64,000 bases of DNA from Roseicyclus persicicus (GTDB taxonomy: Bacteria; Pseudomonadota; Alphaproteobacteria; Rhodobacterales; Rhodobacteraceae). Below the pieces are notes generated by a model. That model was not told where the DNA came from and ran no database searches. It saw nothing but the letters and a program-made list of their open reading frames with translations. The stretch spans positions 558,001-622,000 of the forward strand of contig NZ_JAAZQQ010000002.1 of NCBI RefSeq assembly GCF_012395815.1, in the 5' to 3' direction. Each line of letters starts with the position of its first letter. Position 1 is the first letter of the stretch. This document shows, in pieces, positions 1-64,000 of the stretch. A program made the position numbers and the translations under genes.

Positions 1-369
1 CGCCAGCGCGCCCAGGTGCGTCGCGTTGCGCAGGAAGGCGCCGGCCATCCCGGTGTCGCGCGCGGCCTCCATCGTGGCGTGCAGCGCCTGCATGGCGACG
101 CCGGGGCCGAGGGCGGCGCGCGCGTCGATCAGGCGGAGCGCCGGGGCAGGGGCGGTGATCTCGGGGCGGGCCGCGGCGTCCATGCCACCCGCCGCGAGGC
201 GCTGGACGCAGGCGCCGACGCGGGCGAGCCCATGGGTCGGGATGCCCATCATCTCGGCCAGCACCAGGCTGTCGGCCGCCGCCTCGGCCAGACCCGGCGC
301 GGCGACGCCCGCATGGAAAAAGGCGCGGGTCGCCAGGACCCGCGCCTCCCCCTCGCTCAGCCGGGGCAT
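1..369 (-). CDS. Ldh2-type malate/L-lactate/ureidoglycolate dehydrogenase, N-terminal part (truncated by window edge)
   Basis: The minus strand reads from ATG at 369 without a stop to base 1, so only about 123 N-terminal residues are visible. They begin MPRLSEGEARVLATRAFF and include EMMGIPTHGLARVG, which matches the N-terminal region of the Ldh2/YlbC/AllD family of NAD(P)-dependent 2-hydroxyacid dehydrogenases; the His of PTHG is a conserved active-site region. It starts 5 bases after the tctA stop, so it is probably the last or a late gene of the tct operon and may oxidise the 2-hydroxyacid that the transporter imports. The exact substrate cannot be told from this fragment. The family call is fairly sure. 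Confidence 0.8.
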   Translation of the reverse strand, partial: MPRLSEGEARVLATRAFFHAGVAAPGLAEAAADSLVLAEMMGIPTHGLARVGACVQRLAAGGMDAAARPEITAPAPALRLIDARAALGPGVAMQALHATMEAARDTGMAGAFLRNATHLGALA

Positions 370-374
370 GTCCC

Positions 375-1898
375 CTATCCCCCGGCCTTCTCGGCCCGTC
401 CCGCGCCGGCCCCGATCCTCCCCATCAGGGGCAGCAGGACGACGAGCGCGATGGTGACCCCGATGATCCAGAGCGACGCCGGACGATCGAGGAAGATGCC
501 GAACGACCCGCGCGAGATCGTCAGCGTCTGGCGCAGCGCCTCCTCGGCCAGCGGGCCCAGCACCAGCGCCAGCACCAGCGCCGCCGGCGAGAACCCGTAG
601 AGCCGCATGAAGAACCCGACCACGCCGGCCGCGAACATGAGCCAGGTCTCGACGAAGCTTGCGTGCACGGTGAAGGTGCCGAGCAGGCAGATCACCACCA
701 CGCAGGGCCCGAGGATGCGGTAGGGCACCTTGATGATCTGCACGAACAGCGGGATCGCGAAGATGTTGATGGCCAGGAGGATGATGTTGCCGAGATACAT
801 CGACGCGATCATGCCCCAGGCCAGTTCCGGGTTCTGCTCCATGAACAGCGGGCCGGGGCGCAGGCCCCAGAGCAGGAACGCCGCAAGCAGCACCGCCGTC
901 GAGGCCGAGCCGGGAATGCCCAGCGTCAGGAGCGGGATCATCGCGCCCGAGGAGGCCGCGTTGTTCGCCGTCTCGGGCGCCACGAGGCCCGCCATCTCGC
1001 CCTGGCCGAAGTTCTCGGGCGTCTTGGACAGCGAGCGCTCGGTCGAATAGGCCATCAGCGACGCGATGGTGGCGCCGGCGCCGGGGATCACGCCCACGAC
1101 GAAGCCCAGGATCGAGCCGCGCACCATCGTCCAGCGGGTCGAGAGGAAATCCTGCGCGGTGGGCCAGAACCGCTGTTCCCGGCCGTATTCCACGAGGCTG
1201 CCCGAGGCCGATTTGTGGATCTGCGAGTAGAAGGCGTAGAACAGCTCGCCCAGGCCGAACAGGCCGATGGCGATCGGGATGAAGTAGATGCCGCCGATCA
1301 GTTCGGCCGAGCCGAAGGTGTAGCGGCTCTGCCCGGTTTCGAGGTCGACGCCCACGGTGCCGAGCGCGAAGCCGATCAGCGCCGAGATGACGCCCAGCTT
1401 CCAGTTCGACCCGATCATGACCAGCAGCGTCAACATGCCCATCATGGCCAGCAAGAAGTATTCCGGCGGCCCGAAGCTGCGCGACACCTGGCTGAACATC
1501 GGCGCGAGGATGGTGATGAGGATCACGCCGACCGTGCCGCCCACGAAGGACGCCACGGCCTGCATCACCAGCGCGGGGCCGGCGCGGCCCTTCTTGGCCA
1601 GCGGGTAGCCGTCGAAGGTCGAGGCCACGGTCGCGCTTTCGCCGGGCGTGTTCAGCAGGATCGAGGTGATCGTGCCGCCGTACATCGACCCGTAGTAGAT
1701 CGCGGCCAGCATCATGATGGCGCCGATCGGGTCCATGCCGAAGGTCAGCGGCAGCAGGATCGCAAGGCCCGCCGAGGGCCCGAAGCCCGGAATGACGCCC
1801 ACGATCATGCCCACCATCGCCCCGATCAGCAGGTAGGCCAGGTTGATTGGTGTGACCGCGTAGGACAGGCCCATCACGAGGTCGGAAAAGATTTCCAT
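375..1898 (-). CDS. tctA: Tripartite tricarboxylate transporter, large membrane subunit TctA
   Basis: This is a 507-residue, very hydrophobic protein of normal TctA length with about 10-12 membrane segments. The family's glycine-rich repeat signatures are visible near the N-terminus (GMIVGVIPGFGPSAGL) and again in the middle (GFVVGVIPGAGATIASLMAY), with GTITSILLNTPGES between them. TctA forms the cation-coupled permease with TctB and receives substrate from the periplasmic TctC. The order tctC-tctB-tctA on the minus strand is complete; tctB ends 37 bases upstream. The substrate is likely a di- or tricarboxylate but is not determined by sequence. Confidence 0.95.
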   Translation of the reverse strand: MEIFSDLVMGLSYAVTPINLAYLLIGAMVGMIVGVIPGFGPSAGLAILLPLTFGMDPIGAIMMLAAIYYGSMYGGTITSILLNTPGESATVASTFDGYPLAKKGRAGPALVMQAVASFVGGTVGVILITILAPMFSQVSRSFGPPEYFLLAMMGMLTLLVMIGSNWKLGVISALIGFALGTVGVDLETGQSRYTFGSAELIGGIYFIPIAIGLFGLGELFYAFYSQIHKSASGSLVEYGREQRFWPTAQDFLSTRWTMVRGSILGFVVGVIPGAGATIASLMAYSTERSLSKTPENFGQGEMAGLVAPETANNAASSGAMIPLLTLGIPGSASTAVLLAAFLLWGLRPGPLFMEQNPELAWGMIASMYLGNIILLAINIFAIPLFVQIIKVPYRILGPCVVVICLLGTFTVHASFVETWLMFAAGVVGFFMRLYGFSPAALVLALVLGPLAEEALRQTLTISRGSFGIFLDRPASLWIIGVTIALVVLLPLMGRIGAGAGRAEKAGG

Positions 1899-1935
1899 GT
1901 CTGGCTCCCTTGGTCGGCCCTGCGGGCCGGGCCGG

Positions 1936-2418
1936 TCAGAACGGCAGGATGTCGAAGAGGGCGGGGGGCATGTTCGCGTTCAGCACGCGGTCGAACAGCA
2001 CGTAGACCCCCGTCGGGAAGATCACGGCCACCAGCGCGTTCTGCAGGTGGCGGCCCGGGTTCAGCAGGCTGAGCGCGGCGATCAGGTAGACCACGGTCGA
2101 CACGAAGCCGCCGAACAGCCGCACCAGGATCGCGTAGCCGAACGCGAGGCCCAGCAGCAGCAGGAAGTCGCGCCACACGCCCTCGGGCGCGTCGTCGGGG
2201 CCCGGGGCGCCTCCGGCGGCGACCATGCGGCGGTCGCGCAGCGCGTCGAGGATCGCCCAGAACGTCATCACCACCATGGCGGCGCCCACGAGCCGCGGGA
2301 AGAACCCCGGTCCGAGCCGCCCGGTGCGGGTCATGAAGTTCAGGTCCGAGAAGGCGATGTAGGTGTAGAAGATGGCGCCGCCCAGAAGGGCGACGAGGAA
2401 GACGATGCGCATGACCAC
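1936..2418 (-). CDS. tctB: Tripartite tricarboxylate transporter, small membrane subunit TctB
   Basis: A 160-residue protein with four predicted membrane helices: one at the N-terminus (residues 4-24), one around 44-60, and two in the C-terminal half. The motif GPGFFPRLVGA after the first helix is typical of TctB. It lies between tctC and tctA on the same strand, 66 bases after tctC. TctB proteins diverge quickly, so the call rests on topology, this motif and context. Confidence 0.92.
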   Translation of the reverse strand: MVMRIVFLVALLGGAIFYTYIAFSDLNFMTRTGRLGPGFFPRLVGAAMVVMTFWAILDALRDRRMVAAGGAPGPDDAPEGVWRDFLLLLGLAFGYAILVRLFGGFVSTVVYLIAALSLLNPGRHLQNALVAVIFPTGVYVLFDRVLNANMPPALFDILPF

Positions 2419-2484
2419 CCCGATGCGGTATTCTTCAGGAACGGCCGGGCGCCCGCAGGCGCCCGGCCGGATCGTGTCGTCCGC

Positions 2485-3471
2485 TTACTGGATCGCGCCG
2501 ACCGAGCGCAGCACCTCGGCAAAGCCGTTCTGCGTGTTGGTCAGGAAGGTGCGGAACTCCTCGCCGTAGAGCACGGTGGGGGTCAGCGTGTTGGAGCGGA
2601 TGTACTCGGCCCACTCCGGGGTCTCGACCACCTGCTGCATGGTCTCGATCCAGAAGGCCTGCGCCTCGGCCGGGGCGTCGGGCGGCAGGATCAGGCCGCG
2701 GGGCATCGACACGCCGATCTCGTAGCCGACCTCGCCCATGGTGGGCACGTCGCCCAGCGCCTCGGGCGTGGACGCGCCCGAGTAGACCAGCGCGCGCAGG
2801 TCGCCCGAGTCGATCAGGCCCAGGATCTCGCCGGGGTTGCCGACCATGGCGTCGACCGATTGCGACAGGAGCGCCGTGGTCTGGTCGGCCATCGAGTTGA
2901 ACGAGACGTACTCGAACTCGAAGCCCGCCGCCTGCGCGAACAGCGTCGGCACGATGAAGTCGACGTTGACGGTGCCGGTGCCGGCGATGGTGACCGGGTT
3001 CGACTGGGCGTATTCGATGAACTGCCCGATGTCCTGGATGTCGGACGAGCCGTTCACCACCAGCACGAGGTCGTCGGTGGCCAGCAGCGCGACCGGCGTG
3101 AAGTCGGCCGGTTCCCACGGCGTGTCGGCCTGCAGCGGCGTGGTCACGAAGCTGCCCGAGGTGGTCGAGATGCCGTAGCCCGAGCCGGCCTGGCCGAACA
3201 GGTAGCCCCAGCCCACCGCGCCCGAGCCGCCGGCCCGGTTTTCCACGGTGATGTCGCCCGGGTACAGGTCGTAGGTGTTCAGGATCTCGACGATGGTCCG
3301 GGCCATGATGTCGTTGCCGCCGCCGGGGCCGAAGGCGATCGTCCAGTCGAGCGTCTCGCCCGGGTCGGGGTAGGTCTGGGCCTGGGCCGCGACGGCGAAC
3401 GGTGCCGCCACGGCGAGCCCGAGTGCGCCGGCCTTGATCCAGCCGGTCAGGCTGTCCTGCAGTTGGGTCAT
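2485..3471 (-). CDS. tctC: TctC-type periplasmic solute-binding protein
   Basis: The open frame runs further upstream, but the ATG at 3471 gives a 328-residue protein whose signal peptide has hydrophobic core GALGLAVAAPFAVAA and a probable cleavage at AQA near residue 31, so this start is preferred. A purine-rich run (AAAGGGAGG) precedes it. The mature protein begins like TctC/Bug proteins with a YPDPGETLDWTIAFGPGGGND segment carrying the ligand-loop pattern. It is the extracytoplasmic receptor of the TTT system with tctB and tctA downstream. The ligand is probably a carboxylate, which is inferred from family and context. Confidence 0.93.
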   Translation of the reverse strand: MTQLQDSLTGWIKAGALGLAVAAPFAVAAQAQTYPDPGETLDWTIAFGPGGGNDIMARTIVEILNTYDLYPGDITVENRAGGSGAVGWGYLFGQAGSGYGISTTSGSFVTTPLQADTPWEPADFTPVALLATDDLVLVVNGSSDIQDIGQFIEYAQSNPVTIAGTGTVNVDFIVPTLFAQAAGFEFEYVSFNSMADQTTALLSQSVDAMVGNPGEILGLIDSGDLRALVYSGASTPEALGDVPTMGEVGYEIGVSMPRGLILPPDAPAEAQAFWIETMQQVVETPEWAEYIRSNTLTPTVLYGEEFRTFLTNTQNGFAEVLRSVGAIQ

Positions 3472-3560
3472 GTGAGCCTCCCTTTGGTCTCTCTCTCTGT
3501 TTGCGACTTGCGGGCCGCCCCCTCCATTGGACGACACCGCACGAATGGCTGGACGGCCGG

Positions 3561-4250
3561 CTACGTGTCCCTTTGGCCGATGGTGTCCAGCAATCGTTTC
3601 TTTCCGTTCTCGTGGTGCCCGGCGCCCGCGGCCGTGGCCGCGGCGGCGTCGCCCGCCTCGATGGCCGCGACGATGCGCCGGTGTTCCTCGTTCGACTGCC
3701 TCAGCGACGGTTCGCCCTGCAGCACGCGCAGCCGCATCAGCCGCACCTCCTTGCACAGCGCGCTGTAGAGCGCCCGGGCACGTTCGGCGCCCGAGGCCTC
3801 GGCGATGCGGTCGTGGAATTGCAGGTTGAGGTCGAAATAGCGCCGCTCGTCGCCGGCCGCGATGGCGCGGTCCATCGCCTCGACCAGCCCGCGCAGTTCG
3901 GCCCGGATGGCGCCGTCGGCGCGGCCCGCCAGCGCGCCGCACAGGTAGCCCGCCATCATCGCGCGCAGGTCATACAGCTCCAGCGCGTCGGCGATCGACA
4001 GCTTGCGCACGAACACGCCCTGGTTCGCCACCGCCTGCACCAGCCCCTCGCGTTCCAGCGACCGGGCGGCCTCGCGCACGGGGCCGCGGCTGACGCCCAG
4101 CTGCTCGGCCAGCGCGTTCTCGTTCAGCCGCTCGCCGGGTGCGATCTCGCCGTGCAGGATCATGCGCTCCAGCTCGTCGCGCACCTCGATCACCAGCGGG
4201 CGTTGCCGCCGCCGCGCAACCGATTCACGAATGGTGTCCCGCATCTGCAT
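3561..4250 (-). CDS. GntR-family transcriptional regulator (FadR/FCD subfamily)
   Basis: A 229-residue regulator. Residues about 20-85 form the winged helix-turn-helix (NENALAEQLGVSRGPVREAARSLEREGLV is the recognition region), followed by an all-helical FCD ligand domain with FDLNLQFHDRI near the middle, a segment that normally contributes metal/ligand-binding residues. It is first in the minus-strand run ahead of tctC (gap 89 bases) and diverges from the SDR gene at 4424. The operator-like palindrome at 4278-4289 lies just upstream of its start, so autoregulation and control of both directions is likely. FCD regulators usually sense small organic acids. Confidence 0.93.
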   Translation of the reverse strand: MQMRDTIRESVARRRQRPLVIEVRDELERMILHGEIAPGERLNENALAEQLGVSRGPVREAARSLEREGLVQAVANQGVFVRKLSIADALELYDLRAMMAGYLCGALAGRADGAIRAELRGLVEAMDRAIAAGDERRYFDLNLQFHDRIAEASGAERARALYSALCKEVRLMRLRVLQGEPSLRQSNEEHRRIVAAIEAGDAAAATAAGAGHHENGKKRLLDTIGQRDT

Positions 4251-4277
4251 GGCTGCATCTCAGGCTTCGGATTGTAG

Positions 4278-4289
4278 ATTGTCAACAAT
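4278..4289. promoter_or_regulatory. Candidate GntR/FCD operator
   Basis: ATTGTCAACAAT is a 5-bp inverted repeat (ATTGT/ACAAT) with a 2-bp centre in an AT-rich patch of the divergent gntR-SDR spacer. Its TTGTnnACAA form is the classical layout of FadR/FCD-type GntR operators. A second TGTTGAT half lies about 6 bases to the right. It is 28 bases upstream of the gntR start, placed to overlap its promoter. Confidence 0.6.
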
Positions 4290-4423
4290 ATTCTGTTGAT
4301 TGCCGGACGCGACAGGGCTACCAGACAAGGCATCCGGGGGCCCTGTGCCGGGGCCCCGGGGCCGGGGGCGGGCAGCAAGCCTGCGCGCCGCCAGCGAAAT
4401 TTCGCAAGGGGAGGTCGGACAGG

Positions 4424-5164
4424 ATGACGGACAGGCCGCTGGCGGGCAAGACCGCCTTCGTCTCGGGGTCGGGGCAGAACATCGGGCGCGCCGTGGCGGT
4501 GCGGCTGGCGGGCATGGGCTGCAACGTGGTGGTCAACGGCGCCAGCAGTCGGGCCGACTGCGACGAGACGGCGGCGCGCGTCGTCGCGGCCGGGGCCGAG
4601 GCGCTGGTCGTGATGGGCGACGTGTCGAAGGCGGCCGAGGTCGCGCGCATGGTCGCCGAGGCCCAGGCGCGGTTCGGCGCCATCGACATCCTCGTCAACA
4701 ACGCCGCGCGGCGGCCGCACAAACCCTTTCTCGAGATGACCGACGACGACTGGGACGGGGTCGTCGACACCGCCCTGACCGCGGCCTTCCGGCTGTCGCG
4801 CGCCCTGCTTCCGGGGATGGTCGACCGCGGCTGGGGCCGCATCGTGAACTTCGCGGGCATGAAGGCGATCCGCGGCTATTTCGAGGGCGCGCCGATCTCG
4901 GCGGCCAAGCACGGGGTCTGGGGCCTGACCAAGGCGCTGTCGACCGAGTTCGCGGGCCGGGGCATCACCGCAAACGTGGTCTCGCCCGGCCAGATCCGGC
5001 ACGAGAGCCTCGACGCCGACGACCCCAGGCGCGCCGCCAAGATCCCGGCGGGCTTCATGGGCCAGCCCGACGACGTGGCCGCGGTGGTGGCCTTCCTCTG
5101 CTCGCCCGAGGCGCGTTTCGTCACCGGCCAGATGATCGCGGTGAACGGCGGCGAGGAGACCTGA
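4424..5164 (+). CDS. Short-chain dehydrogenase/reductase-like protein lacking the catalytic Ser and Tyr
   Basis: The ATG at 4424 has AAGGGGAGG 14-22 bases upstream and gives 246 residues, the normal classical SDR length; the open frame further upstream has no homology. Rossmann features are present: the glycine motif SGSGQNIG at residues 14-21, VNNAA at 91-95, and a late VVSPGQIRHES loop. The active site is abnormal: the YxxxK motif reads ISAAK (Ile158, Lys162 kept) and the Ser thirteen residues earlier is Gly145. It is therefore either a non-canonical oxidoreductase or a different activity on an SDR scaffold. It is followed after 16 bases by the AbrB-type gene and diverges from gntR-tctCBA, so a role in the same organic-acid pathway is inferred. 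Confidence 0.82.
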   Translation: MTDRPLAGKTAFVSGSGQNIGRAVAVRLAGMGCNVVVNGASSRADCDETAARVVAAGAEALVVMGDVSKAAEVARMVAEAQARFGAIDILVNNAARRPHKPFLEMTDDDWDGVVDTALTAAFRLSRALLPGMVDRGWGRIVNFAGMKAIRGYFEGAPISAAKHGVWGLTKALSTEFAGRGITANVVSPGQIRHESLDADDPRRAAKIPAGFMGQPDDVAAVVAFLCSPEARFVTGQMIAVNGGEET

Positions 5165-5180
5165 GCGGCGGGCGGCGACG

Positions 5181-6248
5181 ATGGCAGGGACAGGGGCAGG
5201 TGGCATGGGCGGCATCTGGGGCCGCCGCGCGCTGACGATCGGCATCGGCATCGCGGGGACGGCGGTGTTCTGGGCGGCGGGCCTGCCGCTCCCGTTCCTG
5301 CTCGGGCCGCTCTTCGCCTGCCTGGTGGCGGCGCTGACGGGGGTGCCGGTGACGGGGGCGGGGCCGCTCGGCAAGGTGATGCGCACCGTGCTGGGCGTCG
5401 CCATCGGCGCCTCGATCACGCCCGAGCTGGTGGCGCGGCTGCCGCAGATGCTGGCCTCGCTGGCGCTGGTGCCGGTCTATGTCATCGCCATCGCGGCGGT
5501 GGGGGTGCCGTTCTTCCGCCGGGTCTACGGCTTCGACATGGTCACGGCCTGGTACGCGGCGATGCCGGGCGGGCTGCAGGAAATGGTGGTGTTCGGGCAG
5601 GAGGCTGGCGGCAACGTGCGCGCCCTGAGCCTGATCCACGCCACCCGCGTGCTGATCATCGTGGCGGTGACGCCGTTCCTGCTGGTGCACCTGTTCGGCG
5701 CCAGCCTCGACAACCCGATCGGCGCGCCGGCGGCGACCCTGCCGCTGCACGAGATGGCGATCATGGTGGTCGCGGCCTTTGCCGGCTGGAAGATCGCCGA
5801 GCGCGTCGGCCTGTTCGGCGCCGCGATCCTCGGGCCGATGATCCTGACCGCGATCCTGTCGCTGACCGACATCCTGCATTTCCGCCCGCCCGCCGAGGCG
5901 ATCCTGGCCGCGCAGTTCTTCATCGGGCTGTCGCTCGGCGCGGGCTACCTGGGCGTGACGCTGGCCGAGATCCGGCGCGACGTGGTCGCCGGTGCCCTGT
6001 TCGTCGTGATGGTGGCTGCGCTGGCGGCACTGTTCACCGAGGCGGTGATCCTGTTCGACCTGGCCCCGCCGGTCGACGGCTTCCTCGCCTTCGTGCCCGC
6101 CGGGCAGGCCGAAATGGCGGTGCTCGCCATCGTGGTGGGGGCCGATCTGGGCTATGTCGTGCTGCACCACGTGGTGCGGGTGTTCCTGATCATCACCGGC
6201 GCCCCGGTCGCGGCGCGGCTGTTCGGGGTCGGGCGCAAGGGCGGCTGA
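5181..6248 (+). CDS. AbrB-family membrane protein (duplicated AbrB domain)
   Basis: A 355-residue membrane protein with about ten helices arranged as two similar halves. The AbrB-type signatures LPFLLGPLFACLVAAL near residue 36 and AILGPMILTAIL near residue 215, with GVAIGASITPELV and YAAMPGGLQEMVVFGQEAGGN, identify the family often mislabelled 'ammonia monooxygenase'. Its biochemical role is not known; TctA-neighbouring members are thought to be transporters. It follows the SDR gene by 16 bases and is probably co-transcribed with it. It converges with the minus-strand transferase, whose stop is only 7 bases away. Confidence 0.85.
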   Translation: MAGTGAGGMGGIWGRRALTIGIGIAGTAVFWAAGLPLPFLLGPLFACLVAALTGVPVTGAGPLGKVMRTVLGVAIGASITPELVARLPQMLASLALVPVYVIAIAAVGVPFFRRVYGFDMVTAWYAAMPGGLQEMVVFGQEAGGNVRALSLIHATRVLIIVAVTPFLLVHLFGASLDNPIGAPAATLPLHEMAIMVVAAFAGWKIAERVGLFGAAILGPMILTAILSLTDILHFRPPAEAILAAQFFIGLSLGAGYLGVTLAEIRRDVVAGALFVVMVAALAALFTEAVILFDLAPPVDGFLAFVPAGQAEMAVLAIVVGADLGYVVLHHVVRVFLIITGAPVAARLFGVGRKGG

Positions 6249-6255
6249 GGCCCCG

Positions 6256-7359
6256 TCAGCCCCGCCGCCCCACGCGGCGCCGGCGCGGGCCGATGACCCG
6301 TGCAAGCCAGGCCGCCGCGGCGAAATAGGCCGCCACGTAGGCGAGGAAGGCGAGGAACGCCGGCAGCGGCCGGTCCCAGAGCCAGACGCCCGTCGCGGCC
6401 GGCACCGCGACGAAGGGCGCAAGGATCACCGTGGTCAGCGGGTTCGCCAGCGGGCGCCGGCCCTTGCCGAGCCGCCAGATCTCGAGGCTGCGCATCACCA
6501 TCTGGTGCAGGTGCAGCCGGTCCGCCTGCATCGCGGGCCGGCGCCGGCGCCGGCGGCGGTAGAGCGCGTGCAGCGTGTCGGCGATGGGCCACATCATCGT
6601 CAGGAGCATCGCCCAGGCCGTGGCGTCGGGGTGGTGCAGCACCACCATCACGCCGAGCCAGCTGAGCGTGAAGCCGAACACGTAGGCCCCGGCATCGCCG
6701 AGAAAGATCAGCCCCAGCGGCCAGTTCAGCGCCAGGAAGCCCGCGATCACAGCCGCGAAGAGCCAGGCCAGGACCTCCATCTCGGGATAGCCCGACTGCC
6801 GGGCGATGAGCGCCAGCGCCAGCGTCGCCACCAGCGCGGCGACGGCCGACAGGCCGTTGACGCCGTCGATCAGGTTGAAGGCGTGCGAGATGCCGACCAT
6901 GGCGAACAGCGTGATCGGTATGCCCAGCAGGCCGCTGGCCATCGCGGGGTCGAGCAGCGCCGGGCCGATCCGCGGCGTCCAGACCCCGGTCCACAGCATC
7001 ACCAGCGCCCCGGCCAGCACCGCCGCCATCAGCCGGCCCCGCGGCGGGATGTGCCAGCCGAGGTCCTCGGCCAGCCCCGCGGCAAACAGCAGCGCGGTTG
7101 CCGCCGCCAGCGCGGGGGCGCTGAAGGGCGCGGGCAGGGGGACGAGCCACAGGCAGGCCAGCAGGCCCGCGAACACCGCCACCCCGCCCAGCCGCGCGGT
7201 CATCCGGTGATGCGCGGTCTGCACCGTCCTGAGGTCGCCGGCCCGGCCGGCCAGGCGCGGGCTGCGCCGCGCGACGAGCGCGATCAGGGCCGACAATCCT
7301 GCCGTCAGGGCAAACAGAGCCAGCGCGGCCGATGTCGTGGCGAAATCCGTATCCGGCAT
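6256..7359 (-). CDS. WecA/MraY-like polyprenyl-phosphate glycosyl-1-phosphate transferase
   Basis: A polytopic protein of about ten helices. I prefer the ATG at 7359 (367 residues, AACAGG just upstream) over the ATG at 7434, because the extra 25 residues are polar. Family motifs are AEDLGW at 97-102, FNLIDGVNGL at 161-170, FLGDAGAYVFG at 219-229 and a cytosolic basic loop with RLHLHQMV. The enzymes transfer a sugar-1-phosphate from a UDP-sugar to undecaprenyl phosphate to start O-antigen, enterobacterial-antigen or capsule lipids. The usual first Asp of the DD motif is Glu98, and the HxHH motif is HLHQ. No glycan genes are adjacent, so the product glycan is unknown. Confidence 0.85.
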   Translation of the reverse strand: MPDTDFATTSAALALFALTAGLSALIALVARRSPRLAGRAGDLRTVQTAHHRMTARLGGVAVFAGLLACLWLVPLPAPFSAPALAAATALLFAAGLAEDLGWHIPPRGRLMAAVLAGALVMLWTGVWTPRIGPALLDPAMASGLLGIPITLFAMVGISHAFNLIDGVNGLSAVAALVATLALALIARQSGYPEMEVLAWLFAAVIAGFLALNWPLGLIFLGDAGAYVFGFTLSWLGVMVVLHHPDATAWAMLLTMMWPIADTLHALYRRRRRRRPAMQADRLHLHQMVMRSLEIWRLGKGRRPLANPLTTVILAPFVAVPAATGVWLWDRPLPAFLAFLAYVAAYFAAAAWLARVIGPRRRRVGRRG

Positions 7360-7723
7360 GACCTGTTCAAAATGATCGGCGCGGGACCGGCCGCACGCCC
7401 GGCAATAAACACCCCCGAAGGACGCCACCGGCACCGCGGAGTCAAGCCTTGCCCCCGCCTGCAGCCCCGGCCTGTGGTCCCCCCGTCACGTCCCCCGGCG
7501 CCACATCGGCGGACCGCCGCCGGTCGAACCGTGCGACCCGTCCGCCCGAGGCTACGGTGTTGTCTTGTATCGATGGCCCTGTTCGAAAGATAGGGTATCC
7601 ATTTTACAGCGCTGTTGTTCGTCCGAAGTGCCCATTTTCGCCGAAAGACCGGAATTTTGATGCAATAATCCGACATTTCTTGGCGCTGGCCGACGACAGG
7701 GGGCAGGCCGCGCCGCCGGCGCG
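7360..7723. other. Intergenic region upstream of the WecA-like gene
   Basis: There is no convincing gene here. The part at about 7590-7680 is clearly more AT-rich than its surroundings and probably holds the promoter of the minus-strand transferase gene. A minus-strand open frame through it is rich in Arg/Gly in one part and has unrelated composition in another, so I do not call it. Confidence 0.4.
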
Positions 7724-8406
<683 letters not shown>

Positions 8407-8410
<4 letters not shown>

Positions 8411-9156
8411 GCCGCGTCCCCCAGGTAGGCCTCGCGCACGGCGGCGTCGGCGCGGATCGCGTCGGGCGGGCCGCTGGCGATGACGCGGCCGTAGACCAGC
8501 ACGCTGATCCGGTCGGCCAGCGCGAACACCGCGTCCATGTCGTGTTCCACCAGCAGGATCGGGGCCTCGTGCCGCAGCTGGTCCAGCAGCGCGGTCATCT
8601 TCTGCCCGCCCTCGGCGCCGAGGCCTGCCATGGGTTCGTCCATCACGAAGGCCGCGGGCTTCAGCGTCAGGGCGACCGCGACCTCCAGCTGCCGCCGCTC
8701 GCCGTGGGACAGTTCGGCCGTGCGCACCGCCGCCTTGTCCAGCAGGCCCACGCGGCTCAGCGCCGCCTCGGCCGTGGCCCGGAGGGCGGCGTCCTGCAGC
8801 ACCGGCCGGAACAGCCGCCAGGGCGTCGCCGCGGCCCCCAGCGCGCCCAGCATCGCGTTCTGCAGGACCGTGTCCTCCATCGCCAGCGCCGAGATCTGGA
8901 AGGTGCGCGCCAGCCCCCGCCGCGCCCGGGCGCGCGCGGGCAGGGCGGTCACGTCCTGCCCCTTGAGCCGGATCCGGCCGGCATCGGGGGCGAGCATCCC
9001 GCAGACCTGCGCGATCAGGGTGGTCTTGCCGGCGCCGTTCGGGCCGATCAGCGCGTGGATCTCGCCGGGGTTCAGGCTCAGGTCGATCGCGTCCGACACC
9101 ACCAGCGCGCCGAAGCGCTTGGTCAGGCCGCGGACCTCCAGCACCGGGTCAGTCAT
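8407..9156 (-). CDS. livG: Branched-chain-type ABC transporter ATP-binding protein LivG
   Basis: A 249-residue ABC ATPase with Walker A GPNGAGKT near residue 38, signature LSHGERRQ, Walker B AFVMDEPMAGLG and the H-loop LVEHDMD, all typical of LivG. RTFQISALAMEDTVLQNAMLGA is the LivG-type segment between Walker A and the signature. It overlaps the livM end by 8 bases and the livF start by 4, so all are one transcript. Substrate identity depends on the binding protein at 11118. Confidence 0.95.
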
Positions 9157-10132
9157 GGGTCCGCGCCTTTCCTGCCAGCAGGCCGATCACGCCCCCGCGG
9201 GCGAACAGCACCACGCCCAGCAGCAGAAGCCCGAGCAGGATGTGCCAGTGGTCCCACAGGTCGCCCAGCACATGCTCCATCGCCACGAACAGCACCGCGC
9301 CCGCGACCGGCCCGAACAGCCGCGCGACGCCGCCGAGGATGACGAAGATCATGATCTCGCCCGACATGTGCCAGCTGAACATGGTCGGGCTGACGAAGCG
9401 GTTGAGGTCGGCAAACAGCGCGCCGGCGAGCCCGGTGATCGCGCCCGAGATCACGAAGGCCACCAGCTTCGCCCGCTGCCCGTCGAGGCCCACGGTCTCG
9501 ACCCGGTGCGGCACCTGCCGCGCGGCGTTGAGGAGCAGGCCGAAGGGCGCGCGCGCGATGCGGGCGGTCAGCCACAGCGCGGCGCACAGCAGCACGAAGC
9601 ACAGGCCGTAGAACTGGATCGGGTCGAGCGTGTTCAGGCCGGGGAAGCTGTTGCGCAGGTAGATCGACATCCCGTCCTCGCCGCCATAGGCGCGCCAGGA
9701 GATCGCGAAGTAGTAGAACATCTGCCCGAAAGCCAATGTAATCATTATGAAATACACGCCGGATGTCCGCAGCGACAGTAGCCCGATGACCAGCGCGGCC
9801 AGGGCGGAGGACACCACCGCGACAAGCCAGATCACCGGCATGGATTTCGTGCCTTCGATGTTCAACCAATCCGGGAACATCGGCGTGTAAGTCTGTGCAT
9901 GGAAAGCCAGAATCCCCATCGCATAGCCGCCGATCCCGAAGAACACCGCGTGGCCGAGGCTGACCAGCCCCCCGAGCCCCAGCGCGAGGTTCAGCCCGAC
10001 CGCCGCCAGCGCGAAGATCACCGCGCGGGTGGCCAGCGTGATGGTGAACGGCTCGCCCGCGACATGCGCCCAGAGCGGCACACCGATCAGCCCGGCGATC
10101 AGGGCCGCGTTGACGTAGCCCTCCCGGCTCAT
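9149..10132 (-). CDS. livM: Branched-chain-type ABC transporter permease LivM
   Basis: The ATG at 10132 is chosen because it makes a 4-base ATGA overlap with the livH stop and gives 327 residues, normal for LivM; the longer open frame runs through livH. About eight to nine membrane segments are seen, with the LivM motif GLGGLVSLGHAVFFGIGGYA near residue 50 and LRTSGVYFIMITLAFGQM near 125. The coupling loop AFVISGAITGLAGAL lies in the C-terminal half. It forms the inner-membrane channel with LivH. The AT-richer patch around 9740-9770 lies inside this gene and still codes normally. Confidence 0.95.
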   Translation of the reverse strand: MSREGYVNAALIAGLIGVPLWAHVAGEPFTITLATRAVIFALAAVGLNLALGLGGLVSLGHAVFFGIGGYAMGILAFHAQTYTPMFPDWLNIEGTKSMPVIWLVAVVSSALAALVIGLLSLRTSGVYFIMITLAFGQMFYYFAISWRAYGGEDGMSIYLRNSFPGLNTLDPIQFYGLCFVLLCAALWLTARIARAPFGLLLNAARQVPHRVETVGLDGQRAKLVAFVISGAITGLAGALFADLNRFVSPTMFSWHMSGEIMIFVILGGVARLFGPVAGAVLFVAMEHVLGDLWDHWHILLGLLLLGVVLFARGGVIGLLAGKARTHD

Positions 10133-11049
10133 GCGCGCGCCCCGTACAGGCCCGTGGGCCGCCAGATCAGGACCGCGGCCATCAGCAGGTAGATCGCCAT
10201 CGACGCCAGCGAGGCGCCGACCTGGGTGGCGGAGGCGGGCTCCATGAACAGCTTGAACAGTTCCGGCAGGAAGATGCCGCCCAGCGTGTCGGTCAGCCCC
10301 ACCACCAGCGCGCCGACGAAGGCGCCCTTGATCGACCCGATGCCGCCAATCACGATGACCACGAAGGCCAGGATCAGCACGGGCTCGCCCATGCCCACCT
10401 GCACCGACTGGATCGCGCCCACCAGCGCGCCGGCAAGGCCCGCCAGCGCCGCGCCGAGGGCGAAGACGAAGGTGTAGAGCGTGCGGATGTCGACGCCGAG
10501 CGCCGCGATCATCTCGCGGTCGTTCTCGCCCGCGCGGATCCGGATGCCGATGCGCGTCTTCGCGATCAGGAGCCACAGGCCCAGCGCCACCGCCAGCCCC
10601 GCGCCGATCAGCGCCAGCCGGTAGCGCGGGTATTCGATGCCGAAGGGCAGGGTGAGCGAGCCCGCCAGCGCCTCGGGTCGCGCGAGGTAGAGCGGGAAGG
10701 ACCCGAAGATCCACCGCGTGCCCTCGGAAAACACCAGGATCAGGGCGAAGGTCGCCAGAACCTGGTCGAGGTGGTCGGTGTGGTACAGCCGCCGGATCAC
10801 CGTCATCTCGATCAGCGCCCCGGCCATCGCCGCGGCCCCCATCGCCGCCACCAGCGCCAGCAGGAACGACCCCGTCGCCGCCGCCACCGTCGCCGCCACG
10901 AAGGCGCCGACCATGTAGAGCGACCCGTGCGCGAGGTTGATCAGCCCCATGACGCCGAAGATCAGCGTCAGGCCGGCCGCCATCAGGAACAGCATCACGC
11001 CGAACTGCAGGCCGTTCAGCACCTGCTCGACGATCAGGATCGCGGACAT
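10129..11049 (-). CDS. livH: Branched-chain-type ABC transporter permease LivH
   Basis: An in-frame ATG lies at 11064, but AGAGGGGG between it and the ATG at 11049 is a good ribosome site for the latter, so 306 residues are called. The LivH signature ARGLTLIFGVMGLINLAHGS-like segment (here AAGLTLIFGVMGLINLAHGS) is near residue 22, and GENDREMIAALG with GGIGSIKGAFVGALVVGL follows in the C-terminal half. It has about eight helices. It is the second gene after the binding protein and overlaps livM by 4 bases. Confidence 0.95.
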   Translation of the reverse strand: MSAILIVEQVLNGLQFGVMLFLMAAGLTLIFGVMGLINLAHGSLYMVGAFVAATVAAATGSFLLALVAAMGAAAMAGALIEMTVIRRLYHTDHLDQVLATFALILVFSEGTRWIFGSFPLYLARPEALAGSLTLPFGIEYPRYRLALIGAGLAVALGLWLLIAKTRIGIRIRAGENDREMIAALGVDIRTLYTFVFALGAALAGLAGALVGAIQSVQVGMGEPVLILAFVVIVIGGIGSIKGAFVGALVVGLTDTLGGIFLPELFKLFMEPASATQVGASLASMAIYLLMAAVLIWRPTGLYGARA

Positions 11050-11117
11050 CTCGCCCCCTCTCATGCGTCGGGGCCGGCCCCGCGGGACCGGCCCCGGTCG
11101 GTCAGACTGGTTTCAGC

Positions 11118-12254
11118 TCACATGGAGCATTCGGCGGCGTAGGCGTCGCCGCGATCCTCCAGCGCCACGCCGATCACGCGGTTGGTGAAGATGTCGCCCT
11201 CCTGCACCACCTCGCGGACGTAGATGTCCTGGATCGGGTGGTGGTTCGGCCCGAAGGCGAAATCGCCGCGGGTCGAGGCGAAATCGGCGGCCTGCAGCGC
11301 GGCGCGGAAGGCGTCGGGGTCCTCGGACGGGTGGGCGACCGCGAGGGCCGACAGGATCAGGTTCGCGGTGTCGAAGCCCTGGCTGGCGTAGAGCGACGGG
11401 ATCCGGCCATAGGCCTCCCGGAAGGCCGCGACGAAGGCGGTGTTGGCCTCGTTGTCGAGGTCGGGCGACCACTGCGAGGTGTTCACCACGCCCAGCGCCG
11501 CCGCGCCCACCGCCTGCAGGATGTTCTGGTCGAAGGAGAAGGCCGGGCCGATGACGGGGATGTCGAGGCCGCTGTCGGCATACTGGCGCAGGAACGAGAT
11601 GCCCATGCCGCCCGGCAGGAAGAAGAACACGCTGTCGGCGCCCGAGGCCCGGATCTGCGCGATCTCGGCGGCGTAGTCGGTCTGGCCGAGCTGGGTGTAG
11701 ATCTCACCCGCGAGGCCGCCCTCGTAGAAGCGTTTGTAGCCGGCCAGCGCGTCCTGCCCGGCGGGGTAGTTCGGCGCGAGGATGAAGCTGTTGGTGTAGC
11801 CCGCGCTGTTGGCGTAGGCGCCCGCGGCCTCATGCAGGTTGTCGTTCTGCCAGGCGACGTTGAAATAGTTCGGGTGGCAGCCGCGGCCCGCAAGCTGCGA
11901 GGGGCCGGCGTTGGGCGACAGGTAGAACAGGCCCTGCGCGGTGACGGAGGGCACCACGGCCATGGCGAGGTTCGACCAGATGATGCCGGTCATGATGTCG
12001 ACGTCGTCCGACTGGATCATGCGGTCGGCCAGCTGCACGGCCACGTCGGGGGCCTGCTCGTCGTCGGCGATGATCACCTCGATGTCGTCGCGGCCCGACT
12101 GCTCGAGCGCGAGCAGGAAGCCGTCGCGCACGTCGATCCCGAGCGAGGCGCCGCCCCCCGACAGCGTGGTGATCATGCCGATCCGCGTCTCGGCGGCGGC
12201 GGCGCCGGCCAGCGCGATCAGCGAGGCCGACAGGAGAATGCCTTTCAAGGTCAT
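11118..12254 (-). CDS. Periplasmic substrate-binding protein of the Liv-type ABC transporter
   Basis: A 378-residue type I periplasmic binding protein. Residues 1-21 form a signal peptide (hydrophobic LLSASLIALAGAAAA, cleavage before ETRIG). The mature chain starts with the expected strand (RIGMITTLSGGGASLGIDVRDGF) and ends AAECSM. Two Cys at roughly 126 and 377 could pair. It is the first gene of the operon and sits 68 bases before livH. The family binds amino acids, amides, urea or aromatic acids; no catabolic gene is adjacent, so the ligand is unknown. I avoid the symbol livK for that reason. Confidence 0.9.
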   Translation of the reverse strand: MTLKGILLSASLIALAGAAAAETRIGMITTLSGGGASLGIDVRDGFLLALEQSGRDDIEVIIADDEQAPDVAVQLADRMIQSDDVDIMTGIIWSNLAMAVVPSVTAQGLFYLSPNAGPSQLAGRGCHPNYFNVAWQNDNLHEAAGAYANSAGYTNSFILAPNYPAGQDALAGYKRFYEGGLAGEIYTQLGQTDYAAEIAQIRASGADSVFFFLPGGMGISFLRQYADSGLDIPVIGPAFSFDQNILQAVGAAALGVVNTSQWSPDLDNEANTAFVAAFREAYGRIPSLYASQGFDTANLILSALAVAHPSEDPDAFRAALQAADFASTRGDFAFGPNHHPIQDIYVREVVQEGDIFTNRVIGVALEDRGDAYAAECSM

Positions 12255-12833
12255 CTGGTCCGTCCCTGTTGGTTATGGGTCTTTTTCCGGCTGCAGATCG
12301 TCCCCGTATCCGCGCCGGGGTCAAGCCCCGTTGCCGCGCAGGGGCGAGGTCAGGGTGGGCTCACGTCGCCAGGCCTGGAAGCCGGGTGAGGTATGCCGTG
12401 TCGGTCGAGATCAGGCCCCGCCTGCGCATGATCAGTCATGGCGGGGCCTCGTGCTGGATGTGCGTTTGGCATGAGCGGTGCTTGAGGCGGGACCTCTGTG
12501 TGGGTCGGGTGGTGCGGCGAAAGAGGATTGTCTGAAACGGACATTCCGGGCGTGATGGCATGTGCTGCGGCGCAGGGCGTTGGTAATGGGGTATATCACT
12601 ATCGAACAACAATCGCCGAAAAATTTTGATCAAGTTCAAATAAGTTTACAAAATCAGATAAAATTGTCTCCTCACGTATTGCCCTGTGGTGTGCCTCTGA
12701 TCGTGACCAATTGAGTGCAATATACAATTTCGAACATTCCCGCGTCACACTGCGCGTCTGTTCGCGTCTGTTCGACTGGCCTTCTATAAGGCCGGCTCAT
12801 CGCCGGGCCGTGCCCCCCGATCGCGCGCCCCCG
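12255..12833. other. Long intergenic region upstream of the ABC transporter operon
   Basis: No gene is supported in these 579 bases. A perfect 10-bp inverted repeat (AGGCCCCGCC at 12413-12422, GGCGGGGCCT at 12440-12449) could form a hairpin, and a smaller CGGGG/CCCCG hairpin lies near 12313. The stretch at about 12590-12740 is strongly AT-rich and is the likely promoter zone. Short open frames here have odd composition (Arg/His/Pro-rich) and no recognisable start context. Confidence 0.5.
12626..12639. promoter_or_regulatory. Possible FNR/Crp-type site
   Basis: TTGATCAAGTTCAA keeps the TTGA-N6-TCAA core of FNR-family sites and matches the TTGATnnnnATCAA consensus at nine of ten positions. It lies in the AT-rich patch about 370 bases upstream of the binding-protein gene. 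One match in AT-rich DNA can arise by chance, so this is weak. Confidence 0.3.
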
Positions 12834-13208
12834 TCAGGCCAGCAGCAGGATCAGCCAGCAGGCGCCCCAGGCCAGGGCGCTGACCGCGACGGCGGCGCTG
12901 GCGACGTCCTTGGCCTTCTTGGCCAGCGGGTGCTGTTCGGTCGAGATGTAGTCCACCGTGGCCTCGATGGCGCTGTTCACCAGTTCCAGCACCACGACCA
13001 TCGCGCCGAGCGCCACCAGGAGCGCCGTCTCGCCGGCGGGGAAGCGGACCACGCCCAAAAGCACCCAGCCGACCACGTTCAGGCCCGACCACTGCCGCAG
13101 GCTCTTCTCGTCGCGCCACGCGGCGGCGAAGCCCTCGATCGACCAGCGCACCGTGTTGCGCAGGCGGGCAATCTCCTGCGCGAGGCTCAGGCGTCCGCTG
13201 TTGGCCAT
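12834..13208 (-). CDS. dgkA: Diacylglycerol kinase DgkA
   Basis: A 124-residue integral membrane protein of the normal DgkA size. It carries an amphipathic N-terminus, the segment RWSIEGFAAAWRDEKSLRQ and the catalytic signature VVLELVNSAIEATVDYIS followed by KKAKDVASAAV. It phosphorylates diacylglycerol to phosphatidic acid, recycling lipid from glycan or membrane-derived oligosaccharide synthesis. Three membrane helices are visible. It stands alone on the minus strand, upstream of which is tRNA-Glu. Confidence 0.96.
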   Translation of the reverse strand: MANSGRLSLAQEIARLRNTVRWSIEGFAAAWRDEKSLRQWSGLNVVGWVLLGVVRFPAGETALLVALGAMVVVLELVNSAIEATVDYISTEQHPLAKKAKDVASAAVAVSALAWGACWLILLLA

Positions 13209-13352
13209 GGGTGGGCTCCCCCTCCGGTCCCGCGGGACCCGCGCCCGCGGCTACCGGAGTAGCCCTCCGCCGGCCACCGGGCAAGCGGCCGCGGGCCAGC
13301 GCGCACAACGGCGGGGCCACATGTTCAGAGACCAGTGTGGGGGATTTCGCCG

Positions 13353-13427
13353 TGGCAGCCCGTAGGGGAATCGAACCCCTCTTTCCAGGTTGAAAACCTG
13401 GCGTCCTAACCGATAGACGAACGGGCC
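13353..13427 (-). tRNA. tRNA-Glu (anticodon TTC)
   Basis: On the minus strand a 75-base cloverleaf is readable: acceptor GGCCCGT pairs with ACGGGCT (one G-T), the anticodon stem is CCAGG/CCTGG with loop TTTTCAA giving anticodon TTC, and the T arm contains GGTTCGATTCC. The discriminator is G and the terminal CCA is encoded (13353-13355). No integrase or duplicated 3' end was seen next to it. Confidence 0.97.
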
Positions 13428-13517
13428 GCGCTTCGGCGTGGGCTGGTATCTAGAAAAAGGCGCGGCGGGGTTCAAGCGGATTTTTCGCCCGGCCGTGCGA
13501 AAGTTCCAGGCGCGCCG

Positions 13518-15287
13518 TCACTCGGCCCAGGCGGCGTCGTCGAGGCGGAGCTGCACCGTCTGCCGCCCGTTCCAGTGGTTCACCTCGATCCGCCCCGCCA
13601 CATGCAGCGCGCGACCGCCATGGGCCTGCAGCGCCGCGTCGAGGCCCGAGCCCGCGGCGTCGAAGCAGATCGCGTCGAGGGTCGACACCCCGTCCGACAG
13701 GGTCAGCTTCAGGTGCCCCTGGCCGACAGGCCGGCTGTGGCGGATGCGCAGGCCGGGCAGCGCGAAGCGGGGGGCGGGGGCTGCGGCGCCGAAGGGGCCG
13801 GCCTCCTCCAGCCGCTCGATCAGCTCGACGGTGCAGGCGGCCGGCATCAGCATCCCGTCGAGGCGCAGGTCGCCGGGCCCGCGGTCGCCCGCGCCCTGTT
13901 TCGCCATCAGCTCGGTCAGCCGCGCCATGGCGGGCTCCAGCTGGGCGCGGCTGAGGCTCAGGCCCGCCGCCATGCGGTGGCCGCCGCCCTTCTCGATCAG
14001 CCCCTCTGCGGCCAGCCGCTGCACCGCCGCGCCGAGGTCGACGCCCGAGACCGAGCGGCCCGAGCCCTTGCCGGCGTCGCCGTCGAAGCCGATCACGACC
14101 GCCGGGCGGTTCGTCGCCTCCTTCAGCCGCGCCGCGACGATGCCGACCACGCCGGGGTGCCAGCCGTCCTCGGCCGCCCAGACCAGCGCGGCGTCCAGCC
14201 CGCGGGCCTCGGCCTGCGCCATGGCCGCGTCGCGCACCCGGCCCTCGATCTCGCGTCGGTCGGTGTTCAGCGTGTCGAGGCGCTTTGCCAGCTCCGCCGC
14301 CTCGGCGGGATCCTCGGTCGCCAGCAGCCGCGCGCCGAGATCCGCCGCGCCGATTCTCCCGCCGGCGTTCACCCGGGGGCCGAAGACATAGCCGAGGTGG
14401 TAGGCCGTCGGCGGCCGGTCGAGGCGGGCCACGTCCCCCAGCGCCACCAGCCCCGGCCGCGACCGGCGCGCCATCACCTTCAGGCCCTGCCGCACGAAGG
14501 CGCGGTTCAGGCCGACAAGCGGGGCCACGTCCGCGACGGTCGCCAGCGCGACGAGGTCGAGGCTGGCGATCAGGTCGGGCCCCGGGCGCCCGCCCGCGCG
14601 GAGGCGGCGGTTCAGCTCGACCAGCAGCAGGAACACGACCCCCGCGGCGCAGAGATGCCCGAGCGACCCGTCCTCGTCCTGCCGGTTGGGGTTCACCACG
14701 GCCACGCAGGCCGGCAGCGTCGCGCCGGCGAGGTGGTGGTCGAGCACGATCACGTCGGCGCCCTTGGCCGCCGCGATCGGGCCATGCGACAGCGTCCCGC
14801 AATCGACGCAGACAATCAGCGCGTGGTCGCGGGCGAGCGCCGCCATGGCGGGCTCGTTCGGGCCGTAGCCCTCGTCGATCCGGTCGGGGATGTAGAGCGT
14901 CGCGGCGTGTCCCATCGCGCGCAGCCAGCCGATCAGCAACGCGGCCGAGGCGCCGCCGTCGACGTCGTAGTCGGCGAAGATGGCGATGCGCTCGCGGCGC
15001 TCCAGCGCGATCAGCACCCGCTCGGCGGCGCGGCCCATGTCGGCCAGCCGCGCGGGGTCGGGCATCAGGTCGCGCAGCGCGGGCGCGAGAAAGCCCGCCG
15101 CCTCCTCGGGCGCGACGCCCCGGCGCGCCAGCACATGGGCCAGCGGCGGCGGCAGGTCGGCGCGCTGCATCAGCGCCTCGGCCAGCCGCGCGGTGTCGGG
15201 CGCGGGGCCCAGCCAGCGGCGGCCGGTCAGCGAGGTCTCGACGCCGAGGAAGGCGTCGGAGATGTCCATATGTTGTGGGATCGACAT
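13518..15287 (-). CDS. recJ: Single-stranded-DNA-specific exonuclease RecJ
   Basis: Starting at ATG 15287 this is 589 residues; a GTG three codons upstream and an ATG six codons downstream are alternatives. The DHH phosphoesterase motifs are IFADYDVDGGASAALL near residue 100, VCVDCGT near 155 and the DHH motif VLDHHLAG near 175. The C-terminal DHHA1 region carries GGGHRMAAG, and an OB-like domain ends the chain. RecJ degrades ssDNA 5' to 3' in recombination and mismatch repair. It lies 28 bases downstream of glpX on the same strand, an arrangement with hom upstream that I associate with Rhodobacterales. Confidence 0.96.
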   Translation of the reverse strand: MSIPQHMDISDAFLGVETSLTGRRWLGPAPDTARLAEALMQRADLPPPLAHVLARRGVAPEEAAGFLAPALRDLMPDPARLADMGRAAERVLIALERRERIAIFADYDVDGGASAALLIGWLRAMGHAATLYIPDRIDEGYGPNEPAMAALARDHALIVCVDCGTLSHGPIAAAKGADVIVLDHHLAGATLPACVAVVNPNRQDEDGSLGHLCAAGVVFLLLVELNRRLRAGGRPGPDLIASLDLVALATVADVAPLVGLNRAFVRQGLKVMARRSRPGLVALGDVARLDRPPTAYHLGYVFGPRVNAGGRIGAADLGARLLATEDPAEAAELAKRLDTLNTDRREIEGRVRDAAMAQAEARGLDAALVWAAEDGWHPGVVGIVAARLKEATNRPAVVIGFDGDAGKGSGRSVSGVDLGAAVQRLAAEGLIEKGGGHRMAAGLSLSRAQLEPAMARLTELMAKQGAGDRGPGDLRLDGMLMPAACTVELIERLEEAGPFGAAAPAPRFALPGLRIRHSRPVGQGHLKLTLSDGVSTLDAICFDAAGSGLDAALQAHGGRALHVAGRIEVNHWNGRQTVQLRLDDAAWAE

Positions 15288-15320
15288 GGGCGCCACCCTA
15301 CCGGCAGCGCCCGTGAGTCG

Positions 15321-16292
15321 TCACCCCTGTTTGACCGGGTTGCGGTAGGTCATCCGCCGCACCGACCCGGTCTTGGACCGCATCAGGATCGTCTCGGCGG
15401 TCAGGAAGCCGGGCTCGCGCTTGATGCCGGGCAGGATCGAGCCGTCGGTGACGCCGGTCGCGGCAAAGATCACGTCCTTGGTCACCATGTCGTCGCGGGT
15501 GTAGACCCGGTCGAGGTTGGTGATGCCGGCCTTCCTGGCGCGCGCCTTCTCGTCGTCGTTGCGGAACAGGAGCTTGCCGAAGATCTGCCCGCCCATGCAT
15601 TTCAGCGCCGCGGCGGCCAGCACGCCCTCGGGCGCGCCGCCCTGGCCCATGTACATGTCGATGCCCGTCACCTCGGGCTCGGCGCAGTGGATCACGCCGG
15701 CCACGTCGCCGTCGGTGATCAGGCGGATGGCGCAGCCCGTGGTGCGCAGCTCGTCGATCATGGCCTGGTGGCGCGGGCGTTCCAGCACGCAGACGGTGAT
15801 GTCGGTGGTCGAGCAACCCCGCGCGGCGGCCAGCGCGCTGACACGCTCGGAGGGCGACATGTCGAGCGTCACCACGCCCTTGCGGTAGCCCGGCCCGATG
15901 GCGAGCTTTTCCATGTAGACGTCGGGGGCGTGCAGCATCGACCCGCGCGGGCCCATGGCGATCACGGTCAGGGCGTTCGGCATGTCCTTGGCGGTCAGCG
16001 TCGTGCCCTCGAGCGGGTCGAGCGCGATGTCGACTTCGGGGCCTTCGCCGGTGCCGACCTCCTCGCCGATGTAGAGCATGGGGGCCTCGTCGCGCTCGCC
16101 CTCGCCGATGACGACGACGCCCTTGATGTCCAGCTTGTTCAGCTGCTCGCGCATGGCGTTCACGGCGGCCTGGTCGGCGGCCTTCTCGTCGCCGCGGCCG
16201 ATCAGGCGCGCGGACGCCATCGCGGCGGCCTCGGACACGCGGGCGAGGCCCAGCGACAGCATGCGGTCGTTGAAATCGGTGGTCTGCGACAT
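15321..16292 (-). CDS. glpX: Class II fructose-1,6-bisphosphatase GlpX
   Basis: The ATG at 16292 (MSQTTDFNDRMLSLGLAR) gives 323 residues, the usual GlpX length; the open frame continues upstream without homology. Metal and substrate motifs are VVIGEGERDEAPMLYIGEEVG near residue 60 and IALDPLEGTTLTAKDMPNA near 90, followed by ITDGDVAG near 200. It hydrolyses fructose-1,6-bisphosphate in gluconeogenesis. The gene is followed by recJ after 28-33 bases. Confidence 0.96.
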   Translation of the reverse strand: MSQTTDFNDRMLSLGLARVSEAAAMASARLIGRGDEKAADQAAVNAMREQLNKLDIKGVVVIGEGERDEAPMLYIGEEVGTGEGPEVDIALDPLEGTTLTAKDMPNALTVIAMGPRGSMLHAPDVYMEKLAIGPGYRKGVVTLDMSPSERVSALAAARGCSTTDITVCVLERPRHQAMIDELRTTGCAIRLITDGDVAGVIHCAEPEVTGIDMYMGQGGAPEGVLAAAALKCMGGQIFGKLLFRNDDEKARARKAGITNLDRVYTRDDMVTKDVIFAATGVTDGSILPGIKREPGFLTAETILMRSKTGSVRRMTYRNPVKQG

Positions 16293-16366
16293 GGGGAAGG
16301 GGCCTTGAAATGCTGCGGTTGGCCCCGGTCTAGCGGCCCGGCCTGCCCGCGTCCAGCATGGGGGCG

Positions 16367-17038
16367 CTAACGGCCGGGCCGCAGCCCGCGGACAAGCGCG
16401 ATCAGCAACAGCCCGATCACCGTGGCGTTCAGGAGGTGCCACAGGAAATGCGTGCCCAGGGGCAGCGCGGGGCAGAGCGGCGCGTCGAGCGTGCGAAACG
16501 TCAGCGACAGCGCGAAGGTCGCCGTGGCGGCGGCGACGAGGGGCGCGAGCGGGTGGTGCCGGCGGTGCAACAGGACGGAAAAGACCAGCATCGCCAGCAG
16601 GGCCGGGGCGTAGTGCTCGGACCCGTTCAGTACGGCCGCCGCCCCGTCCAGCGCCGCGTCAAGCCCCGCCATCGCCGCGATCAGCGCGACCAGCCCCAGC
16701 GCGGTGCCGAACACCAGGCGCAGGGGGCGGACGCCGGCGACTTGGGTGCCGAAGCTATAGAGGTAGAGCGCGACGAAGGCCCAGATCGGCGTCACGTCGG
16801 CCAGCGCCGCCCAGGGCGTGGCGAAGCTGTGGAACAGGAAGGACCCGACCCCGATGGCCGCCGCCAGCGCGATCAGCACCCAGAGCGCCCGGTCCCGCAG
16901 CCCCGCGCGCAGGGCGGCGACCGCGCCCGCCAACGCCGCCACCAGGAAGGCGGCGTTGGTCAGCGCGTTCACCGGCTCGGCCCAGAGCCCCGGCCCCAGG
17001 CGTTCGCAGTAGGCGTCGATCGGCGTGGTCCAGTCCAT
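16367..17038 (-). CDS. Ceramidase-like (CREST superfamily) membrane hydrolase
   Basis: The ATG at 17038 (MDWTTPIDAYCERLGPGLWAEP) gives 223 residues with about seven membrane helices; upstream frame sequence is Arg/Pro/Gly-rich shadow. The metal-site pattern of alkaline ceramidase/CREST proteins is present: GSFLFHSFATPWAALADVTPI in helix 3 (Ser, His and Asp ligands) and GTHFLWHLLNATVIGLLLIA in the last helix (two His). The N-terminal ExxN-like WAEPVNALTNAAF also fits. Such bacterial proteins may cleave amide bonds in lipids, but no substrate is established here. It is monocistronic and diverges from the exported protein at 17175. Confidence 0.8.
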   Translation of the reverse strand: MDWTTPIDAYCERLGPGLWAEPVNALTNAAFLVAALAGAVAALRAGLRDRALWVLIALAAAIGVGSFLFHSFATPWAALADVTPIWAFVALYLYSFGTQVAGVRPLRLVFGTALGLVALIAAMAGLDAALDGAAAVLNGSEHYAPALLAMLVFSVLLHRRHHPLAPLVAAATATFALSLTFRTLDAPLCPALPLGTHFLWHLLNATVIGLLLIALVRGLRPGR

Positions 17039-17174
17039 GCGGGCGTCTCGGTCGGGGTGGCCCGGCGTCAGATAGCCGGGCGGCGCGGCGCGCACAGGGG
17101 GCCGGGAAACCCCGCCTGACGGGGCGGCCCCCCGGCGTGCTATGCTCGGCCCACACATCGCCCCGGAGGCCCCC

Positions 17175-18083
17175 ATGCTGCGCGCGCTTGCCCTGTCCCT
17201 GATCCTTGCCTGCCCCGCCGCCGCCCAATCCCCAACCTGGCCCGGCGCCGAGGACCCCGGTTTCGCCGCCGCGCGCGACGCCTGGCTGTCCGGCGCCGAC
17301 GACATGGCCGCGCTCGGCCAGCTTTCGGCGCTGGCGCAGGCGGGCAACCCGGCCGCGCAGGCGCTGCTGGGCGCGGTGGTGGCCGACGGGCTCGTGCCCG
17401 CCGCGGTCGAGGCCCTGCCGCGGGCCGACCGGATCGCCTTGACCCGCGCCCCGGGCGGGCTGTCGGGCACCTCGTGGCTGCGGGTGGCGGGCGCGGACGG
17501 GCCCGTCGCGGCGGCGCTTGCCACCGTCGCCAGCGGCCTGTCGCAGGCGACCCCCGCCGAGATGGCCGCGGCCCTGCAAACCCTGCTCGACGCGGGCGAG
17601 ACGGGCGCGGCCTACCGGGCGCTGGTCACGCTCTACAACATCGGCGGTCTGGGCCCCGAGGGGGCCTGGACGCAGGTCGCCGCGGCGGGCGCGCATCCGG
17701 CCCTGCAGGGGCACGGCCTGCCGCTGCTGGAGGGCCTGCGCGACCTGCTGAGCGATCCGGCCACGGGGGTTTCGGACCCGGTGCTGCTCGCGGTGGTGAC
17801 GGCCACGCTGGCCGCGGTGCCCGACCGCAAGGACCTCGACGCGCCGCTGGCCGCGCTCTGCACCGCGGGCTGCCCCTCGGCGCCCGAGGGCTGCACCGCG
17901 GCGCTGGCGCAGGCGACGGGGGGGCTGGTGGGCTTCGTCACCCTCAGCCCGGTGGAGGGGCTGGTCGACAGCGCGACCTACCAGGCCAGCCCACGCTTCG
18001 CCCTCGACCTGCGCACCCGGATGGCGCCCGCGGCCGACCGCGTCGGCGCGGCCGACGCCTGCGCGGCATCGCTGCTGCGGTAG
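17175..18083 (+). CDS. Exported protein of unknown function
   Basis: The ATG at 17175 follows CCCGGAGGCC and starts a clear signal peptide (LRALALSLILACPAAAQ, cleavage near residue 18), so it is preferred to the ATG at 17142. The 302-residue protein is Ala-rich and mostly helical. The stretch AALGQLSALAQAGNPAAQALLG resembles one Sel1-like repeat; a Cys-rich segment (LCTAGCPSAPEGC) near residue 240 and a final Cys suggest disulfides in the periplasm. I do not recognise the family. It ends 4 bases before the convergent hom stop. Confidence 0.75.
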   Translation: MLRALALSLILACPAAAQSPTWPGAEDPGFAAARDAWLSGADDMAALGQLSALAQAGNPAAQALLGAVVADGLVPAAVEALPRADRIALTRAPGGLSGTSWLRVAGADGPVAAALATVASGLSQATPAEMAAALQTLLDAGETGAAYRALVTLYNIGGLGPEGAWTQVAAAGAHPALQGHGLPLLEGLRDLLSDPATGVSDPVLLAVVTATLAAVPDRKDLDAPLAALCTAGCPSAPEGCTAALAQATGGLVGFVTLSPVEGLVDSATYQASPRFALDLRTRMAPAADRVGAADACAASLLR

Positions 18084-18087
18084 GGGC

Positions 18088-19374
18088 TCAGACCTCCTCG
18101 ATCCGCAGCGCCACCGGCGCCCCGGTCAGCACGCCGGTGCCGGGCAGGGCGGCCAGCGCGGTGTCGAGGTTCGGGCGCGCCGTCTTGTGCGTGACGATCA
18201 GCACCGGGGCATTCTCGCCGGGGTGGTCGTACTGGCGCATCCGGTCGATCGAGATGCCGGCCTCGCCCAGCACGGTGGCGACCTTGGCGAGCGCCCCGGG
18301 CTTGTCGGCCAGTTCCATCCGCAGGTAGTAGCAGGCGGGGCTGGCGGCGCTGGCGGGGGGCGCGTCGGCCAGCGTGACCGCCGGCTGGCCGAAGGTCGGC
18401 AGCCGCGTGCCGCGGGCGATGTCGCATACGTCCGACATCACCGCGCTGGCGGTCGGGCCCTCGCCCGCGCCGGGGCCGCGCAGCACGATCTGGCCGACGC
18501 TGCTGCCCTCGATCACCACCATGTTGGTGCCGCCTTCCAGCTGCCCCAGCGGCGAGGAGGCCGGCACCAGGCAGGGCGACATCCGCTGTTCCAGGCCCCG
18601 GCCCGTCATCTGCGCCACGCCCAGCAGCTTGATCTTGTAGCCCATGTCGCCCGCGCGGCGGATGTCCTCGATGGTGATCGCGCCGATCCCCTCCAGCTGG
18701 ATCGCGTCGAAATCCACCTTGGTGCCGAAGGCGATGGCGGCCAGCAGCGTCAGCTTGTGCGCCGCGTCGATGCCGCCCACGTCGAGCGTCGGGTCGGCCT
18801 CCAGGTAGCCCAGGCCATCGGCCTCGGCGAAGGCCTGCTCGTAGGTCAGCCCGGCGTTGTCCATCCGGGTCAGGATGTAGTTGCAGGTGCCGTTCATCAC
18901 GCCCATCACGCGGCTGACCGCGTTGCCGGCCAGCCCCTCGGTCAGCGCCTTGATGACCGGGATGCCGCCCGCGACAGCGGCCTCGAAGCGCAGGACGCGG
19001 GCCTTGGCCTCGGCCGCCTCGGCCAGCGCCTGCCCGTGCAGCGCGAGCATCGCCTTGTTCGCCGTCACCACGTCCTTGCCCGCGGCGATGGCCGCCTCGG
19101 TCGCCGCCTTGGCGGGCCCGTCCGAGCCGCCCATCAGCTCCACGAACACGTCCACGTCCGGCCGGCGGGCCAGCGCCACGGGATCGTCCTCCCAGGCGTA
19201 GCGGGACAGGTTGACGCCCCGGTCCTTGGTCCGCGAGCGCGCCGAGATCGCGGTGATCTCGATCGGCCGGCCGCAGCGCAGCTCCAGCAGCCGCGCCTGG
19301 CGCTGGACGATCTTGACGACGCCGACACCGACGGTGCCAAGCCCGGCGATGCCAAGGCGCAGGGGGTCAGACAT
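18088..19374 (-). CDS. hom: Homoserine dehydrogenase
   Basis: A 428-residue, complete NAD(P)-dependent homoserine dehydrogenase, which converts aspartate semialdehyde to homoserine for threonine and methionine. The dinucleotide motif is GIAGLGTVGVGVV at residues 8-20, the catalytic domain carries VTANKAMLA near 103 and ADGLGYLEADPTLDVGGIDAAHK near 205, and a C-terminal ACT domain (YYLRMELADKPGALAKVATVLGEAGISI) suggests feedback control by threonine. It is followed in antisense by the exported protein and preceded by a small lipoprotein gene on the same strand. Confidence 0.97.
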   Translation of the reverse strand: MSDPLRLGIAGLGTVGVGVVKIVQRQARLLELRCGRPIEITAISARSRTKDRGVNLSRYAWEDDPVALARRPDVDVFVELMGGSDGPAKAATEAAIAAGKDVVTANKAMLALHGQALAEAAEAKARVLRFEAAVAGGIPVIKALTEGLAGNAVSRVMGVMNGTCNYILTRMDNAGLTYEQAFAEADGLGYLEADPTLDVGGIDAAHKLTLLAAIAFGTKVDFDAIQLEGIGAITIEDIRRAGDMGYKIKLLGVAQMTGRGLEQRMSPCLVPASSPLGQLEGGTNMVVIEGSSVGQIVLRGPGAGEGPTASAVMSDVCDIARGTRLPTFGQPAVTLADAPPASAASPACYYLRMELADKPGALAKVATVLGEAGISIDRMRQYDHPGENAPVLIVTHKTARPNLDTALAALPGTGVLTGAPVALRIEEV

Positions 19375-19448
19375 CGGGGCTCCTCCGGGGCTGGTCAGCG
19401 GGGTTCGGCGCCCGTGTTAGCGGCTTCGCCCCGGCGCTGCAACGCGCG

Positions 19449-19703
19449 TCACAGGGGCATCGCCCGAAGGAGCGCGGCCCGGCGGCGCAGGTCGGCCGCC
19501 CGCGCCTCCAGCGCCGCCCCCTCGCGCGCGGCGCTGCGCGGCAGGAGCGCGTCGCTGCGGTCGAGCAGGGGGCCGAGCGGCTGCAGCGCGGGGAAATCGG
19601 CGGCACGCCCCTCGGCGCTGATCCGGCTCGCGAGGTCGGGCCGCGACGGGCCGCAGGCGGCAAGGCAGGCAAGGCAGGCGAGGGCGAAGAGGCGGGGCAG
19701 CAT
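19449..19703 (-). CDS. Small predicted lipoprotein
   Basis: The ATG at 19703 begins MLPRLFALACLACLAACGPS, a short signal peptide ending in the lipobox LAAC with the lipidated Cys at residue 17. The mature part of about 68 residues is Arg/Ala/Leu-rich and probably a helical hairpin (ALEARAADLRRRAALLRAM). No family was recognised. The upstream part of this frame overlaps tetR in antisense and is not coding. Position right upstream of hom may mean only a shared direction. Confidence 0.65.
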   Translation of the reverse strand: MLPRLFALACLACLAACGPSRPDLASRISAEGRAADFPALQPLGPLLDRSDALLPRSAAREGAALEARAADLRRRAALLRAMPL

Positions 19704-19750
19704 GGGCACAGCTAGCCGCTTGCGCCCCCCGCTGTCCAGCGCGGTTGAAT

Positions 19751-19764
19751 TGAACGGGCGTTCA
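19751..19764. promoter_or_regulatory. Palindromic operator in front of tetR
   Basis: TGAACGGGCGTTCA is a perfect 6-bp inverted repeat with a 2-bp centre, 15 bases upstream of the tetR start and within the short spacer to the divergent lipoprotein gene. The size, symmetry and place are typical of a TetR autoregulatory operator. Confidence 0.65.
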
Positions 19765-19778
19765 GATAATCTGGCGCC

Positions 19779-20363
19779 ATGGCACGCAAACAGGGCAGCC
19801 ACGCGGACATCACCGGCCCCCGGCTGCGGGAGGCCGCCCTGCGGCTGTTCGCGCGCCACGGCTTCGCCGCCGTGTCGATGCGCCAGATCGCGGCCGAGGT
19901 GGGGGTGCAGGCCGGCGCACTCTACCTCTACACGCCGGACAAGCAGGCGCTGCTGTTCGACCTGATGCGGGACCACCTGGAGGACCTGCTGGCCGACTGG
20001 GCGCCGCCCGAGGCCCCGCCGCTGATGCAGCTGGAAAGCTTCGTGCGCCACCACATCCGCTACCACCTCGACCGGCCCGACCTGGTGTTCATCGCCTACA
20101 TGGAGCTGCGCAATCTCGACCCCGCGAACTTCGCGGTGATCGAGGGGCTACGGCGCGACTACGAGACCCGGCTGGAGGCGATCCTGCGGCGCGGGCGCGC
20201 GGCCGGGGTGTTCGACGTGGCCGACACCAAGCTCGCCACCATGGCGCTCATCGCGATGCTGACCGGGGTGACGACCTGGTACCGCGAGGGTGGGCGGCTC
20301 GACCGGGCGACGGTCGAGGCGCTCTACTGGGACATGGCGCGCAAGGCGGTGGCGGCGGCCTGA
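19779..20363 (+). CDS. TetR-family transcriptional regulator
   Basis: A 194-residue regulator. Residues about 14-60 are the TetR DNA-binding domain (LREAALRLFARHGFAAVSMRQIAAEVGVQAGALYLYTPDKQALL). The C-terminal domain ends with a TALLTGVTTWYREGGRL-like segment (here IAMLTGVTTWYREGGRLDR) seen in regulators of fatty-acid or CoA-thioester metabolism. A perfect palindrome 15 bases upstream suggests autorepression. The next gene, in antisense, is a fatty acid desaturase, which makes a lipid-related role plausible but not shown. Confidence 0.92.
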   Translation: MARKQGSHADITGPRLREAALRLFARHGFAAVSMRQIAAEVGVQAGALYLYTPDKQALLFDLMRDHLEDLLADWAPPEAPPLMQLESFVRHHIRYHLDRPDLVFIAYMELRNLDPANFAVIEGLRRDYETRLEAILRRGRAAGVFDVADTKLATMALIAMLTGVTTWYREGGRLDRATVEALYWDMARKAVAAA

Positions 20364-20400
20364 GCCATCCCGGCGTCGCGCGGGCTGCGCGGTCGGACTT

Positions 20401-20538
20401 GAGTATTTGTGAAGCAAAGATGAGGGCAGGGCGGCCCTGCGGCGTCAACCGCGCGTTAAGGTTAACGGGCCCCTGGTCATCTTTGCTTTGCAAATACTCC
20501 GGGGGGAGTCGCCAAGGGCGACGGGGGGCTGGCCCCCC
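20401..20538. repeat. Composite intergenic repeat element, full copy 1
   Basis: Between the convergent tetR and desaturase genes lie a left arm GAGTATTTGTGAAGCAAAG (20401-20423), a core GTTAAGGTTAACG (20455-20467) and an inverted right arm (20477-20499) matching the left arm except for two bases. A GGGGGGC/GCCCCCC hairpin follows at 20523-20538. Related arms occur at 46017, 46204, 51999 and 56608, and the core recurs at 46053, so this is a dispersed element. Confidence 0.75.
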
Positions 20539-20541
20539 ACT

Positions 20542-21615
20542 TCAGGCGCTCGCCACCGCCACGCGGCTCGGCTGGCGCGGGAAGGGCACCAGCCGCCCCT
20601 GGTCCTCGTCCCAGAGCTTGAGGGTGAAGGACCGGAACGCCTCGGCCCAGCCGATGGTCTGCACCTCGTACTTCTCGCGCAGGGCCCGGTGGCAGGCGCG
20701 CAGCCGGTAGCTCGGGATGTTGGCGTTGAAGTGGTGGATGTCGTGGTAGGTGATGTTCGCCACCGCCAGGTCGAACCACCAGCCGAGGTCCAGCGCCGAG
20801 GACCCCTGCAGCGCGGCGCGGGCCGGGTTCAGGTCCGGCTTGCGGTCCCACCAGGTGTCCTCGAAATTGTGCTGCAGGTAGACCAGGAACACCCCCACGC
20901 AGCCCGCGACGAAGACCGTTCCGGCGTAGATCACGAGGCCCGGCACCCCCGCCGCCCACCAGATCAGCGCGACCCAGGCCGCGAGGCCGAGGTTGTGCAG
21001 GATCACGCCCTTGGGGTCGACGCGGCCGGCGTTCTTGGGCCAGCGGTAGGCCAGGACATAGGTGAACATGCCCCCGATCGGGATCAGGATCAGCGGGTTG
21101 CGGTAGAGCCGGTACCACAGCCGCGTCCAGAGCCCCGCCTGCTCCCATTCCCGTAGGGTCATGGTGTAGATCTCGGTGGTGTGCCGCTCGTCGAGGTTGC
21201 CGAGGTGGGAATGGTGGTCGTTGTGGTTCGACTGCATCACCCGGTAGGGCGTCAGGGTGAACACGCTGAGCCCGTGGCCGGCCAGGTCGTTGCGCCGCCG
21301 GGTCGAGAACAGCGAGCCGTGGCCGCAGTCATGCTGCAGCACGTAGAGCCGCACGCCCGCCAGCGCGTTCAGCACCACCAGCGGCACCACCAGCCACCAG
21401 GCCGGCCAGGCCTGCAGGGCCAGCCAAAGCGTCAGGAAATACACCGCGAAGGTGGCGCCGTAGCTGAGCGCGGCGAGGCGGTCGTCGCGCGCCGTCCAGC
21501 CTCGGGTGAAGGCGCGGATCTCGCGCTCGGCCTCGGCGCGGTAATGCGGGGTGATCTCGGGGCGGGCGGACGAAGCGGCGTGCATCTTTCCGGTCTCGAT
21601 CAATCTGTAGGCCAT
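20542..21615 (-). CDS. Membrane fatty acid desaturase
   Basis: A 357-residue di-iron membrane desaturase. The three histidine clusters are HDCGH near residue 117, HNDHHSH near 153 and HDIHHFN near 295, separated by paired hydrophobic segments, which is the layout of acyl-lipid (omega-6/DesA-like) desaturases. The third box HDIHH lacks the QxxHH form of delta-5/6 enzymes. The start could also be the ATG at 21585 (MHAASSARPE). It is probably monocistronic and introduces a double bond into membrane acyl chains; regiospecificity is not predictable. Confidence 0.92.
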   Translation of the reverse strand: MAYRLIETGKMHAASSARPEITPHYRAEAEREIRAFTRGWTARDDRLAALSYGATFAVYFLTLWLALQAWPAWWLVVPLVVLNALAGVRLYVLQHDCGHGSLFSTRRRNDLAGHGLSVFTLTPYRVMQSNHNDHHSHLGNLDERHTTEIYTMTLREWEQAGLWTRLWYRLYRNPLILIPIGGMFTYVLAYRWPKNAGRVDPKGVILHNLGLAAWVALIWWAAGVPGLVIYAGTVFVAGCVGVFLVYLQHNFEDTWWDRKPDLNPARAALQGSSALDLGWWFDLAVANITYHDIHHFNANIPSYRLRACHRALREKYEVQTIGWAEAFRSFTLKLWDEDQGRLVPFPRQPSRVAVASA

Positions 21616-21729
21616 GGGGTCACGGCCTGGTCGAGCCAGACATAGGAACCCCCCGCCGTCCGTGCAAATTTGCCATGGTCGGCGGGGGGCTGCAAGGTTG
21701 TCGCAGGGGGCCGGGGCCCCGTCGGCGGA

Positions 21730-23025
21730 TCAGAGCCGGGGGTAGATCGGGAAACGCTGGCAGAGCGCCTCGACCTCGGCGCGCACCTTGGCCTCGACGG
21801 CGCCGTTGCCGTCCTCGCCGTTGGCGGCAAGCCCGTCCACCACCTCGGTGATCCAGTCGCCGATCTGGCGGAACTCGGGCTCGCCGAAGCCGCGGGTCGT
21901 GCCCGCAGGGCTGCCGAGCCGGATGCCGGAGGTGATCGTCGGCTTCTCGGTGTCGAAGGGGATGCCGTTCTTGTTGCAGGTGATGTGCGCGCGGCCGAGC
22001 GCCTTCTCGGTCGCGTTGCCCTTCACGCCCTTGGGCCGCAGGTCGACCAGCATCAGGTGCGTGTCGGTGCCGCCGGTGACGATGTCGAGGCCGCCCTTCA
22101 TCAGCTGGTCGGCGAGCGCCTGCGCGTTGCGGATCACCTGGGCCTGGTAGTCCTTGAACTCGGGGCGCAGCGCCTCGCCGAAGGCCACGGCCTTGGCGGC
22201 GATGACGTGCATCAGCGGCCCGCCCTGGATCCCCGGGAAGATGGCCGAGTTGACCTTCTTGGCGATGCCCTCGTCATCGGTCAGGATCATGCCGCCGCGG
22301 GGGCCGCGGAGCGTCTTGTGGGTGGTCGTCGTCGCCACATGGGCGTGCGGGAAGGGCGAGGGGTAGTGGCCCGAGGCCACCAGCCCCGCGAAATGCGCCA
22401 TGTCCACCAGCAGGTAGGCGCCGACCGAATCCGCGATCTCGCGCATCTTGGCAAAGTCGATGATCCGCGGGATCGCGCTGCCGCCGGCGATCAGCATCTT
22501 GGGCTGGTGCTGGGCGGTCAGCTCGGCGATCTGGTCGTAGTCGATCTGCAGGTCCTGCTGCCGCACGCCGTACTGGATCGCGTTGAACCACTTGCCCGAC
22601 TGGTTGGGCTTGGCGCCGTGGGTCAGGTGGCCGCCCGCGTCGAGGCTCATGCCCAGGATGGTGTCGCCCGGCTGCAGCAGCGCGGTGAACACGCCCTGGT
22701 TGGCCTGGCTCCCCGAGTTCGGCTGCACGTTGGCGAAGCCCACGCCGAACAGCGCCTTGGCCCGGTCGATGGCCAGATCCTCGGCGATGTCGACGTACTG
22801 GCAGCCGCCGTAGTAGCGCCGGCCCGGGTAGCCCTCGGCGTACTTGTTGGTCATCACCGAGCCCTGCGCCTCCATCACGGCGGCGGACACGATGTTTTCC
22901 GACGCGATCAGCTCGATCTCGTCGCGCTGGCGGCCGAGTTCCTTGCGGATCGCGCCAAAGATCTCGGGGTCGCGGGTTTCGAGCGTCTCGGTGAAGAAGC
23001 CTTCATCGCGGTGGGGGGCGTTCAT
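21730..23025 (-). CDS. glyA: Serine hydroxymethyltransferase
   Basis: The ATG at 23025 ([15 protein letters not shown]) has a strong AGAGGAGG eight bases upstream and gives 431 residues. PLP fold-type I features are [18 protein letters not shown] near residue 40, [14 protein letters not shown] near 63, the substrate/PLP region [14 protein letters not shown] near 210 and the PLP-lysine motif [14 protein letters not shown] near 237. It interconverts serine and glycine with tetrahydrofolate and feeds one-carbon metabolism. It diverges from nadK over a 190-base spacer. Confidence 0.98.
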
Positions 23026-23217
23026 GGCTGAACCTCCTCTGGGCGGCTGGATGTCTGGCCGGTGACAGTTAGCGCGCGGTTTAGGCGATGGAAGGCCCGC
23101 AGGGAAGGGCGCAATGCGGCGCCCGGCCCACGGAAAGCGGCGCGCCCCGCGCCGATGAAGGATTGAGTTTCCGATCCGCGCGGGCGAGGGTGCCCTCGAC
23201 GGCAGGAGGAGGCGGCC

Positions 23218-23985
23218 ATGCCCGCGGCGCGCAACATCGCGTTTCTCGCATCCGATACCGCGCTTTCGCAGGACGCGAAGACGCGGCTGGAGGCCCGCTA
23301 CGGCACCTACGCCCCCGAGGAGGCGGACGTGATCGTGGCGCTGGGCGGCGACGGCTTCATGCTGCAGACCCTGCACGCCACCCAGGCGCTCGAGGCGCCG
23401 GTCTACGGCATGAACCGCGGCACTGTCGGCTTCCTGATGAACGCCTACCAGGAGGATGACCTGATCGACCGGCTGGAACAGGCCGAGGAGGCGGTGATCA
23501 ACCCGCTGCACATGACCGCCACCACCACCGCCGGCAAGGTGGTCGAGGCGCTGGCGATCAACGAGGTCAGCCTGCTGCGCGCGGGCCCGCAGGCGGCCAA
23601 GCTCAAGATCTACGTCGACGGGCGGCTGCGCATGGCGGAACTGGTGTGCGACGGGGCGCTGGTGTGCACGCCCGCCGGCTCCACGGCCTACAACTATTCC
23701 GCCCACGGGCCGATCCTGCCCATCGGGGCGGACGTGCTGGCCGTCACCGCGGTGGCCGCCTTCCGGCCCCGGCGCTGGCGCGGCGCGCTGTTGCCCAAGA
23801 CGGCCGTGGTGCGCTTCGAGGTGACCGAGCCCGGCAAGCGGCCGGTGATGGCCGATGCCGACAGCCGGTCGGTCGCCAATGTCGTCTCGGTCGAGATCCG
23901 GTCCGAGCCGTCGATCCGGCACCGCATCCTGTTCGACCCCGGACACGGGCTGGAGGAGCGGCTGATCCGGGAGCAGTTCGTCTGA
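23218..23985 (+). CDS. nadK: NAD kinase
   Basis: A 255-residue NAD kinase, short form, without an N-terminal extension. The catalytic GGDG is at residues 43-46, NEVSLL follows near 118, and the NAD site [18 protein letters not shown] is near 152. It makes NADP from NAD with ATP or polyphosphate. A strong GGAGGAGG ribosome site precedes the start. It is followed after 79 bases by maeB, an NADP-linked malic enzyme, but the palindrome in between suggests maeB has its own control. Confidence 0.97.
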
Positions 23986-24028
23986 CCCGCGCGGCGTTGC
24001 GCCGCGTTCCGGGTCTGGGCCAAAGAAT

Positions 24029-24042
24029 GTTTAACGTTAAAC
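24029..24042. promoter_or_regulatory. Perfect 14-bp palindrome upstream of maeB
   Basis: GTTTAACGTTAAAC is a fully symmetric even palindrome with a central CG, 22 bases before the maeB start. LacI-family operators have this form (even, central CG), so a repressor or activator of central carbon metabolism is a fair guess. No regulator gene is adjacent. Confidence 0.55.
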
Positions 24043-24064
24043 AAATCCGAGGCGGGAGGGTGTC

Positions 24065-26344
24065 ATGAGCGACGACAAGCAGGACGGGTTGCGCGCCGCG
24101 GCGCTGTTCTACCACGAGCATCCGAAGCCCGGGAAACTGGAGATCCGGGCGACCAAGCCGCTAGCCAACGGCCGCGATCTCGCCCGCGCCTACAGCCCCG
24201 GCGTGGCCGAGGCCTGCCTTGAAATCAAGGCCGATCCCGCCAATGCCGCCCGCTACACCACGCGCGGCAACCTCGTCGCCGTGGTGTCGAACGGCACCGC
24301 GGTGCTGGGCCTCGGCAACATCGGCGCGCTGGCCTCCAAGCCGGTGATGGAGGGCAAGGCGGTCCTGTTCAAGACCTTCGCCAACATCGACTGCTTCGAC
24401 ATCGAGCTGAACGAGCCCGACCCGGTCAAGCTGGCCGAGATCGTCTGCGCGCTGGAGCCGACCTTCGGCGCGATCAATCTCGAGGACATCAAGGCGCCGG
24501 ATTGTTTCATCGTTGAACAGATCTGCCGCGAGCGGATGAACATTCCCGTCTTCCACGACGACCAGCACGGCACCGCCATCGTGGTGGGCGCCGCCGCCAC
24601 CAACGCGCTGCGCGTGGCGGGCAAGCGGTTCGAGGACATCAAGGTCGTCTCGACCGGCGGGGGGGCGGCGGGGATCGCCTGTCTCAACATGCTGCTGAAG
24701 CTGGGCGTCAAGCGCGAGAATGTCTGGCTCTGCGACATCCACGGCCTCGTCCACGAAGGCCGCGACATCGACATGAACCCGCAGAAGGCGGCCTACGCGC
24801 AGGCGACCGACGCGCGCACCCTGTCGGACGTGATCGATGGCGCCGACCTGTTCCTCGGCCTCTCCGGCCCCGGCGTGCTGAAGCCCGATATGGTCGCCCG
24901 CATGGCGCCACGGCCGATCGTGTTTGCGCTGGCCAACCCGACGCCCGAGATCCTGCCCGACGAGGTCCGCAGCGTCGCGCCCGATGCCATCATCGCCACC
25001 GGCCGCAGCGATTTCCCGAACCAGGTCAACAACGTCCTGTGCTTCCCCTTCATCTTCCGCGGCGCGCTCGACGTGGGCGCGACCGAGATCAACGACGCCA
25101 TGCAGATCGCCTGCATCGAGGGGATCGCGGCGCTGGCCCGCGCCACCACCAGCGCCGAGGCCGCCGCCGCCTATGCCGGCGAGCATCTGACCTTCGGCCC
25201 CGACTACCTGATCCCGAAACCCTTCGACCGCCGCCTGATCGGCGTGGTCGCCAGCGCGGTCGCCAAGGCCGCGATGGAGTCGGGCGTGGCGACCCGCCCG
25301 CTCGATGACCTCGACGCCTACCGCGAGCGGCTGAACCAGTCGGTGTTCCGCTCGGCCCTCATCATGCGGCCCGTGTTCGAGGCCGCCCGCACCGCCGAGC
25401 GCCGCATCGTCTTTGCCGAGGGCGAGGACGAGCGCGTGTTGCGCGCGGCGCAGGCGATGCTGGAGGAAACCACCGACAAGCCGATCCTGATCGGCCGCCC
25501 CGAGGTGATCGACACCCGGATCGAGCGCGCCGGCCTCACGCTGGTGCCCGGCCGCGACTTCGACCTCGTGAACCCGGAAAACGACCCGCGCTACCGCGAC
25601 TACTGGCAGACCTACCACGGCCTGATGGCCCGGCGCGGCGTCACGCCCGACCTCGCCCGCGCGATCATGCGCACCAACACCACCGCCATCGGCGCGGTCA
25701 TGGTGCACCGCGGCGAGGCCGACAGCTTGATCTGCGGCACGTTCGGCCAGTATCTGTGGCACCTGAACTACATCACGCAGGTGCTGGCGACCGACGGGCT
25801 GCACCCGGTCGGCGCGCTGTCGCTGATGATCTCGGACGAGGGGCCGCTGTTCATCGCCGACACGCAGGTCCACCCCGAACCGACGCCCGCGCAGATCGCG
25901 GAGACCGTGCGCGGCTGCGCCCGCCACATCCGCCGCTTCGGCATCGCGCCCAAGGTGGCGCTGTGCTCGGGCAGCCAGTTCGGCAACCTCGACACCGACA
26001 GCGGCCGGCGGATGCGCGCGGCGCTGGAGATCCTCGACGCCGAGGGCACCGATTTCGTCTACGAGGGCGAGATGCACGTCGACACGGCGCTGGACGCCGA
26101 GCTGCGCGAACGGCTGTTGCCGGGCAGCCGGATGGACGGGGCCGCGAACGCCCTCGTCTTTGCCTCGACCGACGCGGCGGGGGCGGCGCGCAACATGCTC
26201 AAGGCGCGGGCCGGCGGCCTCGAGGTGGGGCCGATCCTGATGGGGATGGGCAACCGCGCGCATATCGTGACGCCGTCGATCACGGCGCGCGGGCTTCTGA
26301 ACATCTCGGCGCTGGCCGGAACCCCCGTCAGCACCTACGGCTGA
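24065..26344 (+). CDS. maeB: NADP-dependent malic enzyme with C-terminal phosphotransacetylase-like domain
   Basis: At 759 residues this is the long MaeB form. Residues 1-430 form the malic enzyme: YSPGVAEACLEI near 39, FKTFANIDCFDIEL near 102, LEDIKAPDCFIVE near 140, PVFHDDQHGTAIV near 161 and the NADP region VVSTGGGAAGIACLNML. Residues about 440-759 resemble phosphotransacetylase (FAEGEDERVLRAAQ, IGAVMVHRGEADSLICGTFG), a domain that in other MaeB proteins is regulatory and inactive. The enzyme decarboxylates malate to pyruvate with NADPH. GAGGCGGGAGGG precedes the ATG. The palindrome at 24029 probably controls it. Confidence 0.97.
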   Translation: MSDDKQDGLRAAALFYHEHPKPGKLEIRATKPLANGRDLARAYSPGVAEACLEIKADPANAARYTTRGNLVAVVSNGTAVLGLGNIGALASKPVMEGKAVLFKTFANIDCFDIELNEPDPVKLAEIVCALEPTFGAINLEDIKAPDCFIVEQICRERMNIPVFHDDQHGTAIVVGAAATNALRVAGKRFEDIKVVSTGGGAAGIACLNMLLKLGVKRENVWLCDIHGLVHEGRDIDMNPQKAAYAQATDARTLSDVIDGADLFLGLSGPGVLKPDMVARMAPRPIVFALANPTPEILPDEVRSVAPDAIIATGRSDFPNQVNNVLCFPFIFRGALDVGATEINDAMQIACIEGIAALARATTSAEAAAAYAGEHLTFGPDYLIPKPFDRRLIGVVASAVAKAAMESGVATRPLDDLDAYRERLNQSVFRSALIMRPVFEAARTAERRIVFAEGEDERVLRAAQAMLEETTDKPILIGRPEVIDTRIERAGLTLVPGRDFDLVNPENDPRYRDYWQTYHGLMARRGVTPDLARAIMRTNTTAIGAVMVHRGEADSLICGTFGQYLWHLNYITQVLATDGLHPVGALSLMISDEGPLFIADTQVHPEPTPAQIAETVRGCARHIRRFGIAPKVALCSGSQFGNLDTDSGRRMRAALEILDAEGTDFVYEGEMHVDTALDAELRERLLPGSRMDGAANALVFASTDAAGAARNMLKARAGGLEVGPILMGMGNRAHIVTPSITARGLLNISALAGTPVSTYG

Positions 26345-26350
26345 CGGGCC

Positions 26351-26602
26351 TCAGCCCAGCGTGATGCGGATCAGCGTGATCACCATCAGCGCGGCAGCCA
26401 ACAGCGCCGAGAAGATCAGCGCCGGGTAGCCCCAGATCAGCACACCGATGGCGACGGCCGACACCGCGCCGATCACGGCGGCAAAGGCGTTGTCGACCGG
26501 GCCCTCGACCACCTCGCGCGCCATGCGGCCGATGATCGGCAGGCGGTAGGTGACGTGGCGGGTGATGTAGCGGGGCTTCGGCGCCTCGGGGGCAAGGGTC
26601 AT
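26351..26602 (-). CDS. Small two-helix membrane protein of unknown function
   Basis: An 83-residue protein with a basic, proline-containing N-terminal 40 residues (PRYITRHVTYRLPIIGRMAREVV) and two hydrophobic helices (about residues 40-58 and 60-78). AGGAGATACGCC precedes the ATG at 26602. It converges with maeB, whose stop is 7 bases away. I know of no function; the composition and the good start site support a real gene. Confidence 0.7.
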   Translation of the reverse strand: MTLAPEAPKPRYITRHVTYRLPIIGRMAREVVEGPVDNAFAAVIGAVSAVAIGVLIWGYPALIFSALLAAALMVITLIRITLG

Positions 26603-26740
26603 GGCGTATCTCCTGTTCGCAAGGCGGGAGATAGGCCGATGCTGCGCCGCGGCGAGGGGCGGGGTGTCGCAGTCCTCGCAAGGGGCCCCGCGCCGGGCAG
26701 GGTTGGCGCCCGGCGCGGAACCCTGGTGGATCAGGTCGGC

Positions 26741-26797
26741 TTACTTGCCGGTCTTGCCGCCGCCGGCTTTCTTGGTCGTCGGTTTCTTGTCGCCCAT
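26741..26797 (-). CDS. Candidate 18-residue basic peptide
   Basis: On the minus strand GGAGGAGG lies about nine bases before ATG 26797, which opens a frame coding MGDKKPTTKKAGGGKTGK and stop at 26741. A longer in-frame start exists at 26929, but its sequence is featureless. The ribosome site is the strongest in this region and points straight at the short frame. Six Lys and a Gly-rich tail resemble disordered small basic peptides. Function unknown; conservation would decide if it is real. Confidence 0.45.
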   Translation of the reverse strand: MGDKKPTTKKAGGGKTGK

Positions 26798-27004
26798 GGG
26801 AACATTCCTCCTCCCGGCGCCCGCCCGATGCGGGCGCACAGCGGAATCGAAGCAACCAAGGCGCGAGTCGGACAAGCGGCGCCCGATCTGTTTCATCAGA
26901 TGTGATCGGCGGCCCGTTAGCGCCCCCATGCGGCACTATCGCCGAATTGCGCCCGCCCCCCTGACAACGATAGAAAGTTGCGCAAGCGGAAGGAGGGACA
27001 ACCC

Positions 27005-28903
27005 ATGCGGTATGCCGAGATCTACGAGCGCGCCAAGACCGACCCCAACACGTTCTGGATGGAGGCGGCCGAGGGGGTGGACTGGTTCACCGGCCCGTCC
27101 AGGGCGCTGGTCGACGACAACGCCCCCCTTTACGAATGGTTTTCGGACGGCACGCTGAACGGCTGCTGGAACGCGGTCGACCGCCATGTCGCCGCAGGGC
27201 ATGGCGACCGCGTGGCCATCATCCACGACAGCCCGCTGACCGGGTCGGTCCACAAGATCACCTACCGCGAGCTGCAGACCCGCGTCGCCAGCCTGGCCGG
27301 CGCGCTCAAGGCCAAGGGCGTGGGCAAGGGCGACCGCGTCATCATCTACATGCCGATGGTGCCCGAGGCGCTCGAGGCGATGCTGGCCTGCGCGCGGCTG
27401 GGCGCGATCCATTCCGTCGTCTTCGGCGGCTTCGCGGCCAACGAGCTGGCGGTGCGGATCGACGACTGCACGCCGAAATGCATCATCGCGGCCTCCTGCG
27501 GGATCGAGCCGGGCCGCGTCGTCCACTACAAGCCGCTGCTCGACGGGGCGCTCGCCCTGTCCCGGCACCAGCCGGATTTCTGCGTGATCTTCCAGCGCGA
27601 GCAGGAGGTGGCGCACCTCGAGGACGGCCGCGACGTCGACTGGCACGCCTTCCAGTACGGCGTCGAGCCGGCCGACTGCGTGCCGGTCGAGGGCAACCAC
27701 CCGGCCTACATCCTGTATACCAGCGGCACCACCGGCCAGCCCAAGGGCGTGGTGCGCCACACGGCCGGGCATCTCGTGGCGCTGAACTGGTCGATGCGCA
27801 ACCTCTACGACATGAACCCCGGCGAGGTGTTCTGGGCCGCCTCGGACGTGGGCTGGGTCGTGGGCCACAGCTACATCTGCTACGGGCCCCTGACCTTCGG
27901 CTGCACCACCGTCGTGTTCGAGGGCAAGCCCGTGGGCACGCCCGACGCCGGCACCTTCTGGCGGGTGATCCGCGACCACGGGGTCAAGTGCCTGTTCACC
28001 GCGCCCACCGCCTTTCGCGCGATCAAGCGCGAGGACCCGATGGGCGAACTGGTGCGCGACTACGACATGTCCTCGCTCGAGAGCCTGTTCCTCGCCGGTG
28101 AGCGCGCCGACCCCGACACCATCGAATGGGCGCAGGACAAGCTGGGCGTGCCGGTCATCGACCACTGGTGGCAGACCGAGACCGGCTGGGCCATCGCCGG
28201 CAACCCGCTCGGGATCGAGACGCTGCCGGTCAAGATCGGCTCGCCCTCGGTGCCGATGCCGGGCTACGACGTGCAGATCCTCGACGAGGGCGGCCACCCG
28301 ATGAAGCCCGGCACGCTGGGCGCCATCGCGGTGAAACTGCCGCTGCCCCCCGGCACCCTGCCGACCCTGTGGAACGCCGAGGAGCGGTTCCGCAAGGCCT
28401 ACCTCACCCACTTCCCCGGCTACTACGAGACCGGCGACGCCGGCATGATCGACGAGGACGGCTACCTCTACATCATGGCGCGCACCGACGACGTCATCAA
28501 CGTGGCCGGCCACCGCCTGTCGACCGGCGCGATGGAGGAGGTGCTGGCCTCGCATCCCGATGTCGCCGAATGCGCCGTCATCGGCGTGGCCGACAGCCTG
28601 AAGGGGCAGCTGCCGATGGGCTTTTTGTGCCTGAACAAGGGCGCCAAGACCCCGCCCGAGCAGGTGGTGAAGGACTGCGTCAAGCTGGTGCGCGACCGCA
28701 TCGGCCCGGTGGCCGCCTTCAAGCTGGCCGTGGTGGTCGACCGCCTGCCCAAGACGCGCTCGGGCAAGATCCTGCGCGGAACCATGGTCAAGATCGCCGA
28801 TGGCGAGACGTTCAAGACGCCCGCCACCATCGACGACCCCGCCATCCTCGACGAGATCCGCGAGGCGCTCGGCACGCTCGGCTACCCCGGCAAGGCCGCC
28901 TGA
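27005..28903 (+). CDS. prpE: Propionyl-CoA synthetase (acyl-CoA synthetase of the acetate/propionate type)
   Basis: The ATG at 27005 (MRYAEIYERAKTDPNTFW) follows AAGGAGGGACAACCC and gives 632 residues. AMP-forming motifs are YTSGTTGQPKGVV near residue 240, the Trp-rich WWQTETGW near 388, GYYETGDAG near 477, and the C-terminal acetylation-lysine motif RLPKTRSGKILRG near 582. PrpE activates propionate to propionyl-CoA; the N-terminal FWMEAAEGVDWF favours PrpE over acetyl-CoA synthetase. The lysine motif suggests control by acetylation. No prp or pcc gene is adjacent. Confidence 0.93.
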   Translation: MRYAEIYERAKTDPNTFWMEAAEGVDWFTGPSRALVDDNAPLYEWFSDGTLNGCWNAVDRHVAAGHGDRVAIIHDSPLTGSVHKITYRELQTRVASLAGALKAKGVGKGDRVIIYMPMVPEALEAMLACARLGAIHSVVFGGFAANELAVRIDDCTPKCIIAASCGIEPGRVVHYKPLLDGALALSRHQPDFCVIFQREQEVAHLEDGRDVDWHAFQYGVEPADCVPVEGNHPAYILYTSGTTGQPKGVVRHTAGHLVALNWSMRNLYDMNPGEVFWAASDVGWVVGHSYICYGPLTFGCTTVVFEGKPVGTPDAGTFWRVIRDHGVKCLFTAPTAFRAIKREDPMGELVRDYDMSSLESLFLAGERADPDTIEWAQDKLGVPVIDHWWQTETGWAIAGNPLGIETLPVKIGSPSVPMPGYDVQILDEGGHPMKPGTLGAIAVKLPLPPGTLPTLWNAEERFRKAYLTHFPGYYETGDAGMIDEDGYLYIMARTDDVINVAGHRLSTGAMEEVLASHPDVAECAVIGVADSLKGQLPMGFLCLNKGAKTPPEQVVKDCVKLVRDRIGPVAAFKLAVVVDRLPKTRSGKILRGTMVKIADGETFKTPATIDDPAILDEIREALGTLGYPGKAA

Positions 28904-28984
28904 CCGGCCCGGCACACTCAGCTTTGAGTTGCGTCCGGGCTGCGGCTATAGTCCCGCGAGACAGGTCTCGCGGAGGATGGGCGC

Positions 28985-30547
28985 ATGGGTGACGAGGCGG
29001 GCCGACACCAGGGCGCGGCCGCCGGCGGGCGTCCGCCCGCGATGGCGGAGACCCTGCAGCTGTTCAGCCACGACATCCGGTCGGCGATGTCGGACGTGGT
29101 GGGCGGGCTGCGGCTGGTCGACCGCGCGCGGCTGACGCCCGAGGCGCAGCTGCAGGTCGACCGGGTGCAGGCCGCCGCCGACACGCTCGCGGCGCTGGTG
29201 GACGGCGCCCTGATGGCCGCCGTGGGCGACACGCTGATCCAGCAGGACGACGCCGCCCTCGTGCTGGCGGACTGGCTCGCCGCGCTGGCCGGCCGCTGGT
29301 CCGGCCGCGCGTCCGAGGGGCGGGGCCGCTTCGCAGTCGAGCAGGCGGGCGCGATGCCGAACCGCCTTGCCGTGCCGCCGGTGACGCTCGACCGCATCCT
29401 TGGAAACCTGATCTCCAACGCGCTCAACCACGCGCCCGGCACGCCGGTCACCCTGCGGATCGAGGGCGCGCGCGGCGCAGGGCTGGCGCTGACGGTGCGG
29501 GACGGCGGCGCGGGCTACCCGCAGGCGCTGCTCGACCGGATCGGCCGGGGGGGCGACGCAGGGCCGGTGGGCGACCATGCCGGCAGCGGCCTTGGCCTGC
29601 GCATCGCGGCCGAGCTGTCGGCGCAGGTCGGCGGCACGCTGACCCTGTCGAACCCCGAGGGCGGCGGCGCGTCGGCGCGGCTGTTCCTGCCCGAGGCGGT
29701 GATCGACTGGGACGGCACCGGCCCCGCACCCTGCGTGCCGCCCGATCTGGGCGGGCTGCGCATCCTCGTGGCCGAGGACAACCTGACCAACCAGACCATC
29801 CTGCGCCAGCTGCTCGACAGGATGCAGGCCGAGGCCGTCTTCGTCGCCGACGGCGCCGCGGCGCTGGACATGCTCGACCGGCAGCCCTTCGACATCGCGC
29901 TGATCGACATCGAGATGCCGCGGCTCTCGGGCCTCGACGTGATGGCGCGGGTGCGCGCGCGCGGCGACGCGGTGGCGCGGATGCCCATGGTCGCGCTTAC
30001 CGCCTACGTTCTGCGCGACAACCGCGAGGCGATCTACGCCGCGGGCGCGGACGGCATCATCGGCAAGCCGATCTCCTCGGGGATCGAGTTCGGCCGCGCC
30101 ATCCTGCGCTACGCCGGCCGCCCCGCCGGCCTGCCCGAGCCCGAGGACGTGCTGGGCGGCGCGCCGGGCGATCCGGGGCTGGGCCGCATGCTCGACGAGG
30201 CGCGCTTTGCCGCGCTGCTGGCGGTGGCGGGCCCGGAGGGCGCCGAGGAGCTTCTGTCGCGCCTGCACGAGGACCTGAGCGCCACCCGCGCCGCCCTCGA
30301 CGCCGGGGTGGCGGCGGGCGACATCCCCGAGATCCGGGCGCAGACCCATATCCTGATCGCGATCTCGGGCGCGGTCGGGGCCGAGCGGCTCTACCGCATC
30401 GCCGAGGTGCTGAACATCGCCGCCAAGCGCCGCCGCACCGGCGATCTTGCCGCGCTCTGGGCGCCCTGCCGCGCCGACCTCGACGCGCTCATGGCCCATG
30501 TCGAGGCCGAGGCCGCCGCCATCGGGCTTGCGCTGCCCCCCGCCTGA
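28985..30547 (+). CDS. Soluble hybrid histidine kinase with receiver and HPt-like domains, no sensor domain
   Basis: A 520-residue protein beginning almost directly with the phosphoacceptor helix: FSHDIRSAM with His29. The ATPase domain has the N-box NLISNALNHA (141-150), DGGAGYP (173-179) and GSGLGL (201-205). A receiver follows at about 258-375 (acidic pair E264-D265, phosphoacceptor Asp308, Lys361), then a helical HPt-like domain with His455 in QTHILIAISGAVGA. No membrane or PAS/GAF region is present, so it must be driven by a partner or by an internal signal. It has a GGAGG site 9 bases upstream and stands alone between prpE and cdd. Confidence 0.9.
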   Translation: MGDEAGRHQGAAAGGRPPAMAETLQLFSHDIRSAMSDVVGGLRLVDRARLTPEAQLQVDRVQAAADTLAALVDGALMAAVGDTLIQQDDAALVLADWLAALAGRWSGRASEGRGRFAVEQAGAMPNRLAVPPVTLDRILGNLISNALNHAPGTPVTLRIEGARGAGLALTVRDGGAGYPQALLDRIGRGGDAGPVGDHAGSGLGLRIAAELSAQVGGTLTLSNPEGGGASARLFLPEAVIDWDGTGPAPCVPPDLGGLRILVAEDNLTNQTILRQLLDRMQAEAVFVADGAAALDMLDRQPFDIALIDIEMPRLSGLDVMARVRARGDAVARMPMVALTAYVLRDNREAIYAAGADGIIGKPISSGIEFGRAILRYAGRPAGLPEPEDVLGGAPGDPGLGRMLDEARFAALLAVAGPEGAEELLSRLHEDLSATRAALDAGVAAGDIPEIRAQTHILIAISGAVGAERLYRIAEVLNIAAKRRRTGDLAALWAPCRADLDALMAHVEAEAAAIGLALPPA

Positions 30548-30625
30548 CCGCCCGCACCCTTGCGCTGGCGAAACCGGCGGCTCACAGTGGTCCCCGACAC
30601 CTCCAGGGACCGAGAGGGCACACCC

Positions 30626-31033
30626 ATGTCGCTGATCGAAGAGGCCGCCGCGGTGCGGCACAACGCCCACGCCCCCTATTCGGGCTTCAAGGTCGGGGCG
30701 GCGCTCCGGTCGGTCGAGGGGCGGGTGCATCTGGGCTGCAACGTCGAGAACGTGGCCTACCCCGAGGGCACCTGCGCCGAGGCCGGCGCCATCGCCGCCA
30801 TGGTCGCCGCGGGCGACCGCCGCATCGCCGAGATCGCCGTGATCGCCGACAGCCCCGCGCCCGTGCCCCCCTGCGGCGGCTGCCGGCAGAAGCTGGCCGA
30901 GTTCGCCGCCGGCGACGTGGTGGTCACGATGGCCACCACCGCGGGCGCCACGCTGCGCCTGACCGTCGCCGACCTCCTGCCCGGGGCCTTCGACGCGGGC
31001 TTCATGGCCAACGCGGAAAAGGGCACGCCGTGA
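30626..31033 (+). CDS. cdd: Cytidine deaminase
   Basis: The ATG at 30626 (MSLIEEAAAVRHNAHAPYSGF) gives 135 residues, the size of tetrameric Cdd. Motifs are the substrate-binding APYSGFKVGAAL, the zinc/proton-transfer NVENVAYPEGTCAEAGA with Cys-Ala-Glu, and the second zinc pair PCGGCRQ. It converts cytidine/deoxycytidine to uridine/deoxyuridine. GGACCGAGAGGG precedes it. It is the first gene of the salvage operon and overlaps the deoA start (GTGA). Confidence 0.96.
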   Translation: MSLIEEAAAVRHNAHAPYSGFKVGAALRSVEGRVHLGCNVENVAYPEGTCAEAGAIAAMVAAGDRRIAEIAVIADSPAPVPPCGGCRQKLAEFAAGDVVVTMATTAGATLRLTVADLLPGAFDAGFMANAEKGTP

Positions 31034-32340
31034 CCGACGCCCGCGCCATCCTCGCCAAGCTGCGCGACGGCGACCGCCTGAGCGAGGCCGAGATCTTCTG
31101 GTTCGCCGAGGGGCTCGCCACCGGCGAGGTCACCGACGCGCAGGCCGGCGCCTTCGCCATGGCGGTCTGCACCCGCGGCCTCGGGCCCAAGGGGCGCGTG
31201 CAGCTGACCACCGCGATGCGCGAGTCGGGGCAGGTGCTGAAATGGCGGCTCGACGGGCCGGTGATCGACAAGCATTCCACCGGCGGCGTGGGCGATTGCG
31301 TTTCTCTCCTGCTGGCGCCGGCGCTGGCGGCCTGCGGGGCCTTCGTGCCGATGATCTCGGGCCGCGGCCTCGGGCACACCGGCGGCACGCTCGACAAGCT
31401 GGAAGCCATCCCCGGCTACCGCACCCAGGTTTCGATCGAGGAGCTGCAGGAGCTGGTCGCCGACATCGGCTGCGCCATCGTCGGCGCCTCGGCCGACATC
31501 GCGCCGGCGGACAAGCGCCTCTACGCGATCCGCGACGTGACCGGGACGGTCGAATCCATCGACCTCATCACCGCCTCCATCCTGTCCAAGAAACTGGCCG
31601 CGGGGCTCGAAGCGCTGGTGCTCGACGTCAAGGTCGGCTCGGGCGCCTTCATGGCCGACGCGGCCGACGCGCTGGCGCTGGCGCAGGCGCTGGTCGACAC
31701 CGCGCAGGGCGCGGGCTGCATGACCTCGGCGCTGGTGACCGACATGAGCCAGCCGCTGGTGCCCTCGGCCGGCAACGCGCTGGAGGTGATCGAGGTGATG
31801 GAGGCGCTGACCTCGGGCGACCTGACCTCGCCCCTGTCGCGGCTGACGCAGGCCCTGGGCGGCGAGGTGCTGGCGCTGGGCGGGCTGGCCGCCGACGCCG
31901 CCGACGGCGAAAGCCGGATCGCCGACGCGCTGACCTCGGGCGAGGCGGCCGAGGCCTTCGGCGAGATGGTGGCCGCGCTGGGCGGCCCGCACGACTTCAC
32001 CGACCGCTGGCGCGACCGGCTGCCCGCGGCCCGCGTCATGGTCGACGTCCACCCCGGCGAAACCGGCTTCGTCGGCAAGATCGACACCCGCGCGCTGGGC
32101 GAGGCGGTGGTGCACCTGGGCGGCGGGCGGCTGAAAGGCGGCGACAAGCTCGACCTTGCCGTGGGCCTCAGCGACATCGCCCGCATCGGCGACAAGGTCG
32201 ACCCGCAGCGCCCGCTCGCGCGCATCCACGCCGCCAGCGAGGAGGCCGCGCGGTCCGTCGCGGCGCAGGTCCGCCGCGCCTTCGACCTGACGGGCAGCGC
32301 GCCGGACCAGCCGCCGCTGATCCACGAAAGGATCGCCTGA
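31030..32340 (+). CDS. deoA: Thymidine phosphorylase
   Basis: A 436-residue pyrimidine nucleoside phosphorylase starting at GTG 31030, which overlaps the cdd stop. Motifs include IDKHSTGGVGD near residue 80 (phosphate binding) and the family signature SGRGLGHTGGTLDKLEAIPG near 113-132. It splits thymidine and deoxyuridine into base and deoxyribose-1-phosphate, which DeoB then isomerises. The stop overlaps the deoB start by one base (TGATG), indicating coupling. Confidence 0.97.
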   Translation: MTDARAILAKLRDGDRLSEAEIFWFAEGLATGEVTDAQAGAFAMAVCTRGLGPKGRVQLTTAMRESGQVLKWRLDGPVIDKHSTGGVGDCVSLLLAPALAACGAFVPMISGRGLGHTGGTLDKLEAIPGYRTQVSIEELQELVADIGCAIVGASADIAPADKRLYAIRDVTGTVESIDLITASILSKKLAAGLEALVLDVKVGSGAFMADAADALALAQALVDTAQGAGCMTSALVTDMSQPLVPSAGNALEVIEVMEALTSGDLTSPLSRLTQALGGEVLALGGLAADAADGESRIADALTSGEAAEAFGEMVAALGGPHDFTDRWRDRLPAARVMVDVHPGETGFVGKIDTRALGEAVVHLGGGRLKGGDKLDLAVGLSDIARIGDKVDPQRPLARIHAASEEAARSVAAQVRRAFDLTGSAPDQPPLIHERIA

Positions 32341-33548
32341 TGCCGCGCGCCTTTCTCGTGGTGATGGACAGCGTCGGCGTCGGCGGCGCGCCCGACGCCG
32401 CGTCCTTCTTCAACGCGGGCCGCCCCGACACCGGCGCCAACACGCTCGGCCACATCGCTGCCGCCTGCGCGCGGGGCGAGTCCGAGGCGGGGCGCAGCGG
32501 CCCCCTGCACCTGCCCCATCTCGACGCGCTGGGGCTGGGGGCCGCGATCCGGCTGGCCTCCGGCGCCCGGGGCGAGGGGCTCGACGCCGACCCCGACGGC
32601 CTCTGGGGCGCGGCGGAAGAGGTCTCGCGCGGCAAGGACACACCGTCGGGGCACTGGGAACTGGCGGGCCTGCCGGTGCCCTTCGACTGGACCTATTTCC
32701 CCGACACAAGCCCCGCCTTTCCCGACGACGTGGTGGCCGAGGTGAAGCGGCTCGCCGGCACCGACGGCATCCTCGGCAACGAGCACGCCAGCGGCACCGA
32801 GATCATCGCCCGGCTGGGGGAGGAGCACCAGCGCACCGGCTGGCCGATCTGCTACACCTCGGCCGACAGCGTGTTCCAGATCGCCGCGCACGAGGAGACA
32901 TTCGGCCTCGATCGGCTGATGGCGCTATGCGAGGGGCTCGCCCCCATGCTCCACGCCCGCCGCGTCGGCCGGGTCATCGCGCGGCCCTTCGTGGGCAGCC
33001 CCGGCGCCTACAGCCGCACCGTGAACCGCCACGACTACGCGATGGAACCGCCGGGGCGCACGCTCCTCGACTGGGTCAAGGCGGCGGGGCGCACCACCTA
33101 CGGCATCGGCAAGATCCGCGACATCTTCGCGGGGCGCGGGGTGGACCACTCGAAAACCGGCGCCGACCGCGACCTGATGGGGCACCTCGCCACCGCCGTG
33201 GCCGAGGCCGAGGACGGCTCCCTCACCTTCGCCAATTTCGTCGAGTTCGACAGCCTCTACGGCCACCGCCGCGACGTGGCGGGCTATGCGCGCCACCTCG
33301 AATGGTTCGATGCCGAGATCGGCCCGATCCTCGCCGCGCTGCGCCCCGACGACCTGATGCTGTTCACCGCCGACCACGGCAACGACCCGACCTGGACCGG
33401 CACCGACCACACCCGCGAGCGGGTGCCGGTGGTTGCCAAGGGGCCGTATTCGGGGCAGATCGGCATCCGCGCCTTCGCCGATGTCGGCGCGTCCGTCGCG
33501 GCCCACCTCGGCGTCACCAGCGACGGGCCGGGCCGCAGCTTTCTGTGA
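32340..33548 (+). CDS. deoB: Phosphopentomutase
   Basis: The ATG at 32340 overlaps the deoA stop and gives 402 residues. Alkaline-phosphatase-fold metal motifs are VVMDSVGVGGAPDA at the N-terminus (first Asp) and FTADHGNDPTWTGTDHTRE near residue 340, with a DTGANTLGHIA segment near 31. It converts (deoxy)ribose-1-phosphate to the 5-phosphate. No deoC aldolase is seen in the window. The next start is 6 bases after the stop. Confidence 0.97.
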   Translation: MPRAFLVVMDSVGVGGAPDAASFFNAGRPDTGANTLGHIAAACARGESEAGRSGPLHLPHLDALGLGAAIRLASGARGEGLDADPDGLWGAAEEVSRGKDTPSGHWELAGLPVPFDWTYFPDTSPAFPDDVVAEVKRLAGTDGILGNEHASGTEIIARLGEEHQRTGWPICYTSADSVFQIAAHEETFGLDRLMALCEGLAPMLHARRVGRVIARPFVGSPGAYSRTVNRHDYAMEPPGRTLLDWVKAAGRTTYGIGKIRDIFAGRGVDHSKTGADRDLMGHLATAVAEAEDGSLTFANFVEFDSLYGHRRDVAGYARHLEWFDAEIGPILAALRPDDLMLFTADHGNDPTWTGTDHTRERVPVVAKGPYSGQIGIRAFADVGASVAAHLGVTSDGPGRSFL

Positions 33549-33554
33549 GGGACG

Positions 33555-33716
33555 ATGTCTGCCTCGGAACTGATCTACTTCGTCATGACCTTCGCGGTCG
33601 TGACGCCGGCCGTCCGCTTCATCGGCCCCCTGATCGGCCGGCCCCGGACGCCGTGGCGGGGCGCGGTGATCTTCGGGCTGGTCGTGGCCGGCATCGGCTG
33701 GGCCATAGGGGCGTGA
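33555..33716 (+). CDS. Small two-helix membrane protein inside the nucleoside salvage operon
   Basis: A 53-residue frame, MSASELIYFVMTFAVVTP at its start and AGIGWAIGA at its end, with two hydrophobic segments (about 7-24 and 37-52) separated by a basic loop GRPRTPWRG. GAGGGACG precedes the ATG, the frame starts 6 bases after deoB and stops 1 base before the add start, so it exactly fills the gap between two operon genes. This spacing, together with composition, supports a real gene. No function is recognised; a membrane anchor or small transporter partner is possible. Confidence 0.7.
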   Translation: MSASELIYFVMTFAVVTPAVRFIGPLIGRPRTPWRGAVIFGLVVAGIGWAIGA

Positions 33717-33717
33717 C

Positions 33718-34704
33718 ATGAGGGACATCCCCAAGGTCGAACTGCACCTCCACCTCGAAGGCGGCGCGCCGCCGGCCTTCATCCGAGGGCTGGCCAAGGA
33801 GAAATCCGTCGACCTGTCCGGCATCTTCCGCGCGGACGGCGGCTATACCTACCGCGATTTCTGGCATTTCCTGCAGGTCTACGAGGCCGCGACCAGCGTG
33901 CTGACCTCGCCCGACGACTACGCCCGCCTGACCACGGCGGTGCTGGAGGAAAGCGCGGCCAACGGCGTCGTCTACTCGGAAACCTTCCTCAGCCCCGATT
34001 TCTGCGGCGGCGGTGACGTGGGGGCCTGGCGCGAATACCTCCACGCGATCCGCGAGGCCGCCGACCGGGCCGAGGCGCAGCACGGCATCACGCTCAGGGG
34101 CATCATCACCTGCATCCGCCATTTCGGGCCCGAGCGCGCCCGGCCCATCGCGGAATGCGCGGCGCAGACGGCGGGCGACTGGATCACCGGCTTCGGCATG
34201 GCGGGCGACGAGCTGAAGGGGAAACCGGCCGACTTCAAATGGGCCTTCGACTGCGCCCGCGAGGCGGGGCTGCGCATCACCGTGCACGCCGGCGAATGGG
34301 GCGGCGCGCAGTCGGTGCGCGACGCGCTGGATGCGCTGCAGCCGGACCGGATCGGCCACGGGGTGCAGGCCATCGACGATCTGGCGCTGGTGGACCGGCT
34401 GGCCGAGGACGGCATCGTGCTGGAGGTCTGCCCCGGCTCGAACGTGTTTCTCGGCGTCTGCAAGGACTGGCGCAGCCATCCCATCGAAAAACTGCGGGAA
34501 CGGGGCGTGAAGGTCACCGTCTCGACCGACGATCCACCCTTCTTCGGCATCACCATGACGTCCGACTACGAGAACCTGAACCGGCATTTCGGCTGGGACG
34601 AGGAGGTCTTTGCCGAGGTCAACCGCACCGCGCTGGAGGCCGCCTTCTGCGACGCCGCCACGAAAGAGAAGATCGCCAAGAGACTGGGGACCAAAGCGCC
34701 ATGA
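33718..34704 (+). CDS. add: Adenosine deaminase
   Basis: A 328-residue adenosine deaminase with the zinc motif HLHLEGG at residues 9-15, catalytic region VHAGEWGG near 190, GHGVQAIDD near 214 and the late STDDPPFFG near 268. These are the standard metal ligands (His, His, His, Asp) and the catalytic Glu of the HAGE segment. It converts adenosine to inosine. It starts 1 base after the small membrane-protein stop and overlaps the upp start by 4 bases (ATGA). Confidence 0.96.
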
Positions 34705-35333
34705 CCGAGCACCTGACCGTCGTCAATCACCCGCTGGTGCAGCACAAGCTGTCGATCATGCGGGAAAAAGACACCTCGACCAAATCCTTCCGCCAGCTCC
34801 TGCGCGAGATCAGCCTGCTGCTGGCCTACGAGGTGACGCGCGAGCTGCCGATGACCACGATGCAGATCGAGACCCCGCTCTGCCCGATGGAGGCCCCGAC
34901 CATCGAGGGCAAGAAGCTGGCGCTTGTGTCGATCCTGCGGGCGGGCAACGGGCTGCTCGACGGCATCCTCGACCTGATCCCGAACGCGCGGGTAGGGTTC
35001 GTCGGCCTCTACCGCGACCCCGAGACGCTGCAGCCGGTGCAATACTACTTCAAGGTGCCCTCGGAACTGGAGGACCGGGTGACCATCGTGGTCGACCCGA
35101 TGCTGGCCACCGGCAATTCCTCGGTCGCGGCCATCGACCTGCTGAAGAAGGCCGGCGCAAACAACATCCGCTTCCTGTGCCTGCTGGCCGCGCCCGAGGG
35201 CGTCGCCCGAATGAAGGCGGCGCACCCCGACGTGCCGATCGTCACCGCGGCGCTCGACAGCCACCTGAACGACCACGGCTACATCGTGCCGGGTCTAGGG
35301 GATGCGGGTGACCGCATGTACGGCACAAAATAA
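34701..35333 (+). CDS. upp: Uracil phosphoribosyltransferase
   Basis: The ATG at 34701 overlaps the add stop and gives 210 residues, the normal Upp size. Signatures are [14 protein letters not shown] near residue 75, the PRPP loop [12 protein letters not shown] near 130 and the uracil-binding C-terminus [16 protein letters not shown]. It makes UMP from uracil, the product of Cdd and DeoA action, so the operon completes pyrimidine base salvage. A GC hairpin follows the stop after 6 bases. Confidence 0.97.
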
Positions 35334-35339
35334 TCCAAC

Positions 35340-35363
35340 GCCCGCCTTTACTTGCAGGCGGGC
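35340..35363 (+). terminator. Hairpin after the salvage operon
   Basis: GCCCGCC (35340-35346) pairs with GGCGGGC (35357-35363) around a 10-base loop, directly after the upp stop. It is followed by TTGGG rather than a good T-run, so termination may be weak. Confidence 0.55.
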
Positions 35364-35402
35364 TTGGGCCAGTCTGACCGCATAGCGACCGTGGGGGTTT
35401 GC

Positions 35403-36278
35403 ATGCGACTGACGCGACTCATCCGGGTCGCCGCCTTGACGGCTGCCACCGTCACGGCGGGCGCCTCGATGACCCTGGCCCAGGGTGTGCCGGCGGAGAT
35501 CCCGCCCGCAAGTTATTCGGGCGATCAATACACCGACAGCCGGGGCTGCATCTTCGTCCGGGTGGGCGTCGGCAGTGCCACGGAATGGGTGCCGCGCGTC
35601 GGGCGCGACCGCAACCAGCTTTGCGGCTACACGCCGACGCTGGGGGCGGGGACGGCCACCGCGGCGGCGCCGGCCGCCGACCGCACGCCGGGCGTGACCG
35701 TGATCGGCGCCGCGCCCGCGGCGACGGCCACCACCACCAGCCGCCCGGCCGCCACCGCGACCCGGCCCGCCGCCCCGGCGGCGCCCGCCGTGCGCAGCGT
35801 GGCGACCCAGCCGCGCCCCGTCGCGACCCAGCCGCGGCCCGTGGCCACCCAGCCCCGCGCCATGCCCCAGCCCGCCGCGCCGGCCGCGACCGGCCCCTGC
35901 CCGAACCTGCCCGCCGAGGTGCGCCAGTACTTCACCGGGCCGAACCCGCGCTGCGGCCCGCAGGCCGTGCACCCGGGCGACGCCGCCCGCGGCATCGACC
36001 GCACCAGCGCCGTCACCGGCGGCGGCGAGATCCGGCAGGTCGTGCGCTACGAGGTCAACCCGCCCGCGGGCTACCGCGCGGCGTGGGACGACGACCGCAT
36101 GAACCCCTACCGCGGCCTCGCCTTCGCCGGCGGCCAGCGGCAGATGGAACAGGTCTGGACCAACACCGTGCCCCGCCGCCTCGTCGGGACCGAGCCGCGC
36201 GGCTTCCGCTCGCTGTTCGAGGCGCCGTCCCGGCCGGCGACGATCGTGCCCGCGCAGCTGGTGGTGGTGCGGCCCTGA
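35403..36278 (+). CDS. Exported protein with TQPRPVA repeats, unknown function
   Basis: The ATG at 35403 opens a signal peptide (RLIRVAALTAATVTAGASMTLAQ, cleavage near residue 27) in a 291-residue protein. The N-terminal domain (about 28-85) contains DSRGCIFVRVGVGSATEWVPRV and NQLCGYTP, with two Cys. A long Ala/Thr/Pro-rich linker (85-170) has three VATQPR repeats. The C-terminal domain (about 172-291) includes CPNLPAEVRQYF, NPRCGP and an Arg/Pro-rich end. This build suggests a periplasmic or cell-wall-associated protein of Rhodobacterales; the domain layout recalls SPOR-type envelope proteins but no SPOR repeat is identified. Function is unknown. Confidence 0.75.
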   Translation: MRLTRLIRVAALTAATVTAGASMTLAQGVPAEIPPASYSGDQYTDSRGCIFVRVGVGSATEWVPRVGRDRNQLCGYTPTLGAGTATAAAPAADRTPGVTVIGAAPAATATTTSRPAATATRPAAPAAPAVRSVATQPRPVATQPRPVATQPRAMPQPAAPAATGPCPNLPAEVRQYFTGPNPRCGPQAVHPGDAARGIDRTSAVTGGGEIRQVVRYEVNPPAGYRAAWDDDRMNPYRGLAFAGGQRQMEQVWTNTVPRRLVGTEPRGFRSLFEAPSRPATIVPAQLVVVRP

Positions 36279-36284
36279 CGGGCG

Positions 36285-37301
36285 TCAGCGCCCGCAGATG
36301 TCCTGCAGGCTGACCCAGTCGGCGTCGCCGAGAAGCGGCGCCGGCGCCTGCCCGCGCATCGGATTGCCCTCGATCAGCGGCAGGACGGTTTCCCCCGACA
36401 CGTCGCGCGCGAAGGCGTAGGGCTCAGACGAGATCCCCGCCGCGGCGAAGCCCGCCAGCACCGCGGCGTCGGCCACCGGCGGCGCCTCGCGCGACAGGAG
36501 CGTGGCGGCATGGGCGTGCAGCGGCGCCTCGTCGATCTCGCCCGTGGTCAGGAGCCGGAAGGTCACGCCCAGCCCCGCCTCGGACAGCAGCGTCAGCATC
36601 GGGTCGGTCGCCGCGGTCCGCGCCGCCTCGGCGATCAGGTAGCCTGCCAGCACCTCGGGGGTCTCGTAATCCTCGACCAGCGCGGCATGCGCGACCAGGA
36701 TACCCCCCGGCAGGGCCAGCGTCTCGGGGATCGCGGACGGCAGCACCGCCACCCGCGGCGCGGCCTCGCCGAGCGCCCGCCGCGCCAGCCGCCCCAGCGC
36801 CACCGACCCCCGCGGGGCGGTGCAGATCGGGCCGGCAAGCCGCCCGATCTCGGCCAGGAGCCGGTTGCCGATGGCCACCCGGCTTGCCTCGGGCAACAGC
36901 GCCACGGTCTGCCGCGTCAGCGCGTCGGGCAGCCAGAACACGGCCAGCCCCAGCCCCAGCGCGCCCACCGCCGCCCCGATCCACAGCCGGAGCCGCCCCG
37001 GGTGCGGCCGCCGCCGCTCGATGGCGGCGCGCACCGTCTCGATGGCCGCGATCATGTCGCCGTCCTCGATCTCCAGCCGCTCCTCGGCCTCGGCGCCGGG
37101 GGCGTAGATCGCGGGCCGCCGCCCCGGGTTCAGCCGCGCGACGGCGGGCAGCGACCAGTGCGTCAGCGCGACCTCGGCGGGGGTGGAGATCATCAGCGTC
37201 GCGTCGCCCAGCGCCACGACCACCTCGCGCCGCTGCGCATCGGGCGCCTCGCGCCAGAGCCCGGTCGTCTCGAGGCGGCTGTATTGCGCTAGCGCGGTCA
37301 T
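36285..37301 (-). CDS. Membrane-anchored protein related to M48 peptidases but lacking the HExxH zinc motif
   Basis: A 338-residue protein with a cytosolic N-terminus (1-103), one helix (about 106-126), and a C-terminal domain. Residues 186-228 follow the M48 pattern: LPSAIPETLALPGG then LLV-like strand and a helix EVLAGYLIAEAAR where active enzymes have ELAGVLAHEIAH. The two zinc His are Ala224 and Arg228, while Glu225 remains, so it is probably a non-catalytic homologue. The relationship is my reading of the motif pattern. It ends 6 bases from the convergent exported-protein gene. Confidence 0.65.
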   Translation of the reverse strand: MTALAQYSRLETTGLWREAPDAQRREVVVALGDATLMISTPAEVALTHWSLPAVARLNPGRRPAIYAPGAEAEERLEIEDGDMIAAIETVRAAIERRRPHPGRLRLWIGAAVGALGLGLAVFWLPDALTRQTVALLPEASRVAIGNRLLAEIGRLAGPICTAPRGSVALGRLARRALGEAAPRVAVLPSAIPETLALPGGILVAHAALVEDYETPEVLAGYLIAEAARTAATDPMLTLLSEAGLGVTFRLLTTGEIDEAPLHAHAATLLSREAPPVADAAVLAGFAAAGISSEPYAFARDVSGETVLPLIEGNPMRGQAPAPLLGDADWVSLQDICGR

Positions 37302-37387
37302 GGGGCGGGCACTGCTCGTGTCGGTTGCGGGGCAGCATAGCCTGCCGCCCCGGTTTCCTCAACGCATACCACAGCTTGTGGCGGGGC

Positions 37388-39022
37388 CTAGAGCGCCGCC
37401 GCGATCTTGCGAAGCTCGAACTTCTGGATCTTGCCGGTGGAGGTCTTGGGGAGTTCCTGGAACACCACCCGCTTGGGCGTCTTGAACCCCGCCAGCCGCT
37501 GCCGGACGAAGGCGATGATCTCCTCCTCCGTCGCGGTCGCGCCCTCCTTCAGCTCGAGGAAGGCGCAGGGCACCTCGCCCCAGGTCTCGTCGGGTTTCGC
37601 CACCACCGCCGACAGCAGCACGGCCGGGTGGTGCATCAGCACGCCCTCGACCTCGACCGACGACACGTTCTCGCCGCCCGAGATGATGATGTCCTTGGCC
37701 CGGTCGGCGATCTGGACATAGCTGTCGGGGTGCTGGCGCGCGATGTCGCCCGAGTGGAAATAGCCGCCCCGGAACGCCTCGTTCGTCGCGCGCGGGTTCT
37801 TGTAGTAGCCCTTCATCACCGAATTGCCGCGCATCATGATCTCGCCCAGGGCCGCGCCGTCCATCGGCACCTGCGCCATGGTCTCGGGGTCCATCACCGT
37901 GATGTGATCCATGTTCGGCATCGGCACGCCCTGCCGCGCCTTCATCGCGGCCCGGTCGTCGCCCTTGAGCGCGTCCCACTCGCCGTCCTTGAAGGTGCAT
38001 TCGGTGGCGGGCCCGTAGGTTTCCGTCAGGCCGTAGACCTGCGTGATGTTGAAGCCCATCGTCTCGATCGCGGCCAGCGTCGCGGGCGCGGGCGGCGCGC
38101 CGGCGGTAAAGACCTCGACGGTGTGTTGGAACTCCCGCCGGTCGGCGGGCTTGGCGTTGACGATCATGTTCAGCACGATGGGCGCGCCGCCGAAATGGGT
38201 CACGCCCTCGTCGGCGATGGCGTCGTAGATGGCCCTGGCCGTGATGTCCCGGCAGCACACGGTGGTGCCGCCCACGGCGGGCATGGTCCAGACGTGGCAC
38301 CAGTTGTTGCAGTGGAACAGCGGCACGATGGTCAGGTAGGTCGGGAACAGCGTCATCCGCCAGCTGATCGGCGTGCCCATGGTGATGAGGTAGGCGCCCC
38401 GGTGGTGGTAGACGACACCCTTGGGCCGCCCGGTGGTGCCCGAGGTGTAGTTGAGCGCCAGGCTCTCCCACTCGTCCACGGGCATGATCCAGTCGAACTC
38501 GGGGTCGCCCTCGGCCATCAGCTGTTCGTAGGTCAGGTGCCGCCCCGAGGCGTGGTAGCCGGCGGCCTCGTCCGGCACCTCGACGACCAGCGGCAGGGCG
38601 TCGTTCTCCTGCGCCTTCATCGCCTCCTCGACCACGCCGAGGAACTGGGTGTCGACCAGCACCACCTTGGCCTCGCCGTGGTCGAGGATGTAGGCGATGG
38701 TGCCGATGTCGAGCCGGATGTTGATGGAGTTCAGCACCGCGCCGCAGGCCGGCACGCCCCAGTGCGCCTCGACGTGGGGGGCGGTGTTGGGCATCACGGC
38801 GGCCACCACGTCGCCGGGGTTCACGCCGCGTTTCGCCAGCGCCGAGGCCAGGCGCGAGGTGCGGGCGTGCAGCTCGCCGTAGCTGCGCCGGACGCCCCGG
38901 TCGACCAGCGCCGTGCGGTCGGTGAAGATGCGGTTCGCGCGGGTCAGGTGGCTGAGCGGCGTCAGCGCGACATGGTTCGCGGCGCGTTTCTCCAGCCCCG
39001 TCTCGTCCTTCATCCAGCCCAT
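37388..39022 (-). CDS. AMP-forming acyl-CoA ligase, DmdB-like
   Basis: The ATG at 39022 (MGWMKDETGLEKR) has ACAGGAGGGG directly upstream and gives 544 residues. Motifs are NYTSGTTGRPKGVVYHHRG near residue 190, VYGLTETYGP near 333, YFHSGDIA near 420, DIIISGGENVSSVEVE near 443 and the C-terminal LPKTSTGKIQKFELR. The sequence is of the medium-chain/methylmercaptopropionate-CoA ligase type common in Roseobacter-group bacteria. With the acyl-CoA dehydrogenase at 46544 and FadJ it could act in DMSP demethylation or general fatty-acid oxidation; the sequence alone does not separate these. Confidence 0.88.
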   Translation of the reverse strand: MGWMKDETGLEKRAANHVALTPLSHLTRANRIFTDRTALVDRGVRRSYGELHARTSRLASALAKRGVNPGDVVAAVMPNTAPHVEAHWGVPACGAVLNSINIRLDIGTIAYILDHGEAKVVLVDTQFLGVVEEAMKAQENDALPLVVEVPDEAAGYHASGRHLTYEQLMAEGDPEFDWIMPVDEWESLALNYTSGTTGRPKGVVYHHRGAYLITMGTPISWRMTLFPTYLTIVPLFHCNNWCHVWTMPAVGGTTVCCRDITARAIYDAIADEGVTHFGGAPIVLNMIVNAKPADRREFQHTVEVFTAGAPPAPATLAAIETMGFNITQVYGLTETYGPATECTFKDGEWDALKGDDRAAMKARQGVPMPNMDHITVMDPETMAQVPMDGAALGEIMMRGNSVMKGYYKNPRATNEAFRGGYFHSGDIARQHPDSYVQIADRAKDIIISGGENVSSVEVEGVLMHHPAVLLSAVVAKPDETWGEVPCAFLELKEGATATEEEIIAFVRQRLAGFKTPKRVVFQELPKTSTGKIQKFELRKIAAAL

Positions 39023-39147
39023 CCGCCCCTCCTGTCGCGCGCAATATCCTGAGTCCACACATGGCGTGGCGCGCAAGAAAAGGAAAGAGGGGGTGGATTG
39101 ACGTGGACAGGCCCCGCCGCCGCAAAGGGGCGGCAGGGCGCGTCAGG

Positions 39148-39948
39148 TCAGAAGCTGACGTTCAGCCCGAGGGTCAGGCCCATCAGGCCAGTGTCGCCGA
39201 TGGTCTCGGGGTCGATCGCGAAGGGGAAATACACCGAGTCCGTGCCGTAGAACTGCACTTCGTAGCCGAAATGCGCCCGCAGATCGGCTCCCCGGAAGGA
39301 ACGCATGTACTCCACCCCGGCAAAGAGGTCGAAGGTCTGCACGATGGTATTCGACAGGACGTTGGTGGATACCGGCGTGAAAGTCGCGTCGCCGGCCATG
39401 ATGCTGTAGCGTCCTCCGAAGTTGAGCCCGAAGTTATTGTTGATCTGGTGCGCGAAACTTGCCCCAAGCGTCAGGCCCGTGCCCTCGAACTGGTAGGGGT
39501 CAACGCCGCCGAAATCCGCTCCGCTCAACTCGATGTTGCCACTCCGCACACCGATGAAGGCCTCGGCAGAAGAACTGTCGCCGGTAAAGACGGGAAAGAA
39601 TGCCTCGGCATCCAGCATCTCGAACACCGCCCGGCGATCCGTACCGAAATGCGGCTCGGTTTCATCGAACTCGAAGTAGCGCAGGCGGACACCCAGACCC
39701 GCGTCCGACGCCGCCGAGATCGTGTAACGGATCGCAGTGTTCACGCCATAGTCCGGGAAGTAGTTCTCCACGCTGCTGCCCGTGCCCTGCGACGCGAAGA
39801 AGCCCAGGCTCAAGACCTCGATCCCGGGTGTGATGGTGATCCCGTCGGCCTGCGCCATCGACGAGGTTGTGGCGAGCAGGGCCGCCGCGAGCGCGAGCGA
39901 GGCCGTTGCCGGGGCCGTAATGCGGAAGCCGCTTTCGTTCAGTTTCAT
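39148..39948 (-). CDS. Outer-membrane beta-barrel protein
   Basis: The ATG at 39948 (MKLNESGFRI) follows GGGGGAC and gives 266 residues with a signal peptide (ATASLALAAALLATTSSMAQA, cleavage near residue 33). The mature chain alternates polar and aromatic residues (RYTISAASDAGLGVRLRYFEF, FGLNFGGRYSIM) and ends TLGLNVSF, with the C-terminal Phe recognised by the BAM complex. The style resembles Lpg1974-type pore or OmpA-like barrels. The gene is less GC-rich than its neighbours. The 292 bases upstream to 40240 hold no gene and presumably its promoter. Confidence 0.8.
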   Translation of the reverse strand: MKLNESGFRITAPATASLALAAALLATTSSMAQADGITITPGIEVLSLGFFASQGTGSSVENYFPDYGVNTAIRYTISAASDAGLGVRLRYFEFDETEPHFGTDRRAVFEMLDAEAFFPVFTGDSSSAEAFIGVRSGNIELSGADFGGVDPYQFEGTGLTLGASFAHQINNNFGLNFGGRYSIMAGDATFTPVSTNVLSNTIVQTFDLFAGVEYMRSFRGADLRAHFGYEVQFYGTDSVYFPFAIDPETIGDTGLMGLTLGLNVSF

Positions 39949-40240
39949 TGGAAGTCCCCCAAGTGAGCCACGACTGTTGGGTGAAGCCCGACGCCATGGC
40001 AGTTCAGTAAAGCCGAGCGAAGATGCGAAAGAGACAGTTGGCAAGCGCATTAGTTAGATCAGGGATATCTTGATGCTGCGTGTTGCCGCGCCGCGACATC
40101 GTGTGTCGGATCTGCAGTATACAGGCCGATCACATCGCTACAGCCTAGGGGCGTCGTTCGCGCGAGGACTCCACGGGGCCTTACCGGTCCTACTTTGCCA
40201 TGCCCCATGGGCAGGAATGCACTGAAGGGAGGTGGCTGTC

Positions 40241-41332
40241 ATGGAGTGCATTTCAGCGGGGCCGCTGAGGGTCCATGCCGCCGTGCACCGGGCCGAGGCC
40301 GCGCCGGGGGATCCCGCGCCCTATGCGGGCGAGGACAGCTTCACCTTCGTGCGGGTGCGCGTGACGGATGCCGACGGGGTGACGGGCGACGGCTTCACCG
40401 GGCGCTTCTGCGCGGCCGAGGTGGCGCATCTGCTGAACGGGGCGGTGGCCGAGGCGCTGGCGGCGCCGGGCCCCGTGCCGGACCTCGCGCGCAAGTTCAA
40501 CCCGCGGGGCATGACCGGCGTGGTCGTGTCCGCGCTGTCGGCGCTCGACGTGGCGCTCCGGGATCTCGCGGGCAAGCGGGCGGGGCGGAGCGTGGCGGCG
40601 ATGCTGGGGGGCAGGCGGCCCGCCGCGCCCGTCGACGTGACCTGCGGCTTTCCCGCGCTCGACACCGACGCGCTGGTCGCGGCCTGCGCGGCCGAGGTGG
40701 CGGCGGGCGCCCATGGCGTCAAGGTGCTGGTCGCCGCCAAGGGCCGCGGTGTGGCCGAGGATCTGGCGCGCGTCGCCGCCGTGCGGGCGGCGATCGGCGA
40801 TGGCGCCGCCCTGATCGCCGACGCCAACTGCGGCTGGGACCTCGACAGCGCGCGGGCCTTCGCGCGCGGGGCAGGGGACTTGAACCTTGCCTTTCTGGAG
40901 GAACCGGTGCGCGGCAACGACCGGCACGCGCTGGCGGCGCTGGCGGCCGAGGCGCCGATGCCGCTGGGCGCGGGCCAGATGGAACAGGACGCCGACCGCT
41001 TCGCGCTGCTGGCCGAGGCGGGGGTGGCGGTGATCCAGCCCAACGCCGTGTTCGCCGGCGGGATCGGGGCGGCGGTGACGGCGGCGCGGGCGGCCGAGGC
41101 GGCGGGCTGCGCGGTGTCGCCCGCGGGGGGCTGGGACCTCGTCAACCTGCACTGGATGTGCGGCGCGATGGCGTCGGGCGCGGTGGAACTGCACCGGGCG
41201 CAGGGGCGCATCGCGCGGCTGCTGATGGAGCGCCCGCCCGAGATGGCGGGCGGGGTGCTGGTGGTCTCCGAGGCGCCGGGGCTGGGCCTGTCGCCGGACG
41301 AGGACAGGCTGGCGGCCTGCCGGGTGGGGTAG
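40241..41332 (+). CDS. Enolase-superfamily enzyme (mandelate racemase/muconate lactonizing subgroup)
   Basis: The ATG at 40241 follows GGGAGGTGGCTGTC and gives 363 residues. The N-terminal capping domain carries FTFVRVRVTDADGVTGDGF, and the barrel has GVKVLVAAKGRG, with metal ligands in LIADANCGWD (Asp), FLEEPV (Glu) and LGAGQMEQ (Glu), spaced as in the superfamily. The KxK-type catalytic lysine position reads VKVLVAAK, so which subgroup it belongs to is unclear; sugar-acid dehydratases are the usual relatives. It stands alone and ends just before the triple palindrome at 41333. Confidence 0.85.
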   Translation: MECISAGPLRVHAAVHRAEAAPGDPAPYAGEDSFTFVRVRVTDADGVTGDGFTGRFCAAEVAHLLNGAVAEALAAPGPVPDLARKFNPRGMTGVVVSALSALDVALRDLAGKRAGRSVAAMLGGRRPAAPVDVTCGFPALDTDALVAACAAEVAAGAHGVKVLVAAKGRGVAEDLARVAAVRAAIGDGAALIADANCGWDLDSARAFARGAGDLNLAFLEEPVRGNDRHALAALAAEAPMPLGAGQMEQDADRFALLAEAGVAVIQPNAVFAGGIGAAVTAARAAEAAGCAVSPAGGWDLVNLHWMCGAMASGAVELHRAQGRIARLLMERPPEMAGGVLVVSEAPGLGLSPDEDRLAACRVG

Positions 41333-41400
41333 GCGTTTTCCCCGGGGAAAACGCAAGGGAAATCCCGGGATTTCCCTTGCGGAAAACCCGGGTTTTCCGC
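41333..41400. repeat. Three fused perfect palindromes
   Basis: Three perfect palindromes are joined, each sharing its end GC with the next: 41333-41354 (22 bp, half GCGTTTTCCCC), 41353-41380 (28 bp, half GCAAGGGAAATCCC) and 41379-41400 (22 bp, half GCGGAAAACCC). Each centre is CCCGGG or CCCCGGGG. They fill the whole gap between the convergent enolase-family gene and fadJ. The RNA of either strand could form three stacked hairpins; a bidirectional terminator or a REP-like protein site is likely. Confidence 0.85.
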
Positions 41401-41410
41401 CCCCCGGCGC

Positions 41411-43615
41411 TTACGCCGCGCGGCTGTCCACCCCGGTGCCGAAGCGCCCGTAGAAGCTCTGGCCCTTCTCCGCCATCTCGCGCAGCAGCGCGGGGCAGGC
41501 GAAGCGGTCGCCGTAGGCCGCCTGTAGCGCGTCGCACCGTTCCGCCGCGTAGGGCGTGCCGAGGATGTCGAGCCAGCTGAACGGACCGCCCGACCACGGC
41601 GCGAAGCCCCAGCCGAGGATCGCGCCCACGTCGCCCTCGCGGATGTCGAGCAGCACGTCCTCCTCCAGCGCGCGGACCGCCTCCAGCACCTGCGCGAACA
41701 GCAGGCGATGCTGCACCTCGACCAGCTCGGGCTGCTCGGCCTTGACCGGGTAGTGGTCGGCCAGCCCGTCCCACAGCCCCTCGCGCTTGCCCGTGGCGTC
41801 GTAGGCGTAGAAGCCCGCGTTCGACTTGCGGCCCAGCCGGCCCGCGTCGACCATGCCGAAGATCACCTCGTCCACGGTGTCGTCATAGGCCGCGCCCATC
41901 GCGGCCTTGGTGGCCTTGGCGATCTTGGCGCCCAGGTCGAGCGAGGTCTCGTCGGTCAGCTGCAGCGGACCCAGCGGCATCCCAACCAGCTTGGCCGCGT
42001 TCTCGATCAGGGCGGGCGCGACGCCCTCCTTCACCATGCGGATGCCTTCGTTGATGTAGGGGATGATGCAGCGGTTGGCGTAGAAGAAGCGCGCGTCGTT
42101 CACCACGATCGGCGTCTTGCGGATCTGGCGCACGTAGTCGAGCGCCTTGGCCACGGCGCGGTCGCCCGTCGCCTTGCCCCTGATGATCTCGACCAGCGCC
42201 ATCTTGTCGACGGGGCTGAAGAAATGGATGCCGATGAACTGGTCCGGCTTGTCCGACGCGCGGGCCAGCTCGGTGATCGGCAGGGTCGAGGTGTTGGTGG
42301 CAAAGATGCAGTCGGCGGGCACCACGGCCAGCACCTTCTTGGTGACCTCGGCCTTCACGCCCGGGTCCTCGAACACCGCCTCGACGATCAGGTCGCAGCC
42401 TGCCAGTGCAGCGTAGTCGGTGGTCGCGGTGATCCGGCCCAGCACCTCGGCCTTCTTCTCGGCGGTGACCTTTCCGCGCTTCATGCCCTTGTCGAGCAGC
42501 CCCTCGGAATAGCCCTTGCCACGGTCGGCGGCGTCCTGCGCGGCGTCGATCAGCACCACCTCGATCCCGGCATTGGCCGAGACATAGGCGATGCCCGCGC
42601 CCATCATGCCGGCGCCGAGGATGCCGACCTTCCTCACCGTCTCGTCGGCCACGGCGGGGCGGTTCGCGCCCTTCTCCAGCGCCTGCTTGTTGATGAAGAG
42701 CGACCGGATCATCGCCGAGGACGACGGGTTCAACAGCACGTTGGTGAACCAGCGCGCCTCGATCCGCAGCGCGGTGTCGAAATCGACCAGCGCGCCCTCG
42801 TAGACCGCCGACAGCAGCGCCTTGGCCGCCGGGTAGACGCCCTTGGTCTTGCCGTTGATCATGGCGCTGGCGCCCACGAAGGTCATGAAGCCGGCCGGGT
42901 GGTAGGGGGCGCCGCCCGGCATCTTCCAGCCCTTCTGGTCCCAGGGTTTCACGATGTCGGCGTCGGTGGCCGACAGGACCCAGTCCTTCGCGCGGGCAAC
43001 GAGCTCGTCGGCCGGCACCACCTCGTCGATCAGCTGCGCGCCCTTGGCCTTCTTCGGGTCAAGCGTCTTGCCTTCCAGCAGCACCGGCGCCGCCGCCATC
43101 GCCCCGACCATGCGCGAATAGCGCGTGGTGCCGCCGCCGCCGGGGAAGATGCCGACGAGGATCTCGGGCAGGCCGATCCTGGCCTTGGGATTGTCGGCCA
43201 TGAAGCGGCGGTGGCAGGCCAGCGCGATCTCGGTGCCGATGCCCATGCAGGTGCCGGTGATGGCGCAGGCGACGGGCTTGCCGCCCTTGTTGGTCTTGGG
43301 GTCCATGCCGGCGCGCTCCAGCTTCCGCAGGATGCGGTGGCCGTTCATGGTGAAGTCGAACAGCGCCTGCGCCGGGTCGTCGCCGGCCGCGTCGCGGATG
43401 GTGGCGAGCGTGTTCAGGTCCATGCCGCCGGCAAAGCTGTCCTTGCCCGAGGTCAGCACGATCCCCTTGACCGCCGGGTCGGCCAGCGCGTCGTCGACCA
43501 GCGCCTCGACCAGCGCGAAGGCCTCGCGCGTCAGCACGTTCATCGACTTGGCCTTCACGTCCCAGGTGATCACGGCGACGCCGTCGGCGCCCTTCTCCAT
43601 GGTGAAATCGGTCAT
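41411..43615 (-). CDS. fadJ: Bifunctional enoyl-CoA hydratase / 3-hydroxyacyl-CoA dehydrogenase (FadJ/FadB type)
   Basis: A 734-residue fatty-oxidation alpha subunit. Residues 1-300 are the crotonase part (GMDLNTLATI near 65, CMGIGTEIALACHRRF near 125, EILVGIFPGGGGTTRYSRMVG near 150). The HAD part starts with VGILGAGMMGAGIAYVSANAG near 325, includes FIGIHFFSPVDKMALVEIIRG near 460 and two C-terminal helical domains to the end. It performs hydration and NAD-dependent oxidation of acyl-CoA. It is last in a minus-strand set with thiolase, GST and acyl-CoA dehydrogenase. Confidence 0.96.
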   Translation of the reverse strand: MTDFTMEKGADGVAVITWDVKAKSMNVLTREAFALVEALVDDALADPAVKGIVLTSGKDSFAGGMDLNTLATIRDAAGDDPAQALFDFTMNGHRILRKLERAGMDPKTNKGGKPVACAITGTCMGIGTEIALACHRRFMADNPKARIGLPEILVGIFPGGGGTTRYSRMVGAMAAAPVLLEGKTLDPKKAKGAQLIDEVVPADELVARAKDWVLSATDADIVKPWDQKGWKMPGGAPYHPAGFMTFVGASAMINGKTKGVYPAAKALLSAVYEGALVDFDTALRIEARWFTNVLLNPSSSAMIRSLFINKQALEKGANRPAVADETVRKVGILGAGMMGAGIAYVSANAGIEVVLIDAAQDAADRGKGYSEGLLDKGMKRGKVTAEKKAEVLGRITATTDYAALAGCDLIVEAVFEDPGVKAEVTKKVLAVVPADCIFATNTSTLPITELARASDKPDQFIGIHFFSPVDKMALVEIIRGKATGDRAVAKALDYVRQIRKTPIVVNDARFFYANRCIIPYINEGIRMVKEGVAPALIENAAKLVGMPLGPLQLTDETSLDLGAKIAKATKAAMGAAYDDTVDEVIFGMVDAGRLGRKSNAGFYAYDATGKREGLWDGLADHYPVKAEQPELVEVQHRLLFAQVLEAVRALEEDVLLDIREGDVGAILGWGFAPWSGGPFSWLDILGTPYAAERCDALQAAYGDRFACPALLREMAEKGQSFYGRFGTGVDSRAA

Positions 43616-43616
43616 C

Positions 43617-44105
43617 TCAGTCGTCTCCTCGGGTGTCGGGCCGGGGCATGGGCCCGTCGGCGAATGGGGTGGATGCGCCGGCGCGGCGGGCCGGGCGCGG
43701 CAGGTCGATCGGCCAGCGGGCGTTGGCCATCTCGGTCACGATGCGGGTGGCGCGCCAGAGGCCGGCCTCGTCCCGGTGCAGGTCCACGGTGCCGCCCATC
43801 GGAGGCACCACGGGAATGGCGCCGGCCAGGAGGTAGCTGTCGAAGCTGCCCCTGACGCTGTCCGGGCCGATGCGCCGGACGTCCGTCGCCCGGCGCACGG
43901 AATGGGTCACGCGCTGGGCGGCCAGCATCTGGCGCCAGCTGTCGAAGCCCGCGCGCAGCTCGGCCAGGCTGGCGACCGACAGGGTGGCGGTCCGCGTCTC
44001 GAGCGCGAAGGGCAGCACGACACGCGCCGCATAGTCCGCGAAATCACCCTCGGTGACCGCGCGGTCCATCCGGTCGAGCCAGTCCTGCAGCCCCGCCAGG
44101 TCCAT
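43617..44105 (-). CDS. Small protein, probable NTF2/SnoaL-like fold, in the beta-oxidation operon
   Basis: A 162-residue protein that begins MDLAGLQDWLDRMDRAVTEGDFADYAARVVLPF, the helical opening typical of SnoaL/NTF2-like proteins, followed by a strand-rich region (SVRGSFDSYLLAGA, LHRDEAGLWRATRIVTEM). The last 30 residues are Pro/Arg-rich and likely disordered. It starts 11 bases after the thiolase stop and ends 1 base before fadJ, so it is in the same transcript. No specific function is recognised; the fold call is by pattern only. Confidence 0.6.
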   Translation of the reverse strand: MDLAGLQDWLDRMDRAVTEGDFADYAARVVLPFALETRTATLSVASLAELRAGFDSWRQMLAAQRVTHSVRRATDVRRIGPDSVRGSFDSYLLAGAIPVVPPMGGTVDLHRDEAGLWRATRIVTEMANARWPIDLPRPARRAGASTPFADGPMPRPDTRGDD

Positions 44106-44116
44106 CGGCGCGGGCC

Positions 44117-45328
<1,212 letters not shown>

Positions 45329-45341
45329 CGGTCGTCTCCGG

Positions 45342-45974
45342 TCAGGCGGGAAAGGCCCGCGTCATCAGGTCGTAGGGGTGTTTCCAGCCCGGCGTCGCCG
45401 CGATGCGGTCGAGCCAGGACGAGATCGCCGGGTACTCGCCCCGGTCGAAACTGAAGGGTTCGGGGTAGTAGAGGTAGCCGCAGCACGACAGGTCGGCGCA
45501 GGTCAGGCTGTCGCCGGCCAGCCAGTCGCGGCTCGACAGCTCGCCCTCGAGCACCATCAGCGCGGCCTTGAGCCGGCCCGACATCCAGCCGATCACCTCG
45601 GCCGGGCGCTTGTCCTCGGGCAGGAAGTTCATCAGGAACCGCAGCGGCCCGGCGATGCCCGACACCTTCTGGTTGTCGAAGATCGTCCAGCGCAGGATCT
45701 CGCGGCGCGTGGCCTTCGACCCGTCGCCGCAGAGCCGCCCGGTCTCGTCCATCACCCAGTCCTGGATCACGCCCGACTGGGTCAGGATCAGCCCGCCCGC
45801 GTCCAGCACCGGCACCTCGCCCATCGGGTTGATGGCGCGGAACTCGGGGCTGCGCGCCTCGCCCTTGAAGAAATCGACATGCCGCGCCTGCCATGGCACG
45901 CCGGCCAGCGTCAGGGCGATCGCCGCCTTGTAGGCATTGCCCGATTCCCCGAAGCAATACAGCGTGTTGGTCAT
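45342..45974 (-). CDS. Glutathione S-transferase-family protein
   Basis: The ATG at 45974 (MTNTLYCFGESGNAYKAAIAL) gives 210 residues with the two-domain GST layout: a thioredoxin-like domain (1-80, with FRAINPMGEVPVLD near 47-60 containing the cis-Pro region and QSGVIQDWV) and a helical domain ending RDWLAGDSLTCADLSCCGYLYY. The N-terminal catalytic residue would be Ser11 or Cys7. It lies 13 bases upstream of thiolase, so it is in the beta-oxidation transcript; it might detoxify or act on an acyl-CoA-derived electrophile. Confidence 0.88.
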   Translation of the reverse strand: MTNTLYCFGESGNAYKAAIALTLAGVPWQARHVDFFKGEARSPEFRAINPMGEVPVLDAGGLILTQSGVIQDWVMDETGRLCGDGSKATRREILRWTIFDNQKVSGIAGPLRFLMNFLPEDKRPAEVIGWMSGRLKAALMVLEGELSSRDWLAGDSLTCADLSCCGYLYYPEPFSFDRGEYPAISSWLDRIAATPGWKHPYDLMTRAFPA

Positions 45975-46016
45975 CGCGTTACCCCCGCGTCGCGCCCGGC
46001 CTCGGCCGTGGCAAGT

Positions 46017-46225
46017 GCGTATTTCTGGAAAGATGAAGGCTCGTAACCCTTTGTTAAGGTTAACGTGCCATGGTGATCTGGCGGTACAGGCAGGCGTGCC
46101 GATGACCGCGAAAGGTGAAGGCCCCCTGCGCGGAAGTGCAGCGCGCCTCGGTGTCCGGACGCCGCTGGCGAACACTCGGCCGGGCAGGGGGCTGACCCTC
46201 CCCCTTCATCTTTCCCAAAATACGC
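46017..46225. repeat. Composite intergenic repeat element, full copy 2
   Basis: In the 300-base gap between the GST gene and the gene at 46276 are a left arm GCGTATTTCTGGAAAGATG (46017-46038), the core GTTAAGGTTAACG (46053-46065) and an inverted right arm (46204-46225). The right arm is identical, as reverse complement, to 56608-56629 over 22 bases. After the core the sequence TGCCATGGTGATC resembles the bases that follow the core in copy 1. No gene lies in this gap. Confidence 0.75.
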
Positions 46226-46275
46226 AATCCCTGGCCAGCCGCCGGGCGCAGCGTCGGGAAGGATCGCGCCAAGGC

Positions 46276-46488
46276 TCACCGTTTCCGCTCCTCGAGCTCG
46301 GAGTTGAACAGCCTCAGCCGTGCCACGAGCTTTTCCTCGTTGATCACGCTGCCCCAGCTCTCGAACAGGAAGGACAGGAATTCCCCCTCGTCGAGCCCCG
46401 CCTCGGCGGCGAGGCTGCGCAGCTTGCGGTAGCCGTCCTCGCTCATGGCGATGTTCGGGCGGCGCGTCAGGCGCAGGCGTTTCGGCAT
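46276..46488 (-). CDS. Small helical protein, possibly ribbon-helix-helix-like
   Basis: A 70-residue protein that starts MPKRLRLTRRPNIAMSEDGYRKL, where a basic strand precedes a helix, then LDEGEFLSFLFESWGSVINEEKL and a charged C-terminal helix. The layout is compatible with a ribbon-helix-helix or a small helical bundle but no family was recognised. It has GGGAGAG before the start and lies 55 bases downstream of the acyl-CoA dehydrogenase on the same strand. Confidence 0.65.
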   Translation of the reverse strand: MPKRLRLTRRPNIAMSEDGYRKLRSLAAEAGLDEGEFLSFLFESWGSVINEEKLVARLRLFNSELEERKR

Positions 46489-46543
46489 CTCTCCCTCCCC
46501 GGATGGCTCCGGGCCGCGCCCCTCCGCGCGGCCCGGGACCAGC

Positions 46544-48319
46544 TTAGAAATTCGCCGCGTCGAGCGCCATCACCGTGTCCGCGCCCGACTGGATGCGGGC
46601 CAGGTGCGTCGCCGTCATCGGCAGCTGGCGGGCCATGTAGAACCGCGCGGTGGCCAATTTCGTCTGGTGGAACACCGGGTCCTCGGTGCCCGCCGCCAGC
46701 GCCTTGAGCGAGGTCTCGGCCATCCGCACCCACATCAGGCCCAGGCAGACATGCCCGAACAGGTGCATGAAGTCGTAGCTGCCCGACAGCGCCGCGTTGG
46801 GGTTCTTCATGCCTTCCTGCATGAAGTACATGCCGGCGGCCTGCAGGTCCTTGGACGCGCGCTTCAGCGGCTCGACGAACTCGGCCATGCCGTCGGTCTC
46901 GCCGGCTTCCTTGCAGGTCGACTTCACGAGGTCGAAGAAGGCCATCACGTGCTTGCCGCCGTCCTGCGCCAGCTTGCGGCCCACGAGGTCCAGCGCCTGC
47001 ACGCCGTTCGCGCCCTCGTAGATCATCGCGATGCGGGCGTCGCGGGCGAACTGCGACATGCCCCATTCCTCGATGTAGCCGTGCCCGCCATAGACCTGCT
47101 GGGCCTGCACGGTCATGTCGAATCCCTTGTCGGTCAGGAAGCCCTTGATCACCGGGGTCAGCAGCGACACCAGCCCGTCGGCGTCCGCGTCCTGCCCGCG
47201 GTGGGCGCGGTCGATCAGCGTGGCGCCCCAGAGCAGGAAGGCGCGCGCGCCCTCGGCAAAGCTCTTCTGCTCCATCAGGTTGCGGCGGATGTCGGGGTGC
47301 ACAATCAGCGGGTCGGCCGGCCCGTCGGGGTTCTTGGGCCCGGTGATGTCGCGGCCCTGCAGCCGGTCCTTGGCATAGGCCAGCGCGTTCTGGAACGCGA
47401 CCTCGGCCTGCGCCAGCCCCTGCATGCCCACGCCCAGCCGCGCCTCGTTCATCATGGTGAACATGGCGCGCATCCCCTTGTGCGCCTCGCCGAGCAGGTA
47501 GCCCGTCGCCCCGTCGTAGTTCATCACGCAGGTGGCGTTGCCGTGGATGCCCATCTTCTCCTCGATCTTGCCGCAGGACACGCCGTTGCGCGGCCCGAGG
47601 CTGCCGTCCTCGTTCACGAGGAACTTGGGCACGATGAAGAGCGACACGCCCTTGATGCCCTCGGGGCCGCCGGGGATCTTGGCCAGAACGAGGTGGACGA
47701 TGTTCTCGGCCATGTCATGTTCGCCGGCCGAGATGAAGATCTTCTGCCCAGTCACCTTGTAGGTGCCGTCGGCCTGCGGCTCGGCCTTGGTGCGCATCAG
47801 CCCCAGGTCGGTGCCGCAGTGCGGCTCGGTCAGGTTCATGGTGCCGGTCCAGTCGCAGGCGACCATCTTGGGCAGGTAGGTGGCCTTCTGGTCCTCCGTC
47901 CCGTGGACCAGGATCGCCGAGGCGGCGCCGTGGGTCAGGCCCTGGTACATGGTGAAGGCCTGGTTGGCGGCGGAAAAGAACTCGCCCACCGCGGTGCCCA
48001 TCACGTAGGGCATGCCCTGGCCGCCGAACTCCTCGGGCATGTCGATGCCCGGCCAGCCGTTTTCCTTCATCTGCGCGAAGGCGTCCTTGAAGCCCGGCGG
48101 CGTGTAGACGACGCCGTTCTCCAGCTTGCAGCCGACGGTGTCGCCGACCGGGTTCAGCGGCGCCAGCACCTCGGCGGCGATCTTGCCGGCCTCGTCCAGC
48201 ACGGCGGCGGTGAAGTCGCGCTCCAGGTCGGCGTAGCCGGGGATGTCGGCCTCGGCGACCTTGAGCACGTCGTGAAGGATGTACTGCGCGTCCTTGGTGG
48301 GGGCGGTGTAGATGGGCAT
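46544..48319 (-). CDS. Acyl-CoA dehydrogenase, long DmdC-like form
   Basis: A 591-residue acyl-CoA dehydrogenase of the long FadE-like type with an extra C-terminal domain, as in methylmercaptopropionyl-CoA dehydrogenase DmdC. FAD/substrate motifs are [21 protein letters not shown] near residue 158, [13 protein letters not shown] near 193 and the catalytic-base region [43 protein letters not shown] near 435-475. It introduces the trans-2 double bond for FadJ. It is preceded by the merR gene 40 bases upstream. DMSP versus fatty-acid use cannot be told from sequence. Confidence 0.92.
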
Positions 48320-48359
48320 GGTCGTCCTCCCGGAGTGCGAATGGCGGTCTGGGGTGTCG

Positions 48360-48785
48360 TTATTCGGCGGCGTCGCGCGCGGTGCCGACGGTGGCGAGCA
48401 TCTCCTCGACCAGGCCCATCTGGGCCCGGAGGTCGGAGATCGCCACGTCGAGTTCCGCCCGCTGGCGTTCCATGTCGGCCAGCCGGTCGCCCGCGATGGC
48501 GAGGGTCCGGCTGAGCTGGGTCGCCTGCTGGTCGCCCACGTAGTAGAGGTCGAGCAGCTGGCGGATTTCCTCGAGGCTGAAGCCGAAGCGCTTGCCGCGC
48601 AGGATCAGCTTGAGCCGCGCCCGGTCGCGCCGGGTGAACAGGCGCTTCTGCCCTTCGCGGATCGGGAACAGCAGTTCCTTCTGTTCGTAGAAGCGCAGGG
48701 TCCGCGGCGTGACCTCGTAGGCGTCGCACATCTCGCGGATGGTCATCAGGTCTTCGGTCATGTGGGGCGTGTCCGTGTCGAACAT
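48360..48785 (-). CDS. MerR-family regulator of the beta-oxidation block
   Basis: ATGs at 48785, 48761 and 48746 are possible; the first is listed and gives 141 residues. The winged HTH is [31 protein letters not shown] followed by the second wing [34 protein letters not shown], then a coiled coil ([21 protein letters not shown]). No Cys metal site is present. It is like the LiuR/PsrA-type MerR proteins that control fatty-acid and branched-chain amino-acid breakdown, and an ACGTnnACGT site lies upstream. It probably controls itself and the acyl-CoA dehydrogenase. Confidence 0.85.
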
Positions 48786-48841
48786 GGAAGGGTGTCTGGC
48801 CGTGCTGATGTGCGAGTCGGCCCGAGTCTTACAAGACAAGA

Positions 48842-48856
48842 TGACGTTGACGTAAA
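48842..48856. promoter_or_regulatory. Candidate MerR (LiuR-like) operator
   Basis: TGACGTTGACGTAAA holds two ACGT tetramers six bases apart; on the minus strand it reads TTTACGTCAACGTCA. As I recall, LiuR-type MerR operators are of this TTTACGTnnACGT form. It lies about 57 bases upstream of the merR start in a small AT-rich patch. Confidence 0.5.
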
Positions 48857-49178
48857 CAAGACGTCGCGTCACTTCGGCGGATGACGGAGCGTTAGCCGTC
48901 CGGCGGGTCCTAGAGGGTGCGCGCCGCGTCACCGGACGGGGGGCGGCGAGATGGCGGCGTGGCCCCAGGACCTGCCTGCGGGGGCCCCGCGGCGACGGTG
49001 GTATCGGCCTGCAACACGGTCGGACCGGATCGCGGGGCAGGGGAGGGGTGACGCTGTCGCGGTACCGGGGTTGGCCGAACCCCGTCGCTGGGCATTGAAC
49101 GGCCCCGGCGTGATGACGGCCCCGCGCGACGCCCGGCAGGCGCACCTGCGCGGGCCGGATGCAGGTCAGGGCGGGGCC
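48857..49178. other. Intergenic stretch between the two merR genes
   Basis: This GC-rich stretch has no supported gene. A long plus-strand open frame over it runs antisense through the second merR and has no ribosome site or family pattern. I see no repeat or hairpin of note beyond several short GC palindromes. Confidence 0.4.
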
Positions 49179-49553
49179 TCAGGGCCGGGCGGCCGCCGTC
49201 TCGTCGCGGAGCGCCTTCAGGTCGCCGATGATCTCGTCCAGCTCGCGCCGGCGCTTGGCCAGCTCGGCCAGCTGCCGGTCGGCCAGCGCGATCCAGGCGC
49301 GGCGCTGGGTCTCGCCCTGGGGGTCGGCGTCGTACATCTCGAGCCACTGGCGGATCTCCTCCAGCGCGAAGCCGAAGCGGCGGCCGCGCAGGATCAGCGT
49401 CATCCGCGCGATCTCGCGCGGGCCGTAGAACCGGGCCCGGCCTTCCCGTTCGGGAAACAGCAGCTCGATATACTCGTAATGGCGCAGCGTGCGCGGCGTC
49501 ACGTCGAAGCGCGCGCACATCTCCTTGAAGCTCAGCCGGACGTCCTCGTTCAT
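49179..49553 (-). CDS. Second MerR-family regulator, paralogue of the one at 48360
   Basis: The ATG at 49553 has GGGGAGCGG just upstream and gives 124 residues. The sequence LSFKEMCARFDVTPRTLRHYEYIELLFPEREG and MTLILRGRRFGFALEEIRQWLEMYD closely parallels its neighbour, with ALADRQLAELAKRRRELDEI forming the coiled coil. No ACGT-type site is seen upstream. It diverges from the thioesterase pair at 49696, which it could control. It probably arose by tandem duplication. Confidence 0.85.
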   Translation of the reverse strand: MNEDVRLSFKEMCARFDVTPRTLRHYEYIELLFPEREGRARFYGPREIARMTLILRGRRFGFALEEIRQWLEMYDADPQGETQRRAWIALADRQLAELAKRRRELDEIIGDLKALRDETAAARP

Positions 49554-49695
49554 CCGCTCCCCTCGCTGATCGCGTTCCCTTTCCCCGGACAATAGGGCCG
49601 TCGGGGCATCGGGAAAAGCGCCTCTCGCCTCTTGCGCGCGGCGCGGGCGCGGGAAACACTGCGCGCGGCAGGACGGCATCCCGGAGACGGCAGGC

Positions 49696-50139
49696 ATGGC
49701 ACAGGGCGCGGACGACAAGGCGCGGATCGCGCGGCAGTTCATCGAGGCGATCCCGTTCTCCCGCGCGCTGCGGATGCAGCTCGACGAGATCGGCAACGGC
49801 GTCGCCGTCATCTCCATGCCCTGGTCCGAGGCGCTGGTGGGCGACCCGAAGTCGGGGGTGATCCACGGCGGCGCGGTCTCGGCGCTGATGGACACCTGCG
49901 GCGGGGCGGCGGTGATGAGCCACCCCGAGGCGCTGGCCGGCACCGCCACCATCGACCTCAGGATCGACTACATGCGCGCCGCCGCGCCGGGCCAGCGCAT
50001 CACCGCGCGGGCGGAATGCTACCATGTCACCCGATCGGTCGCCTTCGTCCGGGCCGAGGCCTGGGACGAGGACCGCGCGCGCCCCGTGGCCGCCGCGACC
50101 GGCGCCTTCACCGTCGAGCGCGCCGGGGGCCGGCCATGA
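49696..50139 (+). CDS. PaaI-type hotdog thioesterase
   Basis: A 147-residue hotdog-fold protein. The PaaI signature is SGVIHGGAVSALMDTCGGAAVM near residue 55 (His-Gly-Gly, Asp at the catalytic helix), followed by TIDLRIDYMRAAAPGQRITARAECY. Enzymes of this group hydrolyse acyl-CoA thioesters, often of aromatic or short-chain acids. The start has CGGAGACGG upstream. Its stop overlaps the next thioesterase start by 4 bases, so the two may form a hetero-oligomer. Confidence 0.88.
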   Translation: MAQGADDKARIARQFIEAIPFSRALRMQLDEIGNGVAVISMPWSEALVGDPKSGVIHGGAVSALMDTCGGAAVMSHPEALAGTATIDLRIDYMRAAAPGQRITARAECYHVTRSVAFVRAEAWDEDRARPVAAATGAFTVERAGGRP

Positions 50140-50645
50140 GCCGCCGCCCGCCCGAACCCGTGGCGCTGGTCAAGCAGCGCCGCGACCGCACGCTGGCCGC
50201 GCTGGTGGCAGGCGTGCCCTACATCGGGTTTCTCGGCGTGACCTTCGACCGCCGCGGCGACGAGCTGACGGCGGTGCTGAACTACGACGGCAAGCTGATC
50301 GGCAACCCGCTCCTGCCGGCGCTGCATGGCGGCGCCATCGCCTCCTTCCTCGAGGTGACGGCGATCATGGAGCTGTCGTTCAACATGCTGTGGGACGACG
50401 TGGAGGAGGGCCGGCTCGACGTCGAGGCGCTGACGCCCGAGACCCTGCCGCGGCTGCCCAAGACCATCGACTTCACCGTCGACTACCTGCGGTCCGGCCT
50501 GCCGCGCGACGCCTATGCGCGGGCGCGGGTGAACCGGCTGGGCCGGCGCTATGCCTCGGTCCATGTCGAGGCCTGGCAGGACAACCGCCAGCGCCTGTTC
50601 GCGCAGGCCACGGGGCATTTCCTGATGCCGCCCCGCGATGGCTGA
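50136..50645 (+). CDS. Second hotdog thioesterase, overlapping the first
   Basis: The ATG at 50136 makes an ATGA overlap and gives 169 residues. The central pattern LIGNPLLPALHGGAIASFLEVTAIMEL matches the hotdog helix (His-Gly-Gly, then Glu in place of the Asp), and TIDFTVDYLRSGLPRDAYARARVNRLGRRYASVHVEAWQ is the standard C-terminal half. The Asp-to-Glu change is common to some thioesterase groups. It overlaps the MATE gene start by 8 bases, so all three genes are one transcript. Confidence 0.85.
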   Translation: MSRRPPEPVALVKQRRDRTLAALVAGVPYIGFLGVTFDRRGDELTAVLNYDGKLIGNPLLPALHGGAIASFLEVTAIMELSFNMLWDDVEEGRLDVEALTPETLPRLPKTIDFTVDYLRSGLPRDAYARARVNRLGRRYASVHVEAWQDNRQRLFAQATGHFLMPPRDG

Positions 50646-51957
50646 GACCGCGGCGGCGCCGCTGACCCATGGCCGAGTGCTGAAGATCGCGCTGCCGGTG
50701 GTGGTGTCGAACGCCACCATCCCGCTTTTGGGCGTGGTCGACACCGCGGTGATCGGCCAGCTGGGCGACCCCGCGCCGATCGGGGCGGTGGGCCTGGGCG
50801 CCGTGATCCTGACCTCGATCTACTGGGCCTTCGGGTTCCTGCGCATGGGCACGGTGGGGCTGGCGGCGCAGGCGCTGGGCGCGGGCGACCGGGCCGAGGT
50901 GGCGGCACTGCTGACGCGGGTGCTGATGATCGGGCTCGGGGCGGGGCTGGTGCTGATGGCGCTCCGGGTGCCGATCTTCGGCTTTGCCCTGTGGCTGTCG
51001 CCCGCCAGCGCCGAGGTGGAAAGCCTGGTGCGCGCCTACCTGCAGGTGCGCATCTTCTCGGCGCCGGCGGCGATCGCGATCTACGGCATCGTCGGCTGGC
51101 TGATCGCGCAGGAGCGCACCGGCGCGGTGCTGGCGCTGCAGCTGTGGCAGAACGGGTTGAACATCGTCCTGTCGGCCTGGTTCGTGCTGGGGCTGAACCT
51201 CGGGGTCGAGGGGGTGGCGCTGGCGACCTTCCTGGCGGAATGGTCGGGGCTGGTGCTGGGGCTGTGGCTCTGCCGCCGCGCCTTTGCGGTGCCGGCCTGG
51301 CGCGACTGGGCGCGGGTGTTCGAGCGGGCGAAGCTGCGGCGGATGGCGGTGGTCAACACCGATATCCTGATCCGGTCGGTGCTGCTGCTGCTGGGGTTCT
51401 CGTCCTTCCTGTTCCTCGCGGCCGATTTCGGGGACGTGACGCTGGCGGCGAACCAGGTGCTGATCCAGTTCGTCTACGTCACCGCCTACGCGATGGACGG
51501 TTTCGCCTTCGCCGCCGAGGCGTTGGTGGGGCAGGCGGTGGGCGCGCGGGCGCGGGCGCGGCTGCGGCGTGCGGCGGCGATGACGAGCCTCTGGGGCCTG
51601 GGCGTCTGCGTCGTGATGGCGGGGCTGATCTGGGCTGCGGGCGGCGCGGCGGTGGACCTGATGACCACGGCCGAGGGGGTGCGGGCCGAGGCGCGGGTCT
51701 ACCTGCCCTGGATCGGGCTGGCGGTGCTGATCGGCTGCGCGTCCTGGATGCTGGACGGCATCTTCATCGGCGCGACGCGGACCTGGGACATGCGCAACAT
51801 GATGGCGGTGAGCTTCGCGGGCTACGTCCTCGTCGCTGCGCTCCTCGTCCCGGCCTTCGGCAACCACGGGCTCTGGGCGGCGCTGGTGGTGTTCTTCGCG
51901 CTGCGCGGGCTGACGCTGGGGCTGCGATACCCGGCCTTGGAGCGGGCGGTCGGGTAG
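50638..51957 (+). CDS. MATE-family multidrug/organic cation exporter
   Basis: A 439-residue membrane protein with twelve helices in two homologous halves. The N-terminal pattern LKIALPVVVSNATIPLLGVVDTAVIGQLGDPAPIGAVGLG is characteristic of MATE (DinF branch), with YAMDGFAFAAEALVGQAVGAR starting the second half. It is coupled to two thioesterases, so an exported acyl or aromatic acid is possible but unproven. A GGGGGGC/GCCCCCC hairpin lies just after the stop. Confidence 0.92.
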   Translation: MAETAAAPLTHGRVLKIALPVVVSNATIPLLGVVDTAVIGQLGDPAPIGAVGLGAVILTSIYWAFGFLRMGTVGLAAQALGAGDRAEVAALLTRVLMIGLGAGLVLMALRVPIFGFALWLSPASAEVESLVRAYLQVRIFSAPAAIAIYGIVGWLIAQERTGAVLALQLWQNGLNIVLSAWFVLGLNLGVEGVALATFLAEWSGLVLGLWLCRRAFAVPAWRDWARVFERAKLRRMAVVNTDILIRSVLLLLGFSSFLFLAADFGDVTLAANQVLIQFVYVTAYAMDGFAFAAEALVGQAVGARARARLRRAAAMTSLWGLGVCVVMAGLIWAAGGAAVDLMTTAEGVRAEARVYLPWIGLAVLIGCASWMLDGIFIGATRTWDMRNMMAVSFAGYVLVAALLVPAFGNHGLWAALVVFFALRGLTLGLRYPALERAVG

Positions 51958-51961
51958 GCTT

Positions 51962-51978
51962 GGGGGGCTCTGCCCCCC
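51962..51978 (+). terminator. GC hairpin after the MATE gene
   Basis: GGGGGGC (51962-51968) pairs perfectly with GCCCCCC (51972-51978) around TCT, 4 bases after the stop. No T-run follows. The same hairpin type occurs at 20523-20538 next to a dispersed-repeat arm, so it may belong to that element. Confidence 0.45.
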
Positions 51979-51998
51979 GGCCTGCGGCCTCCCCCCCG

Positions 51999-52019
51999 GA
52001 GTATTTCGGAAGCAAAGAT
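51999..52019. repeat. Single arm of the dispersed intergenic element
   Basis: GAGTATTTCGGAAGCAAAGA at 51999-52018 matches the arms of copy 1 (20401) at most positions. No core or second arm is found nearby, so this is a half copy, in the short gap between the convergent MATE and ArsC-like genes. Confidence 0.65.
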
Positions 52020-52023
52020 CGGG

Positions 52024-52365
52024 TCAGAGCAGGTCGAGGATGGCCTCGGGCGGGCGGCCGATGGCGGCGCGGTTGCCGGCGACGAGGATCGGGCGCTCGA
52101 TCAGGATCGGGTGGCGGGCCATGGCGGCGACGAGCGCGATGTCGTCGGCCCCGGCGAGGCCCTCGTCGCGGAAGACGGGCTCCTTGCGGCGGACGAGTGC
52201 GCCGGCGGGCAGCTGCAGCTTGTGCAGGAGGTCGAGGATCTCGGCCTCGGCGGGCGGGTCCTTGAGATAGAGGCGGATCTCCGGCGTGATGCCGCGGTCC
52301 TCGAGGAGGGCGAGGGCCGCCCGCGACTTGCCGCAGCGCGGGTTGTGCCAGAGGGTCAGAGCCAT
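52024..52365 (-). CDS. ArsC/Spx-family arsenate-reductase-like protein
   Basis: The ATG at 52365 gives 113 residues of the glutaredoxin-linked ArsC type. The active site is [17 protein letters not shown] with the single nucleophilic Cys near residue 11, followed by [21 protein letters not shown]; the three Arg seen in ArsC near the active site are partly kept ([19 protein letters not shown]). No ars genes are near, so it may be a YfgD-like housekeeping protein. It overlaps pyrD by 10 bases. Confidence 0.85.
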
Positions 52366-53414
52366 GCGTCGACCCCCGTGCCGGTCACATCGGCCACCGA
52401 GGCGACCCCCTCGGCCGTGCAGCGCGCGTCGAGCCCTTCGGCGATGCGGGCCCCCAGCGTGATGCCGCCGTAGACCAGCGCGGTGTAGAGCTGCACGGCC
52501 GAGGCGCCGGCGCGCAGTTTCTCCCAGGCCTGGTCGGCCGAGGACACGCCGCCGACCCCGATCAGCGGCAGGCGCCCGCCCGTCAGGCGGTGGAGCTGCG
52601 CCAGAACGCGGGTGGATTTCTCGAACAGGGGTTGGCCCGAGAGGCCGCCCGCCTCGCCGCGGTGGCGGCTGGCGAGCCCGTCGCGGGACAGGGTGGTGTT
52701 GGTCGCCACGATCCCGGCGAGGCCGGCCTGCAGCGCCACCTCGGCGATCTCGGCCAGCTCGTCCGGCCCGAGGTCGGGCGCGATCTTGAGGAACACCGGG
52801 ATGGGCCTGGCCAGCGCGGCCCGGGCCTCCATCACGCCGGCCAGCAGACGTTCCAGCGCCGCGCGGCCCTGCAGCTCGCGCAGGCGTTCGGTGTTGGGCG
52901 ACGACACGTTGACGGTGGCGAAATCGACATGCGGGCCGCAGCGCGCCAGCACCCGGGCGAAATCGGCGGCGCGGTCGGGGCTGTCCTTGTTGGCGCCGAG
53001 GTTCAGCCCCACGGGCACGGCCGACGTGGCGGCGGCCAGGCGGCCCGCGATCGCCTCCATGCCTGCGTTGTTGAAGCCGAAGCGGTTGATCGCGGCACGG
53101 TCCTCGGAGAGCCGGAACAGCCGCGGGCGCGCGTTGCCCGACTGCGGGCGCGGCGTGGCGGCGCCGACCTCGACGAAGCCGAAGCCCGCGCGGCTGAGCG
53201 GGCCCACCGCCTCGGCGTTCTTGTCGAACCCGGCGGCCAGGCCCACCGGGTTCGGCAGGGGCAGCCCGGCCAGCGTCGTGGCGAGCCGGGGCGAGGTGAC
53301 GGCGCCGGGGGCGGGCAGGAGCCCGGTCCTCAGCGCGGCGATGGCGAGGGTGTGGGCGCGCTCGGGCTCCATCCGCTGCATCACCGACAGGCCGAAGCGT
53401 TCCCACATCGCCAT
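52356..53414 (-). CDS. pyrD: Dihydroorotate dehydrogenase (quinone), class 2
   Basis: The ATG at 53414 ([21 protein letters not shown]) overlaps the DUF952 stop by 3 bases and gives 352 residues. The N-terminal helices that bind quinone and the membrane are present, then [16 protein letters not shown] near residue 55, the catalytic-Ser segment [14 protein letters not shown] near 165 and FMN-binding [31 protein letters not shown] near 285. It is the fourth step of pyrimidine synthesis. It overlaps the ArsC-like gene at its end. Confidence 0.97.
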
Positions 53415-53749
53415 CAGAGCTCCGCCGGGAAGACGTGAACGCCGTCGACCAGCGGCAGGGCGGCGTGCCAGAGCACGTCGGCGCGGCGGAGCGGCCCGTA
53501 GAGATGCGGGAACAGCGCGCCGCCGCGGGACGGCTCCCACTTCAGGGCCGGGCCGAGCGCGTCGGCGTCGAAGGCGGCCAGCACCAGCCCGTCGGCGCCC
53601 GCGAAATGGCGCGCGGCGGTCTCGGCGACCTGGGCGGCGGTCGAGAAATGGACGAAGCCGTCGGCCACGTCGACGGGCGCGCCGGGGGTCTGCCCCGCGC
53701 GCTCCAGCTCGGCCCATTCGGGGGCCCGGAGGATCTTGTAGATGCGCAT
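53414..53749 (-). CDS. DUF952-family protein
   Basis: The ATG at 53749 follows AGGGAGGC and gives 111 residues matching DUF952: [16 protein letters not shown] at the start, [26 protein letters not shown] in the middle and FPHLYGPL toward the end. Members share a fold with glutathionylspermidine/ADP-ribosyl-like small enzymes but function is unknown. It is translationally coupled to pyrD. The plus-strand gene at 53876 is divergent from it. Confidence 0.85.
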
Positions 53750-53875
53750 GGCGCCTCCCTTCGCGCGCCGCTGACGCCCCGTCAAGTGTGACGCGGACGT
53801 CACCAAGCCGCTTTACTTGGGTGCCGCTGCCCGCCAATCTGACGGCAGTCCAACACCTGTAAGGGGAGATAACCC

Positions 53876-55486
53876 ATGCTCGCACGGATCCTCGGGTCGA
53901 CCGCGATCCTCGCCGGCCTGTCCATGGCGGCGCCGGTCGCGGCGGAAACCACGCTGCACATCCTGCACACCAACGACGTCCACAGCCGGATCCTGCCGAT
54001 CAGCGGCTCGGGCTCGACCTGCTCGGCCGAGGACGACGCGGCCGGCGAATGCTTCGGCGGCTCGGCGCGCCTGGCCACCGCCATCAACACGCTGCGCGGC
54101 GAGCTGCTGGCCGCCGGCGAGAACGTGATCGTCCTCGACGCGGGCGACCAGTTCCAGGGCTCGCTGATGTACACGACCTTCAAGGGCGAGGTCGAGGCCG
54201 AGATGATGGAGGCCATCGGCTACGACGTGATGGCCGTGGGCAACCACGAGTTCGACGACGGCCCGGAGAACCTGGCCCGCTTCGCCGAGATGATCAGCTT
54301 CCCGATCATCTCGGGCAACCTCGACCTCAGCCAGTCGAACGTGCTGTCCGACGAGATGGTGCCCGACCACGCCGTGCTCGACGTGAACGGGCTGCGCGTC
54401 GGCATCATCTCGGCGCTGGCCACCGACACGGCCGAGACCTCGTCGCCCGGGCCCTCGATCATCTTCCAGAACGAGATCGACGCGCTGCAGGCCGACGTGG
54501 ACGCGCTGACCGCCGAGGGCGTGGACATCATCATCGCGCTGACCCACGTGGGCCTGCCGGCCGACATCCGCATCGCCGAGGCCGTCACCGGCATCGACGT
54601 GATCGTGGGCGGCCACTCGCACACCTACCTGTCCGCCAACGACCCCGACCGGGACGGGCCCTACCCCTACTGGGTCAGCAACCCCGACGGCGCCATGGTG
54701 CCGATCGTGCAGGCCGGCGCCTACACCCGCTACCTCGGCCACCTCGAGGTGTCCTTCGACGACGCCGGCAACGTGGTCTTCGCCGACGGCAACACCATGG
54801 TGCTGGACGCCTCGGTCGAGCCCGATGCCGCCATCGCGGCGCGGGTCGCCGAGCTGGGCGGCCCGATCGAGGAGGCGATGGCCGTGGTCATCGGCTCGAC
54901 CTCCGCGTTCATCGAGGGGGACCGGTCGGTCTGCCGGGCGATGGAATGCCCGATGGGCAACCTGGTGGCCGACGCCATGCTGGACCGCGTCCGCGCCCAG
55001 GGCATCGACGTGGCGATCCAGAACGGCGGCGGCCTGCGCGCCTCGATCGACGCGGGCGAGGTGACCATGGGCGAGGTGCTGACGGTGCTGCCGTTCCAGA
55101 ACACGCTGGCCACCTTCCAGCTGTCGGGCGCGGGCATCGTGGCCGCGCTGGAGAACGGCCTGAGCCAGGTCGCCGACGGCGCCGGGCGCTTCCCGCAGGT
55201 CGCGGGCATGCGCTATGTCTGGAACCCGGACGCCGAGCCGGGCAGCCGCGTCGTCTCGGTCGAGATCGAGACCGCCGACGGCTTTGTCCCGCTCGACCCC
55301 GAGGCGACCTACGGCGTGGTGTCGAACAACTACATGCGCGGCGGCGGCGACGGCTACTCGGTCTTCACCACGGCCGAGAACGCCTATGACTTCGGCCCCG
55401 GCCTCGAGCAGGTGGTGGCCGACTACATCGCGGCCTCGGGCGGCTACACGCCCTATACCGACGGCCGGATCGCCACCGTCCAGTAA
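53876..55486 (+). CDS. Periplasmic 5'-nucleotidase/UshA-type metallophosphatase
   Basis: A 536-residue exported protein. The signal peptide runs to about residue 22 ([12 protein letters not shown]). The metallophosphatase domain has [36 protein letters not shown] and VGGHSHT; the C-terminal 5'-nucleotidase domain has [34 protein letters not shown] and [15 protein letters not shown]. It hydrolyses nucleotides to nucleosides plus phosphate in the periplasm, which would feed the salvage operon at 30626. AAGGGGAGA precedes the start and a strong terminator follows. Confidence 0.93.
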
Positions 55487-55508
55487 CGGGCCCCGAGCCC
55501 ACCGGACA

Positions 55509-55538
55509 GGCCGGCGCGGACCCCCGCGCCGGCCTTTT
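55509..55538 (+). terminator. Rho-independent terminator after the 5'-nucleotidase
   Basis: An 11-bp perfect stem GGCCGGCGCGG (55509-55519) / CCGCGCCGGCC (55524-55534) with a 4-base loop is followed at once by TTTT. This is the clearest intrinsic terminator in the window and sits 23 bases after the stop codon. Confidence 0.9.
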
Positions 55539-55654
55539 CCATGCCATGCAGCATCCGCAACCCGGCCTTGGCGTACCGGCAATTGTTCCGGCCGTTACCG
55601 CTACCATATCCCGGTCATCGACAGACGACACGCCAAGCCAGAAGGAGCTGCACG

Positions 55655-55819
55655 ATGACCTCGATCCTGTCCCGCCTGCGCAGCGCCGCCGCGAAGCGCG
55701 CGGCCTATCACCAGACCGTCCGCGAGATCTCGGCGATGCCGCTCGACGTGGCGCTTGACCTCGGCATCTTCCGCGAGGACGCGGAACAGATCGCCTGGCG
55801 GCACGTTTACGGCCGCTGA
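55655..55819 (+). CDS. DUF1127-family small protein
   Basis: A 54-residue protein with GAAGGAG seven bases before ATG 55655. The sequence LRSAAAKRAAYHQTVREISAMPLDVALDLGIFREDAEQIAWRHVYG has the DUF1127 layout: an amphipathic basic N-terminal helix and a second helix in which LDVALDLGI replaces the usual LDDLGL pattern. In alphaproteobacteria such proteins link to phosphate and carbon metabolism and RNA turnover (CcaF1/YjiS-like). It is followed by the SRAP gene 22 bases later, perhaps in one transcript. Confidence 0.8.
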   Translation: MTSILSRLRSAAAKRAAYHQTVREISAMPLDVALDLGIFREDAEQIAWRHVYGR

Positions 55820-55841
55820 CGGCCGGGGTAGTCTCGCGCCC

Positions 55842-56507
55842 ATGTGCGGGCGCATGACCATGACCCACCCCACCGACGCGATGGCGCGGCTGTTCGACGC
55901 CGCGCCGTCGAACGACCTGCCGCCGGTGCCGCGCTACAACATCTGCCCGACGCAGCCCGTGGCCGTGGTGACCGCCGCCGGGGGCCGCCGGGCGATGCGC
56001 CCGATGCGCTGGGGGTTCCTGCCGCACTGGTACAAGACGCCGACCGACGGCCCCCTCCTGATCAACGCGCGGGCCGAGACGATCGCGGACAAGCCCGCCT
56101 TCCGCGCCGCGGTGCGCGAGCGGCGCTGCCTCGTGCCGGCCACCGGCTTCTACGAATGGACCAAGGACGCGGAGGGCAACCGGCTGCCGTGGTATTTCGT
56201 GCCTGCCGACGGCGCGCCGCTGGTGCTGGCCGGCATCTGGCAGGACTGGGGGCAGGGCGACGGGCGCGCGCCGACCGTCGCGGTCGTCACCACCGCGGCC
56301 AGTGCCTGGATGTCCGAGACCCACCACCGCGAGCCGGTCCGGCTGGACCCGGGCGACTGGGCCACCTGGCTGGGCGAGACCGGCGAGAAGGCGGCGCCGC
56401 TGATGCGGCCCGCGCCGCCGGGTTCCTACGACCGCTGGCGCGTCGACCCGCGGGTGAACTCGAACCGGGTCGAGGGCGAGGAGCTGGTGCGGCCGCTGGC
56501 GTCGTGA
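55842..56507 (+). CDS. SRAP-domain (YedK/HMCES) abasic-site protein
   Basis: The ATG at 55842 gives 221 residues beginning MCGRMTM, so Cys2 becomes the N-terminal catalytic residue after Met removal. SRAP residues are visible: INARAETIADKPAFRAAV (Asn and Arg), CLVPATGFYEW (Glu) and SETHHREPV (His), in the right order. These proteins crosslink to abasic sites in ssDNA and protect replication forks. The longer upstream frame overlaps the DUF1127 gene and is not used. Confidence 0.95.
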   Translation: MCGRMTMTHPTDAMARLFDAAPSNDLPPVPRYNICPTQPVAVVTAAGGRRAMRPMRWGFLPHWYKTPTDGPLLINARAETIADKPAFRAAVRERRCLVPATGFYEWTKDAEGNRLPWYFVPADGAPLVLAGIWQDWGQGDGRAPTVAVVTTAASAWMSETHHREPVRLDPGDWATWLGETGEKAAPLMRPAPPGSYDRWRVDPRVNSNRVEGEELVRPLAS

Positions 56508-56607
56508 GCCGGGCCGCTTCTCGGGCCCGTGCCGGCCCCTCGGCGCGGCGGCCCGCGTCTGGCGGCGCGCCAGGGGCACGTCGCGCCCGGTGGTGGCGGC
56601 AGGGCAG

Positions 56608-56629
56608 GCGTATTTTGGGAAAGATGAAG
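56608..56629. repeat. Single arm of the dispersed element, identical to 46204-46225
   Basis: GCGTATTTTGGGAAAGATGA and two more bases at 56608-56629 equal the reverse complement of the right arm of copy 2 over 22 bases. It lies in the gap between the SRAP gene and the tRNA-Gly fragment, 7 bases before that fragment. Confidence 0.8.
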
Positions 56630-56635
56630 GGGGGC

Positions 56636-56684
56636 TGGAGCGGGTGGCGGGAATCGAACCCGCGCGTTCAGCTTGGAAGGCTGA
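56636..56684 (-). pseudogene. Duplicated 3' half of tRNA-Gly(TCC)
   Basis: These 49 bases are identical to 56775-56823, the 3' half of the intact tRNA-Gly: CCA, discriminator, acceptor 3' strand, T arm, variable region, anticodon loop and the 5' anticodon strand. The identity breaks exactly after CTGA. The 5' half of the tRNA is absent, so it cannot fold as a tRNA. It lies downstream of the intact tRNA in its transcription direction, where a distal att site of an integrated element is expected. Confidence 0.85.
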
Positions 56685-56774
56685 TTAGAAAATTACGAAT
56701 TTTCTTTTTATGTCACATATTTGACGGCTGCTGGATGCATATCCTTATCAGAATTTTATCGGAAACGATTTCCT
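56685..56774. mobile_element. 90-bp AT-rich remnant between tRNA-Gly repeats
   Basis: Only 29 of these 90 bases are G or C, against a very GC-rich surrounding. The stretch includes a GAAAATT/AATTTTC inverted repeat at 56688-56704 followed by TTTTT, and a GGAAA/TTTCC hairpin at 56761-56773. No integrase or open frame is present. It is flanked by 49-bp direct repeats and is best read as what is left of an integrated element; a simple duplication plus insertion is an alternative. Confidence 0.6.
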
Positions 56775-56848
56775 TGGAGCGGGTGGCGGGAATCGAACCC
56801 GCGCGTTCAGCTTGGAAGGCTGACAGGCTACCATTACATCACACCCGC
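56775..56848 (-). tRNA. tRNA-Gly (anticodon TCC)
   Basis: On the minus strand a 74-base cloverleaf is visible: acceptor GCGGGTG with CACCCGC, D-arm region with GGTAG, anticodon stem TCAGC/GCTGA with loop CTTCCAA giving TCC, T arm GGGTTCGATTCCC, discriminator T and encoded CCA at 56775-56777. The 3' half is duplicated at 56636-56684. Confidence 0.97.
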
Positions 56849-57160
56849 ACGCCAAGGATGCGTTAGTCCAACGCTCATTGCCGGTCAAGTTGGATGGCTC
56901 GGCGCCAGTCCCGCAACACGTCAGATATGTCGTCCTGGGATCTCAGGCCTCGCAAACCCGTGTCCGGCTTTCCCGGTCTGCTCGGGCTCGATCCGGGAAG
57001 GCTGGACACAATGGCTGAACCGGCTTTTCCGCCCGAGATAGGTGAAGACCTGCTTCGGACACCTTGATGCCCCTTCCTCACCCCGCGCGTTGCCTGAGGC
57101 GGCGGGAGCGCGACACTCGGCTGCGCCGCCTCCGCCTGACCGCCAAAGGCAACGCGGTGC
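56849..57160. other. Intergenic region right of tRNA-Gly
   Basis: No gene is supported; a 68-codon minus frame and a 106-codon plus frame cross the tRNA or have mixed composition. The part up to about 57060 is moderately less GC-rich and may contain the tRNA-Gly promoter. At its right end the nested inverted repeats 57086-57156 are listed separately. Confidence 0.45.
57086..57156 (-). terminator. Nested inverted repeats after dctM
   Basis: Two perfect arm pairs are nested: outer CGCGTTGCCT (57086-57095) with AGGCAACGCG (57147-57156), and inner AGGCGGCG (57097-57104) with CGCCGCCT (57124-57131). They begin 4 bases after the dctM stop, in the position of a transcription terminator, but have no T-run. 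A structured mRNA end or protein site is also possible. Confidence 0.5.
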
Positions 57161-58453
57161 CTAGCTGACCGTGCTGCCCAGCCACAGCGTGATCGCGGGA
57201 AAGACCACGAGCAGCCCGAGCCGGACCAGGTCGACCCCTACGAAGGGCACCAGCCCGCGGAAGATCCGGGCGACAGGCACTTCGGGCAGCACAGCCTTGA
57301 GGACAAAGACGTTCATGCCCACCGGCGGCGTGATCAGTGCGATCTCGGTCACGACGATCACGATGATCCCGAACCACACGAGGTCGAAGCCCTGCGCGAC
57401 CACCACCGGGGCAAAGAGGGGCACGAAGATCAGGATGATCGCCATCGAGTCCATCACGCAGCCGAGCACGAGGAACACCGCGAGGATCACGAGGATGAGC
57501 GGCAGGCCCTCGAGGCCGGTCGCATCCACCAGGCCCAGTACCCCCGCGGCGAGCCCCGACAGGGTGAGGAGCTTGGACAGCATCAGCGCCCCGAACAGCA
57601 CGGTGTAGAGCGACACCGAGGTGTAGGCGGTGTCGACGATCACCTGCCGCAGGACGCGCCAGGACATCCGCCCAGTCGCCGCGGCGATGAGCAGGGCGAG
57701 ACCCGCCCCCATCCCGGCCGCCTCGGTCGGCGTGAAGAGCTTGGCGTAGAGGCCGCCGATGATCAGGCCGAACAGGAGCAGGAAGGGCCAGACGCCTGCC
57801 AGCGAGCGCCAGCGGTCGGGCCAGGGCGTGACGTCGCCCTGCGGCGCCTCGGCCGGATTGCGGGCGGCGACCAGCCGGATCACCACGAGGTAGAGCGCAA
57901 GGCCCAAGAGCCCCGGGATGACGCCGGCGACGAAGAGGTCGCCGATGTTGGTCTGGGTCAGGATGCCGTAGACCACCATGATGATCGAGGGCGGGATCAG
58001 GATGCCCAGCGTGCCGCCGGCCGCGATGGTGCCCGAGGCCAGCGCCTGGGAGTAGCCGTAGCGCTTCATGCTTGGGTAGGAGACCTTGGCCATCGTGGCC
58101 GCGGTGGCGTAGCTGGAGCCGCAGACGGCCGAGAAGCCCGCGCAGGACATCATGGTCGACAGCGCGAGGCCGCCGCGGATATGGCCGACGAAGGCATAGG
58201 CGGCGCGGAACAGGTCCTGCGCGATGCCGGTCTTGGCGATGATGTTGCCCATCAGGATGAACATCGGCACCACGGCGAGGTCGTAGTTGAGCACGGCGTC
58301 CGAGATGGTGAAGGGGAGGAGCTGGAACGCGACGGTCCAGTTCACCGCCACCCCGATCCCGGCGATGGAGACCGCGAGGAGGGCGAAGCCGAGCGGCACG
58401 CGCAGGAAGGCGAGGCCGATTGCTGCAAGCATGGACAGGGCACCGACTATCAC
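57161..58453 (-). CDS. dctM: TRAP transporter large permease DctM
   Basis: A 430-residue protein with about twelve helices, starting at GTG 58453, which overlaps the dctQ stop by 4 bases. Family patterns are FILMGNIIAKTGIAQDLF near residue 70, SCAGFSAVCGSSYATAATMAKVSYPSMKRYGY near 104-135 and GTLGILIPPSIIMVVYG near 150, then GCVMDSMAIILIFVPLF near 330. It is the transport channel of a TRAP system that uses the Na+ gradient. Nested inverted repeats follow. Confidence 0.95.
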   Translation of the reverse strand: MIVGALSMLAAIGLAFLRVPLGFALLAVSIAGIGVAVNWTVAFQLLPFTISDAVLNYDLAVVPMFILMGNIIAKTGIAQDLFRAAYAFVGHIRGGLALSTMMSCAGFSAVCGSSYATAATMAKVSYPSMKRYGYSQALASGTIAAGGTLGILIPPSIIMVVYGILTQTNIGDLFVAGVIPGLLGLALYLVVIRLVAARNPAEAPQGDVTPWPDRWRSLAGVWPFLLLFGLIIGGLYAKLFTPTEAAGMGAGLALLIAAATGRMSWRVLRQVIVDTAYTSVSLYTVLFGALMLSKLLTLSGLAAGVLGLVDATGLEGLPLILVILAVFLVLGCVMDSMAIILIFVPLFAPVVVAQGFDLVWFGIIVIVVTEIALITPPVGMNVFVLKAVLPEVPVARIFRGLVPFVGVDLVRLGLLVVFPAITLWLGSTVS

Positions 58454-58950
58454 AGCGGATCCTCCTCGTGGGTGTCTTCGGGGTCGGTCATGGGACCGGT
58501 CAGGGCGATGGCGGCGGCGGCGAGTGTCGAGAGGGCGAAGCTCGCGGCCATGAACAGGTAGAGGGGCTCACGGGGGACGCGGAGCGCCTGGCTGACCTCC
58601 GAGATGCGGCCGGCGTTCAGCCCGTGCCGGACGAAGAGCCAGGCGAGAAGGGCGAGGAGCCCAACCACCAGCACGGCCGTAAGCGCCCGCCACCAGCCCA
58701 TCCAGCGCTGTGCGACCAGGCGGTCGAGGAGGTCGATGGTGAGGTGCGCGCCCGCGGCCGTCACCAGCGGCAGGCCACAGAAGACGACCAGCGCCATCAG
58801 GTGCTCGGTGATGTCGTGGGCGCCGTAGATCGGCGCGGCGAAGAGGCGGCGGCCGATCACGTCGGCGAAGGTCAGCGCGACCATGGCCATCAGGAAAACG
58901 GCCATGACGGTTTCGACCGCGCGCCGCAGCGCCCAGGCGGTGGCATGCAT
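58450..58950 (-). CDS. dctQ: TRAP transporter small permease DctQ
   Basis: A 166-residue protein with four predicted helices (about 12-35, 48-66, 84-108, 128-150). VMAVFLMAMVALTFADVIGRRLF and GAHDITEHLMALVVFCGLPLVT are the usual DctQ patterns. It overlaps the dctM start and lies 64 bases after dctP. In TRAP systems the small subunit is needed for transport but its exact role is structural. Confidence 0.93.
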   Translation of the reverse strand: MHATAWALRRAVETVMAVFLMAMVALTFADVIGRRLFAAPIYGAHDITEHLMALVVFCGLPLVTAAGAHLTIDLLDRLVAQRWMGWWRALTAVLVVGLLALLAWLFVRHGLNAGRISEVSQALRVPREPLYLFMAASFALSTLAAAAIALTGPMTDPEDTHEEDPL

Positions 58951-59014
58951 TCTGGTATCCTCCCTTGACCGGAACCGGGGGCGTGCCCCGGTCCCGGATG
59001 GCGCTGGCGCGCCG

Positions 59015-60040
59015 TCACTCGGCGGTCAGCGCGCCGTAGGTCTCGACGTAGAAGGCGAGCACGGTCTCGGGGTCGGCGACGCCGGCCTCCCGCGCGGCGA
59101 CGATCCAGTCGGCGACCATGGCGTCGTAGATCGTGTCGACCGCCGCGATCAGCTCGGGCGAGGCCTCGGTGATGGTGTGGCCGGCGGCGGCCAGCGCCGC
59201 GGTCGCGGCGGGGTTCTGCGCGTCGAACTGGCGGCCCCAGGCGGCCGAGAGGGTCTCGCCCACGATCGCCTCGATGGCGGCCTGGTCCGCGGGGGCGATG
59301 CTGTCCCAGCGGGCGGAGTTCATCACCACGAAGAAGGCCGCGTCATAGAGCCCCTCGGGGAAGACCGTGTGATGGGTCAGCGCCTCCTCGAGGCGGAAGT
59401 TCACCACCGATTCCATCGTGTGCAGCGAGCCGTCGATCACGCCGCTTTCCAGCATCTCGTAGGCCCGCGTCGCCGGCGCCGCGACCGGCACCGCGCCGAG
59501 CTCGGTCAGGAGCCGCTCCTGGATCGGGCCGCCCATGCGGAATTTCTGGCCAGCGATGTCGCCGGGCGTGACCATCTGCGCGCTGCCGTGGTGCAGCTGG
59601 CCGCCACCGAAGAGGCCCGCCGCCAGCATCTCGACCCCGTCGAACACTTCGAGGTCGGCAAGGTGCGCCTCGTAGGTCCGCCAGAGCGCGACGCTCTGCG
59701 CCTCGGCGTCGGTGCCCGCGTTGGGGAACTCCGCGAACCACAGCGCCACGAAGCGCTCGGGCTCGTAGGTGAAGTTGCCCCAGGTGATGTCGGCCACACC
59801 GGTGCGGGCCAGTTCCCAGTGCTGGGCCGGGCTGCCGAGCGGCGCGGGCAGGATCGTCACGGTCACGCGGCCCTCGGTCACCTCGGCGACCTGTTCGGCG
59901 AAGGGCACGAAGAAGTCGGTGTGCAGGAAATGCGTCGGCGGAACCCAGGACGACATGGTCAGGTTCTGCGCGCCGGCGGCGCCGGCGGCGAACAGGAGCG
60001 CCGTGCCGAGGGCGGTGGTCTTGAGAAGCGTGCGGGTCAT
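59015..60040 (-). CDS. dctP: TRAP transporter substrate-binding protein DctP
   Basis: The ATG at 60040 follows AAAGGGAGA and gives 341 residues with a signal peptide (TTALGTALLFAAGAAGA, cleavage near residue 24). The mature domain has SSWVPPTHFLHTDFFVPFAEQV, the DctP linker Arg region GQKFRMGGPIQERLLTELGAVPV and MESVVNFRLEEALTHHTVF. The ligand is a carboxylate of unknown identity; given catB/benA nearby, an aromatic or keto acid is possible. It is transcribed away from the marR gene. Confidence 0.93.
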   Translation of the reverse strand: MTRTLLKTTALGTALLFAAGAAGAQNLTMSSWVPPTHFLHTDFFVPFAEQVAEVTEGRVTVTILPAPLGSPAQHWELARTGVADITWGNFTYEPERFVALWFAEFPNAGTDAEAQSVALWRTYEAHLADLEVFDGVEMLAAGLFGGGQLHHGSAQMVTPGDIAGQKFRMGGPIQERLLTELGAVPVAAPATRAYEMLESGVIDGSLHTMESVVNFRLEEALTHHTVFPEGLYDAAFFVVMNSARWDSIAPADQAAIEAIVGETLSAAWGRQFDAQNPAATAALAAAGHTITEASPELIAAVDTIYDAMVADWIVAAREAGVADPETVLAFYVETYGALTAE

Positions 60041-60115
60041 GCGGGGTCTCCCTTTGGGGCGGTGCGTCCCGGGGCCGGTCCCGTCCGACTCCTCCGGTCG
60101 GTTCGGTGCGGCATC

Positions 60116-60170
60116 GAGACTGTTGCGGTTTGAGAATAATATGCTGAGACTGTTGCATGCTGAGATCGAA
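60116..60170. promoter_or_regulatory. Direct repeats between dctP and marR
   Basis: GAGACTGTTGC occurs at 60116-60126 and 60146-60156, exactly 30 bases apart (about three helical turns); ATGCTGAGA occurs at 60141-60149 and 60157-60165. The decamer TGAGATCGAA at 60161-60170 occurs again at 60729-60738 in front of the riboswitch. This lies in the divergent dctP-marR spacer, a natural operator place for the MarR protein. Confidence 0.55.
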
Positions 60171-60232
60171 GCGGCGATGGTGGCGCGGGTATCGGGTGAT
60201 ACCGGGAACGGCATGAAGGCGGGGCGGAACGG

Positions 60233-60703
60233 ATGGGCGGGCAGAAAGTCTTTCGGAACGAGCGGCTTACCTATCGGTTGAGCGTGCTGGCCGACCAGGC
60301 CATCGCGGCCAACGACCAGATCTTCGTCCGCAAGACGGGCTGCAGCATCCGGGAATTGCGGGTGCTCCGCCTGATCGACGACACGCCGGGCACGACGTTT
60401 CGCGAGATCGCGCGGGTGACCGGATTCGAACGCAGCCTGACCTCGCGCATCATCCAGTCGCTGATCGGGGCGGGGCTGATCGAGCGGGAGAACTCGGCGG
60501 AGGATGCCCGCGTCTTCCTGCTGCGGACCACGCCCAAGGGACAGGAGCTGCGCCGGGTGGCCCGCGCCCTGTCGGACCGGCTGGAGGCGATCCTGACCGA
60601 ACCGCTGTCGCGGGCCGAGCTGGAGACGCTGGACAGCCTGCTGGAGCGCCTCGGCGTCTGGGTGGCGTCGGACAGCTACCGCGACAAGCTAGCGGTCGAA
60701 TAA
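60233..60703 (+). CDS. MarR-family transcriptional regulator
   Basis: A 156-residue winged-helix regulator. The HTH is TTFREIARVTGFERSLTSRIIQSLIGAGLIERENSAEDARVFLLRTTPKGQEL, with the wing containing the conserved Asp-Ala-Arg. The N-terminal helix LTYRLSVLADQAIAANDQIFVRKTGCSIRELRVLRLI is typical. It is divergent from the TRAP operon and upstream of dadA-catB-benA, so it may control both. Ligands of the family are often aromatic acids. Confidence 0.92.
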   Translation: MGGQKVFRNERLTYRLSVLADQAIAANDQIFVRKTGCSIRELRVLRLIDDTPGTTFREIARVTGFERSLTSRIIQSLIGAGLIERENSAEDARVFLLRTTPKGQELRRVARALSDRLEAILTEPLSRAELETLDSLLERLGVWVASDSYRDKLAVE

Positions 60704-60734
60704 ATCTCACATCAAGATCATCTTGATTTGAGAT
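60704..60734. promoter_or_regulatory. Large near-perfect palindrome upstream of the glycine riboswitch
   Basis: Arms ATCTCACATCAAGA (60704-60717) and TCTTGATTTGAGAT (60721-60734) match at 13 of 14 positions around TCA; the inner ATCAAGAT-C-ATCTTGAT is perfect. It starts right after the marR stop and 37 bases before the riboswitch, so it is placed to regulate the promoter of the dadA transcript or to end the marR transcript. Confidence 0.6.
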
Positions 60735-60770
60735 CGAATAGACGCTAGGGTCGATCCCGCCATACCAGCC

Positions 60771-60845
60771 GTCCCGCGAGAGGCCGACCACCGTCGGCGC
60801 CGAAGGAGCAACCCCCCGGAACCTCTCAGGCAAAAGGACCGGGAC
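60771..60845 (+). ncRNA. Glycine riboswitch aptamer (single)
   Basis: P1 closes as GTCCC (60771-60775) / GGGAC (60841-60845). Inside are the conserved glycine-aptamer strings GAGAGG, GCCGAAGGAGCAA and CCTCTCAGGCAAAAGGAC, in the right order. Only one aptamer is seen; the next 100 bases to the dadA start lack a second CCGAAGG/CTCTCAGG set and would hold the expression platform, ending with the ribosome site GGGAGGT. It probably turns on dadA when glycine is present. Confidence 0.9.
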
Positions 60846-60945
60846 GCGCAGGGCGATCTGAAGCGGGCCGTGCAAGGCGCCCGCAACAGAGGGGACCGCA
60901 CCGCCACAGGGCGGGCGGGAAACCCTTTGGTCGCGGGAGGTTCAC

Positions 60946-62217
60946 ATGACCAATATTGCCGTTATCGGCGCCGGCATCACCGGCGTCTCCACCGCGTCTG
61001 CCCTGATGGATCGGGGCCATGACGTGACGCTCTTCGACCGCAACCGCTACGCGGCGATGCAGACATCCTTTGCCAATGGCGGGCAGCTGTCGGCGTCCAA
61101 CGCCGAGACGTGGAACCGCTGGGCGACCGTGTTCAAGGGGATGCGCTGGATGCTGACCCGCGGCGCGCCGCTCCTCGTGAACCCGACGCCGAGCTGGCAC
61201 AAGTACAGCTGGATGGCCGAGTTCGTCGCCGCGATCCCGCGCTATCGGCAGAACACCGTCGCCACCGCCCGCATGGCCATCGCCGCCCGCGGACTCCTGC
61301 GCGAGAAGGCGGCGCGCTACGGCTTCTACTTCGACGCCGAGGACCGGGGCATCCTGCACATCTACACCGACCCCGCCGAGTTCGCCCATGCGGGGCGGGT
61401 GACGGCGCTCCTGGCCGAGGCAGGGCTGACCCGCCGCGCCGTGACGCCAGCGGAGATCCGGGCCATCGAGCCCGCGCTCCGCGGCGACTTCCACGGCGGC
61501 TACTACACCGAGAGCGATTTCACCGGCGACATCCATCGCTACACCACCGGCCTTGCCCGCGGCATCGCGGGGGAGGGGGCAGACCTGCGCTTCGGCACCG
61601 AGATCGAGGGGCTGCGCCACGGCCCGGACGGGGTGCGCGTGACGTGGCGCCAAGGCGACGAGCGCCACACGGAGCGCTTCGACGCCGTCGTCATCTGCGC
61701 CGGCGTCGAGAGCCGCCGCTTCGCCGCCATGCTGGGCGATCGTGTGAACGTCTACCCGGTCAAGGGTTATTCCATCACCGTCCGGCTGGATGACGAGAGC
61801 AGCCAGAAGGCGGCCCCCTGGGTCAGCCTGCTCGACGACCAGGCCAAGATCGTCACCAGCCGCCTCGGCCCGAACCGGTTTCGCATCGCCGGCACGGCGG
61901 AGTTCAACGGCACCAACCTCGACATCCGCGACGACCGCATCCGCCCGCTGGTCAAATGGTGCGAGCGGTTCTTCCCCGGCGTCAGCACCGAGCACGCGAT
62001 CCCCTGGGCGGGCCTGCGCCCCATGATGCCCGACATGATGCCGAGGGTCGGCCCCGGCCGGCGCCCGCGCGTCTACTACAACACCGGCCACGGCCACCTC
62101 GGCTGGACGCTGTCGGCGGCGACGGCCGAAATGCTGGCCGAGGCCGTCGCGGTGGACCCGGCGCTGACGCCGGCGCGCCCGCAGCGCGCCGCGGCCCTGC
62201 CGATGGCCGCAGAATGA
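60946..62217 (+). CDS. dadA: FAD-dependent D-amino acid dehydrogenase / glycine oxidase family protein
   Basis: A 423-residue FAD enzyme of the DadA family. The FAD-binding motif IAVIGAGITGVSTASALMDRGHDVTLFDR is at residues 4-32, FANGGQLSASNAETWNRW near 46 is the DadA pattern, and the C-terminus has RPMMPDMMPRVGPG and NTGHGHLGWTLS. DadA proteins oxidise D-amino acids to keto acids and ammonia. Because a glycine riboswitch precedes it, glycine or a glycine-derived imino acid may be a true substrate. The ribosome site GGGAGGT is at -6. Confidence 0.88.
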   Translation: MTNIAVIGAGITGVSTASALMDRGHDVTLFDRNRYAAMQTSFANGGQLSASNAETWNRWATVFKGMRWMLTRGAPLLVNPTPSWHKYSWMAEFVAAIPRYRQNTVATARMAIAARGLLREKAARYGFYFDAEDRGILHIYTDPAEFAHAGRVTALLAEAGLTRRAVTPAEIRAIEPALRGDFHGGYYTESDFTGDIHRYTTGLARGIAGEGADLRFGTEIEGLRHGPDGVRVTWRQGDERHTERFDAVVICAGVESRRFAAMLGDRVNVYPVKGYSITVRLDDESSQKAAPWVSLLDDQAKIVTSRLGPNRFRIAGTAEFNGTNLDIRDDRIRPLVKWCERFFPGVSTEHAIPWAGLRPMMPDMMPRVGPGRRPRVYYNTGHGHLGWTLSAATAEMLAEAVAVDPALTPARPQRAAALPMAAE

Positions 62218-62318
62218 CCCCCCGCGCCGCAGCCCTGCTCCCCGGGCTGCGGCGCGTGCCGCGGCAGGGTATCAGCCAAGACCCCCCGCATCATCGACAG
62301 ATCCGGCCTCCCGCCCGC

Positions 62319-63506
62319 ATGGTCCGCCTCAACGCAGAGCCAAGCACGGTGACCCAAGTGACCACGATCGACCGCATCGACACCCGCATCCTCGATATCC
62401 CCACGATCCGGGGGCATGTCCTGTCGATGGCGACGATGCGGACCCAGACCGCCGTGCTGGTGCGCATCCGCTTTTCGGACGGCTCCGAGGGGCTGGGCGA
62501 GGGCACCACCATCGGCGGTCTCAGCTACGGTCCCGAAAGCCCCGAAAGCATCCGCTCGGCCATAGACACCTACCTTGCCCCGGCGCTGGTCGGGCGGTCG
62601 GCCGATGACGTGAACGGCGCGATCCAGCTGATGGACCGCGTCGCCCGCGGCAACCGGATCGCCAAGACCGCCGTGGAGATCGCCCTCTGGGACGGGCTCG
62701 GCAAGCGCCTCGGCGTGTCGGTCGCGCAGCTCTTCGGCGGGGCGGTCCACGCCCGCCTGCCCGTGGCCTGGACGCTCGCCTCGGGCAACTCCGAGACCGA
62801 CATCGCCGAGGCCGAGGAGATGATCGCCACCGGCCGCCACCGCATCTTCAAGCTGAAGATCGGCAAGCGCGCCGTGGCCGAGGACGTGGCCCATGTCGCC
62901 CGCATCAAGGCCGCGCTGGGCGATGCCGCCAGCATCCGCGTCGACGTCAACCAGAGCTGGTCGCTCGCCGAAGCGCGCCGCGGCCTCGCGGCTCTGCAGG
63001 ATGCCGGCTGCGAGCTGGTCGAGCAGCCGGTCGCCGCGCGGTCCCTCGCCGCGATGGCCGAGCTGACCCGCGGCCATGCCATCGCGGTGATGGCCGACGA
63101 GGCGCTGAACGGGCCCGAGGATGCGCTGGCCGTGGCCGGCAAGGCCGCCGCCGATGTCTTCGCCGTCAAGATCGCGCAGTCGGGCGGGCTCAAGCGCGCC
63201 GCCGAGGTGGTGGCGATCGGGCAGGCGGCGGGCCTCGGGCTCTACGGCGGCACGATGCTGGAAACCGGCCTCAGCACCGCCGCCGCGCTGCAGCTCTTCG
63301 CCACCGTCGAGCGGCTGGACTGGGGGACGGAACTCTTCGGTCCGCTGCTCCTGACCGCCGACATCCTCGCCGAGCCCATCACCTACCGCGACTTCCATGT
63401 CGAGGTGCCCCGTGGCCCCGGCCTCGGCGCCGCCCTCGACCCCGACAAGATCGATTTCTACCGCCGCGACCGCGCCCGCAGCGTGACCGCGGTGGCGGGC
63501 GAATAG
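62319..63506 (+). CDS. catB: Muconate cycloisomerase (CatB-type enolase superfamily enzyme)
   Basis: The ATG at 62319 gives 395 residues; a GTG at 62349 is an alternative because homologues begin close to [13 protein letters not shown]. Signatures are [14 protein letters not shown] near residue 30, the KxK motif FKLKIGK near 170, metal ligands in RVDVNQSW (Asp), LVEQPV (Glu) and VMADEAL (Asp), then [11 protein letters not shown] and [12 protein letters not shown]. It converts cis,cis-muconate to muconolactone in the catechol branch. It ends 37 bases before benA. Confidence 0.92.
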
Positions 63507-63543
63507 CCCGACAGACCCACGACAGCCAGGAGGAGACCCGCCC

Positions 63544-64000
63544 ATGTTCACCCAAGCCACCCTCGACGATCTCGCCGGCCGCCTCGACGGCATGGTGCAG
63601 GACGATCCCGAAAACGGCATCTTCCGCGCCCGCCGGGACATGTTCACCGACCCCGAGCTGTTCGAGCTCGAGATGAAGCACATCTTCGAGGGCAACTGGA
63701 TCTACATGGCCCATGAAAGCCAGATCCCGAACCCCGGCGACTACTTCACCCTGCACATGGGCCGGACGCCGGTGATGATCACCCGCGACAAGGACGGCAA
63801 CCTGAACGCGCTGGTCAATGCCTGCTCGCACCGCGGCGCGATGCTGTGCCGGTTCAAGCGGCGAAACCAGAAGACCTTCACCTGCCCGTTCCACGGCTGG
63901 ACCTTCTCCAACACCGGCAAGCTCCTGAAGGTGAAGGACCCGAACGGCGCCGGCTACCCCGAGCAGTTCAACACCGACGGCAGCCATGACCTGACCCGCG
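63544..64000 (+). CDS. benA: Benzoate 1,2-dioxygenase large subunit, N-terminal part (truncated by window edge)
   Basis: Only the first 152 codons are inside the window. AGGAGG lies seven bases before ATG 63544. The Rieske 2Fe-2S motif is present: CSHRGAMLC then CPFHGWTF, 20 residues after the first His-pair segment. The opening [19 protein letters not shown] and [36 protein letters not shown] match BenA/XylX-type enzymes. It hydroxylates benzoate to a cis-diol that leads to catechol and muconate, consistent with catB upstream. Confidence 0.92.

What the first reader, a model, noticed from the sequence alone, without database searches (positions are those of the whole stretch)
56636..56848. 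Scar of an integrated element at tRNA-Gly(TCC)
The 3' half of tRNA-Gly is duplicated exactly (49 bp) 90 bases downstream of the intact gene, and the intervening DNA is only about 32% GC in a very GC-rich window. Tyrosine-recombinase elements integrate into tRNA 3' halves and leave this layout (intact tRNA next to attL, partial copy as attR). Here the element is reduced to 90 bp, so either it was deleted almost wholly or a minimal insertion occurred.
Basis: partly seen in the sequence, partly recalled or inferred. Interest (0 to 1): 0.7.

Follow-up and report, generated by a model that had tools for sequence, protein, structure and literature searches.

The report
Genomic island carrying a replacement tRNA
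The doubled tRNA piece is one end of a large mobile DNA island that appears to have cut the cell's only gene for one glycine tRNA in two and to have brought a complete spare copy of that gene with it, so that the cell comes to depend on the island.

Summary
The repeat is real: 49 bp exact at 56636-56684 (A) and 56775-56823 (3' part of the intact tRNA-Gly(TCC), B), 90 bp apart. It is not the scar of a deleted element. The severed 5' half of a tRNA-Gly(TCC) (C) lies ~61 kb to the right, outside the window (C3:675503-675544), beside an open tyrosine integrase gene. A and C bound a ~60.8 kb island with benzoate-degradation genes. Integration at the anticodon loop does not rebuild the host tRNA; B is the island's own tRNA and the only complete tRNA-Gly(UCC) found in the genome. 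The 90 bp are the attP arm. The same unit occurs in 27 of 390 genomes, spacing 136-139 in all 27; 18 of these also have the integrase. The joined flanks of a Ruegeria element align end to end with intact tRNA sites in 14 sister genomes. The principle is known as tRNA-dependent lysogeny of phages; here it serves apparently non-phage cargo islands with a fixed tRNA-attP-int cassette that can stack. No empty site could be shown for this island itself, because its flanks were rearranged by an inversion.

The parts
56636..56684 (-). A: 3' part of the host's former tRNA-Gly(TCC) at the far att junction; core CTTCCAA at 56673-56679 (minus strand)
   Evidence: exact 49-bp repeat; in 6 of the 10 genus relatives that have the SRAP gene the native tRNA-Gly(TCC) 3' end lies right beside it
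56685..56774 (-). P arm of attP (90 bp, 32% GC): degenerate arm-type integrase sites next to the tRNA end; an IHF-like site in relatives, degenerate here
   Evidence: CCGACA, CCTRCAAA and YAW-N4-TTGAW columns in 29 spacers of equal length; best placing of the window spacer matches 19 of 29 letters of a hand-typed consensus
56775..56848 (-). B: island-borne, complete replacement tRNA-Gly(TCC); the only complete tRNA-Gly(UCC) found in the genome
   Evidence: ARAGORN; Rfam RF00005; genome pattern search with one mismatch
56849..56888 (-). upstream region of B with TTGACC-17-TAACGC, promoter-like by eye
   Evidence: TTGAC at the same place in most relatives shown; the consensus scan found no promoter-like site
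55842..56507 (+). SRAP (SOS response associated peptidase) gene: chromosomal flank outside the island
   Evidence: Pfam PF02586; found in 10 of 12 genus relatives
57161..60040 (-). island cargo: TRAP transporter (DctM 57161-58453, small ORF 58450-58950, DctP 59015-60040)
   Evidence: Pfam DctM and DctP; the small ORF is named by position only
60946..62217 (+). island cargo: D-amino acid dehydrogenase-like
   Evidence: NCBIfam NF009074 above cut-off
62319..63506 (+). island cargo: muconate/chloromuconate cycloisomerase family
   Evidence: NCBIfam TIGR02534 above cut-off
63544..64000 (+). island cargo: benzoate 1,2-dioxygenase large subunit BenA, continues past the window; ring-hydroxylating beta subunit, reductase, BenD and an intradiol dioxygenase gene follow
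   Evidence: NCBIfam TIGR03229 and BenD (NF040811) above cut-off; the others by Pfam only
56680..64000 (.). island inside the window; it continues to the other junction at C3:675508 (integrase gene C3:674288-675379, 5' half C at C3:675503-675544)

Best explanation
The window shows the far end of a ~60.8 kb integrated genomic island (core to core C3:614673-675508). Its tyrosine integrase recombined the island's attP with the anticodon loop of the host's only tRNA-Gly(UCC) gene. This split the gene into a 5' half (C, next to int) and a 3' half (A, next to SRAP), and neither end rebuilds a tRNA. The island carries its own complete tRNA-Gly(UCC) (B) immediately beside the P arm of its attP and so keeps GGA codons readable. 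The 90-bp AT-rich stretch is that P arm (arm-type sites, IHF bend, core). The mobile cassette is tRNA - ~93 bp - core - ~128 bp - int; the rest is mostly cargo (here benzoate degradation). Shown: anatomy, conserved geometry, empty sites for a sister element, B as the only complete copy found. Inferred: catalysis by this integrase, a 7-bp overlap equal to the anticodon loop, IHF use, expression and need of B, and excision restoring the host gene.
For: The exact 42-nt 5' half lies at C3:675503-675544 on the same strand, next to an integrase gene (Phage_integrase + Arm-DNA-bind_3). C+A joined reads as tRNA-Gly(TCC) in ARAGORN in this genome, in 17 of 18 loci and in 18 of 18 genomes. An integrase relative stands behind a broken tRNA-Gly 5' half in 21 of 22 named loci (two of these by eye, one decayed) and in 26 of 30 loci by a loose pattern. 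A search without the integrase finds the unit in 27 of 390 genomes, spacing 136-139 in all 27 though 125-155 was allowed, while the 22 spacers of 93 nt average 49% identity. Unit and integrase (E <= 1e-100) co-occur in 18 genomes where about 2 are expected (hypergeometric p 7e-17). Empty site: the joined Ruegeria arenilitoris flanks (1555 bp) align end to end in 14 sister genomes, each with an intact tRNA-Gly(TCC) at the join. Where A and B stems differ, C pairs 5 of 5 with A in 7 of 8 genomes. B is the only complete tRNA-Gly(UCC) found here.
Against: No empty site for this very island: genus relatives have SRAP and SPFH apart because of an inversion. Here A, B and C are identical, so the stem test is silent. 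Its P arm is degenerate and its spacing 139, so it may no longer move. 9 of 27 unit-bearing genomes lack a full-length integrase of this subfamily and 12 of 30 integrase-bearing genomes lack the unit by the strict pattern. In G450 C pairs with B, not A; in G063 C does not fit A. G076 shows B without a 3' half in range, G078 only one copy near a contig end. No transfer genes were looked for systematically. Nothing was tested at the bench.
Confidence: 0.93

Rival explanations
1. Scar of a nearly completely deleted element: the intact tRNA is a rebuilt attL, the partial copy attR, and 90 bp is all that remains.
For: Layout of an intact tRNA followed by a 3' copy.
Against: The severed 5' half and an open integrase gene lie 61 kb away on the other side of the tRNA; the spacer has nearly the same length and conserved motifs in 34 distinct units.
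Confidence: 0.02
2. Simple tandem partial duplication of the tRNA gene with no mobile element.
For: Exact identity of the two copies here.
Against: In 20 of 34 units the two copies differ, by 1 to 7 of 44 letters; association with one integrase subfamily; 14 sister genomes have one uninterrupted tRNA where the Ruegeria element sits.
Confidence: 0.01
3. The island is a prophage or phage satellite practising tRNA-dependent lysogeny, not a cargo island.
For: Same principle as in actinobacteriophages (PMC10865867). This island and the Jannaschia one carry a VapE-like helicase and an HTH_17 protein, a set that I recall from phage satellites. HTH_36 proteins of two other elements resemble phage replication initiators.
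Against: No integrase relative of 60% identity or more among 50,697 phage and 72,556 plasmid records (best shown 27% and 29%); only short 32-50% matches in viral contigs; 0 units by exact pattern in viral contigs. Of 17 proteins from three elements scanned against PHROGs none hit a family described as structural, though several hit families of unknown function. Only the integrase was shared by all eight stretches compared.
Confidence: 0.12
4. B was the host's original gene and A/C are debris of another tRNA-Gly copy.
For: All three sequences are identical in this genome.
Against: In 6 of 10 genus relatives with SRAP the native tRNA-Gly(TCC) ends beside SRAP, where A is (in two more it is 3-4 kb away); C has its own TTGAC promoter-like upstream (by eye); in 7 of 8 informative genomes C pairs with A, not B.
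Confidence: 0.04

Closest known systems
tRNA-dependent lysogeny of actinobacteriophages (Fionnbharth, LeBron, Gaia; Guerrero-Bustamante and Hatfull 2024, PMC10865867; abstract, two sections and passages read)
   Same: Tyrosine integrase; attB inside a host tRNA gene; short common core (8-17 bp in their Table 2); host tRNA not rebuilt; [quoted passage not shown] arm-type sites.
   Different: Theirs are phages of Actinobacteria with tRNA-Lys, -Ile2 and -Leu targets; the Gly-targeting phages of their table rebuild the tRNA. Here: apparently non-phage cargo islands in Rhodobacterales, target tRNA-Gly(UCC), tRNA fixed ~93 bp from the core as part of the attP cassette.
S. meliloti prophages like phage vB_MloP_Lo5R7ANS at tRNA-Leu(UAG) (PMC11476347, passages read)
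   Same: Alphaproteobacterial; integration inactivates the tRNA gene and the element supplies a similar tRNA. The authors already note that host tRNA genes are thus replaced by foreign ones and diversify.
   Different: Two prophages; no fixed tRNA-attP geometry in the passages read; different tRNA.
ICEMh1-like elements at tRNA-Leu(UUG) (PMC6861422, passages read)
   Same: The direct repeat is the anticodon loop (11 bp).
   Different: By their account one junction keeps a complete tRNA, so no separate replacement gene is needed.
Ordinary tRNA-targeting genomic islands (Islander, PMC4383910, start of abstract seen in a listing)
   Same: Site-specific integration at a tRNA gene, displaced fragment at the far end.
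   Different: There the island restores the split gene; here it does not.

Membership tests
tRNA-dependent lysogeny / integration | attB overlaps a host tRNA gene | tested here: met
   C and A are the halves of tRNA-Gly(TCC); joined they read as a tRNA; empty site shown for the Ruegeria element
tRNA-dependent lysogeny / integration | short common core, tRNA not rebuilt at either junction | tested here: met
   CTTCCAA (TTTCCAA in a few) is what the junctions share; 17 bp in the window's genome; ARAGORN finds no tRNA at C
[quoted passage not shown]
   B, tRNA-Gly(TCC); in relatives
tRNA-dependent lysogeny / integration | the element's tRNA is required for viable integrants | not testable with these tools
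   B is the only complete tRNA-Gly(UCC) found in this genome; need is inferred
tRNA-dependent lysogeny / integration | element is a temperate phage | tested here: not met
   no phage record with an integrase relative of 60% or more, no unit in viral contigs, no PHROG described as structural among 17 proteins scanned; not every ORF was scanned
ordinary tRNA-site genomic island | a junction regenerates the tRNA from the island's own 3' end | tested here: not met
   C is followed by element DNA, not by a tRNA 3' half
phage satellite (PICI-like) | int, regulator/excisionase and VapE-type replication gene in one module (definition recalled) | tested here: inconclusive
   VapE-like gene shared by G000 and G061 only, HTH_17-type gene also in G062
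integrative and conjugative element | relaxase and type IV secretion genes | not tested
   no systematic search for these genes was made

The most novel reading that the evidence does not exclude
In Rhodobacterales an essential tRNA gene, tRNA-Gly(UCC), has become a mobile and addictive part of genomic islands. Each island destroys the resident gene, supplies its own allele, becomes the next island's target, and cannot be lost by simple decay of its integrase because the cell now depends on its tRNA. Islands without any phage thus turn over a core translation gene, and the tRNA acts as a maintenance device for cargo.
Probability: 0.5. Interest if true: 0.75.

Novelty: new variant of a known kind. 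Interest (0 to 1): 0.62.

Why it matters
tRNA-dependent integration was described in 2024 for actinobacteriophages, and its authors wrote that its prevalence elsewhere needs investigation. Here it looks like the standing mode of an apparently non-phage island family found, by the unit alone, in 27 of 390 genomes and 19 of 139 genera. It gives a simple search rule (two tRNA-Gly(UCC) 3' halves 136-139 bp apart), suggests how a metabolic island can become irreversible, adds to the idea (already in PMC11476347) that such elements diversify tRNA genes, and shows that an intact tRNA next to a partial copy need not be attL of an ordinary island.

Tried and rejected
Empty-site test inside the genus: not clean. 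The flanks SRAP and SPFH are each conserved in relatives but apart; their former neighbours lie together on C1 of this genome, which fits an inversion. The Ruegeria element was used instead.

Rfam scan: the tRNA, a weak tmRNA match on the 3' half, and two chance-level matches. Promoter/terminator scan: none found. Solved structures: no match for the integrase at E 0.001. Phage, plasmid and viral collections: no close relative.

Exceptions followed up: G063 and G450, where C does not fit A. In six of 16 genomes compared (G204, G180, G325, G174, G432, G237) the sequence before C is 75-97% identical to that before B (G308 and G417 were left out of that comparison). A second P arm with a further 3' half behind A in G432 shows serial insertion into an older island's tRNA there; G417 and G204, and more weakly G109, have arm-like sequence behind A (scores 9.8, 6.1, 0.2; 99% of random sequences below -4.0). 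For G063 and G450 stacking is a guess. Recapture of the host tRNA by the island is not excluded.

Row handling: the expression missed the 5' halves of L102 and L103, visible (L103 decayed); L106 was not held; 22 loci are 20 genomes because two genomes hold two each and one was not held, plus G000. Some handles are the same genome under two numbers (for example G065/G308, G068/G085, G351/G468, G446/G472, judged by equal contig lengths and places); units were counted by distinct sequence. In one search the scan began at offset 0, so the G432 match, shifted by -1, scored low and was recognised by eye. In one search the G076 stretch ended before its main integrase; the relative counted there is a shorter one.

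Literature: nine of ten paper searches used., which named Roseobacter, returned no paper. Passages only were seen of PMC6861422, PMC8371274, PMC9897764, PMC11476347, PMC12429752 and PMC10872708. Williams 2002 and Castillo 2018 were not held. The tycheposon paper itself was not seen.

Full report
What is there. The window holds one complete tRNA-Gly(TCC) on the minus strand at 56775-56848. Its 3' part, 49 bp, is repeated exactly at 56636-56684; the 90 bp between have 32.2% GC in a window of 70.8%. The window is C3:558001-622000 of a 3.7-Mb genome.

The missing half. A search of the whole genome with this stretch found a third, partial copy: 42 nt, exact, at C3:675503-675544, same strand. It is the 5' half of the tRNA up to the end of the anticodon stem-loop, and next to it lies an open frame with Phage_integrase and Arm-DNA-bind_3 domains. 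Reading in the direction of the tRNA the order is: 5' half (C) - integrase - ~60 kb of genes - complete tRNA (B) - 90 bp - 3' half (A) - SRAP gene. Core to core this is about 60,835 bp. C joined to A reads as tRNA-Gly(TCC) in ARAGORN. So a host tRNA gene was split in its anticodon loop, the two halves mark the ends of the insert, and the complete tRNA lies inside it. In 6 of the 10 genus relatives that have the SRAP gene the native tRNA-Gly(TCC) ends right beside it, the place that A holds here; in two more it is 3-4 kb away.

Relatives of the integrase. A scan of named genomes gave 22 loci with 65-83% identical integrases. The three names looked up are Rhodobacterales (Limibaculum sediminis now bears the name Thermohalobaculum); the others I place there from recall or from their titles. 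In 21 of 22 a broken 5' half of a tRNA-Gly(TCC) stands just before the integrase and is cut after CTTCCAA, or TTTCCAA in L114 (two seen by eye, one decayed; L116 has none). Of 20 genomes searched, G000 among them, 18 hold a pair of tRNA-Gly(UCC) 3' parts 137-139 bp apart. In 17 of these the inner copy is a complete tRNA by ARAGORN or by eye; in G073 a contig end cuts it. The other two, G076 and G078, show one complete copy. Limibaculum sediminis shows the minimum: 5' half, integrase, complete tRNA, spacer, 3' half within about 2 kb.

Unbiased search. Without using the integrase, a pattern of two tRNA-Gly(UCC) 3' parts with any spacing from 125 to 155 was run on 390 genomes: 27 genomes in 19 of 139 genera match, 22 at 137, two at 138, two at 139, one at 136. 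Of 34 distinct units in hand, 29 are spaced 137. The 22 spacers of 93 nt average 49% identity. The 29 keep CCGACA at 12-17 and CCTRCAAA at 23-30, an IHF-like YAW-N4-TTGAW at 50-61 (consensus recalled), and the core. On the integrase side the core lies 127-135 bp from the start codon, 128 in 13 of 26, and the arm typically ends in CCGACAAAAAGCCGACAAA. This is the layout of a lambda-type attP: paired arm sites on both sides, a bend, a short core. The 90 bp of the finding are the P arm. In this genome it is degenerate (best placing 19 of 29 letters).

Integrase and unit go together: 30 of 390 genomes have the integrase (E <= 1e-100), 27 the unit, 18 both (hypergeometric p 7e-17). Of the 9 genomes with a unit but no such integrase, 4 still hold fragments of it and 5 nothing at E 1e-20. 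I read this as the integrase decaying while the tRNA stayed; assembly breaks were not ruled out in each case. Of the 12 integrase-bearing genomes without the unit, three have the TTTCCAA loop that the pattern does not fit (G114, G173, G442).

Empty site. The flanks of the ~15-kb Ruegeria arenilitoris element, joined at the core, make 1555 bp. Of 54 genomes searched 50 matched, and 30 loci (one its own) were examined. In 14 the join aligns end to end with a complete tRNA-Gly(TCC) at it. Three more have the tRNA and the left flank with a gap further on. Two (L199, L205) break at the core and show a severed 5' half, and a third (L212) lacks the tRNA there: probably other occupied sites. The remaining nine match only the neighbouring gene.

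Which copy is foreign. In 20 of 34 units the complete tRNA and the 3' half differ, by 1 to 7 of 44 letters. In 18 genomes with C, A and B in hand, 8 have different anticodon stems in A and B; C pairs 5 of 5 with A in 7 and with B in one (G450). So C and A are, as a rule, the old host gene and B the newcomer. In the window's genome all three are identical and the test is silent. B is the only complete tRNA-Gly(UCC) found there; the other hits are A, tRNA-Gly(CCC) and tRNA-Glu. That UCC is needed for GGA codons is general knowledge.

Stacking. In six of 16 genomes compared the sequence before C is 75-97% identical to that before B, and in G432 a second P arm and a further, different 3' half follow A. 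There at least the replacement tRNA became the next target.

Cargo. The window's island carries BenA, BenD, a muconate cycloisomerase, a D-amino acid dehydrogenase and a CoA-transferase subunit by curated cut-offs, and TRAP transporter, ring-hydroxylating beta subunit, reductase, intradiol dioxygenase and hydrolase genes by Pfam. In eight element stretches compared only the integrase (or a relative of it) is common to all; this island and that of Jannaschia seohaensis (G061) also share a VapE-like helicase, an HTH_17 protein (also in G062) and a 250-aa protein. The Ruegeria element has TauD, alcohol dehydrogenase, cyclase and HTH_36 replication-initiator-like genes. Phage, plasmid and viral collections hold no close integrase relative, and viral contigs no unit.

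Known and new. The principle, a phage that splits a tRNA and brings its own, is tRNA-dependent lysogeny (PMC10865867; abstract, two sections and passages read), with a similar pair of prophages in S. meliloti (PMC11476347, passages). Not met in the nine paper searches: its use by non-phage cargo islands, the fixed tRNA-attP-int cassette, the stacking, and its spread in Rhodobacterales. Hence: new variant of a known kind.

Limits. No empty site for this island itself; no bench data; IHF site, overlap length and need for B are inferred; how the islands move between cells is unknown.

Noticed in passing
G000 C3:614507-675654 and C1:993961-1002779: Relative to genus relatives, an apparent large inversion joins SRAP with SPFH on one side and their former neighbours on C1 on the other; one breakpoint lies at the tRNA-Gly locus. 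A link to the integrase is possible but unproven.
   Followed up: partly
L045-L052, L065-L076 (genus relatives): tRNA-Gly(UCC) differs strongly between species of one genus, with different anticodon stems, mostly beside the same SRAP gene; about 75-80% identical to the window's copy where matched. In line with past replacement, but not tested.
   Followed up: partly
G000 C3:640652-644615: VapE-like helicase, HTH_17 protein and a 250-aa protein that sit beside the integrase in Jannaschia (G061) lie 30 kb from it here, so this island may be composite.
   Followed up: partly
L111 280-2330: A ~2 kb element with integrase and replacement tRNA and little else, small enough for gene transfer agent packaging (idea only).
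   Followed up: no
window 12572-12694: The only other stretch of the window with 90-bp GC at or below 36%.
   Followed up: no
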